NCBI GenBank assembly: GCA_012839235.1
Contig: DUNS01000169.1
Location: 1-37,176 of the forward strand
DNA from: Clostridiales bacterium
GTDB taxonomy: Bacteria > Bacillota > Clostridia > Lachnospirales > Lachnospiraceae
Direction of reading: 5' to 3'
DNA: 37,176 nt
A program made the translations under genes and the position numbers. The notes under the pieces were generated by a model. That model was not told where the DNA came from. It saw nothing but the letters and a program-made list of their open reading frames with translations, and did no database searches. Numbering within the stretch: position 1 is the stretch's first letter; each line of letters begins with the position of its first letter. This document shows positions 1 to 37,176 of this stretch, in pieces.

Positions 1-15
1 ATTATTTACTTTCAT
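1..15 (-). CDS. Start of a divergently transcribed gene (partial, runs off the left edge)
   Basis: On the minus strand an ATG at 13-15 is followed by four more codons (M-K-V-N-N) before the window ends. A strong SD (GGAGGC, 21-26) lies 5 nt upstream of it. Only the start is visible, so the product cannot be named. The gene points away from the citrate synthase gene and shares the 16-286 intergenic region with it. Confidence 0.5.
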
Positions 16-174
16 TAGACGCCTCCAATTCGATTTTTCTATAATTAATTTATATGAAGTGCTTACAATAGAATAATACATCAAATTGCATTATTTTACC
101 ATATTATTTCAATAAGTTTAATAATACATTTGTAAGCATATTATTAGAGCATGAAATATTGTTTTAAAATTATC

Positions 175-209
175 TTGACAAGGTATGTATAATTGTATAC
201 AATTATACA
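175..209 (+). promoter_or_regulatory. Promoter of the citrate synthase gene with an overlapping 24-bp palindromic operator
   Basis: TTGACA (175-180), a 17-bp spacer and TACAAT (198-203) form a strong sigma-A-type promoter. A perfect 24-bp palindrome at 186-209 (half TGTATAATTGTA followed by its reverse complement) covers the whole -10 region. Its core TTGTATACAA resembles operators of GntR/FadR-type (FCD) regulators, and such a regulator is encoded at 3108-3782. Binding here would block RNA polymerase, so repression is the likely mode. The operator assignment is inference. Confidence 0.75.
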
Positions 210-286
210 AATTTACTGATTTAACACGATAAAGTTAAGAATGAGTAGTAAAAAAAATGTTTATAAAGAATATGGAGATGACAAAC

Positions 287-1678
287 ATGGATGAAAGAAA
301 AGTATTTATTAATCCTCATAACAACCTACTACAGCTGGAAGAACCAATCTATCCGTTGGTTGATACTACAAAACCTAACACCTTTCGTAATCTATTTCCC
401 TATGATGAGATACCTAAGATTGCATTTAATGACAGAATTGTACCACACAATCTTCCAGAGGAGATATTTATAACAGATACTACATTTCGTGATGGCCAGC
501 AGTCTAGAGCTCCATATACTACAGAACAGATTGTAACTATGTATGATTATTTCCATCGTCTAGGTGGACCTAAGGGAATTATAAGACAGTGTGAGTTCTT
601 TCTTTATAGTAAGAAGGATAGGGATGCAGTTTATAAATGTATGGAAAGAGGATATGAGTTTCCAGAAGTGACCTCTTGGATTAGAGCCAATAAAAAGGAT
701 TTTGAATTAGTTAAGGATATAGGTATAAAGGAAACAGGTATACTTGTAAGCTGTTCTGATTATCATATCTTCTATAAAATGAAGATGACCCGAAGAGAAG
801 TGATGAACCATTACCTTTCAGTAGTTAGAGATTGCCTAGAGATAGGGGTTTCCCCTAGATGTCATCTTGAGGATATTACTCGTTCTGATATTCATGGATT
901 TGTAATTCCTTTCTGCAGAGAGCTAATGAAACTATCAAAAGAATATAAGATACCAGTTAAGATAAGAGCTTGTGATACTATGGGGTATGGTGTTAATTTC
1001 TCAGGAGCAGTTATTCCTAGGTCAGTTCAAGGAATAATATATGGATTGATAGCTCACGGTGAGGTGCCTTCCAAATGGCTTGAATGGCATGGACACAATG
1101 ACTTCTATAAGGCGGTATCTAATTCTACTACAGCTTGGCTATATGGGGCAGCAGCTGTTAACTGTTCACTCTTTGGTATAGGTGAGCGTACAGGCAACAC
1201 ACCTTTAGAGGCTATGGTTATGGAATATGCTCAGCTTAAAGGTACTCTTGATGGTATGGATACCACTGTGATTACTGAGCTAGCAGAATATTATGAAAAG
1301 GAAATTGGATATCATATTCCATCAAGGACCCCATTTGTAGGAGCTAGCTTTAATATTACCAGAGCTGGGATTCATGCGGATGGTCTTCTTAAGAATGAAG
1401 AGATTTATAATATATTTGACACTGACAAAATCCTAAATCGCCCTGTAAGGGTTGCAATCTCCAATACATCTGGTCTTGCAGGAATCGCTCACTGGATTAA
1501 TGGATACTATAAACTTAAGGATAAGGCTGCTATAGGGAAGGATCACCCAATTACATTAAAGGTTAAGGAATGGGTAGATTCAGAATATGACAATGGACGT
1601 ATTACTGTTATAACTGATGCTGAGTTGGATAGTCTAGTAATTAAGCTTCAGGAGGAACTTAATATAGCTTTGGTGTAA
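287..1678 (+). CDS. Re-citrate synthase-like protein (isopropylmalate/homocitrate synthase family)
   Basis: A 463-residue HMGL/DRE-TIM-type enzyme. Seen: the metal- and substrate-binding start D-T-T-F-R-D-G-Q-Q (about residues 65-73), the metal-ligand motif H-G-H-N-D in the barrel, and a G-E-R-T-G-N-T-P-L-E motif after it. Family members include isopropylmalate, homocitrate and citramalate synthases and the anaerobic Re-citrate synthase of Clostridium kluyveri. The next gene is an isocitrate dehydrogenase, which favours citrate synthesis from oxaloacetate and acetyl-CoA for the glutamate branch. There is no leucine operon around it and no obvious long C-terminal regulatory domain. The start at 287 is chosen because GGAG (274-277) sits 9 nt upstream; an ATG at 257 has no SD. 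Homocitrate or isopropylmalate synthase remain alternatives. Confidence 0.8.
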   Translation: MDERKVFINPHNNLLQLEEPIYPLVDTTKPNTFRNLFPYDEIPKIAFNDRIVPHNLPEEIFITDTTFRDGQQSRAPYTTEQIVTMYDYFHRLGGPKGIIRQCEFFLYSKKDRDAVYKCMERGYEFPEVTSWIRANKKDFELVKDIGIKETGILVSCSDYHIFYKMKMTRREVMNHYLSVVRDCLEIGVSPRCHLEDITRSDIHGFVIPFCRELMKLSKEYKIPVKIRACDTMGYGVNFSGAVIPRSVQGIIYGLIAHGEVPSKWLEWHGHNDFYKAVSNSTTAWLYGAAAVNCSLFGIGERTGNTPLEAMVMEYAQLKGTLDGMDTTVITELAEYYEKEIGYHIPSRTPFVGASFNITRAGIHADGLLKNEEIYNIFDTDKILNRPVRVAISNTSGLAGIAHWINGYYKLKDKAAIGKDHPITLKVKEWVDSEYDNGRITVITDAELDSLVIKLQEELNIALV

Positions 1679-1717
1679 TTGTTCTTCTAAATATGGTAAA
1701 ACAATGGATTCTTGGAA

Positions 1718-1746
1718 TTGACAAGCTTTATAAAAAAACATACAAT
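1718..1746 (+). promoter_or_regulatory. Promoter of the isocitrate dehydrogenase gene
   Basis: TTGACA (1718-1723), a 17-bp spacer and TACAAT (1741-1746). It has the same two hexamers as the citrate synthase promoter but lacks the 24-bp palindrome, so the dehydrogenase can be transcribed separately from its upstream neighbour. Confidence 0.65.
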
Positions 1747-1786
1747 AGTATAGATGCACCTAATGAGTAGATTGAATTGTAGGATA

Positions 1787-1843
1787 GATTGAAAAATCAA
1801 GATTTTTCAATCGCAAATTTGATGCTTATGGCCCCAAATTTGC
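1787..1843 (+). promoter_or_regulatory. Two consecutive hairpins in the isocitrate dehydrogenase leader
   Basis: Hairpin 1 has perfect 12-bp arms (GATTGAAAAATC at 1787-1798, its complement at 1801-1812) around two bases. Hairpin 2 follows directly: GCAAATTT (1813-1820) and AAATTTGC (1836-1843) around a 15-nt loop. They lie between the promoter at 1718-1746 and the SD at 1854-1860. Neither is followed by a T-run, so a simple terminator is unlikely; an mRNA-stability or translational element, or a dispersed palindromic repeat, is possible. Confidence 0.6.
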
Positions 1844-1872
1844 AGTCTGTGAAGAAAGGAATGTTTATCGTT

Positions 1873-3039
1873 ATGATGAGAACTGAACAAATTGAAATGG
1901 CTAAAGAGAAATTCGGACAGTTACTTGAGGAGCAATTGAAGAGAGTAGAAGTAATGAAGGCTCAGGGAGATTTTGTTGATTATAAATCACTTGACCAGAT
2001 TATTATAGGCGTGTGTGGTGGGGACGGTATTGGTCCTGCTATTACAGGTCAGGCAAAGAGAGTTTTAGAATATCTTCTTAATGATGAGGTTAAGTCAGGT
2101 AAGGTGGCTTTCAAGGATATTGAAGGACTTACTATTGAGAGAAGAGCTGAAGAAAAGGCAGCAATTCCACCTGCAGTTTTAGAAGAGCTTAAAGAATGTC
2201 ATGTAATTCTTAAGGGACCTACTACAACACCTAGAAAAGGGGATCCTTGGCCTAATGTTGAAAGTGCCAATGTAGCTATGAGAAAGGAACTGGATCTTTT
2301 TGCTAATGTAAGACCTGTTCGTATTCCTGAGCAAGGGATTGATTGGACCTTCTACAGAGAGAACACTGAAGGAGCATATGCAGTAGGTAGCAAGGGAGTT
2401 AATGTAACCGAAGACTTGGGAGTTGACTTTACAGTTGTTACTTCCCAGGGTACTGAAAGAATTATTCGTGCTGCTTTCGAATATGCTAAAGCTAATGGTA
2501 AGACCCGAGTAACTGCTGTTACAAAGGCTAATATTATTAAAACAACTGATGGTAAATTCCTAGACATTTTCTATAAGATGGCTAAGGAATATCCAGGTAT
2601 TGCAGCTGACGATTGGTATATAGATATTATGACTGCAAAGCTTGTGGATGAGAAGAGAAGGAAAGACTTCCAGGTTCTTGTTCTTCCTAACCTTTATGGA
2701 GATATTCTTACTGATGAAGCGGCTGAATTCCAAGGTGGTGTAGGAACTGCTGGAAGTGCTAATATAGGTAAGCGTTATGCTATGTTTGAAGCTATTCATG
2801 GTTCTGCACCTCGTATGGTAGATGAGGGAAGAGATCAGTATGCAGATCCATCCAGTATTATCAGAGCTGGGGCTATGCTTCTTGGCCACATTGGACATCA
2901 GGATAAAGCAGATAAGCTATATCGCGCTCTTGATATCTGTACTGTTACAGAGAAGAAGTTAGTTCTTACTGGTAGAGATACTGGTGCTACAGGAGCTGAA
3001 TTTGCAGACTACCTAATGGAAACAATAGAGAAGTTATAA
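1873..3039 (+). CDS. Isocitrate dehydrogenase (isocitrate/isopropylmalate dehydrogenase family)
   Basis: A 388-residue beta-decarboxylating dehydrogenase that should oxidise isocitrate to 2-oxoglutarate. Seen: G-G-D-G-I-G-P near the N-terminus, the substrate-loop region P-N-V-E-S-A-N-V-A-M-R, E-N-T-E-G-A-Y, the catalytic Lys region (T-K-A-N-I), the metal-binding Asp segment Y-G-D-I-L-T-D-E-A, and the nucleotide-site motif A-I-H-G-S-A-P. Isopropylmalate dehydrogenase is the main alternative, but the citrate-synthase-like neighbour favours isocitrate. The coenzyme cannot be decided by eye. The start is placed at 1873 (ATG ATG at 1873-1878) after GAAAGGA at 1854-1860. The frame stays open upstream to 1789, but that stretch is hairpin DNA, not protein-like. 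Confidence 0.8.
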   Translation: MMRTEQIEMAKEKFGQLLEEQLKRVEVMKAQGDFVDYKSLDQIIIGVCGGDGIGPAITGQAKRVLEYLLNDEVKSGKVAFKDIEGLTIERRAEEKAAIPPAVLEELKECHVILKGPTTTPRKGDPWPNVESANVAMRKELDLFANVRPVRIPEQGIDWTFYRENTEGAYAVGSKGVNVTEDLGVDFTVVTSQGTERIIRAAFEYAKANGKTRVTAVTKANIIKTTDGKFLDIFYKMAKEYPGIAADDWYIDIMTAKLVDEKRRKDFQVLVLPNLYGDILTDEAAEFQGGVGTAGSANIGKRYAMFEAIHGSAPRMVDEGRDQYADPSSIIRAGAMLLGHIGHQDKADKLYRALDICTVTEKKLVLTGRDTGATGAEFADYLMETIEKL

Positions 3040-3044
3040 TCAGA

Positions 3045-3074
3045 ATAAGTGAATTGGCTAACCAATTCACTTAT
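3045..3074. repeat. Perfect 13-bp inverted repeat between dehydrogenase and regulator genes
   Basis: Arms ATAAGTGAATTGG (3045-3057) and CCAATTCACTTAT (3062-3074) around a 4-nt loop, followed by only a short T-run (GTTTTCC). It may be a weak terminator that lowers read-through into the regulator gene. A close relative of the same palindrome occurs at 15919-15948, so it may be a dispersed intergenic repeat. Confidence 0.65.
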
Positions 3075-3107
3075 GTTTTCCTAGTATGTTTTGAAGGAGG
3101 AAGATTC

Positions 3108-3782
3108 TTGGAAGAGTTTAATCTTCAAAAGGAATTTGACGATAAATATTCCCTAAGAGGTCGTGTCTTTAACAAGTTAAGAGAAGATATCCTTGGAGGA
3201 GTATATAAAGAAAATGATGAGCTCAGAGAGAGTACCTTAGCCAATGAGCTTGGTGTCAGCCGTACTCCCGTAAGGGAAGCACTTAGAAATCTAGAGATAG
3301 AAGGATTGGTTGCTATTATACCTAACAGAGGTGCTTTTGTTACAGGGATATCAGAAAAGGATATTAGAGATATTTATACTATAAGATCCTATCTTGAAGG
3401 GCTATGTGCCAAATGGGCTTGCCAATACATTACACAGGAGCAGCTTGATGAAATGGATGAAACCATATACTTGTCAGCATTTCATGCTAGGAGAAGTCAT
3501 TATGATCAATTACTAGATCTTGATAATAAATTTCATGATCTAATATATAAAGCATCAGGAAGTAAAATGCTTAATCATGTGCTTACGGACTTTCACCATT
3601 ACGTTGAAAGAGTTAGAAAGGTATCTATATCTCGTAAGGATAGAGCTATGAGAACCATTAAGGAACATGAGTCAATCCTAGAAGCAATTCGTAAGCGAGA
3701 TGGAGATCTAGCTGAAGCCTTGGCCCATGAACACATGATGCAAACCATAAAGAACATCAACGAAATAAAGGAACAGAGTTAA
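3108..3782 (+). CDS. GntR-family regulator, FadR/FCD subfamily
   Basis: A 224-residue transcription factor. The N-terminal winged helix-turn-helix is clear: an L-R-G-R-V-F-N-K-L-R-E-D-I-L-G-G start, then L-A-N-E-L-G-V-S-R-T-P-V-R-E-A-L-R-N-L at roughly residues 49-67. The helical C-terminal half has D/H-rich positions (L-D-N-K-F-H, H-H-Y-V-E-R, H-E-S-I-L) typical of the metal- and ligand-binding FCD domain. TTG at 3108 is chosen because AGGAGG (3095-3100) is 7 nt upstream; the longer frame from 3054 begins inside a palindrome. It follows the citrate/isocitrate genes and probably controls them through the palindrome at 186-209. The ligand is unknown; an organic acid would fit. Confidence 0.85.
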   Translation: MEEFNLQKEFDDKYSLRGRVFNKLREDILGGVYKENDELRESTLANELGVSRTPVREALRNLEIEGLVAIIPNRGAFVTGISEKDIRDIYTIRSYLEGLCAKWACQYITQEQLDEMDETIYLSAFHARRSHYDQLLDLDNKFHDLIYKASGSKMLNHVLTDFHHYVERVRKVSISRKDRAMRTIKEHESILEAIRKRDGDLAEALAHEHMMQTIKNINEIKEQS

Positions 3783-3786
3783 AACA

Positions 3787-3910
3787 AGGCTTTGTTTCAA
3801 GGTTATTGTTTTGGCATTTTAAGGGCTATGTATTTCCCTAACACACTGGAGTCAAGACATCCCTTAGAATTTGTAAGTTGTATTCGGACAATGAATCTTG
3901 AACAAAGCCT
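3787..3910. repeat. Intergenic block bounded by a 14-15-bp inverted repeat
   Basis: AGGCTTTGTTTCAAG (3787-3801) and its near-complement CTTGAACAAAGCCT (3897-3910, one base shorter) bracket about 95 bp between two convergent genes. The interior has a weak GGG/CCC pairing around 3822-3838 and no ORF. It could be a shared 3'-end structure for both genes or a tiny inverted-repeat element. No T-run follows either arm. Confidence 0.5.
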
Positions 3911-3914
3911 ATAT

Positions 3915-5885
3915 TTATTCTTCTGCCAGTTCCTCCCACAAGTGAAGTAGTTCTTCTAGCCTTGTTTCAATTTCTTTTCTTTCCTTATTAAGCTCCATTA
4001 ATTTTGGTACATCAGTATAGACCTCTTCTTTGGTTAGCAGATGGTCGATCTCATCATTTCGAGCTTCTAAAGTACTTATTTCTTCTTCAGTTTTCTTTAA
4101 ATCATTTTGTCTCTTACGCTGTCTAGCCTGTTCTTCTTTTTGCTGTTGCCAGCTTAATTTGTTCTCACTCATTTCTGTAGTAGAAGATTTGCTAGTATCA
4201 GTGCTAAAAGGGAGCTTTCCAGGTCTTAGAGAAGCCCCAGAATTCCCTGTTTCAACCACCTCACCTAAGTAAGCGGCCTCTACATCTGGCTTTTTCTCAA
4301 GATAATAATCATAATTACCTATATAATTAAGTAGAGTTTTATTAGTCAAATCAAGTATTCTAGTGGCTGTTTTATTAATAAAATATCTATCATGGGATAC
4401 ATATAGGACTGTACCACTATAGTTATTAATAACATTTTCAAGAATTTCCTTAGAAGTGATATCTAAGTGGTTAGTAGGCTCGTCAAGGATAAGAAGATTG
4501 GCTTCTGATAGCATTAATTTTGCCAGGGACATTCTTCCTCGCTCCCCACCACTTAAGTCCTTAATTCGCTTAAAAACATCATCCTCAGTAAATAAAAATG
4601 CAGCAAGAATATTACGAACCTCAGTATTATTCATATTAGGATAGGCGTCCTGGATTTCATCAAATAATGTCTTATCTAAATCGAAATCCTGTTGTTCCTG
4701 GTCATAATAGCCCATATGTACCTTGGAACCAAGTTTTATTTCTCCGGAATCCGCAGCCACCCTTTGGCATATAATTTTAAGTATGGTGGTTTTACCAGTA
4801 CCGTTATTACCAATAATAGCAACCTTTTCTCCTCTCTTAATCTCGAAGGAAAGATCATTAAACAGATTAAGATTGCCATAGGATTTGGATAGGCTATCAA
4901 CATTTAAGACATCATTACCACTAACTACTCTGGGCTCTATAGAAAAATTCATATCTCTGTGGTCAGTTGGTCGCTCAAGTCGTTCAATTTTATTAAGCAT
5001 TTTCTCCCGACTTTCGGCCCTACGAATAGATTTTTCGCGGTTGAAGGAACGGAGCTTGGCTATAACCTCTTCCTGATGCTTGATTTCTTGTTGCTGATTA
5101 AAGTATTGCTTCATAAGAATTTCACGCTGAGCGGCTTTCTTATGGGCATAATCAGAATAGTTGCCATTAAAGCTTTGACATCTGGTATTATCTAGTTCCA
5201 CAACCTTGGTCACAACCTTATCAAGAAAGTACCTATCATGGGCAACTACTACAACAGCTCCTTTATAATTAACAAGGTAGGTTTCTAACCATGCAATAGA
5301 AATAAGATCCAGATGGTTGGTGGGCTCATCAAGTAGAATTAAGTCTGGGCTAGATAACAATAGCTTGCCTAGTGATATTCTGGTTTTTTGGCCTCCGGAC
5401 AATGTATCAACCTTCTTATCAAACTCATCCTCGGTAAAGCCCAAGCCCTTTAATATACCCGTTACCTCGCTTTGGTAGGCATAACCATTCTGTAACTCAA
5501 ACTCATGGGTTAGGCGGGTATAAGAAGAAAGCATCTTCTCAAGGGACTCTCCAGAAGCATGCTTCATCTCTTTCTCAAGAGTTCGCATATTATTATATAA
5601 ATCAATAATGTCTTGCTTAACAGTAAGCATTTCATCATAAATAGTATTATCAGAAGAGAGATCCTGATGCTGAGCAAGATATCCAATAGTGCTACCCTTT
5701 GAAAGAATAACATCCCCCTCATCAGCATTCAATTCACCAATTATTATCTTTAGTAAGGTGGATTTACCTGCACCATTTATACCAACTATAGCTGCTTTTT
5801 CTCTATCATTAATATGAAATGAAACTTTCTCAAGAATTTGAGTAGTTCCAAATGCTTTACTTATGTTATTACACGCTAGTACCAT
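3915..5885 (-). CDS. ABC-F family ATPase (YdiF-like)
   Basis: 656 residues with two ABC ATPase domains and no membrane segments, the ABC-F pattern. Domain 1: Walker A G-I-N-G-A-G-K-S-T (35-43), signature L-S-G-G-Q, Walker B L-I-L-L-D-E-P-T-N-H-L-D. A charged linker follows. Domain 2: Walker A G-N-N-G-T-G-K-T-T, signature L-S-G-G-E-R, Walker B with E-P-T-N-H-L-D. The last 80 or so residues are a charged coiled coil. ABC-F proteins bind the ribosomal E site and relieve stalling or protect from antibiotics; this one most resembles housekeeping YdiF types. Its place next to rex matches the ydiF-rex neighbourhood I recall from Bacillus. SD-like GAGGT precedes the ATG. Confidence 0.9.
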   Translation of the reverse strand: MVLACNNISKAFGTTQILEKVSFHINDREKAAIVGINGAGKSTLLKIIIGELNADEGDVILSKGSTIGYLAQHQDLSSDNTIYDEMLTVKQDIIDLYNNMRTLEKEMKHASGESLEKMLSSYTRLTHEFELQNGYAYQSEVTGILKGLGFTEDEFDKKVDTLSGGQKTRISLGKLLLSSPDLILLDEPTNHLDLISIAWLETYLVNYKGAVVVVAHDRYFLDKVVTKVVELDNTRCQSFNGNYSDYAHKKAAQREILMKQYFNQQQEIKHQEEVIAKLRSFNREKSIRRAESREKMLNKIERLERPTDHRDMNFSIEPRVVSGNDVLNVDSLSKSYGNLNLFNDLSFEIKRGEKVAIIGNNGTGKTTILKIICQRVAADSGEIKLGSKVHMGYYDQEQQDFDLDKTLFDEIQDAYPNMNNTEVRNILAAFLFTEDDVFKRIKDLSGGERGRMSLAKLMLSEANLLILDEPTNHLDITSKEILENVINNYSGTVLYVSHDRYFINKTATRILDLTNKTLLNYIGNYDYYLEKKPDVEAAYLGEVVETGNSGASLRPGKLPFSTDTSKSSTTEMSENKLSWQQQKEEQARQRKRQNDLKKTEEEISTLEARNDEIDHLLTKEEVYTDVPKLMELNKERKEIETRLEELLHLWEELAEE

Positions 5886-6054
5886 TATTAATACCTCATT
5901 TATCTTTAAAAATATTATTAATTAATTTTTATCAAATCTTTAGTTCCTAATTCACATTGCATAATGTCCTTATATAGTTTACCATAAGGTATGAATAGAA
6001 GCAAAATGATAATTACAGTAGATTGATAATTGCTTTTCCAGATAGTAAACCACA

Positions 6055-6083
6055 TTGACTTATTATTAACAATCCAATATAAT
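6055..6083 (+). promoter_or_regulatory. rex operon promoter with a possible Rex operator
   Basis: TTGACT (6055-6060), 17 bp, TATAAT (6078-6083). The 18-mer TTGACTTATTATTAACAA (6055-6072) covers the -35 and part of the spacer. It keeps the outer TTG and a full TTAACAA half of the Rex consensus TTGTTAA-N4-TTAACAA, so autorepression is plausible; the left half is degenerate. The promoter is well supported, the operator less so. Confidence 0.65.
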
Positions 6084-6118
6084 TATAAGAGTAAGTTAGT
6101 GGAGAAGGAGGAGAGCAT

Positions 6119-6760
6119 TTGCATAAGAAAGAAATTTCTAAAGCTGTTATTAATAGATTACCTAGATACTATCGTTATCTTGGAGATTTGCTTGAAAAAG
6201 ACGAGGTACGTATATCATCAAAAGAGTTAAGTGATAAGATGAAGGTGACTGCCTCCCAGATACGGCAGGATTTGAATAATTTTGGCGGGTTTGGACAACA
6301 GGGCTATGGATATAATGTAGAATACCTCCATGCTGAAATCGGCAAAATATTAGGATTAGAGAATAAGTATAATATAATTATAATAGGAGCAGGTAACCTA
6401 GGACAGGCCTTGGCCAACTATGGGGATTTTGAGAGAAGAGGCTTTGTTGTAAGGGCTCTCTTTGATATTAGTCCAGAATTAATTGGTACAATGGTTAGAA
6501 GTGCAGAAGTTAAACCTATGGAAGAGTTAGAAGCATTTATTAATGACAATAAAATTGATATTGCTGCCATTACTGTACCAAAAGCTAGTGCTCCGATTAT
6601 TGCAACAGATTTAGTTAAGTGGGGAATCAAGGGTATATGGAATTTCGCACCTGTAGATCTTAATCTACCTAAGGAAATAACTGTGGAAAATGTCCATCTT
6701 GCAGAGAGCCTTATGAAATTATCCTATCGCTTATCCAGAAAAAAGAAAGAAACTGAATAA
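6119..6760 (+). CDS. rex: Redox-sensing transcriptional repressor Rex
   Basis: 213 residues. The N-terminal winged helix (about 1-80) contains the family sequences I-S-S-K-E-L-S and Q-I-R-Q-D-L-N-N-F-G-G-F-G. The Rossmann domain starts with G-A-G-N-L-G (90-95), which binds NADH/NAD+. A C-terminal helix rich in basic residues swaps between subunits in known structures. Rex represses fermentation and NADH-reoxidising genes when NAD+ is high. TTG at 6119 is the start, with AAGGAGGAG just upstream. It heads a co-directional run of six genes with short gaps up to the terminator at 10970-10994. Confidence 0.97.
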   Translation: MHKKEISKAVINRLPRYYRYLGDLLEKDEVRISSKELSDKMKVTASQIRQDLNNFGGFGQQGYGYNVEYLHAEIGKILGLENKYNIIIIGAGNLGQALANYGDFERRGFVVRALFDISPELIGTMVRSAEVKPMEELEAFINDNKIDIAAITVPKASAPIIATDLVKWGIKGIWNFAPVDLNLPKEITVENVHLAESLMKLSYRLSRKKKETE

Positions 6761-6806
6761 TACTATATGTTTTAATACATTATTGTGGAAGGATATGACA
6801 GTACAA

Positions 6807-7415
6807 ATGAGAAAGAAAAATAAGACCAACTTTAGTGAAGTTATTAAAAGTCATAAGTTACCTATTCTCCCTTTGGATACCCGCTGGCATGAGATCTTTC
6901 CCGATGATGAAAAAACTCCAGAGATTAGAATACTAGAACGTAAAGTCAATGATCTTATGATGAAGCAAGGCAGATTAGTTAATGAGATTAAGGATTTAAA
7001 AAAGCTGAAAAGTAAAGTCATGAATGATATTGTTGAGAATATGAACATTGATTCTAGCAAAGCTGGACAGGCAAAAGCAAAAAAGCAAGATAGAAACAAG
7101 AAGTATATTTTAGAGATTAATGATAAAATAGCCAGAGAAACAGAAGAGCTGGAGTTAATTCCATATGAGATAAGGGAAGCCAATGAAGCGTTATTAGCAG
7201 AAAGCATGGAGATATGTTACAATCGTATTAGAAAGCAAAGAGAGCTAATAAAGGAAGCTAATCAATGGATTGAGAAAACAAGGGCTGAACTTACAGAGAG
7301 AATTCTTATGAAGCAGGACATGGAGTCAGTTAATGATAAGATATACTCCTATCTTCATGATTTATTAGGACATAATATCATGGAGGCCTTTGATAGTAAC
7401 ATTTGGGATGATTGA
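6807..7415 (+). CDS. Uncharacterised coiled-coil protein
   Basis: About 202 residues, highly charged, with no signal peptide or membrane segment. After a short basic N-terminus and a conserved-looking segment (L-P-L-D-T-R-W-H-E-I-F-P), most of the protein is Lys/Glu-rich helix typical of coiled coils, with a break near the K-A-K-A-K-K-Q segment. I do not recognise a named domain. It lies between rex and acpS with gaps of 46 and 27 nt, so it is probably co-transcribed. The start is uncertain: GGAAGGA (6787-6793) is followed by ATG at 6795 and ATG at 6807. I prefer 6807 because several other genes here show the same spacing. Confidence 0.75.
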   Translation: MRKKNKTNFSEVIKSHKLPILPLDTRWHEIFPDDEKTPEIRILERKVNDLMMKQGRLVNEIKDLKKLKSKVMNDIVENMNIDSSKAGQAKAKKQDRNKKYILEINDKIARETEELELIPYEIREANEALLAESMEICYNRIRKQRELIKEANQWIEKTRAELTERILMKQDMESVNDKIYSYLHDLLGHNIMEAFDSNIWDD

Positions 7416-7442
7416 ATATAAAGATAAGGTAATGGAGATTTT

Positions 7443-7808
7443 ATGATTATTGGTATAGGTGTGGATTTAATTGAAGTGGAACGGGTAATAAAAGCTTGCA
7501 AAAAAGAGGGCTTTCTTAACAAATATTTTACAGATAGTGAGATTGCTTTAATTAATCAAGATCTTAATAAATCAGCAGATAATTTTGCAGTTAAAGAAGC
7601 TGTTTCCAAGATGTTTGGAACTGGGTTTGGTGAAGTTGCGCCGATTGATATTGAGGTTTTGAGAAATGAAGATGGGAAGCCTTATGTTAATCTATATGGT
7701 AAAGCTAATGACCTAGCAGCAAAGCTAGGTATAACCCATATTCATGTGTCCATATCCAACACTAAAAAATTTGCTAACGCATTTGTACTGGGAGAGCACA
7801 GAGAGTAA
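7443..7808 (+). CDS. acpS: Holo-[acyl-carrier-protein] synthase
   Basis: 121 residues, the usual AcpS length. Seen: I-I-G-I-G-V-D-L-I-E-V-E-R at the N-terminus (Mg2+-binding Asp) and F-A-V-K-E-A-V-S-K-M-F-G-T-G (catalytic and Mg2+-binding region), followed by H-V-S-I-S-N near the C-terminus. It transfers 4'-phosphopantetheine from CoA to apo-ACP in the cytoplasm and is needed for fatty acid synthesis. The gene sits 27 nt after its upstream neighbour and 40 nt before nnr, so it is within the rex operon. Confidence 0.96.
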   Translation: MIIGIGVDLIEVERVIKACKKEGFLNKYFTDSEIALINQDLNKSADNFAVKEAVSKMFGTGFGEVAPIDIEVLRNEDGKPYVNLYGKANDLAAKLGITHIHVSISNTKKFANAFVLGEHRE

Positions 7809-7848
7809 GAGATAGAAAGCCTTAATAATTTATTTTGGAGGCGCATTT

Positions 7849-9366
7849 ATGTACTATGCAGTAGATTCATATAAAATGAGAAGTATTGATAATTATTCTA
7901 TTGATAAACTCAAGATCCCTTCTCTAGTACTGATGGAAAGGGCCGCTTATGAGGTTGCATTAGTAGTAAAGGCTAATGTTAAAAAGTCCGATTCCATATT
8001 GGTGGTTTGTGGAAGCGGTAATAATGGTGGAGATGGAATTGCAGCAGCTAGAATCTTGTTTTTACAGGGTTATGCGGTTGCGATTCTTTTTATTGGCTTG
8101 GAGGAGAGTTGTTCAGAGCAAACAAGGCTTCAGCTTGAGATTGCTAGGAATATAGGTATACCTTTTGAAAACTCTAACAAGCTTATGGAATATAATATAA
8201 TTATTGATGGAATATTTGGAATTGGTTTATCCCGTCCTGTAGAGGGAGAGCAGGCAGAGATAATTGAAAATATTAATAATAATCATCATAGAGTATTTTC
8301 TATTGATGTGCCTTCGGGGATATGCTCAGATGATGGAAGCATTAAGAATGTTGCTATTAAAGCAGAATGTACTATTACATTTGGATGGAATAAACAGGGA
8401 CTTCTACTTTACCCAGGGGCAGAATATGCCGGGAAGGTTATTGTTGCAGATATTGGTTTTCCTGATCAGGCATTACAACAGTCTAAACCGAATACCTTCT
8501 ATTATGGAAGGCAAGACCTAGAATATCTGCCAAATCGAAAGAGTAACGGTCATAAGGGTTCATTTGGCAAGGTTTTGGTCATAGGGGGATGTAAAGGAAT
8601 GAGCGGTGCTGCTTATTTATCTGCTAAGGCTGCTTATAAAACTGGAGCAGGTTTAGTTAAGGTATTGACAGACGCCGATAATCGTATAATTTTGCAGTCC
8701 TTATTACCGGAAGCTTTATTTGCTGCATATGATGATATTAATATAAGTAAGGAACTGGATTGGGCATCAGTTATAGTCATTGGACCTGGCCTTGGTCAAT
8801 CAGACGTTGCTAATGATATTCTATGGTTCACTCTGAAAAATTCTAAGGTTCCTCTTATCATTGATGGGGATGCCATTAATTTAATAGCTAAGAAGCTAGA
8901 TACTATTAGTGATAATGTTGAAGACAGAATTACATGGCTGAGTAATAATATTGGAAATGAAGTGATTTTAACACCCCATCTTAAAGAATTATCTAGATTG
9001 ATTTCAAAACCGATTGATGAAATTTCTTCACAGATTATTGACATAGCTAATCAATGCTCCTATAATAATAATTTAATTTACACAATTAAGGATGCTAGAA
9101 CTATTGTCGCCCGTTGTAATGAAAGATACATTAATGTCTCTGGCAATAATGGTATGGCTACCGGTGGTAGTGGTGATGTATTAACAGGAATAATTGGAGG
9201 ACTAGTGGCTCAAGGAATGGAGCTTTACTTGGCTACTTGTTTAGGTGTTTACATTCACGGATTGGCTGGTGATAAAGCAGCGGCTAGAGTGGGAACATTC
9301 TCCTTAACTGCCAGTGACATTATAACTGCCTTAGTAGAAGTATTATCATCAGGGATTAAGAGTTAA
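7849..9366 (+). CDS. nnr: Bifunctional NAD(P)H-hydrate epimerase / ADP-dependent dehydratase
   Basis: 505 residues with two domains. The N-terminal YjeF_N epimerase (about 1-215) has V-V-C-G-S-G-N-N-G-G-D-G and S-I-D-V-P-S-G. The C-terminal ribokinase-like dehydratase (about 225-500) starts at N-G-H-K-G-S-F-G-K and has G-P-G-L-G-Q, L-T-P-H and the catalytic N-G-M-A-T-G-G-S-G-D-V-L-T-G-I. It repairs hydrated NADH and NADPH using ADP. Good SD (TTTTGGAGGC) before the ATG. The acpS-nnr-alr order is common in Firmicutes. Confidence 0.96.
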   Translation: MYYAVDSYKMRSIDNYSIDKLKIPSLVLMERAAYEVALVVKANVKKSDSILVVCGSGNNGGDGIAAARILFLQGYAVAILFIGLEESCSEQTRLQLEIARNIGIPFENSNKLMEYNIIIDGIFGIGLSRPVEGEQAEIIENINNNHHRVFSIDVPSGICSDDGSIKNVAIKAECTITFGWNKQGLLLYPGAEYAGKVIVADIGFPDQALQQSKPNTFYYGRQDLEYLPNRKSNGHKGSFGKVLVIGGCKGMSGAAYLSAKAAYKTGAGLVKVLTDADNRIILQSLLPEALFAAYDDINISKELDWASVIVIGPGLGQSDVANDILWFTLKNSKVPLIIDGDAINLIAKKLDTISDNVEDRITWLSNNIGNEVILTPHLKELSRLISKPIDEISSQIIDIANQCSYNNNLIYTIKDARTIVARCNERYINVSGNNGMATGGSGDVLTGIIGGLVAQGMELYLATCLGVYIHGLAGDKAAARVGTFSLTASDIITALVEVLSSGIKS

Positions 9367-9406
9367 AACACAAGTAGGCTTAGGGTGAAGAAAGGAACAG
9401 ATATAT

Positions 9407-10537
9407 ATGGATAATAAATATTATCGTGTTCAAGCTAATGTTAACTTGGATAGGATTCGTCATAATATATTAGAAATAAAAAATAAATTAAGAAAAGAAA
9501 CTAAATTAATGCTCATTATTAAGGCAGATGCTTATGGACATGGGGCTGTTCCCATTGCTAAGTATATATGTCATGATAATCTTGCTGATGTTTATGGAGT
9601 AGCAATAATAGAAGAGGCTGTTGAACTAAGAGAGGCCGGTATTAATATACCTATATTAGTTCTTGGCTACACTCCCAAAGAGCAATATAAGCTAGTGGTA
9701 TCTAACCATGTGATGCTTACGGTTTTTCAATATGAGATGGCTAAGGAATTATGTGAGGAAGCTAAAAGACAAGGGAAAACTGCAAAAATTCATATTAAAG
9801 TAGATACTGGTATGAGCAGGATTGGTTTTAGTGATAATAATGAGAGCTTAGATGAAATAAAGAGAATTAGTGAACTTGATAATATTGAGATTGAGGGTAT
9901 ATATTCACACTTTGCAACTGCAGATGAAAGGGATGGATCTAGTACTAATAAGCAGCTAAAGAGATTCACAGAATTTGTTGATAAGCTAGAGCAGAAGGGG
10001 GTACATATCCCAATCAAGCACATTTCCAACAGCGCAGGTATCCTTGACTATCCAGAGGCTGAGTTTAACATGGTTCGTTGTGGAATAGTCACCTATGGTA
10101 TCTATCCTTCAGAGTTTGTACGAAGGGATGAAGTGAAACTTATTCCTGCTATGGAATTAAAAACCCATGTTATCTATGTAAAAGATGTTGATCCAGGGGT
10201 GGGAATAAGCTATGGATCAACCTACGTAACAAAAAATAAAACTAAAGTTGCTACAATCCCAGTAGGTTATGCTGATGGATATTCAAGAAATCTATCAAAT
10301 GTTGGTAAGGTTATTATTCATGGTCAATATGCTCCCATCATAGGTAGAATATGTATGGATCAATTTATGGTTGATGTGACTCATATTCCTGAAGTCAAGC
10401 AAGGAGATACAGTGACTTTACTAGGTCAGGATCAAGAGGCTTATATATCCTATGAAGAATTAGCAGAATGGTCCCATTCTTTTTCCTATGAATTAATATG
10501 TACAGTTGGTAAGAGGATACCGAGAGTGTATCATTAA
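9407..10537 (+). CDS. alr: Alanine racemase
   Basis: 376 residues, usual for the family. The PLP lysine is in I-I-K-A-D-A-Y-G-H-G (Lys39) and the second catalytic base Tyr is in G-I-S-Y-G-S-T-Y (Tyr269). It interconverts L- and D-alanine for peptidoglycan. The gene lies 40 nt after nnr with its own SD (GAAAGGAAC), and is followed 69 nt later by mazF, an order also seen in Bacillus (alr, antitoxin, toxin) but here with no antitoxin gene between. Confidence 0.97.
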   Translation: MDNKYYRVQANVNLDRIRHNILEIKNKLRKETKLMLIIKADAYGHGAVPIAKYICHDNLADVYGVAIIEEAVELREAGINIPILVLGYTPKEQYKLVVSNHVMLTVFQYEMAKELCEEAKRQGKTAKIHIKVDTGMSRIGFSDNNESLDEIKRISELDNIEIEGIYSHFATADERDGSSTNKQLKRFTEFVDKLEQKGVHIPIKHISNSAGILDYPEAEFNMVRCGIVTYGIYPSEFVRRDEVKLIPAMELKTHVIYVKDVDPGVGISYGSTYVTKNKTKVATIPVGYADGYSRNLSNVGKVIIHGQYAPIIGRICMDQFMVDVTHIPEVKQGDTVTLLGQDQEAYISYEELAEWSHSFSYELICTVGKRIPRVYH

Positions 10538-10606
10538 TATTTTGTGGAATACTCACGATGAAAATGGCAATAATAAGGGTAAAACCTACATTGGAGTGTG
10601 AGTATA

Positions 10607-10963
10607 TTGTTAATTAAAAGAGGAGATATCTTTTATGCTGATTTACGACCGGTAGTCGGCTCCGAACAAGGTGGGATAAGGCCGGTTTTAATAATTCAGA
10701 ATGATACAGGTAATAAACATAGTCCTACAGTTATCTGCGCAGCAATTACATCTAAAATGAATAAAGCTAAGCTTCCTACTCATGTGGAATTAGATGCAGA
10801 CAAATACGGAATTGTAAAGGACTCTGTAATATTAATGGAACAAGTTCGAACCATCGACAAGTCCAGATTAAGAGAGAAAGTATGTCATTTGGACCGAGAT
10901 GTATTGAAGAAAATTGATAAGGCACTTATTATTAGTTTGTCTTTAGATACATATTTTAGATAA
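10607..10963 (+). CDS. mazF: MazF/EndoA-type mRNA interferase (no adjacent antitoxin)
   Basis: 118 residues starting [13 protein letters not shown] and continuing [16 protein letters not shown], the core of the MazF/PemK fold with the catalytic Arg in the G-G-x-R-P segment. The C-terminal half keeps T-H-V-E-L and M-E-Q-V-R-T-I-D. Related proteins cleave single-stranded RNA at short motifs. TTG at 10607 is preferred over GTG at 10598: it matches the usual M-x-x-K-R-G-D start and lies 10 nt after GGAG. The 69-nt gap after alr is too short for the ribbon-helix-helix antitoxin normally found there. Confidence 0.9.
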
Positions 10964-10969
10964 AAAAAA

Positions 10970-10994
10970 CCCATCGAATCGATGGGCTCTTTTT
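10970..10994 (+). terminator. Terminator of the rex-mazF operon
   Basis: CCCATCG / CGATGGG stem (10970-10986, 3-nt loop) followed by CTCTTTTT, 6 nt after the mazF stop codon. Confidence 0.85.
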
Positions 10995-11047
10995 AGGTAA
11001 ACAACTGGGGGTTGCTACCATAGCGTATAATAGGGTGGGAGTAGAAA

Positions 11048-11164
11048 GTGTTTTACACTATCTATGTTGATAATTATATAGATGAAATGTGTCTACTTTG
11101 TGATGATAATATTAAAATTACATTAAGAAAGAAAAAAAGGAATAAAATAATATTGCAATTATAA
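11048..11164 (+). CDS. Possible small protein (38 aa), unrecognised
   Basis: GTG at 11048 opens 38 codons ending at TAA 11162-11164. Upstream are GGGAG (6 nt before) and a TATAAT (11026-11031); a terminator-like hairpin starts 7 nt after the stop. The peptide has a C-L-L-C pair in the middle and a basic tail (R-K-K-K-R-N-K). The order of -10, SD, ORF and hairpin is suggestive, but the length is compatible with chance in AT-rich DNA. Confidence 0.25.
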   Translation: MFYTIYVDNYIDEMCLLCDDNIKITLRKKKRNKIILQL

Positions 11165-11170
11165 GGACAA

Positions 11171-11198
11171 AAAATATGCTGGGGTTACCAGCATATTT
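11171..11198. terminator. Perfect 12-bp hairpin, terminator-like on either strand
   Basis: AAAATATGCTGG (11171-11182) and CCAGCATATTTT (11187-11198 region) around a GGTTA loop. The A/T ends give a U-run in either direction. It would end the small ORF at 11048-11164 if that is transcribed. Confidence 0.55.
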
Positions 11199-11514
11199 TA
11201 CATTTATATATAATGTAGGGAGGAGAAGAGTGAAAAATAATCACTTTCTATGTATTATTATATAGAATACATGTGTTCTAAATATGGATAGAATAAAAAC
11301 ATTTTGTAAACAAATTGGTCCATAAATATGTCATAATACTATATTTTACTTATGATGGAAATATATTACATGATAATATATTTCAAACTTTTGGTAGTAA
11401 TTTTATCTTGTAAAAAGCAAGGGAATTATGTAATATTAGTTAGGTAGAGCTTTAGTGAATTCTATAATAAATGCAACTGTGGTTTTATTACACAAATTAT
11501 AGGAGTTAGTTGAC

Positions 11515-12102
11515 ATGCGTATTGGTTTATTAAGACATTTTAAAGTGAATTGTCCTCATAAAAAAATGATGACCTCCAAGGAGTTTAGGGAGTGGTCCCA
11601 TAAATATGAGGTTTCTAAGGTTATCAAGAAAAAGGTTGAGATGTATGGGGTCCAATGGGATATCTGCTATGTTAGTGATATGCCAAGGGCTATAACAACT
11701 GCTAAAGAAGTCTATAGTGGAAACCTGAAAATTGACAGACTCTTGCGAGAAGTTGACAATGCACCCTTTATACATACTGAACGTTTACGCCTGCCATTTG
11801 AAGTGTGGCATATATGTGGTAGACTAGCTTGGTTTTTTAAATCAAAAAGCCAGCCGGAAACAATCAAAGGAACTAGAGAAAGAATAGCAAAGTTTTTAGA
11901 TCGAATAGACTGGTCTAAGGAAAATATCCTTATAGTATTTCATGGTTTCATGATTTATAATTTTCAAAAGGAATTGCGTAAGCGTGGATTTGAGGGCGAG
12001 AAGCTTAGAATTGTAAAGAACGGTGTTCTATATCAGTATTTTAGAGAAGATAGTATAAAGGAAGTTGCATGTAATGAAGATAACACTGATCTGTGTGGGT
12101 AA
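11515..12102 (+). CDS. Histidine phosphatase family protein
   Basis: 195 residues. The N-terminal catalytic motif reads L-L-R-H-F, the R-H-G motif of phosphoglycerate-mutase-like phosphatases with Phe in place of Gly. The second His is in I-V-F-H-G-F. Y-V-S-D-M-P-R-A-I-T-T-A matches the S-x-x-x-R-x-x-x-T-A family block, giving the second phosphate-binding Arg. The substrate cannot be predicted. The gene overlaps rlmH by 29 nt, which implies translational coupling. ATG follows ATAGGAGTTAGTTGAC, a good SD. Confidence 0.8.
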   Translation: MRIGLLRHFKVNCPHKKMMTSKEFREWSHKYEVSKVIKKKVEMYGVQWDICYVSDMPRAITTAKEVYSGNLKIDRLLREVDNAPFIHTERLRLPFEVWHICGRLAWFFKSKSQPETIKGTRERIAKFLDRIDWSKENILIVFHGFMIYNFQKELRKRGFEGEKLRIVKNGVLYQYFREDSIKEVACNEDNTDLCG

Positions 12103-12553
12103 ATTAAAGGAAAAGTATTTATCATCAGGTGTTGCAGAATATGTTAAGCGCCTGAGCAGATATTGCAAACTTGAGATTGTTGAATTACAAGATGAGAAAA
12201 CGCCAGATAATGCCAGTTTAGCTGAGGAAGTACAGATTAAGAACAAAGAAGGGGAACGTATTCTGAAAGCTATTAAGGGAGAAGCATATTGTATCGCTCT
12301 TGCGATTGAAGGAGATATGTTAACCTCAGTGAAGCTGGCAGAGAAGATTAATAATCTTGGTATATCCGGTTTAAGCCATATTACCTTTATTATAGGTGGC
12401 TCTCTGGGACTATCTGATGAGGTATTAAGACGTGCCAATTATCAGCTTAGTTTTTCCCCTATGACCTTTCCACATCAATTAATGCGAATGATATTACTTG
12501 AGCAAATATATAGATCTTATAGGATAATAAATAATCAACCTTATCATAAATAA
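12074..12553 (+). CDS. rlmH: 23S rRNA (pseudouridine1915-N3)-methyltransferase RlmH
   Basis: 159 residues, the standard RlmH length, starting M-K-I-T-L-I-C-V-G-K-L-K-E-K-Y. The C-terminal SPOUT knot is diagnostic: F-I-I-G-G-S-L-G-L, S-P-M-T-F-P-H-Q-L-M-R, L-L-E-Q-I-Y-R and the terminal Y-H-K. It methylates a pseudouridine in helix 69 of 23S rRNA on assembled ribosomes. The start ATG lies inside the end of the upstream phosphatase gene; a start-stop ATGTAA lies 5 nt before it. Confidence 0.97.
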   Translation: MKITLICVGKLKEKYLSSGVAEYVKRLSRYCKLEIVELQDEKTPDNASLAEEVQIKNKEGERILKAIKGEAYCIALAIEGDMLTSVKLAEKINNLGISGLSHITFIIGGSLGLSDEVLRRANYQLSFSPMTFPHQLMRMILLEQIYRSYRIINNQPYHK

Positions 12554-12566
12554 TAACCTATTAAAA

Positions 12567-12603
12567 AAGCTTTCCTAGGATGGATTACATCCAAGGAAAG
12601 CTT
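12567..12603. terminator. Bidirectional terminator between rlmH and the cold-shock gene
   Basis: AAGCTTTCCT / AGGAAAGCTT arms with an inner GGATG/CATCC stem and a GATTA loop. On the minus strand it is followed by TTTTTTAAT, a good terminator for the cold-shock gene; on the plus strand the tail (AAATATTTTAG) is weaker. Confidence 0.8.
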
Positions 12604-12623
12604 AAATATTTTAGTTCATATTC

Positions 12624-12830
12624 TTAGTAAATAGCCTGAACGTTAACTGCCTGCATTCCTCTTTGACCTTGCTCTAAGTCAAATGTAACAGGTTGGCCTT
12701 CTTCTAATGATTTGAAACCATCAGATGCAATACCAGAAAAATGTACGAATACATCTTCTCCACCGTTATCGTTAGTGATAAAACCAAAACCTTTTTGAGA
12801 ATTAAACCATTTTACTGTACCTTTGTTCAT
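12624..12830 (-). CDS. Cold-shock protein (CspA family)
   Basis: 68 residues, a single cold-shock domain: start [13 protein letters not shown]1 K-G-F-G-F-I, RNP2 V-F-V-H-F, end A-V-N-V-Q-A-I-Y. These proteins bind single-stranded RNA/DNA and melt mRNA structure. A strong SD (TAGGAGGT) precedes the ATG. The upstream leader carries a 54-bp near-perfect palindrome (12878-12931), which may control expression. Single-gene unit ending at the terminator at 12567-12603. Confidence 0.95.
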
Positions 12831-12877
12831 GAAAGATACCTCCTATAATATTATTCGTTTTAACAATCAATAAAAAA

Positions 12878-12931
12878 TCACATATTTTTTTAAGTCATTA
12901 TGTGCACATAATAACTTAAAAAAATATGTGA
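12878..12931 (-). promoter_or_regulatory. 54-bp near-perfect palindrome in the cold-shock gene leader
   Basis: Two 27-nt arms with one mismatch (C12896 against A12913) and no spacer, centred on GTGCAC. On the minus strand the second arm runs straight into TTTTTTATTG, so the transcript could form a very long hairpin plus U-run about 48 nt before the start codon, i.e. an attenuator or thermosensor-like leader. DNA extrusion as a cruciform is the other possibility. The rest of 12831-13119 has no gene. Confidence 0.75.
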
Positions 12932-13052
12932 AATCATAAATGATGTATAAATACTATAGCCATTGTAACATAGGAAAATTCAAAAGTAAAGGGAAATTAG
13001 AAAGAATTCTTAGAAAATTTAGCCAATAAGCATATCCTATGGATAACAAAGC

Positions 13053-13104
13053 AATATAAACATATTTTAATTAGCAATAGCTTTAAGTCAAATATGTTTA
13101 TATT
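13053..13104. terminator. 15-bp AT-rich hairpin downstream of the amidase gene
   Basis: AATATAAACATATTT (13053-13067) and its exact complement at 13090-13104 around a 22-nt loop, immediately downstream of the amidase stop (minus strand). The stem is almost all A/T and the minus-strand tail is poor in T, so termination is only probable. Confidence 0.5.
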
Positions 13105-13119
13105 ACTTTTCTACAAGGC

Positions 13120-13689
13120 TTATGCAAATCCAAAGTATCTCATTATTCCTAGAAAGATACCATATGCAAATCCCCATTGATTATCCCTAAGCTTTTGGGC
13201 ATCAGCCCAATTTGTTAGATAGCCAAGCTCAATGAGGAGGGATGGCATCTGGGTTGTACGAAGTACATAAAGGGTAGGATTTAGGCGAATTCCATTGTTG
13301 TTGGTACCTACCATCTGGGTGATACCAGTCATAATCGCATCAGCCATCCAGTTTGCCTGAGTTCCATATTGATATAGATAAATTTCTGTACCATTGATTG
13401 CTGGGTTAACATTGGCATTGCAGTGAATGCTGATAAAGTAATCTGCTGGCCAGGAATTAGCCATCTGTACTCTTGCTTGAAGACTAGTAGAGTTGCTTGT
13501 ACCTAGGACCGTAGTTGGATCTGGCCTAGAAACCCTAGCTTCAAACCTATTATCATTGTTAAGCATATTGGATAATAATATTCCAACCTGGTAAGTTATA
13601 TCTCCCTCATAAAGTCCATTTCCAGATGCACCTGCATTAACATTACCTGCGGGATTGTGGCCTTGATCAATAAATATTCTAATTGGCAA
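13120..13689 (-). CDS. N-acetylmuramoyl-L-alanine amidase (Amidase_3), no signal peptide
   Basis: 189 residues starting M-P-I-R-I-F-I-D-Q-G-H-N-P. Zn ligands of Amidase_3 are seen: His in D-Q-G-H, Glu in L-Y-E-G-D, His in S-I-H-C-N-A-N; the catalytic Glu is in L-I-E-L-G-Y-L-T-N. The family cuts the amide bond between MurNAc and the peptide stem. TTG at 13687-13689 (minus) is chosen since GGAAG is 7 nt upstream and the family begins right there; the longer upstream frame is not protein-like. No signal peptide or wall-binding domain, so it acts inside the cell, possibly in sporulation or lysis, or is exported by an unknown route. Confidence 0.88.
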   Translation of the reverse strand: MPIRIFIDQGHNPAGNVNAGASGNGLYEGDITYQVGILLSNMLNNDNRFEARVSRPDPTTVLGTSNSTSLQARVQMANSWPADYFISIHCNANVNPAINGTEIYLYQYGTQANWMADAIMTGITQMVGTNNNGIRLNPTLYVLRTTQMPSLLIELGYLTNWADAQKLRDNQWGFAYGIFLGIMRYFGFA

Positions 13690-13879
13690 AGAAAATCTTC
13701 CTTTCCTTTTTGATGTTACTATAAGTTCGCAGATTAGAAGTGCGAGAGTTTTATTGTGATATAAAAGATCTATCACATAAAATACTCTGGATATCACGGA
13801 CTAATCTGCTTATTCGTGGATAATATATCATATTCCATTAATACAAAGGGGTTACTGGGAATTAGTTGTGACTTGAAAC

Positions 13880-13908
13880 TTGTGTTAATGTTTTGTATAT
13901 GCTATAAT
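13880..13908 (+). promoter_or_regulatory. Promoter of the membrane-protein gene at 13936
   Basis: TTGTGT (13880-13885), 17-bp spacer, TATAAT (13903-13908), 15 nt before AAGGAG. Confidence 0.6.
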
Positions 13909-13935
13909 TTCTCATATTGTTGAAGGAGATTGCCT

Positions 13936-14811
13936 ATGAGAAGGAAGGGTTTTAGAGGCCGATATAGAGATTTGATGAAACATATGAAGGCTGAAAAAGG
14001 ACCTTATGCTATTTACTTTATTTTAAGGGCTCTTGTAATAGTAACTATGATCGCCCAGTTTTTTAATAAAAACTATGAGAATGTGTTCCTGTGCATACTG
14101 ACACTTGTCCTATTCATACTCCCTAGTATTTTTGAATTGAAATTCAAGGTGGATTTACCTGATACAATGGAAGTGGTTATTCTTCTGTTTATATTTGCTG
14201 CTGAGATATTAGGCGAAATTCAGGAGTTTTATATCATCTTTCCTTTCTGGGATGACATGCTTCATACAATTAACGGATTTTTGGCAGCTGCCATAGGATT
14301 TTCTTTGATTGATCTTTTCAATAGATCTAAGCGACTATCTTTCCATCTGTCCCCATTCTTCGTTGCCATGTTTGCTTTCTGTTTTTCTATGACGATTGGT
14401 GTTCTATGGGAGTTTTTTGAGTTTTTTATGGATACAGTATTTATGTTCGATATGCAAAAAGATACGATTCTTACTTCTATTTCAACTGTAACATTAGATC
14501 CATTAGGTCGCAATAAGCCTGTCATTATCAATGAAATATATGATATGTCCATTAATGGAGAAAGCTTGGGCTTAGGCGGTTACTTAGATATAGGATTATA
14601 TGATACTATGAAAGACTTGATTGTTAATTTTGTAGGAGCTCTGACTTTTTCCATAATTGGGTATTTTTATATTAAGAGAAGAGGTAAAGGAAAAGTTGCA
14701 AAACATTTTATTCCTCGAGTGAAGATGAAGGATAATGTAAAGGAAGTGTTTACCGAAGATGGATCATGTACAGAGGATCTGGATTCAAAACCGACCTTAA
14801 GTGATGATTGA
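13936..14811 (+). CDS. Uncharacterised multi-pass membrane protein
   Basis: About 291 residues. Hydrophobic segments are visible near residues 22-42, 46-66, 75-97, 110-130, 138-165 and 230-250, giving about six membrane spans, with a basic N-terminus and a charged C-terminal tail. The motif F-W-D-D-M-L-H-T-I-N-G-F-L-A-A-A and the later W-E-F-F-E-F-F-M-D resemble a family of bacterial membrane proteins of unknown function (YjdF/DUF2238-like, from memory). ATG at 13936 is preferred: AAGGAG (13923-13928) is 7 nt upstream. The stop codon overlaps the -35 of the asnA promoter. Confidence 0.75.
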   Translation: MRRKGFRGRYRDLMKHMKAEKGPYAIYFILRALVIVTMIAQFFNKNYENVFLCILTLVLFILPSIFELKFKVDLPDTMEVVILLFIFAAEILGEIQEFYIIFPFWDDMLHTINGFLAAAIGFSLIDLFNRSKRLSFHLSPFFVAMFAFCFSMTIGVLWEFFEFFMDTVFMFDMQKDTILTSISTVTLDPLGRNKPVIINEIYDMSINGESLGLGGYLDIGLYDTMKDLIVNFVGALTFSIIGYFYIKRRGKGKVAKHFIPRVKMKDNVKEVFTEDGSCTEDLDSKPTLSDD

Positions 14812-14836
14812 CAATGTATATATATAATTGTAAAAT
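14808..14836 (+). promoter_or_regulatory. asnA promoter
   Basis: TTGACA (14808-14813), 17-bp spacer, TAAAAT (14831-14836); the -35 overlaps the TGA of the preceding gene. A second TTGACA occurs at 14851-14856 without a convincing -10. Confidence 0.7.
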
Positions 14837-14893
14837 GGGCTATATATTTTTTGACATGATTAGAATAGCAATATGAGAAATGGAGGTAGGATA

Positions 14894-15901
14894 ATGAGTT
14901 TAGTTATCCCCGACGGCTATAAGCCGGCACTTGATACAAAGGAAACAGAAATAGCTATCAAGTTAGTTAAGGATTATTTTGAAAGAGAGCTGGCTGGACA
15001 GTTAAATCTTACGAGAGTATCTGCACCCTTATTCGTTAAACCGGAGTCAGGTTTAAATGATAATCTTAATGGAGTTGAGAGACCAGTTAGCTTTGGACTA
15101 AAAGAGCAAAATGATGCTGAGGTTGAGATTGTCCATTCGTTGGCCAAGTGGAAGAGACAGGCTTTAAAAAGGTATGGCTTTTCATATGGAGAAGGCCTAT
15201 ACACTGATATGAATGCAATTCGTAGGGATGAAGATACAGATAATATTCATTCAATATTTGTTGATCAGTGGGACTGGGAGCTGATAATTGATAAAGAGGA
15301 ACGTAATCTAGCTACCCTTCAGATGGTGGTAAAAAAGGTTTATACTGCCTTAAGGAATACAGAGCATTATATGTCAGGGATATATAATTATATTGGCGAA
15401 ATCCTACCTGAAAAAATAACATTTGTTACCTCTCAAGAATTAGAGGATCGTTACCCTGATAAGACCCCTAAGGAAAGGGAATATCTCATTGCCAAGGAAG
15501 CAGGAGCTGTATTTATTGAACAGATAGGTGGAGCTTTAAAATCAGGAGAAAGACATGATGGAAGAGCACCTGACTATGACGACTGGAGTCTGAATGGAGA
15601 TATTATTGTATATTAACCCTTATTAGACATTCCATTAGAACTATCCTCCATGGGCATACGTGTAGATGAGGAGACTTTAGTTAAGCAGTTAGAGATATCT
15701 GATTGCTTAGATAGATTAGAGCTTCCATTCCAGAAGTCATTACTTAATAAAGAATTACCCTATACTATTGGTGGTGGAATTGGTCAATCAAGAATTTGTA
15801 TGTTCTACCTAAGAAAGGCTCATATAGGAGAAGTTCAGGCTTCGGTATGGCCTGACAAGACAATAGAAGAAGCAGAGAAAAAAGGAGTAATGTTCCTGTA
15901 A
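14894..15901 (+). pseudogene. asnA: Aspartate-ammonia ligase (asparagine synthetase A) with one in-frame TAA
   Basis: The frame reads as a normal AsnA of about 335 codons: start [11 protein letters not shown], then [37 protein letters not shown] and L-N-G-D-I-I-V-Y. Codon 241 (15614-15616) is TAA. The same frame then continues without a gap as [16 protein letters not shown] to the normal C-terminus with the [14 protein letters not shown]-site motif. The stop therefore removes part of the active site. The E. coli enzyme, as I recall it, has Asn at this place in V-W-N-P. It could be a recent nonsense mutation, a sequencing error or read-through (TAA followed by C). The start at 14894 follows GGAGGTAGG. 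Confidence 0.9.
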
Positions 15902-15918
15902 ATCTCAAAACCTTTTAT

Positions 15919-15948
15919 ACAAGTGAATTAGCAAGCCAATTCACTTGT
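15919..15948. repeat. Palindrome related to the one at 3045-3074
   Basis: ACAAGTGAATT (15919-15929) and AATTCACTTGT (15938-15948) with AGCAAGCC between. It shares the AAGTGAATT...CCAATTCACTT pattern with 3045-3074, and both lie just after a plus-strand gene. Probably a dispersed intergenic palindrome. Confidence 0.6.
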
Positions 15949-15960
15949 TATATATTATAA

Positions 15961-16006
15961 AGACTATGTTAATTTGCATCCTTAGAAATTAACATAGTCT
16001 CTTTTT
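15961..16006 (+). terminator. Terminator after asnA
   Basis: A 15-bp perfect stem (AGACTATGTTAATTT at 15961-15975, complement at 15986-16000) with a 10-nt loop, followed by CTTTTT. It separates asnA from the convergent aldo-keto reductase gene. Confidence 0.9.
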
Positions 16007-16022
16007 GTAGAAGGATTTTGAA

Positions 16023-16874
16023 CTAGAAAGTAGCCGTATCAGGATGGGAGCCAGTTCTTCCCCCAACCTCCAATGCTTTTAATTCCTCGATTTCATCTTC
16101 TGATAACTTAAAATCAAAGATATCAGCATTTTCAAGTATTCTCTCCTTAGATGATGCTTTAGGCAGAGGTAAGAAATTATGCTGTAAACTCCAACCAAGT
16201 AGTATCTGAGCAGGTGTTTTATTGTGCTTCTTAGCAATTTTAACTAATATTGGATGGTTCATGGCGTTACCTTTAATTAGTGGACTCCAAGCCTCAACAA
16301 CAATTCTATGATCCCTACAGTACTGAACAATATCTCTTTGTACATATTGAGGATGAAGCTCTATCTGGTTAACCATCGGTGCTACAGTTGCAGTTTCTAA
16401 TAGGGTATCAAGATGCTCCTCTAAGAAGTTACTAACACCAATTGCTTTAATCTTACCAGCCTTATAAAATTCTTCAAAGGCTTTCCAAGTACCTTCATTA
16501 GCTTCTTGCCAGTGATCTCGGCATTTTAAAGGCTTTGGCCAGTGGATTAAATATAGGTCTAGATATGGAGTTCCTAGGTTGTTCATGGTCATTTCGAATT
16601 CTTTTATGGTGTTATCATAACCATGATTATCATTACTTAGCTTACTAGTAATAAACAATTCTTCTCTTTGTAACCCACATTCACGAATGGCCTTACCAAC
16701 AGCTTCTTCATTGCCATAGCCAAAGGCAGTATCAATATGTCGGTAACCACAGTCAATGGCAGTTTTAATGATATCAACGGTATCAGAATTATTGGGCTGT
16801 TTGAAAGTTCCGAAACCAACACATGGGATTTTAATCCCGTTGGATAATACATAGCTGTCTTGAATATTTTTCAT
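16023..16874 (-). CDS. Aldo/keto reductase
   Basis: 283 residues, NADPH-dependent AKR barrel resembling 2,5-diketo-D-gluconate reductases. The catalytic tetrad is complete: Asp48 in H-I-D-T-A, Tyr53 in F-G-Y-G, Lys78 in T-S-K-L, His111 in L-I-H-W-P. Further family blocks are G-V-S-N-F, N-Q-I-E-L-H-P and, at the coenzyme site, P-K-A-S-S-K-E-R-I. The substrate is probably a small aldehyde or ketone. SD GAAAGG lies 12 nt from the ATG, with a minicistron ATG-CTA-TTA-TGA between whose stop overlaps the start. Likely one group with the upstream HAD and SDR genes, though a small hairpin (ATGAAAATC-N3-GATTTTCAT, about 16918-16938) lies between. Confidence 0.92.
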   Translation of the reverse strand: MKNIQDSYVLSNGIKIPCVGFGTFKQPNNSDTVDIIKTAIDCGYRHIDTAFGYGNEEAVGKAIRECGLQREELFITSKLSNDNHGYDNTIKEFEMTMNNLGTPYLDLYLIHWPKPLKCRDHWQEANEGTWKAFEEFYKAGKIKAIGVSNFLEEHLDTLLETATVAPMVNQIELHPQYVQRDIVQYCRDHRIVVEAWSPLIKGNAMNHPILVKIAKKHNKTPAQILLGWSLQHNFLPLPKASSKERILENADIFDFKLSEDEIEELKALEVGGRTGSHPDTATF

Positions 16875-16974
16875 AATAGCATCAGTTCCTTTCTTCGTAA
16901 ATTATAAACTTTCCATATGAAAATCTCTGATTTTCATGTTACCTAGTGTAGAGTTTTGCTACTGTCTATGTAGC

Positions 16975-17805
16975 TTAAATATGTGTTAAATTGTTCTTCA
17001 ACCATAGGGCAACGCTATCTTCCTTATTACTATCTATTATAATATCAGCCTCTTGTTTTAGCTCGGGAAAGGCATTTTCAACTGCAATTTTTAAATCACT
17101 GGCCTTAAACATGGGAAGATCATTTCGATTATCTCCAAAACAAACCACCTCGTCATACTCATATAAGTTACGTACATATTGTAGGGCATTGTATTTGGAG
17201 GCTTTGGTACTATATACTTCAAGATACCAAATATCAGCAGTATAATTATCCTTATAAAAGGTGTGATCAAGCTCAGTCATGTCCACTATTAGATTATAGA
17301 TAGGCTCCAGATTCTTTTTAGTATCCATAATAGTGAAGTACATTAAGGGCTGGTCCATAAGGGTGGAAAAGCTATTGATCTTAGTAAATTTCTTATTATA
17401 TTTGTCCACTCTTTCTTGATAATAGTCATAGAGTGGCTTTAGACTTATATCTTCATAATAAGTAGAAAGCTTGTTATCCTTAATAGTATAGGCAAAGCCC
17501 TTAAGTTTATGTTCATCTATTATGTCTAATAAAAGTTTCTTACTTTCTTCTGGAAAAGCTTGGACTTGAAGGTATCTACTAGTTTCCAGATCATATATAC
17601 AGGCTCCGTTCATTAAAATAACTGGGATATTAATATCAACATCCTTTAATATATGTTTTACAGAGGCAGCTGATCTAGCTGTAGCTACAGAAAAATGGAC
17701 CCCCCCTTTGATCAAATCATTAAGTATTCTAATAGTTCTTTTTGACAGTGTAACATTAGGCAGTAATAAAGTTCCGTCTAAATCGGATACATAAAGTGTT
17801 TTCAT
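16975..17805 (-). CDS. HAD-IIB (Cof-type) phosphatase
   Basis: 276 residues starting M-K-T-L-Y-V-S-D-L-D-G-T-L-L: motif I with the nucleophile Asp and acid/base Asp. Motif II is in the A-T-A-R-S segment and motif IV is C-F-G-D-N-R-N-D-L-P-M-F. A large C2-type cap lies between. Such enzymes dephosphorylate sugar phosphates, PLP or flavin-type substrates; the actual one is unknown. The start at 17803-17805 is chosen because the protein should open with motif I; SD GAAAGG is 10 nt upstream. It follows the SDR gene by 19 nt, so the two are co-transcribed. Confidence 0.92.
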   Translation of the reverse strand: MKTLYVSDLDGTLLLPNVTLSKRTIRILNDLIKGGVHFSVATARSAASVKHILKDVDINIPVILMNGACIYDLETSRYLQVQAFPEESKKLLLDIIDEHKLKGFAYTIKDNKLSTYYEDISLKPLYDYYQERVDKYNKKFTKINSFSTLMDQPLMYFTIMDTKKNLEPIYNLIVDMTELDHTFYKDNYTADIWYLEVYSTKASKYNALQYVRNLYEYDEVVCFGDNRNDLPMFKASDLKIAVENAFPELKQEADIIIDSNKEDSVALWLKNNLTHI

Positions 17806-17824
17806 CTTACCATTACCTTTCTTC

Positions 17825-18844
17825 CTATGATAGAATAGGCATTCCAAGCTCATAAGCTTCGTATGCTTCAATCATTTTGTCTGTCCATGCATCAAACTCA
17901 GGATCTGGAACCTGCAGCTCTTTATGTTCTAAGATATATTTTAAGGTTTTTCTTACCCCCTGGTCGAAGCGGACAGTAGCACAAAAGTCTGGAACAATTC
18001 TCTTTATCTTAGAATTGTCAAATATAACTGTATTGGACTTGTCACCTAATAATGCTCCAACAAAATCAGGATGGGCCTTTGCTAAGGTTTCACTAGGAAT
18101 ATGAACCAGGTTGGGCTTAACTCCCAAGGCATCACCTATTATACCGTAGATCTGATTCCATGTAAGGCTTTCATCACTTGTAATATGAAATGTTTCCCCT
18201 ATAGCATGGACATTACCCATTAAACCAACAAAAGCCTTGGCAAAGTCAGAATTATGAGTCAGGGTCCATAGGGAACTCCCATCTCCAGGAACAATAACCT
18301 TCTTACCTTTACGAATACGATCTATAACACTGAAGCTTCCTTTTCTCCCCTTCACTGCTAGGGGAACGGAAAAATCTCCGTAGGTATGGCTTGGTCGTAC
18401 AATAGTAATGGGGAAACCATTATCACGGTATTCCTTCATAAGATAATCTTCTCCTGCGATTTTATCCCTAGAATATTCCCAATAGGGATTTGAAAGGGGA
18501 GTGCTTTCTGTGATAAATGGACTTGAAAGTGGTTTTTGATATGCTGATGCAGAGCTTATAAAGAAATATTGCTTAGTCTTACCCTTGAATAAACGAATGT
18601 CTCTTTTTAAATCATCTACATCATAAGCTATGAAGTCTGCCACGATATCAAATTCATAATCCTTTAGCTTATCCCTAACGTCATCCTCATTATTAATGTC
18701 AGCTTCTATTATCTTGACACCCTCTGGTACTAGATTACTTCGATTCCCACGATTTAATAGATAGAGCTCAAAGCCATGCTTTGGTGCCAAAGCAGTTATG
18801 GCAGAACTTATAGTTCCTGTACCACCAATAAATAATGCTTTCAT
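17825..18844 (-). CDS. NAD(P)-dependent epimerase/dehydratase-like protein (extended SDR)
   Basis: 339 residues. The N-terminal Rossmann motif is G-G-T-G-T-I-S (8-14), followed by L-N-R-G-N-R at the second strand, which suggests NADP preference. The active-site Ser region is I-S-S-A-S-A-Y and the Y-x-x-x-K pair is in W-E-Y-S-R-D-K. V-R-P-S-H-T-Y-G-D follows as in nucleotide-sugar epimerases and NAD-dependent isomerases related to RNA-binding plant homologues. Substrate unknown. SD AAGGG lies about 12 nt before the ATG with a decoy ATG-ATA-TTA-TGA between. Confidence 0.88.
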   Translation of the reverse strand: MKALFIGGTGTISSAITALAPKHGFELYLLNRGNRSNLVPEGVKIIEADINNEDDVRDKLKDYEFDIVADFIAYDVDDLKRDIRLFKGKTKQYFFISSASAYQKPLSSPFITESTPLSNPYWEYSRDKIAGEDYLMKEYRDNGFPITIVRPSHTYGDFSVPLAVKGRKGSFSVIDRIRKGKKVIVPGDGSSLWTLTHNSDFAKAFVGLMGNVHAIGETFHITSDESLTWNQIYGIIGDALGVKPNLVHIPSETLAKAHPDFVGALLGDKSNTVIFDNSKIKRIVPDFCATVRFDQGVRKTLKYILEHKELQVPDPEFDAWTDKMIEAYEAYELGMPILS

Positions 18845-18895
18845 AATATCATACGTCCCTTCTTAATATCTGAACAATATCCCAAGAGTGAGTAC

Positions 18896-19525
18896 CTAGA
18901 ATTGAATATCTACAAGTTCATCTCCTATCGGGCTCTTGTCATATTCCTCTTTTAGTAAACCAAATATATGATAATCAGTAATTACATTAATTATAGCACC
19001 TTTACGTATAAGTCCTTCTTCCCTAAAACCAAGCTTTCTTGCAACGGCCACTGAGCCTATGTTATCTGCAAAGCATCGTATCTGCAAGCGTTCAAGATCC
19101 ATATATTCGAAAGCAACTTTCTTCATAGCCATCCCAGCTTCAGTAGCAAAGCCCTGACCCCAGTAATCCTTGTTGATCCTATATCCTATATCTGCTTGTT
19201 TTTTAAGCATAAAATCGTATAATACGATTTCACCTATAACTTTATTGGTACTTTTAAGAACCATAAGCCAGGTCAGTTCATGACCAGCCTTATATTCCTT
19301 CATAGTGGCTTTGTAATGAAAATTTAGATTTGATATTTTCTTTGGCTTATGACTACCGTCCATATCATTGGCCTCATCATATAAACCCCAGTAGCGATAG
19401 ACACTGTAATCATTAATAAATTCAAGACTCTCCCTGCCGTCTGAAGGGCTGTCTGTAATCTGACGAAGAGTTAAACGGCTTGTCTCTATTGTTGGAAGGG
19501 TTGAAAATATGGATTCGTAACTCAT
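18896..19525 (-). CDS. GNAT N-acetyltransferase (RimJ/RimL type)
   Basis: 209 residues. Start of the fold L-P-T-I-E-T-S-R-L-T-L-R-Q, then I-G-E-I-V-L-Y-D, the acetyl-CoA loop G-Y-R-I-N-K-D-Y-W-G-Q-G-F-A-T-E-A, and R-C-F-A-D-N-I-G-S-V-A-V-A-R-K-L-G-F. These match ribosomal-protein or small-molecule alanine acetyltransferase-like enzymes. Acceptor unknown. SD AAGGAGGAG is 4-5 nt before the ATG. It lies 51 nt upstream of the SDR gene and may share its transcript. Confidence 0.9.
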   Translation of the reverse strand: MSYESIFSTLPTIETSRLTLRQITDSPSDGRESLEFINDYSVYRYWGLYDEANDMDGSHKPKKISNLNFHYKATMKEYKAGHELTWLMVLKSTNKVIGEIVLYDFMLKKQADIGYRINKDYWGQGFATEAGMAMKKVAFEYMDLERLQIRCFADNIGSVAVARKLGFREEGLIRKGAIINVITDYHIFGLLKEEYDKSPIGDELVDIQF

Positions 19526-19597
19526 GAACTCCTCCTTATCTTAAGAATACTATATATTGCTATTATCTATTAATTCATTGTATTTAGCAACAATATT

Positions 19598-20161
19598 CTA
19601 AATACATTTAAAGAATATTCTAATACCTATTAGGATTAATAGAATACCTCCAGCTAATTTTGCTCTACACCCTAAAATAGATCCAAATTTATGTCCAATT
19701 AGAACACCAACAAAACAAGATGCAAATGTTATTATGCCTATAACCAGAGCAGAAGATACTACATTTGCTTGAATTACTGCAAGGCTTACTCCAACAGCTA
19801 GGGCATCAATACTGGTTGCAATCCCTTGTAAAGTTAGATTTTTGAATGTAAAAATATTTCTGGTTTGTGTACAATTAGGATCTTTAGTCTCTTTAATAGT
19901 ATCCCATATCATGTTAATACCTATAGCACTTAGAAGAAATAAAGCTACCCAGTGTTGAAATTTGCCTACAATATCAGCAAAGGTGCATCCTAAAAAGTAA
20001 CCTAAAACTGGCATTAATGCTTGATAAAAACCGAAAGATGTAGCTACTGCAAGAGCATTGTTCTTGGTGACTTTTTTAGAACACATTCCATCTGAAAGAG
20101 ATACTGCGAAGGCATCAGCTGCCAAGCCAAAAGAAAGTAAAACTAAAGTAATAAAGTCCAT
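19598..20161 (-). CDS. mntP: Manganese efflux pump MntP
   Basis: 187 residues, six hydrophobic segments. Seen: L-S-F-G-L-A-A-D-A-F-A-V-S-L-S-D-G at the N-terminus and the internal repeat G-I-A-T-S-I-D-A-L-A-V-G-V-S-L; the buried Asp residues of these two motifs are the ones needed for Mn2+ export in the family. The ATG at 20159-20161 is chosen (SD AAGAAAGG, 7 nt); the frame runs 15 codons further upstream without a useful start. A yybP-ykoY-type Mn2+ riboswitch precedes it, which supports the function. Confidence 0.93.
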   Translation of the reverse strand: MDFITLVLLSFGLAADAFAVSLSDGMCSKKVTKNNALAVATSFGFYQALMPVLGYFLGCTFADIVGKFQHWVALFLLSAIGINMIWDTIKETKDPNCTQTRNIFTFKNLTLQGIATSIDALAVGVSLAVIQANVVSSALVIGIITFASCFVGVLIGHKFGSILGCRAKLAGGILLILIGIRIFFKCI

Positions 20162-20209
20162 GTAATATCCTTTCTTGAGGGGAGCGTGAAGAAAAAACAT
20201 CTTCACAGG

Positions 20210-20432
20210 TCAGAACTGCGAAATTCGCACAAAGGTGCTCATTCCTTGTTCTTCTGGGTTTCTGAGATGCTACGTAGCAGCATCATCTAGGTGGCGAAGA
20301 TATTAAGAAAACTCATGCATGGTTATACCACCATACATGAGTCTCGTTCATTAAGGCATGCCAGATTAGATAGAGATCTGAATCATTATGTTGACTATGC
20401 CACATACTTTTTGTATGCAAACTACTCCCTCA
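20210..20432 (-). promoter_or_regulatory. yybP-ykoY manganese riboswitch upstream of mntP
   Basis: On the minus strand the leader opens with GAGGGAGTAG (20431-20422), the usual 5' signature, then a stem GCATAC/GTATGT, GTCAACAT, a CAGAT/ATCTG stem, AATGAACGAGACTCATG, and a long stem ACTCATG-ATGG/CCAT-CATGAGT, ending near TCTTCGCCACC. The aptamer is about 20285-20432; 3' of it are several small stems and a GTGAAG/CTTCAC hairpin (20186-20206) just before the SD. Mn2+ binding should turn on expression of the exporter. Identification is by motif order plus the mntP context; it has not been aligned to Rfam. Confidence 0.85.
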
Positions 20433-20571
20433 TACATTCAATTTTGATAAATTTTATCTAGTATATTAATTATACATTTTAACAAATTATATAGAGTTTA
20501 TCAGAATATTAAAGATTTGGCAATGGCTTATCTTATTAAATATAATAAATGTATTAAATCTGTCTTGTGTC

Positions 20572-20600
20572 TTGCGAATCTCATTACTATCATATATTAT
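20572..20600 (+). promoter_or_regulatory. Promoter of the DegV gene
   Basis: TTGCGA (20572-20577), 17-bp spacer, TATTAT (20595-20600), about 45 nt before the ATG. The DNA between this and the riboswitch (20433-20571) holds no gene; it must contain the mntP promoter, which I cannot place confidently. Confidence 0.5.
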
Positions 20601-20645
20601 AGTAATAACATTTACTACTTTTGTGGAAGGATATAGGAGATAATT

Positions 20646-21521
20646 ATGAGCGAATACCTTATTGTAAGTGATGCAACCCTTGATTTACCCAATAGATTAG
20701 TGGAACAATATGATATAAAGGTAATACCTATGGTGATGGATATTGACGGAGAGGTTTATACTCATTATCCCGATGAACGAGAACTTGCCATAGAAGATTT
20801 TTATAGTAAGCTTAAAAATGGAGCCCAGCCTCATACATCACAGATAACACCTACTGTGTTTTTTGATTATTTTACTGAGATTCTTGAGCAGGGCTTAGAT
20901 ATTTTATATATTGCATTTTCATCGGGCTTAAGTGGAACATATAATACGGCCCAATTAGTAATCAATGAACTAAGAGAGAAGTATCCAGAAAGAAAGATCT
21001 ATGCAGTTGATTCTTTATGTGCTTCTATTGGTGAAGGATTGATTGTATATCAGGCTGCACTACAGAAGGAAAAAGGAGCTTCAATTGAAGATCTAAGAGA
21101 CTGGGTAGAGGATAATAAATCCTGTTCAAAACATTGGTTTACTGTTAAGGATTTATTTTATTTAAAGAGGGGGGGACGAGTAACCTCTATTGAAGCTGTT
21201 GTTGGATCAGCTCTTAAGATTCGTCCAGTACTTAGTACTGATAAAGATGGTAAATTAACGGTGGTTACTAAGATTAGAGGGTCTAAGGCGGAGATGGATT
21301 TATTACTATCAAAGCTAATAAATGAAGGTACCGACATAAAGGATCAGACGGTTATAATAGGTCATAGTGATAACTTGGAACAAGCAAAGAAGTTAGAAAC
21401 CATGATACGTGATATGGATATAGTAAAGGATGTTGTAATATCCAAGATAGGACCAGTTATCGGAGCTCATACTGGACCTGGAATGCTTGCCTTGGTATTT
21501 ATGGGAAAGCAAAATGATTAG
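20646..21521 (+). CDS. DegV family fatty-acid-binding protein
   Basis: 291 residues covering the two DegV sub-domains: V-S-D-A-T-L-D-L-P at the N-terminus, T-S-Q-I-T-P around the ligand head group, S-S-G-L-S-G-T-Y-N, then D-S-L-C-A-S-I-G-E-G, and in the second domain L-K-R-G-G-R-V, L-K-I-R-P-V-L and I-G-P-V-I-G-A-H-T-G-P-G. In Gram-positives such proteins (FakB) present fatty acids to the kinase FakA. No fakA is visible here. SD GGAG, 7 nt from the ATG. The SpoU gene starts 14 nt after its stop. Confidence 0.94.
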   Translation: MSEYLIVSDATLDLPNRLVEQYDIKVIPMVMDIDGEVYTHYPDERELAIEDFYSKLKNGAQPHTSQITPTVFFDYFTEILEQGLDILYIAFSSGLSGTYNTAQLVINELREKYPERKIYAVDSLCASIGEGLIVYQAALQKEKGASIEDLRDWVEDNKSCSKHWFTVKDLFYLKRGGRVTSIEAVVGSALKIRPVLSTDKDGKLTVVTKIRGSKAEMDLLLSKLINEGTDIKDQTVIIGHSDNLEQAKKLETMIRDMDIVKDVVISKIGPVIGAHTGPGMLALVFMGKQND

Positions 21522-21535
21522 GAGGATGAAGCCTA

Positions 21536-22258
21536 ATGGCAGATAGTCAATTAATAAAACCATATAAAAAGGATGCCACTTATTCATATACACTAGGTGC
21601 ATTTCCAACATATGAATTAATAAAGACTAGACCCCACATAGTTAATAAGGTGATTATGTCTAAAACCTATACTGATCAAGATAACCTTGTTAAGCTGTGT
21701 AGAGCTAATGGTATTCCTACTGAGATAAATGATAAGCTACTTAATAGAATTAGCAATAAAGATAACTGCTATGTTGCAGGTGTATTTGAAAAATATATAG
21801 ATATATTAGATAAGGATAAAGCCCATATTGTCTTAGTTAATCCTAGCAATATGGGGAATCTAGGAACAATTCTACGCACTGCCGCAGGCTTTGGAATATA
21901 TAATATAGCCATTATTTTACCTGGAGCAGATATCTTTAATCCAAAGACAGTGAGAGCTTCTATGGGAGCTATATTTAGAGTAAATCACCATCTGTATTCG
22001 TCATTTGAAGAATATGCTAAAGAATATGACAATCATGAGTTTTTTACCTTCATGCTTAATGGTGAAAAGCCTTTAACTATAAAAGATGTCCCTAAGCCTA
22101 AGCTTTACTCATTAATATTTGGCAATGAGGCAACAGGACTTGACGACTCGTATCTTCATGTTGGAACTAGTATAATAATCCCACAAACCCCTGAGGTTGA
22201 TTCCCTTAATTTAACCATAGCAGTTGGGATTGGTGCATATGTATTTACAAATCAATAA
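21536..22258 (+). CDS. SpoU/TrmH family RNA methyltransferase
   Basis: 240 residues. The N-terminal third is a substrate-binding extension; the C-terminal SPOUT domain has motif 1 N-P-S-N-M-G-N-L-G-T-I-L-R-T-A, motif 2 L-I-F-G-N-E-A-T-G-L and motif 3 S-L-N-L-T-I-A-V-G-I. These form the trefoil knot for SAM and the catalytic Arg/Asn used for 2'-O-methylation of tRNA or rRNA ribose. The target nucleotide cannot be given. Translated just after degV with SD GGAGG; likely co-transcribed. Confidence 0.9.
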   Translation: MADSQLIKPYKKDATYSYTLGAFPTYELIKTRPHIVNKVIMSKTYTDQDNLVKLCRANGIPTEINDKLLNRISNKDNCYVAGVFEKYIDILDKDKAHIVLVNPSNMGNLGTILRTAAGFGIYNIAIILPGADIFNPKTVRASMGAIFRVNHHLYSSFEEYAKEYDNHEFFTFMLNGEKPLTIKDVPKPKLYSLIFGNEATGLDDSYLHVGTSIIIPQTPEVDSLNLTIAVGIGAYVFTNQ

Positions 22259-22338
22259 TACAAATCAACAACATATTAACTTAGTAGAACATGGAATGCC
22301 ATAGTGGTTATGTTTGGCATGCACGGATGGAGGTAAGG

Positions 22339-23643
22339 ATGAAACTAAACTATAAGAGAACTTTCTTTGTAGGTCTAGCTTTTATGTCGATCGCTGCATT
22401 TTGGCAAATGTACGACAATATCATTCCCTTGATGTTGAAAAATACTTTTGGGTTAGATGAAACTGTAACAGGTGTGGTTATGGCTCTTGATAATGTACTA
22501 GCATTATTTTTACTTCCGCTTCTTGGAAGCTTGTCAGATAAGGTTGACACACCTATAGGAAAGAGAACCCCTTTTATAATTGGCGGTACGGCAATAGCAG
22601 TTTTATCACTAATGTTTATACCTGCTGCAGATAAAGGGAAGAATCTATTTCTCTTCATAGCCCTTTTAGGAGTTGTTCTTATAGCTATGGGAACATATCG
22701 ATCTCCAGCTGTTGCACTTATGCCTGACTTAACTCCCAAGCCTTTAAGAAGTAAGGCCAATGCTGTTATTAATCTTATGGGAGCAGTAGGAGCAGTATAT
22801 ACATTAATAATGGTTAAGTTGCTAGTTAAAGGTGATACCCCAAATTACCAGCCTTTATTTCTATCTGTTGCTGGCTTGATGGTACTTGCTGTAGTTGTTC
22901 TGGTAGTAACAATTAATGAGAAGAAGTTATCTGCAGAAATTATAGCCCTAGAAGAGGATGTAATAGAAGCTGATAAAGTTGACGATACATATAAGAAGGA
23001 TGATAAGCAAGTAGATAAGAATGATAAAATGCCTAAAGAGGTTCGTAGAAGTCTCTACTTTATACTGGCTTCAATATTCCTATGGTTCACAGCATATAAT
23101 GCAGTTACTACAGCATTTTCAAGATATGTGGTAGAGGTTTGGAAGCTTGAAGCTGGAGGATTTGCAGATGCTCTACTTGTTGCAACAGTAGCGGCCATCC
23201 TAAGCTATCTGCCAATAGGTCAGATTGCAAGTAAAATTGGCAGGAAGAAAACCATAATAGGAGGAATTATCCTGATGACTGCTTCCTATTTTGCTGGATC
23301 ATTAATCATAGTATATTCCCCATTGATTAATGTAGTATTTGCCTTTACTGGAATAGGATGGGCAGCAATCAGTGTTAACTCTCTTCCTATGGTCCTTGAG
23401 ATATGTAAGTTATCTGACACAGGCAAGTATACTGGTATCTATTATACAACCTCTATGTCAGCTCAGATATTAACTCCTATTATATCTGGAGTCTTATTAG
23501 AGAAAATTTCATACGCTACTTTGTTTCCATATGCAGTTATATTCTCCTTTGCATCCTTATGTACCATGCTAATGGTAAAGCACGGAGATTCAAAGCCTAT
23601 CAAAAAGGCTAATGCTATAGAGAATTTTGATATTGTTGACTAA
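22339..23643 (+). CDS. MFS transporter (sugar/GPH-like)
   Basis: 434 residues, about 12 hydrophobic segments with a charged central loop (about 205-240, Lys/Asp-rich). The loop-2 motif G-S-L-S-D-K-V-D-T-P-I-G-K-R-T-P-F is the MFS signature A, and its variant with T-P-I-G-K-R-T-P-F resembles GPH/SLC45-type sugar carriers; the second half has G-Q-I-A-S-K-I-G-R-K-K. Substrate unknown. ATG at 22339 is chosen (SD GGAGGTAAGG); the frame open upstream from 22291 is not membrane-like. The following GDPD gene suggests a small unit. Confidence 0.88.
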   Translation: MKLNYKRTFFVGLAFMSIAAFWQMYDNIIPLMLKNTFGLDETVTGVVMALDNVLALFLLPLLGSLSDKVDTPIGKRTPFIIGGTAIAVLSLMFIPAADKGKNLFLFIALLGVVLIAMGTYRSPAVALMPDLTPKPLRSKANAVINLMGAVGAVYTLIMVKLLVKGDTPNYQPLFLSVAGLMVLAVVVLVVTINEKKLSAEIIALEEDVIEADKVDDTYKKDDKQVDKNDKMPKEVRRSLYFILASIFLWFTAYNAVTTAFSRYVVEVWKLEAGGFADALLVATVAAILSYLPIGQIASKIGRKKTIIGGIILMTASYFAGSLIIVYSPLINVVFAFTGIGWAAISVNSLPMVLEICKLSDTGKYTGIYYTTSMSAQILTPIISGVLLEKISYATLFPYAVIFSFASLCTMLMVKHGDSKPIKKANAIENFDIVD

Positions 23644-23719
23644 AAAGACAAGGACATATAAATAGGCAATGTGAAAGCTTTGCAATTCACACTAATGTGA
23701 AGAAAGGCATGGTTGTGTT

Positions 23720-24541
23720 ATGCTAATCAATTTACTCTTGCTAATTGGAGCTCTAGGAGCCCTATATCTGATTTTAATTATGCCAAAGCTGGGACGTAAT
23801 CCAGAAGCTAAGAAGATGGAAGGTTGGTTATATGCCCATCGTGGAGTACATAGTAATAAGAAAGGTCCCCCTGAGAATTCCATACCTGCCTTTTTAAAGG
23901 CTATAGAGAAAGGCTATGGAATAGAGCTAGATGTACAGTTGACAAAGGATGGGATACCAGTAGTATTCCATGACTATGATCTGCAAAGAGCCTGCGGTGT
24001 GGATCTTAAGGTGGCACATTTGACATATGGAGAGCTTAGAAGATATCGTTTATTTAATTCATCTGAGATGATACCATCTTTGGCGGAGGTTCTAGCTGTT
24101 GTTAATGGAAGGGTACCTTTAATAATAGAGCTAAAAATACCCTTTGATCCAAAGCCTTTATGTAGAAAGGTTTATTCAGTGCTACATAACTATAGGGGAT
24201 TTTACTCCATAGAATCCTTTAACCCAAGGGGACTAATTTGGTATAAAAAATATAAGCCCAATATACTTCGTGGCCAGTTATCTACGGATTTTGTGAAGGA
24301 TGAGATTGAGGGCAGTAGGATACAACATTTTATACTACAGAATCTTTTGTTAAACTTCCTTGCAAAACCGAATTATATAGCCTACAATCACAAATACAAG
24401 GAAGATTTCTCCTTTAAAATATGTAAGAAGATATTCCGTCCCATAACTGTAGCCTGGACGATCCGTTCCCAAGAGGAACTAGATAACTCCATCAATGATT
24501 TCGATCTATTCATCTTCGAAAATTTCGACCCCAAGATGTAG
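23720..24541 (+). CDS. Glycerophosphodiester phosphodiesterase, membrane-anchored
   Basis: 273 residues. One N-terminal hydrophobic helix (about 2-21), then the GDPD barrel: catalytic H-R-G-V-H (about 40-44), metal ligands E-N-S and E-L-D-V-Q, second catalytic His in F-H-D, and E-L-K later. It hydrolyses glycerophosphodiesters to glycerol-3-phosphate and an alcohol. Topology (active site in or out) is undecided. The SD GAAAGG is 13 nt from the ATG at 23720, with a minicistron ATG-GTT-GTG-TTA-TGC-TAA across the start. Two alternative TGTGAA/TTCACA hairpins sit just before the SD (23670-23101 region: 23670-23701). Confidence 0.88.
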   Translation: MLINLLLLIGALGALYLILIMPKLGRNPEAKKMEGWLYAHRGVHSNKKGPPENSIPAFLKAIEKGYGIELDVQLTKDGIPVVFHDYDLQRACGVDLKVAHLTYGELRRYRLFNSSEMIPSLAEVLAVVNGRVPLIIELKIPFDPKPLCRKVYSVLHNYRGFYSIESFNPRGLIWYKKYKPNILRGQLSTDFVKDEIEGSRIQHFILQNLLLNFLAKPNYIAYNHKYKEDFSFKICKKIFRPITVAWTIRSQEELDNSINDFDLFIFENFDPKM

Positions 24542-24561
24542 ATTTAAAGAAAAAATAAAAC

Positions 24562-24606
24562 AAGCCCGTGTTTACAAAAGGTAACAACCTAAGTAAACAC
24601 GGGCTT
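24562..24606. terminator. Terminator shared by GDPD (+) and argG (-)
   Basis: AAGCCCGTGTTTAC (24562-24575) and its exact complement (24593-24606), loop with an inner AGGT/ACCT pairing. On the minus strand it is followed by GTTTTATTTTTTC, so it mainly serves argG, whose transcript would then carry the 24668-24892 element in its 3' UTR. The plus-strand tail is weaker. Confidence 0.85.
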
Positions 24607-24667
24607 TCTATAACCCAGAATCAATATTAAAGTGCTATCAGTGTTAAATGAACTCATAACATAAAAA

Positions 24668-24892
24668 ATGCTTTGACACTTTCTATCACTATATAAATGA
24701 AGTAAGGGGAAACATATTCTAACACGCAACTGTTTGAAGTCGTCGGTACTTAGAACACGTATTTTGTGTTCTTATGTACCGTTACGTACTTCAACCAAGC
24801 GCTGCTTGCAGCGCTTTGCGGAATGCGTGTTGCGAGTGGAATATGTTTCCCCTTACTTCTATAGTAACCTTTAATAGAAAGTGACAAAGCAT
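24668..24892. repeat. 225-bp multi-stem inverted-repeat element at the 3' end of argG
   Basis: Outer arms: ATGCTTTG (24668-24675)/CAAAGCAT (24885-24892); CACTTTCTAT (24677-24686)/ATAGAAAGTG (24874-24883); then 12-14 unpaired bases; a 21-bp perfect arm beginning GAAGTAAGGGG (24699-24719)/24839-24859; AACACGCA (24721-24728)/TGCGTGTT (24824-24831). Inside are two hairpins: TTGAAGT/ACTTCAA, GGTAC/GTACC and GAACAC/GTGTTC nested (24734-24794), and AAGCGCTG-CTTG-CAGCGCTT (24797-24816). No ORF of note. The last base of the right arm is part of the argG stop codon. A MITE-like element or a structured RNA are both possible. Confidence 0.85.
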
Positions 24893-26100
24893 CACTTCTC
24901 AATAGAGTTCATTTTCATAGCCCTTACTTTAGAAGCCAATCCAAAGAGATTGATAAATCCTTCCGCATCCTTATGATCATACAAGTCCCCAGTGGTAAAG
25001 GAAGCAATACTTTCATTGTATAATGAATAAGGAGATATGGTCCCTTGCTTTATAATATTTCCCTTGTAAAGCTTAAGCTTTACTTCGCCAGTTACGTACT
25101 CCTGAGTAGACTCAACAAATGCTTGACATGCTTCTCTTAAAGGAGTGAACCATTTGCCTTCATAAACTAGATCTGCAAACCTGTTAGCAACTTCCTTCTT
25201 TGCACTAAGAGTTTCCCTATCCAGGATTAGCTCCTCCAGTTGCATATGAGCCTCCATGAGAATGGTTCCACCTGGAGTTTCATAAATTCCCCTAGATTTC
25301 ATTCCAACTACACGGTTTTCTACAATATCTACTATACCGATACCGTGCTTGCCTCCAATAATGTTTAGCTCGCTTATTAAGTCTGCTGCTTTCATGGATT
25401 TACCATTAAGTGCAGTAGGAGCTCCCTTTTCAAAGGTAATACTTAGCTCTACACCCTCATCAGGAGCATTCTCAGGGGTAACAGATAGTACTAGAAGATG
25501 ATCATAGTTAGGAGAAATAGAGGGATCCTCTAGCTCTAAGCCTTCATGACTTATATGCCATAGGTTACGATCTCTAGAGTAGCTACTATCTGCTGAGAAT
25601 GGCAGGTCAATACCATGGCTTTTACAGTAGTCAATCTCTTCTTCTCTAGATGTGATATCCCATATTCTCCAAGGAGCAATTATCTTTAAATCAGGTGCTA
25701 GGGCTTTTATACCTAACTCAAAACGTACCTGATCATTTCCTTTACCAGTAGCACCATGACATATGGCTGTAGCCCCTTCTAGTCTTGCTATTTCAACTAA
25801 TCTTTTGGCAATGACAGGTCTTGCCATGGAAGTTCCCAGTAAATATTTATTTTCATATACAGCATTTGCTTTAATACAAGGAACAGCATACTCTTCAACG
25901 AATTCATCAATTACATTCTCTATGTATAGCTTTGTAGCTCCCGATAGCTTGGCTCTTTCCTCTAATCCATCAAGCTCGTTACCTTGACCTACATCGATAC
26001 ATACACAGACAACCTCAAAATCATAGTTTTCCTTCAACCAAGGTATAATCGCAGTGGTGTCAAGACCACCGGAATATGCAAGTATAACCTTTTCCTTCAT
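24892..26100 (-). CDS. argG: Argininosuccinate synthase
   Basis: 402 residues, normal length. ATP-pyrophosphatase P-loop A-Y-S-G-G-L-D-T-T (about 8-16), [15 protein letters not shown] citrulline/ATP block, [21 protein letters not shown], and the C-terminal [13 protein letters not shown]. It joins citrulline and aspartate using ATP. The start M-K-E-K-V (26098-26100) is chosen by family; a second in-frame ATG lies 4 codons upstream, immediately after AAAGG. It is divergent from argC and probably under ArgR control. Confidence 0.97.
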
Positions 26101-26168
26101 AATAGAAACCATCCTTTCTCAACAACCTTCTTTGAAATTGTATTATAATAATTTTTCTTATGTGGTTA

Positions 26169-26197
26169 AATATACAACAAAACATATAATTATGCAA
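26169..26197 (-). promoter_or_regulatory. argG promoter with ArgR-box-like site
   Basis: On the minus strand TTGCAT (26197-26192), 17-bp spacer, TATATT (26174-26169). The -35 is part of TTGCATAATTATATG, an ArgR/AhrC-box-like near-palindrome (about 26183-26197). Another possible promoter, TTTAAC-N17-TATAAT, lies closer to the gene. Confidence 0.6.
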
Positions 26198-26338
26198 GAG
26201 TTATTTATAATAAAATATATAAGTTGAATTATCCTATATTTAGAGCTCCTTAGAAGTGTGAAAAGAGTAGAAATCAATCATGAATTTGGTTTTATTTAAT
26301 GAACTTCATAAAAGGTGTGTATATTTATAAAATAGGTG

Positions 26339-26375
26339 TTGCATAAAGATAAGCACTGATGTATAATTATGAAAA
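26339..26375 (+). promoter_or_regulatory. argC promoter with ArgR-box-like site
   Basis: TTGCAT (26339-26344), 17-bp spacer, TATAAT (26362-26367). TGTATAATTATGAA (26360-26373) overlaps the -10 and shares ATAATTATG with the site in front of argG. The rest of 26101-26424 shows no gene. Confidence 0.65.
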
Positions 26376-26424
26376 TGTTTATTGGTAGATATACAAGAAA
26401 CAGCTTTTGAAGGGTGGAAAGAGA

Positions 26425-27465
26425 ATGATTAAGGTTGGAATTATAGGATCTACAGGCTATGCAGGGCAGGAGCTAGTGAGAATATTGCTTCAACATAAAG
26501 AGGCAGAGATACTAATGTTTGGCTCCCAAAGCTATAAGGATAAGAAGTATTATGAGGCTTATAGAAATATGTTCAAATTAGTTGATAATGTCTGCAGCGA
26601 TGGAAGTGTGGAAGAGTTAGCTAAGGAGGTGGATGTGATATTTACTGCAACTCCTAATGGATATTGTTCTTCCATAATTAATGAAGATATCCTATCAAGG
26701 ACTAAAGTAATAGACCTTAGTGCAGATTTTCGGATCAAGGATATTGACAACTATAAAGAGTGGTATGGAATTGAACACAGATCTTTCTCTTATGTTAATG
26801 AAGCAGTATATGGGCTCCCTGAGATTAATAGGGAATTGATTAAAACAGCAAGATTAATTGCTAATCCAGGATGCTACCCCACTTGCAGTATACTGACTCT
26901 TGCTCCTTTACTTAAAGAGAATATCATTGATAAAGATAGTGTGATTATTGATGCTAAGTCAGGTACTTCGGGGGCTGGAAGAGGGGCCAAGGTGGATAAC
27001 CTCTATTGTGAAGTTAATGAGAGTATGAAGGCTTATGGAGTGGGAACCCATAGACATATTCCAGAGATTGAACAGGAGCTAGCTAAGGCAGCTGGAATTC
27101 CTATGTATATAAATTTTACACCTCACCTAGTACCTATGAATCGTGGAATTCTAGTCACTGCATATGCCTCACTTAATAAAGCTATGACTGAGGAGGAAGT
27201 AAGAGATATATATGAAGCCTATTACAAGAATGAGAATTTTGTACGTATACTTCCTAAGGGGATATTCCCAGAGACCAGGTGGGTAGAGGGTAGTAATTAT
27301 CTTGATATCAATATCAAGATTGACCCTAGAACTAATAAAGTAATTATGATAGGTGCTATTGACAATCTTGTTAAAGGGGCTGCAGGGCAAGCGGTACAAA
27401 ACATGAATATTATGTTTGGACTTGAGGAAAATGCTGGACTAAACCTTATCCCCTTATTCCCATAA
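26425..27465 (+). CDS. argC: N-acetyl-gamma-glutamyl-phosphate reductase
   Basis: 346 residues. NADP-binding start M-I-K-V-G-I-I-G-S-T-G-Y-A-G-Q-E-L, catalytic Cys150 in A-N-P-G-C-Y-P-T, S-G-A-G-R, and H-R-H-x-P-E-I near the active-site His. Third step of the acetylated arginine pathway. ATG at 26425 follows GGTGGAAAGAG; a TTG-led longer frame from 26407 is not needed. First gene of argC-argJ-argB-argD; argJ starts 16 nt after its stop. Confidence 0.97.
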   Translation: MIKVGIIGSTGYAGQELVRILLQHKEAEILMFGSQSYKDKKYYEAYRNMFKLVDNVCSDGSVEELAKEVDVIFTATPNGYCSSIINEDILSRTKVIDLSADFRIKDIDNYKEWYGIEHRSFSYVNEAVYGLPEINRELIKTARLIANPGCYPTCSILTLAPLLKENIIDKDSVIIDAKSGTSGAGRGAKVDNLYCEVNESMKAYGVGTHRHIPEIEQELAKAAGIPMYINFTPHLVPMNRGILVTAYASLNKAMTEEEVRDIYEAYYKNENFVRILPKGIFPETRWVEGSNYLDINIKIDPRTNKVIMIGAIDNLVKGAAGQAVQNMNIMFGLEENAGLNLIPLFP

Positions 27466-27481
27466 ATGAAAGGAGAGCATT

Positions 27482-28705
27482 ATGATAAAGACAATTAACG
27501 GTGGTGTTACAAGTGCTAAAGGTTTTAAGGCAGCTGGAACATATGTAGGAATTAAAAAGAAAAGAAAAGATATGGCCTTAGTGTATTCAACGGTGCCTTC
27601 CTATGGGGCTGGTACATTTACAGCTAATGTGGTAAAGGCCGCTCCTGTCAGATGGGATATAGAATTGACTAAGAGTAGCCAGAATATCCAGGCTGTGGTT
27701 CTTAATAGTGGTGTAGCCAATGCTTGTACTGGTTCCTTAGGTGATATCAATAATGAAAAGATGGCTAAAGCTGTGGCAGATCAATTGGGTATTAAAGCAG
27801 AGGCCGTCTATACTGCCTCCACCGGGGTAATTGGTAAACATCTTCCAATTGAAACCATTCTTAATGGGATACCAACTTTAGTTGGCCAACTTGATTCTTC
27901 TAAAGAAACGGGAACTTTAGCAGCAGAGGCCATAATGACAACCGATACATATTCTAAGGAATGTGCAGTAAGCTTTGACCTTGACGGGGTAGAGGTTATT
28001 ATAGGTGGGATGGCCAAGGGCTCAGGAATGATACACCCCAACATGGCAACCATGCTAGGTGTAATTACCACAGATATAGCAATTAGCAAGAAACTCCTTC
28101 AGGAGGCCATTAGTGAAAATGTTAAGGAAACCTTTAACATGATTTCCGTAGATAGAGATACCTCAACCAATGATTCCTTATTAATCCTAGCCAATGGATT
28201 AGCTGATAATAAGGAGATTACAGAAAAAAATGAAGCTTATGATTTGTTCTGTCAAGCATTAAATATAGTTACGACCAACCTATCAAAGCAAATGGCCGCT
28301 GATGGAGAAGGGGCAACAAAACTCCTTGAGGTAAAAGTTGTGGGAACTAAAACTAAAGAGGAGGCAGTAACCCTTAGTAAATCAATAATCACATCAAACC
28401 TAGTTAAGACTGCCATATTCGGTAATGATGCAAATTGGGGACGAATTCTCTGTGCTATGGGATATGCAGGCGTTGATTTTGATCCAGACCTTGTAGACCT
28501 CTATGTGGAAAGTGAATATGGTAAGCTCAAGCTAGTTGAGAATGGAATGGCAACACAATATTCTGAAGAGTTGGCTAGTAAAATACTATCGGCTAAGGAG
28601 GTAATAGCCAAGGCAGACATGAAATTAGGTGAGGAAGCTGCAACTGCTTGGGGTTGTGACTTAACTTATGATTATGTAAAAATTAATGCTGATTATCGCT
28701 CATAA
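27482..28705 (+). CDS. argJ: Bifunctional glutamate N-acetyltransferase / amino-acid acetyltransferase
   Basis: 407 residues. The self-cleavage site A-T in [11 protein letters not shown] places the nucleophile at Thr190, dividing alpha and beta chains. [20 protein letters not shown] and the terminal [16 protein letters not shown] are family blocks. It recycles the acetyl group from N-acetylornithine to glutamate, and may also make N-acetylglutamate from acetyl-CoA. SD AAAGGAG, 6 nt from the ATG. Confidence 0.97.
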
Positions 28706-28775
28706 CAAGAGAACGAGATACAGCATTGGGGCATCATGTATAAAGTTTGCGACGAAGAAAGGCATGGTTATTATT

Positions 28776-29684
28776 ATGAAGATTGAGAAATTAGAAAAAA
28801 TGGATCAGATAATTATAAAGGCTCAAACCTTAATTGAAGCTCTTCCCTATATTCAGAAGTTCAGTAATAAAAAGGTAGTTGTTAAGTATGGTGGAAGTGC
28901 CATGATTGATAAGGACATGGAGCTAAATGTTATAAAGGATGTGGCACTACTAAAGCTAGTTGGGATGCAACCGATTATTGTCCACGGAGGCGGGAAAGAG
29001 ATTACCAAATGGCTTAATCTACTTGGTCATGAATCCCACTTTGTTGAAGGACTAAGGGTAACAGATGAAGAGACTATGGAAGTGGCAGAGATGGTTCTTG
29101 GTAAGGTGAATAAAAATCTGGTTCAGATGGTTGAAAAAATAGGGGTTAAGGCTGTAGGAATAAGTGGTAAGGACGGATCAACTCTAAAGGTAGAGAAGAA
29201 GATTGTTAATAATCATGATATAGGCTTTGTGGGTAATATTAAAGAGGTTAATGCGGATTTGATCAATACTCTTATTGATAATGATTTTGTTCCCATTATT
29301 GCTCCCATTGGCGTAGATGATCAATATCAAAACTATAATATTAATGCTGATGATGCAGCCTGTGCAATTGCAACTGCTCTTGATGCTGAAAAGCTAGTGT
29401 TCTTAACAGATATTGAGGGGGTTTATAAAAACCCTGATGATAAGAATAGTCTTATATCAGTTCTCACATTAGAAGAGGCAGATAAGCTAATGGAAAGTGG
29501 ATTTGTAGGTGGAGGAATGCTACCTAAGCTTAAAAACTGTGTTGATGCAGTTAAGAACGGGGTTGGAAGAGTTCATATACTAGATGGTCGGATAGAACAT
29601 GGACTTCTTTTAGAGTTTTTCACTAATAGGGGTATAGGAACTGCAATTATTGATTCTAATAATATTATGGATAACGAAAAATAG
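28776..29684 (+). CDS. argB: Acetylglutamate kinase
   Basis: 302 residues, amino-acid-kinase fold. Seen: [10 protein letters not shown] (ATP), [12 protein letters not shown] (substrate loop), N-I-N-A-D-D-A-A and G-G-G-M-L-P-K-L. Second step of the pathway; often feedback-inhibited by arginine, and the N-terminal helix before the kinase domain ([10 protein letters not shown]) is as in arginine-sensitive types. ATG at 28776 is chosen; another in-frame ATG at 28764 lies one base after GAAAGG. 70 nt after argJ. Confidence 0.96.
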
Positions 29685-29766
29685 AAGCTTTAAGAAATCA
29701 TAAACTATTTAATTAATCAAGATATTTTATTATTAAATAGGGTAATGAGAAAGGATGGTTTCATAA

Positions 29767-30945
29767 ATGAAGAATTTAATACAAACTGCTGATAGCTATC
29801 TAATGCAAACCTATAAACGTTTTCAGATAGTTCTTGATAAAGGTCAGGGAGTATATCTTTATGATCTTAATGGAAAAAAGTATCTTGATTTTGCTTCTGG
29901 TATTGGAGTTTATAGTCTGGGATATGGTAATAAGGAATATAATGAAGCCCTAAAAAATCAGATAGATAAGCTACTTCATACTTCTAATCTCTTCTATAAT
30001 TCTCCGGCAACTAAGGCTGCTGAGAAATTAGCCAAGGCATCATACATGGAGAGGGTCTTCTTTACTAATAGTGGTGCAGAAGCAGTGGAAGGGGCAATTA
30101 AGCTAGCAAGAAAGCATTATTATAACAAGTATGGTAAGGCTGATAGTGAAATAATTGCAATGGAAAGCTCATTTCACGGAAGAACCATGGGTGCACTAAG
30201 CATAACAGGTACTAAAAAATACCGTGAGGCTTTTGAACCTTTAATAGGAGGAGTTAAGTTTGCTAAGTTTAACGATCTAGAGAGTGTTATATCCTTAGTA
30301 AATGAGAAAACCTGTGCCATAGTTATGGAGCCAATTCAGGGTGAAGGGGGATTGCATCCTGCAACTGAAGAATTTATTGTTGGGATAAGAAAGCTATGTG
30401 ATGAAAAGGGTATCCTGCTAATAGTCGATGAAATCCAGTGTGGAATGGGTAGAACTGGTACCATGTTCGCTTATATGCAATATAATATAAAGCCAGATAT
30501 AATTACCTGTGCTAAGGCCTTAGGCTGTGGAGTTCCTGTCGGAGCATTTGCGGCAAGAGAAGAGGTTGCAGGAGCCTTTACCTATGGAGATCATGGAACA
30601 ACCTATGGAGGTAATCCTTTTGCTACGGCAGCTGTTAGCAAAGTGTTTGATATATATGAGGATGAGAATATTCTTTCTCATGTTAAGGAGATTGGATTAT
30701 ACCTTAGTTTTAAACTTGATGAACTAGCTAAAAAACATCAGTGTATTATAGAACATAGGGGTAGAGGACTGATGCAGGGCCTGGAATTTGATCATCCGGT
30801 GGCAGATATTATAAGTAAAGCAATGGATAAGGGACTTATAATTATTTCAGCTGGCAGCAATGTAATACGGTTCTTGCCTCCCCTTGTTGTTGATAAAGAA
30901 CATGTGGACGTAATGATAGATATATTGGAGCAATCAATTACTTAA
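29767..30945 (+). CDS. argD: Acetylornithine aminotransferase
   Basis: 392 residues, class III PLP aminotransferase. F-A-S-G-I-G-V, N-S-G-A-E-A-V-E-G-A-I-K-L-A-R, S-S-F-H-G-R-T, D-E-I-Q-C-G-M-G-R-T-G and the PLP Lys in C-A-K-A-L-G. Makes N-acetylornithine from the semialdehyde with glutamate. SD GAAAGG, then the minicistron ATG-GTT-TCA-TAA directly abutting the ATG. The 82-nt gap after argB contains a CTATTTAAT/ATTAAATAG stem. No argF follows. Confidence 0.96.
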   Translation: MKNLIQTADSYLMQTYKRFQIVLDKGQGVYLYDLNGKKYLDFASGIGVYSLGYGNKEYNEALKNQIDKLLHTSNLFYNSPATKAAEKLAKASYMERVFFTNSGAEAVEGAIKLARKHYYNKYGKADSEIIAMESSFHGRTMGALSITGTKKYREAFEPLIGGVKFAKFNDLESVISLVNEKTCAIVMEPIQGEGGLHPATEEFIVGIRKLCDEKGILLIVDEIQCGMGRTGTMFAYMQYNIKPDIITCAKALGCGVPVGAFAAREEVAGAFTYGDHGTTYGGNPFATAAVSKVFDIYEDENILSHVKEIGLYLSFKLDELAKKHQCIIEHRGRGLMQGLEFDHPVADIISKAMDKGLIIISAGSNVIRFLPPLVVDKEHVDVMIDILEQSIT

Positions 30946-30950
30946 TAAAT

Positions 30951-31033
30951 AACACCAAGCCTTCTTGAATAGTTCCTGTAAGATATGGAAATCTTAAATA
31001 TGAACTATTATAGATTGAGAAAGGTTTGGTGTT
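30951..31033 (+). promoter_or_regulatory. Nested hairpin leader covering the SD of the DMT transporter gene
   Basis: Outer stem AACACCAAGCCTT (30951-30963) with AAGGTTTGGTGTT (31021-31033), 12 pairs plus one G-T; middle stem AATAGTT (30968-30974)/AACTATT (31003-31009); inner AAGAT (30980-30984)/ATCTT (30991-30995). The right arm includes the AAAGG SD and a GTG/TTG. It could be an RNA switch on translation, or a terminator for the arg operon. Confidence 0.55.
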
Positions 31034-31037
31034 TATT

Positions 31038-31478
31038 ATGTTGGGTTTTATAATAGCGATTATTTCAGGAGCTTTAATGAGTATTCAAGGAGTGTTTAAT
31101 TCTGGAGTAACCAAACAGACAGGGATATGGGTAGCAGCTAGCTTTGTTCAATTTACTGCTCTGATTGTATGTCTTATCGCTTGGCTTGTGACAGGAAGAG
31201 AGAGTGGCTTTGGGGCATTATTAAAGATGGATAATAAGTATATGCTTCTAGGGGGAGCTATAGGTGCATTCATTACTTATACAGTGATAAAAAGTGTAGA
31301 CCTTCTTGGCCCTGCAGGAGCCAATATGTTTATAATTACTGCTCAGCTAATCGTGGCCTATCTTATAGAAGTTATTGGACTCTGGGGAACAGAGAAGGTG
31401 GATTTTGAATGGAGAAAGTTGCTTGGAGTCGCAATAATTGTTGTTGGCATAGTATTATTTCAATGGAAAACCGAATAA
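31038..31478 (+). CDS. Small DMT-type transporter (YdcZ/DUF606-like)
   Basis: 146 residues, five hydrophobic segments with short loops; M-L-G-F-I-I-A-I-I-S-G at the N-terminus followed by M-S-I-Q-G-V-F-N-S-G, and G-G-A-I-G-A-F-I-T-Y-T-V near the middle. Length and pattern match the half-size drug/metabolite transporter family that works as dimers. Substrate unknown. ATG at 31038 is preferred, although GTG at 31029 is closer to the SD. It may be the last gene of the arg transcript or be controlled alone through its leader hairpin. Confidence 0.8.
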   Translation: MLGFIIAIISGALMSIQGVFNSGVTKQTGIWVAASFVQFTALIVCLIAWLVTGRESGFGALLKMDNKYMLLGGAIGAFITYTVIKSVDLLGPAGANMFIITAQLIVAYLIEVIGLWGTEKVDFEWRKLLGVAIIVVGIVLFQWKTE

Positions 31479-31482
31479 ATTC

Positions 31483-31854
31483 TTAATTGAGATTTATAAC
31501 CATATCTTCATCTAAGTTATTAATCTCAGAATATAATATATCCCGATAATCGATAGACCCTTTATCATCTGGTAGATAATTATTGTCGATTTTAATATCA
31601 CTACCCTTTTCAATAAACTTTTCTATATATTTATTTAATAAAGAAAGTCGTTTGTATTTCTTGGTTAAAAGGATATTTCCCTTATTGACATAGAATAACT
31701 TAACTCCGTCCTTAGTAGGGATTTTAAGAACTAATCTTTTAGGAAAAAGATCTCTGTAACCGTTAAGTCCATGCTTAACATATTCCAATTTACCTAACAT
31801 ATCACGATACATTGAAGCTGTTTCGTAGTGATAGGTGGAGGCGGCATCCTTCAT
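31483..31854 (-). pseudogene. Likely C-terminal remnant of a UvrC-like (GIY-YIG) protein
   Basis: 123 residues from the ATG. The N-terminal part M-K-D-A-A-S-T-Y-H-Y-E-T-A-S-M-Y-R-D-M-L matches the UvrB/UvrC interaction motif (K-x-A-A...F-E-x-A-x-x-x-R-D-x-I/L). The frame is open for about 16 more codons upstream (reading L-G-L-F-I-E-Q-L-E-Y-N) without a start codon, back to a TAG near 31905-31910 inside the neighbouring gene. So a conserved-looking segment precedes the only ATG, which suggests loss of the 5' part including any nuclease domain. A genuine short protein using an unusual start cannot be excluded. Confidence 0.5.
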
Positions 31855-31889
31855 ATTGTACTCTAATTGCTCTATGAATAAGCCTAGTC

Positions 31890-32072
31890 TTACATTTGCT
31901 TTCTAACGATTTTATATTCGTCACCCATCTGAAAATAAGGACAATCCCGATAGTTTCCAGAGACGAATCTAGCCATTTCATCCTCATCTAAATTCATATC
32001 ACATACATAGTAGTTTAGATATTCATCATATATATAGTTTGAACAATAATCACAGTTTGCTTTGCCTTTCAT
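31890..32072 (-). CDS. Small Cys-rich protein (DUF6472-like)
   Basis: 60 residues: C-D-Y-C at positions 8-11, a second pair of Cys (Y-V-C-D-M and D-C-P-Y-F), then the basic end G-D-E-Y-K-I-V-R-K-Q-M. Four Cys suggest a small zinc ribbon-like fold. I recall such proteins as conserved in Lachnospiraceae with unknown function. SD GAAAGGAACGGG upstream on the minus strand. Its stop precedes the UvrC-like fragment's ATG by 35 nt. Confidence 0.7.
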   Translation of the reverse strand: MKGKANCDYCSNYIYDEYLNYYVCDMNLDEDEMARFVSGNYRDCPYFQMGDEYKIVRKQM

Positions 32073-32168
32073 CTATATCCCGTTCCTTTCTTTTAAGCAT
32101 AAAGGTCATTGACTTGATTTACGATTTTATAACTTTACAAGAATATATTATATCGGATTGAAAGATTA

Positions 32169-32342
32169 ATGCAATTGTCTAATACATCTTTCCATGAAAA
32201 ATTGCATGCTAATTCGGTTGTTATCATAGAAATATTAAGTGCATTTGGATTATCTACTTCAGTGATATATGAAACTCTCAGGGCTAGGGCAGAAAAGAGA
32301 TCCATGGAATGTGACCTAGTCACAGGTGCTTGTCTAATTTGA
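32169..32342 (+). CDS. Possible small protein (57 aa), unrecognised
   Basis: ATG at 32169 opens 57 codons to TGA 32340-32342, with ordinary amino-acid composition (start M-Q-L-S-N-T-S-F-H-E-K-L-H). There is only a weak GAAAG upstream and the opposite strand carries a similar-length frame (32135-32323), so coding is doubtful. Otherwise 32073-32438 holds only the nitroreductase promoter. Confidence 0.2.
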   Translation: MQLSNTSFHEKLHANSVVIIEILSAFGLSTSVIYETLRARAEKRSMECDLVTGACLI

Positions 32343-32343
32343 G

Positions 32344-32371
32344 TTGAATTAATCTAAAAGTTAATTATAAT
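32344..32371 (+). promoter_or_regulatory. Promoter of the nitroreductase gene
   Basis: TTGAAT (32344-32349), 16-bp spacer, TATAAT (32366-32371), about 68 nt before the ATG. Confidence 0.5.
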
Positions 32372-32438
32372 TAAAAGTGGTAGTAGAAACATTAAGAGAA
32401 TTATATATATTATAACTTAAGATAAGGAGAGAACATAC

Positions 32439-33059
32439 ATGGGTGAATTTATTGATATTGTAAGAGACAGAAGATCGGCAAACAAATTTATTGAGAATAT
32501 AGAGATTCCTAGAAAGGTATTTGATGATATTTTCTATGAGCTAACATCAGCACCATCTGCCTTCAACCTACAACATGCCAACTATTATGTTGTACAGAAT
32601 CCAGAACTAAAAATGGAAGTATATGAAGCGGCTTTTAGACAATATAAAGTTAAAACCTCATCTGCAGTTATATTTGTTACAGGAGATAAGGAGGCATATA
32701 AAAATGCATCCAATATTTATGAAGGATCTAAGATGCTTGGTATTCTTGATCAACGTGAATTTGATGATATAATTAAGCTGATAAATGACCTATATGAAGG
32801 TTGGGGAGAGAAGTTTCAACATGATGAAGCAGTACGTAACTCATCCCTTTCTGCAATGCTATTTATGTTATTAGCAAAGGATAAAGGTTGGGATACATGC
32901 CCTATGATATATTTTGATCAGGATAAAATTAGAGAATTGTTAAATATACCTGATAATGAGGTTCCTACCCTTATGATTACTATGGGTAAGATGGATACTA
33001 CGAGTGTAAAGTTAAGAGGTGCGAGAAAAGCCCCTGGCGAATTTACTCATTTTTTATAA
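32439..33059 (+). CDS. Nitroreductase family protein
   Basis: 206 residues. FMN-site start R-D-R-R-S-A-N-K-F, then S-A-P-S-A-F-N-L-Q-H (the S-P-S-x-x-N-x-Q block) and L-L-A-K-D-K-G-W-D-T-C-P-M in the second half, followed by L-M-I-T-M-G-K. FMN-dependent NAD(P)H reductase of unknown substrate, dimeric in the family. ATG follows AAGGAGAGAACATAC. Single-gene unit with its own promoter and terminator. Confidence 0.9.
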   Translation: MGEFIDIVRDRRSANKFIENIEIPRKVFDDIFYELTSAPSAFNLQHANYYVVQNPELKMEVYEAAFRQYKVKTSSAVIFVTGDKEAYKNASNIYEGSKMLGILDQREFDDIIKLINDLYEGWGEKFQHDEAVRNSSLSAMLFMLLAKDKGWDTCPMIYFDQDKIRELLNIPDNEVPTLMITMGKMDTTSVKLRGARKAPGEFTHFL

Positions 33060-33078
33060 AATGTAATACAAATCTTAG

Positions 33079-33111
33079 AAACAGCTGCAAGTTTATATGC
33101 AGCTGTTTTTT
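33079..33111 (+). terminator. Terminator of the nitroreductase gene
   Basis: AAACAGCTGCA (33079-33089) and TGCAGCTGTTT (33098-33108), 8-nt loop, with the stem running into TTTTTT. Confidence 0.92.
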
Positions 33112-33184
33112 GGATACAAGTAGCTAATTGTTGATAGAGAGGAATTTATATTACATTTTTGTGAATAATTATCATGAATGCCTA

Positions 33185-33213
33185 TTGTAAATATGACGAG
33201 ATTTAGATAAAAT
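33185..33213 (+). promoter_or_regulatory. Promoter of the comEA-like gene
   Basis: TTGTAA (33185-33190), 17-bp spacer, TAAAAT (33208-33213). Confidence 0.55.
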
Positions 33214-33279
33214 AAGTATATCTAAGAGTATAGAGGGTACTTTTAAGTCTTCTTTTCCTAGGAAAGGAAGAATGTTTAT

Positions 33280-33930
33280 ATGAAAAAGAAATGGTTAATA
33301 ACAGCTTTGACCTGCTGTCTACTTTTGATTGCAGGAATTTGTTATAGCTGTTCCTATGATCAACAAGGGACGGGTACTTTAATTAGTTCCCTTGATGAGG
33401 AAAGTATATCACTGGAAGAAAATGATGGAGAAAGTGAGGTTATATCACCTGATCCTACACTTATATCCAGTGAAGAGATGAATTATATCTATGCCCATAT
33501 ATGTGGGGCAGTAGAAAACCCAGGTGTGTATAAGCTTGAAGCTGGAGCTCGTATTGTTGATTTCATTCAAGCATGCGGAGGAGTAACAGCTGATGGGGAT
33601 GGTAATTATATAAATCAGGCAGAAGCAGTCGTAGATGGACAACGAATATATGTACCCACTAAGGCTGAGTTGGAGGCTCTAACCCTCGATGATTATATTA
33701 CAGGGGAAGTGGATAAATCGGATGCTGAATCAGAGGCACTAATTAACATTAACAATGCTTCAGAGAAGCAATTGATGGAGCTACCTGGAATAGGAGAGTC
33801 AAAGGCAAAGAGTATTATTGAATATAGAAAGACCCAAGGGAAGTTTGATAAGGTTGAGGATTTGATGAATATATCAGGGATTAAGGAAGGTTTATTTAAT
33901 CAGATTTCATCGAGGATAACAGTTGATTGA
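33280..33930 (+). CDS. comEA: ComEA-like DNA-binding protein (SLBB + helix-hairpin-helix)
   Basis: 216 residues. N-terminal basic start and hydrophobic helix (about 5-22) anchor it in the membrane; Cys residues follow it (I-C-Y-S-C) but do not form a clean lipobox. A low-complexity acidic linker leads to an SLBB domain (about 68-128: H-I-C-G-A-V-E-N-P-G-V-Y, G-G-V-T-A-D-G-D) and two helix-hairpin-helix motifs at the end (I-N-N-A-S-E-K-Q-L-M-E-L-P-G-I-G and L-M-N-I-S-G-I). This is ComEA, the DNA receptor for transformation in Gram-positives. No other com gene is in the window. Confidence 0.9.
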   Translation: MKKKWLITALTCCLLLIAGICYSCSYDQQGTGTLISSLDEESISLEENDGESEVISPDPTLISSEEMNYIYAHICGAVENPGVYKLEAGARIVDFIQACGGVTADGDGNYINQAEAVVDGQRIYVPTKAELEALTLDDYITGEVDKSDAESEALININNASEKQLMELPGIGESKAKSIIEYRKTQGKFDKVEDLMNISGIKEGLFNQISSRITVD

Positions 33931-33982
33931 AACAGTGTTTGGTTCCATATAATTTGGGAAGAATATGATATGAGGTGAAAGC

Positions 33983-34678
33983 ATGGCAAAGAAAGTACTT
34001 GTAGTTGATGATGAGAAGTTAATAGTTAAAGGGATCAGATTTAGCCTTGAACAGGATGGGATGGAAGTAGATTGTGCTTATGACGGAGAAGAGGCCCTAG
34101 AAGCTGCCAAGAAGAAGGAATATGATGTAGTCCTTCTAGATGTAATGCTTCCTAAGCTAACTGGTTTTGAAGTGTGCCAGCAGATTCGTGAATTTTCTTC
34201 CATGCCTATTATTATGTTAACTGCTAAGGGTGACGATATGGATAAAATATTAGGCTTAGAGTATGGGGCAGACGATTATATCACCAAACCTTTTAATATC
34301 TTAGAGGTTAAGGCTAGGATAAAAGCTATCATACGTCGAACTAATAAGATTAGTGCTGGCAATGATGCTAGTAAAATAATTGCTTTTGGAGCAATGAAGA
34401 TTGATACTGACAATAGAAGAACATATATTGATGGTAAAGAAGTAAATCTTACGGCTAAGGAATTTGATTTATTAGAGTTATTGGTCAATAATCCTAACAA
34501 GGTATATAGTCGCGATAACTTATTAAATATTGTTTGGGGATATGACTATCCCGGTGATGTTAGAACTGTGGATGTGCATATTCGTAGACTGCGTGAGAAA
34601 ATAGAGAGCAATCCAAGTGAACCAAAATATATACATACAAAATGGGGTGTAGGCTATTTTTTCCAGGATCAAGAATAA
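33983..34678 (+). CDS. OmpR/PhoB-family response regulator
   Basis: 231 residues. Receiver domain with D-D (9-10), phospho-acceptor Asp53 in L-L-D-V-M-L-P, Thr in M-L-T-A-K and Lys in I-T-K-P-F; then a winged-helix DNA-binding domain with D-V-H-I-R-R-L-R-E-K and W-G-V-G-Y. Partner of the following kinase, whose ATG lies 19 nt after its stop. Resembles WalR/PhoP types, but the regulon cannot be told from sequence. Confidence 0.95.
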   Translation: MAKKVLVVDDEKLIVKGIRFSLEQDGMEVDCAYDGEEALEAAKKKEYDVVLLDVMLPKLTGFEVCQQIREFSSMPIIMLTAKGDDMDKILGLEYGADDYITKPFNILEVKARIKAIIRRTNKISAGNDASKIIAFGAMKIDTDNRRTYIDGKEVNLTAKEFDLLELLVNNPNKVYSRDNLLNIVWGYDYPGDVRTVDVHIRRLREKIESNPSEPKYIHTKWGVGYFFQDQE

Positions 34679-34697
34679 ATTACGAATTTTTAATAGC

Positions 34698-36089
34698 ATG
34701 AGGTTTTATTTGCTTGCTATATTTTTCTTTATTGGTGTTGTTCCTCTTTTTATTTCTACAGTTGTTTTAATCAACACTTATGAGGATAAGGCAGTCAATA
34801 ACAGAGTGGCAGAGCTTCAAAATCAAGGTAAATTATTATCTACAATGCTTCTACCAACAGGGTATCTCACTAAAGGAGATATTCCTGAACTTGATGTGCA
34901 GATATCAAGAACTTCAGAGATGTATTCTGGTAGGATTCTCGTAGTAAATAACAACCTGAAGATAATAAAGGATACCTATTCCTTAGAGGATGGAAGATAC
35001 TTAGTATCTGCAGAAGTTCTTCAGACCTTTAGGGGTACTAATAGTAGGATAATTAATAAAGAAAATCAAAGTATTAAAATCACTACCCCTATTACAGATA
35101 GCAGCACCAACGAGATTAAAGGTGTTATTGTTATGAACTGTTCTACTAGAGATATCTATAATATTAGAAATAATCTAGAGAATAGAGCAACTATATTTGC
35201 CGTGACTCTTGTTATACTTGTTATGGTATTTGCCATATATTTATCAGGAAAATTAACTAAGCCTCTGACTAATGTTGTAAATTCCATAGATCGATTAAGT
35301 GAAGGCTACCTTGAGGAAGGGGTATCAATTAAAGGCTTTAATGAAGTTGAGAAGATTTCTGATTCATTTAATCATATGATTTCTAGAATGCAAAAACTTG
35401 AAAGCTCAAGACAGGAATTTGTATCTAATGTCTCTCATGAACTTAAAACACCCATTACATCAATAAAGGTTCTTTCTGATTCCCTTTTAATGCAGGAGGA
35501 TGCTCCGGTTGAATTATATAGGGAGTTTTTAACTGATATAGCAGAGGAAATTGAAAGAGAAGATAAGATAATAACTGATCTACTATCCTTAGTTAAGCTT
35601 GATAAAAAAGCTGGAGACTTGAATATTGTAAGTATCAATATTAATGAGCTTTTAGAGCAAATCTTGAAACGTCTCAGTCCAATAGCTAAAAAACAAAATA
35701 TTGAGCTGATTTATGAAAGCTTTAGACCTGTTATAGCTGAGGTGGATGAAGTCAAGCTATCCCTAGCAATCAATAATCTTATTGAAAATGCTATTAAGTA
35801 TAATATTGAAGAGGGATGGGTTAGGGTATCCCTTAATGCTGATCATAAGTATTTCTTTATTAAGGTAGCAGATTCTGGAATAGGAATTCCAGAGGATGAG
35901 CAGGATTCTATATTCGAAAGGTTCTACCGTGTAGATAAAGCTAGGTCTAGGGAAACTGGAGGAACAGGACTTGGACTTGCTATTACAAGAAATGTTATAC
36001 AGATGCACAGGGGAGCAATCAGGGTTTATAGCAAGGAAGGGGAAGGTACAACCTTTAATGTACGTATACCTCTAAACTATATTTCCTAA
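34698..36089 (+). CDS. Sensor histidine kinase
   Basis: 463 residues from the ATG. TM1 about 4-26, an extracytoplasmic sensor of about 135 residues, TM2 about 165-185, HAMP, dimerisation/phospho-acceptor H-box S-H-E-L-K-T-P (His247), N-box N-N-L-I-E-N-A, G1 D-S-G-I-G-I-P, F-box F-E-R-F-Y-R-V-D and G2 G-G-T-G-L-G-L-A-I. The ATG has no SD. The frame is open 14 codons upstream, overlapping the regulator gene, and reads as a basic pre-membrane segment, so the true start may be a non-AUG codon there. Confidence 0.95.
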   Translation: MRFYLLAIFFFIGVVPLFISTVVLINTYEDKAVNNRVAELQNQGKLLSTMLLPTGYLTKGDIPELDVQISRTSEMYSGRILVVNNNLKIIKDTYSLEDGRYLVSAEVLQTFRGTNSRIINKENQSIKITTPITDSSTNEIKGVIVMNCSTRDIYNIRNNLENRATIFAVTLVILVMVFAIYLSGKLTKPLTNVVNSIDRLSEGYLEEGVSIKGFNEVEKISDSFNHMISRMQKLESSRQEFVSNVSHELKTPITSIKVLSDSLLMQEDAPVELYREFLTDIAEEIEREDKIITDLLSLVKLDKKAGDLNIVSININELLEQILKRLSPIAKKQNIELIYESFRPVIAEVDEVKLSLAINNLIENAIKYNIEEGWVRVSLNADHKYFFIKVADSGIGIPEDEQDSIFERFYRVDKARSRETGGTGLGLAITRNVIQMHRGAIRVYSKEGEGTTFNVRIPLNYIS

Positions 36090-36095
36090 TACAGT

Positions 36096-36171
36096 TTTTC
36101 GATTATAGGAACATGTCTTGTTTCTTTAATATTTTTTCGATAATAGAAACCTACTTTGTTTCTATTATATA
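36096..36171 (+). repeat. Two tandem 38-bp repeats, each with a dyad
   Basis: Copy 1 at 36096-36133 and copy 2 at 36134-36171 are directly adjacent and agree at about 30 of 38 positions, both starting TTTTTCGAT. Copy 2 forms a perfect stem (ATAATAGAAAC at 36141-36151, GTTTCTATTAT at 36159-36169); in copy 1 the stem is decayed. They lie between the kinase and the GerM gene and may act as a terminator or attenuator. Confidence 0.7.
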
Positions 36172-36210
36172 AATTTATTGGCTGCCTATGGCAGCAGCAT
36201 GGAGGTCAAT

Positions 36211-37128
36211 GTGAAAAGACATATGGCAATACTTTTATTATTGCTTTTAATTACATTACTTACTGGGTGCTCTGATAATAAAGGGCAAACTGATAGTGAT
36301 ACAACTAAAATATATTATATTGATTCTAAATCTTCTGGGATTGTTAGTGAGGACTATAAAATGACCTCCGAAATAACTCAAGAGATGATTCATGAACTTC
36401 TTAATATGCTAAGACAGCCTCCGAAAAATGTTGTGTATAAGAACGGTCTACCAGAAAACGTATCAATTAAGAACACAAGCATGACGAATGAAGGAAGGCT
36501 AACTATTAATTTTGATTCGAATTACAGCTCCTTAGTTGGAATATCTGAAGTACTTTGTCGAGCAACAATTGTAAAAACTCTTAGTCAGATTAAGGAAGTA
36601 GAATATATAGAATTCCAAGTTAATGACCAGCCTCTAATTGATTCCAATGGGGTAGTGGTTGGACTTATGACGGAACAGGATTTTATTGAAAGTATATTAT
36701 CTAAGACAACTTATCAGGTTTCTTTATACTTTTCTAATAGAGAAGGTGAGGGACTTATTGAATATCCGACCAGTATAAACTACACTGGAACTGGCTCAAT
36801 TGAGGAATTGGTTATTAAACAGCTTATTAATGGACCTACAGAGATTGGCATGTATGCTACAATTCCAGAAGGTACGACCCTTCTCAATGTAAGTACTAAG
36901 GAAGGAATATGTTCAGTTGATTTTAATGAGACATTCCTAGAAAAGATACCTGATATATCTAATGAAGTTGCTATATATTCTATAGTTAATACCTTGGTTG
37001 AATTACCTAACCGTAACATTAATAAGGTTCAGTTTCTAATCAATGGAGAAGTTGTAGCCACCTATAGAGAAAACTTTCCCTTCGATGGATTTTTTGAACG
37101 TAACTTAACATTAATTGAAGGCAGTTAG
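36211..37128 (+). CDS. GerM-domain lipoprotein
   Basis: 305 residues. Lipoprotein signal peptide: M-K-R-H-M then a Leu-rich core and lipobox L-L-T-G-C. Two GerM (sporulation) domains follow, about residues 55-155 (M-I-H-E-L-L-N-M-L, L-T-I-N-F-D) and 180-290 (I-E-E-L-V-I-K-Q-L-I-N-G-P, C-S-V-D-F-N-E-T-F, Y-S-I-V-N-T-L, V-Q-F-L-I-N-G). In Bacillus GerM helps the forespore-mother cell channel and germination; two-domain lipoproteins occur widely in Clostridia. GTG at 36211 (SD GGAGGT, 4 nt) is chosen; a GCTGCC/GGCAGC stem just upstream may affect the SD. Confidence 0.88.
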   Translation: MKRHMAILLLLLLITLLTGCSDNKGQTDSDTTKIYYIDSKSSGIVSEDYKMTSEITQEMIHELLNMLRQPPKNVVYKNGLPENVSIKNTSMTNEGRLTINFDSNYSSLVGISEVLCRATIVKTLSQIKEVEYIEFQVNDQPLIDSNGVVVGLMTEQDFIESILSKTTYQVSLYFSNREGEGLIEYPTSINYTGTGSIEELVIKQLINGPTEIGMYATIPEGTTLLNVSTKEGICSVDFNETFLEKIPDISNEVAIYSIVNTLVELPNRNINKVQFLINGEVVATYRENFPFDGFFERNLTLIEGS

Positions 37129-37130
37129 TG

Positions 37131-37176
37131 GTGACGAGGGGGGGTGACGAGGGGACGGGGGAACTGTCACGTGTGA
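37131..37176. repeat. G-rich, locally repeated sequence at the right edge
   Basis: GTGACGAGGGG occurs twice (37131-37141 and 37144-37154), followed by ACGGGGG and a GTCAC complement of the repeat start. G content is far above the AT-rich surroundings. It looks like the beginning of a repeat or mobile-element end that continues beyond the window. Confidence 0.5.

What the first reader, a model, noticed from the sequence alone, without database searches (positions are those of the whole stretch)
24668..24892. 225-bp multi-stem inverted-repeat element fused to the argG stop codon
The arms pair over four blocks (8, 10, 21 and 8 bp) and enclose a nested three-part hairpin and a separate 8-bp GC-rich hairpin. 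The last base of the right arm is within the argG stop, and a terminator lies about 60 nt beyond, so the element would be in the argG 3' UTR. This is far more structure than a terminator needs. Either a MITE-like non-autonomous element with terminal inverted repeats ATGCTTTG, or a structured RNA. I saw no clear target-site duplication.
Basis: partly seen in the sequence, partly recalled or inferred. Interest (0 to 1): 0.7.

Follow-up and report, generated by a model that had tools for sequence, protein, structure and literature searches.

The report
Folded-core mobile repeat beside argG
The hairpin beside the argG gene is one of about fifty related copies of a short DNA repeat that looks transposed and keeps a base-paired core across one bacterial family; what moves it and what the core does are unknown.

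Summary
Observation confirmed: arms of 8, 10, 21 and 8 bp enclose two hairpins at 24668-24892, folding about 15 SD better than shuffles. It is not single-copy: a covariance model of the tip finds 52 places at E<=1.2e-4 in this genome. Three subfamilies seen here share the tip but differ in arms and ends. The tip occurs in 64 of 150 genomes (one per genus) of the window's family, apparently Lachnospiraceae, and nearly only there in order, class and phylum samples. Among 35 full-length relatives with ~18-bp terminal inverted repeats, 7 have a perfect 7-bp direct repeat outside (shuffles: mean 0.23, maximum 3). I read it as a MITE-like non-autonomous element; the window copy lacks a recognisable right end at the argG stop. 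The tip covaries strongly (11 of 18 pairs). Evidence on the level of folding is mixed: few G.T pairs in the core favour DNA, but in one sample of arms the mismatch type follows the transcribed strand, favouring RNA or transcription-linked mutation. No mobilising enzyme was found; Y1 transposases do not co-occur. Unusual: one folded core shared by subfamilies with unrelated ends.

The parts
24562..24606 (.). 14-bp perfect inverted repeat, probably the terminator shared by the + gene ending at 24541 and argG; outside the element
   Evidence: I3: 24562-24575/24593-24606
24636..24652 (+). degraded left terminal inverted repeat (relatives: GATTTGAGTGTCAAAAG)
   Evidence: alignments to G010 copies
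24646..24686 (+). left outer arm, pairs with 24874-24914 (holds the 8- and 10-bp blocks)
   Evidence: I1
24699..24719 (+). left 21-bp arm, pairs with 24839-24859
   Evidence: I2
24721..24728 (+). basal stem of the three-way tip, pairs with 24824-24831
   Evidence: (I18)
24735..24793 (+). conserved main hairpin of the tip (CGTCGGTACTTAG..GTATTTT..CTTATGTACCGTTACG)
   Evidence: covariation on 69 sequences; R1 hit 24737-24829
24797..24816 (+). GC-rich hairpin at the place where most copies have the C-GNRA-G mini-hairpin; the longer form resembles copies in genome G010
24824..24831 (+). right strand of the basal stem
   Evidence: I18
24839..24859 (+). right 21-bp arm
   Evidence: I2
24874..24892 (+). 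right outer arm; its last base is in the argG stop codon; the right terminal repeat beyond is not recognisable
24892..26112 (-). argG (host gene; C-terminus -MNSIEK, no part of the element except possibly the stop)

Best explanation
A non-autonomous mobile DNA element of the MITE kind, about 270-300 bp when whole, with terminal inverted repeats, long imperfect palindromic arms and a conserved three-way tip (basal stem, a main hairpin with fixed bulges, a small GNRA hairpin). Shown: dispersed multi-copy family, terminal repeats, a 7-bp direct repeat in a fraction of young copies, and base-pairing kept by paired changes. Inferred: it was copied into new sites by a transposase supplied in trans that makes a 7-bp staggered cut; the tip is kept because the folded form is recognised during mobilisation. 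I lean to the folded DNA (hairpin or cruciform) for the core, at about 0.5; a contribution of folding in transcripts is open. The window copy is an old insertion at the 3' end of argG whose right terminal repeat is lost or unrecognisable; it now forms the argG 3' UTR and may supply part of the stop codon (inferred).
For: 52 places at E<=1.2e-4 (58 at E<=10) in this genome. Unrelated genes flank the copies. Terminal repeats and direct repeats: 7 of 35 retained copies (of 56 loci entered) with a perfect 7-bp repeat, shuffled mean 0.23, maximum 3 in 2000; lengths 4, 5, 6, 8 gave 0, 2, 3, 0 perfect. Young amplification: near-identical tips at many sites in G343. Covariation of the tip: 98.6% of 1242 cells paired, 221 double-change cells against 59.1 in shuffles, 11 of 18 pairs, slid versions at most 44.5% paired. 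In the variable core pairs G.T is 10 and A.C 6 of 759 cells, against 28 G.T and 0 A.C of 347 in 16 tRNA genes from the same loci (Fisher p 6e-8).
Against: No autonomous partner: Y1 transposases are no commoner in element-bearing genomes (33 of 64 against 53 of 86, p 0.24), and 9 DDE_Tnp_1 hits in three genomes showed no subfamily-A terminal repeats around them. 28 of 35 copies lack a perfect 7-bp repeat; subfamilies B (0 of 53 rows) and C (0 of 21) and A copies in this genome (0 of 14) show none, though those rows include weak end matches. No occupied/empty site pair was found. Against DNA-only folding: in 65 tandem-gene copies from 118 pattern loci, arm mismatches were G.T 42/A.C 25 in sense and 36/53 in antisense copies (p 0.009, post hoc), and in four genomes tandem copies lie antisense 23 to 7 (p 0.005). 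Two measures are weak (pairs with double change: 10 of 500 shuffles reach it; further pair types: 161 of 500). tRNA control is biased, since ARAGORN seeks G.T-tolerant stems.
Confidence: 0.7

Rival explanations
1. A structured RNA: the copies act in transcripts as a 3' UTR or intergenic mRNA element, and base pairs are kept by selection on the RNA.
For: Strong covariation; GNRA loops in 65 of 76 aligned tips; arm mismatches follow the transcribed strand in the contig sample (p 0.009); antisense excess in four genomes (23 to 7). bcr repeats of Bacillus cereus are often transcribed in UTRs (PMC3446304, passages).
Against: No orientation preference in the contig sample (31 sense, 34 antisense of 94 tips); G.T rare in the core; arms overall have more A.C (374) than G.T (288) on the GNRA strand; no Rfam match at gathering. 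The mismatch signal could come from transcription-linked cytosine deamination. Mismatches within a copy or subfamily are not independent.
Confidence: 0.22
2. No selection on structure: the arms stay complementary because one arm is copied onto the other by template switching within the palindrome.
For: Arms differ between copies and subfamilies but remain complementary in each; G.T and A.C are both rare in the core.
Against: Fixed asymmetries survive in the main hairpin (TTAG against CTTAT, the YT bulge) and the GNRA loop is kept on one strand, which arm copying would erase. The tip is conserved while arms are not.
Confidence: 0.15
3. A REP/BIME-type repeat moved by a Y1 (RAYT) transposase.
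For: Intergenic hairpins; close inverted pairs are all in the order minus-plus (15 to 0), like head-to-head REP dimers in PMC3733652 (passages).
Against: No co-occurrence with Y1_Tnp; 5 of 12 high-copy genomes have no Y1 hit; length 200-300 bp against 20-40 bp; no unpaired GTAG or CGTC tag (CGTC here is paired and varies); direct repeats at the ends.
Confidence: 0.05
4. A host transcription terminator or 3'-end structure specific to argG.
For: Position at the argG stop; strong hairpin.
Against: A separate terminator-like stem lies beyond; the same tip lies beside dozens of other genes; the fuzzy scan of 29 other argG loci (some partial) showed no tip at the argG 3' end.
Confidence: 0.05

Closest known systems
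MITEs of bacteria (kind; e.g. those in PMC6382973 and PMC4596501, seen in a search listing only)
   Same: short, non-coding, terminal inverted repeats, direct repeats beside some copies, dispersed
   Different: a folded tip kept by covariation across genera and across subfamilies with unrelated ends; no parent IS found
bcr1 and the bcr repeats of the Bacillus cereus group (PMC3446304, PMC2267715, passages; bcr1 original paper not held)
   Same: MITE-like intergenic repeat able to fold, often in UTRs
   Different: other host group; sequence membership not tested here; the shared-core, different-ends arrangement is not described in the passages I saw
GTAG/CGTC-tagged REPs (PMC3733652, passages)
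   Same: extragenic hairpins, head-to-head pairs, CGTC REPs lack a known dedicated transposase
   Different: REPs are 20-40 bp with an unpaired tag; here 200-300 bp, CGTC paired and variable, terminal repeats present; 'Firmicutes' and 'Clostridi' do not occur in that text

Membership tests
MITE | terminal inverted repeats | tested here: met
   met in 35 retained full-length relatives, whose selection required both ends; in the window only a degraded left end
MITE | target-site duplication | tested here: met
   perfect 7-bp repeat in 7 of 35 subfamily-A copies of other genomes; none in subfamilies B and C or the A copies of this genome
MITE | short, no transposase gene | tested here: met
   most complete copies about 265-310 bp, range 212-423; no ORF of 100 aa or more lies between 24541 and 24892
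MITE | related autonomous element with the same ends | tested here: inconclusive
   none seen: exact end pattern in 7 genomes, DDE_Tnp_1 in 3 genomes, Y1 in 150; other transposase families not searched
REP/BIME with RAYT | 20-40 bp hairpin with unpaired GTAG or CGTC tag | tested here: not met
   size; CGTC pairs and covaries
REP/BIME with RAYT | association with Y1 transposase | tested here: not met
   33 of 64 against 53 of 86, p 0.24
Rfam structured RNA family | match at gathering score | tested here: not met
   0 matches in the window; only weak chance-level matches at E up to 10
bcr1 (B. cereus repeat) | sequence homology to bcr1 | not tested
   no bcr1 sequence was compared

The most novel reading that the evidence does not exclude
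The folded core is the functional unit: a Lachnospiraceae enzyme not yet recognised binds this three-way DNA hairpin and mobilises it, so that MITE subfamilies with unrelated terminal repeats all had to carry or capture the same core. That would be a transposition or recombination system defined by a folded centre, not by its ends.
Probability: 0.2. Interest if true: 0.75.

Novelty: new variant of a known kind. Interest (0 to 1): 0.5.

Why it matters
If right, a common group of gut, rumen and soil bacteria carries a repeat family, up to dozens of scored copies per genome, that is absent from Rfam 15 and that I did not find in eight searches of the held papers. It sits beside many genes and can change their 3' or 5' regions. 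A core conserved across MITE subfamilies with different ends makes a testable question: is the folded core, not the ends, what the mobilising machinery sees? The covariation also shows that strong compensatory change does not by itself prove an RNA.

Tried and rejected
Rejected: single-copy sequence; Rfam family; Y1/RAYT link; argG-specific terminator. The 5S rRNA expansion paper PMC7812874 (outline with abstract, passages) came up in a search and is unrelated as far as those passages show.

Corrected on the way: I read gene orientation in contig orientation, because loci from the genome search are not turned; the claim of a sense bias in my notebook entry 3 is withdrawn and replaced. My notes say 'about 390 copies' for G010; one search shows 392 first-look candidates, of which 19 were scored. 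My notes also say 'GNRA always'; the count is 65 of 76. I first took the low G.T count as strong proof of DNA-level folding, made when checking this report, shows mismatch types following transcription in one sample, so I lowered that sub-claim from about 0.65 to about 0.5 and raised the RNA rival from 0.15 to 0.22.

Limits: alignments A1 and A2 were gathered with an exact pattern, so the invariant GTACTTAG and CTTATGTACC columns are partly selection; 149 tips gave 120 after filters and 76 after removing near-identical ones; A2 also required a GNRA-like loop, 70 found, one left out. In one search, 56 loci gave 35 rows: 18 had no end pair, 1 was at an edge, 2 were duplicates. Family-wide genome searches scored at most 33 or 34 candidates per genome, so copy numbers are floors. 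An inverted 70-bp flank at L228 near a contig end looks like an assembly artefact.

Full report
Observation. The four arm blocks are 24668-24675/24885-24892, 24677-24686/24874-24883, 24699-24719/24839-24859 and 24721-24728/24824-24831. Both strands fold far better than dinucleotide shuffles (z -14.6 and -15.4, 0 of 200 shuffles as good). The argG stop is at 24892-24894 on the minus strand and a 14-bp terminator-like stem lies at 24562-24606. No Rfam family matches at gathering score.

Copies in the same genome. BLASTN of 24660-24900 against the window's own assembly (2.83 Mb, 305 contigs) gave 40 matches at E<=1, including three rows from the query's own palindrome. The copies share a tip: a main hairpin CGTCGGTACTTAG-stem-GTATTTT-stem-CTTATGTACCGTTACG, a small hairpin usually of the form C-GNRA-G, and a basal stem. 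A covariance model (R1, 69 sequences) finds 58 places at E<=10, 52 of them at E<=1.2e-4. At least three subfamilies share the tip but have different arms and ends: A (GCAACTGTTT arms), B (CCCATGGTGAG arms, end TTACTATTCAGC) and C (GTGATTATTAATCC arms, end TGTTTATCACA). The window copy is of type A with a longer GC hairpin in place of the GNRA hairpin. Its best relatives are in genome G010 of the same genus (82% over query 33-201, E 2e-41), better than any other copy in its own genome (best 1.3e-28 over 92 nt).

Distribution. By BLASTN 10 of 41 genomes, all in the window's genus, match (own genome included). With R1, 64 of 150 genomes of the family, one per genus; 11 of 146 in the order, all 11 in the window's family; 6 of 196 in the class, 5 in the family and one weak hit elsewhere (30.5 bits); 2 of 199 in the phylum, both in the family. 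Six loci with R1 matches come from records titled Gastranaerophilales, Muribaculaceae or Muribaculum from one metagenome project (L061, L071, L082, L085, L117, L124); I suspect mis-binning but did not test it. A Bacillus and a Clostridiaceae record matched the pattern but not R1 (L103, L112). Of 24 viral stretches with the pattern, R1 accepts 2 (L176, L199).

Covariation. On 69 distinct tips, 98.6% of 1242 cells pair, 221 cells have changes on both sides (shuffled mean 59.1, none of 500 as high), 11 of 18 pairs have double changes (10 of 500 shuffles reach that), the covariation score is 0.479 against 0.144, and slid structures pair in at most 44.5% of cells. The count of further pair types is not exceptional (161 of 500 shuffles). 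The invariant columns are partly due to the search pattern. GNRA loops: 65 of 76 in alignment A1 and 38 of 43 tips of the own genome found by fuzzy pattern.

Mobility. In G010, G343 and G016 I collected 56 loci around copies or end motifs; 35 rows had both ends (GATTTGAGTGTCAAAAGC and its complement, up to 5 mismatches each, 150-450 bp apart). Seven of 35 have a perfect 7-bp direct repeat immediately outside (L346, L347, L351, L381, L392, L395, L397); shuffled pairings give 0.23 on average and 3 at most in 2000. Other lengths are not enriched to that degree. Three of the seven share CTATA at the target. The same test in subfamilies B and C and in A copies of the window's genome finds none of 53, 21 and 14 rows; these rows include weak end matches and the copies are more diverged. 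In G343 the tips at many sites are near-identical, and tandem and chimaeric copies occur. Full-length A elements are mostly 265-310 bp (range 212-423). In G270 a different end (AAACTGYAGSTTAAAG type) brackets about 216 bp around the same kind of tip.

What moves it. Y1_Tnp (PF01797) is found in 86 of 150 family genomes: 33 of the 64 with the element and 53 of the 86 without (p 0.24). Among 12 high-copy genomes 5 have no Y1 hit. Nine DDE_Tnp_1 matches in G010, G016 and G343 are not bracketed by the A ends; of three long end pairs found in held loci, two enclose ordinary genes and one (L036) was not inspected. So the mobilising enzyme is unknown.

RNA or DNA. For DNA: in the variable core pairs there are 10 G.T and 6 A.C of 759 cells, against 28 G.T and 0 A.C of 347 in 16 tRNA genes of the same loci, a biased but telling control; and in 94 tips of the contig sample tandem contexts are balanced, 31 sense and 34 antisense. 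For RNA, or for transcription-linked mutation: in that sample arm mismatches are 42 G.T/25 A.C in sense and 36/53 in antisense copies (p 0.009, post hoc); and in G000, G343, G270 and G010 together tandem copies are 7 sense and 23 antisense (p 0.005). In G000 the mismatch type does not differ by orientation. Over all 263 copies A.C (374) exceeds G.T (288), with groups differing in both directions. I therefore call the level of folding open, leaning to DNA for the core.

The argG site. Homology to G010 copies starts near 24636-24640 on the left and runs to about 24892-24906 on the right, where the terminal repeat cannot be recognised and argG coding begins. The argG protein ends -MNSIEK, against for example -MASLENK in L240. 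The fuzzy scan of 29 other argG loci in the genus, some partial, showed no tip at the argG 3' end; two loci gave a fuzzy match elsewhere (L243, L255), and the scan also gave one match in the own locus that R1 does not support, so it is not specific. Whether the element supplies the stop codon is inference.

Arrangement. Within 420 nt, tips occur as minus-plus pairs 15 times, never plus-minus, and once each in tandem on either strand. Some of these loci were chosen because they held pairs. REP elements of other bacteria are also found in head-to-head pairs (PMC3733652, passages).

Verdict. A MITE-like element family with a conserved folded core; new as far as my searches go; mechanism of mobilisation and role of the core unresolved.

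Noticed in passing
L415 about 936-2690 (G010:C13): An insertion sequence with a DDE_Tnp_1 transposase and ends CAATGTGGTCAACTTAAG sits inside the tip of a subfamily-A copy, with GGTACTTAGATC on both sides, as if it had been duplicated on insertion.
   Followed up: partly
L062, L069, L075, L095, L110, L116, L155, L160, L162, L311, L312, L314, L317, L318: Close pairs of tips are always in the order minus then plus (15 to 0), as if two cores formed one head-to-head unit.
   Followed up: partly
L285 (G343:C74): Three truncated copies in a head-to-tail array.
   Followed up: no
L277, L284 (G343): Chimaeras in which the left arm is replaced at ATGAAGACGTTGG by a different repeat with its own hairpin.
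   Followed up: no
L316 (G152:C10): Low-scoring tips lie after purE-like and purN-like genes inside what looks like a purine operon (names from translations seen, not from a family search).
   Followed up: no
L228 (G000:C17, near the contig end): About 70 bp of flank is repeated in inverted order on both sides of the element, probably a fold-back assembly artefact.
   Followed up: partly
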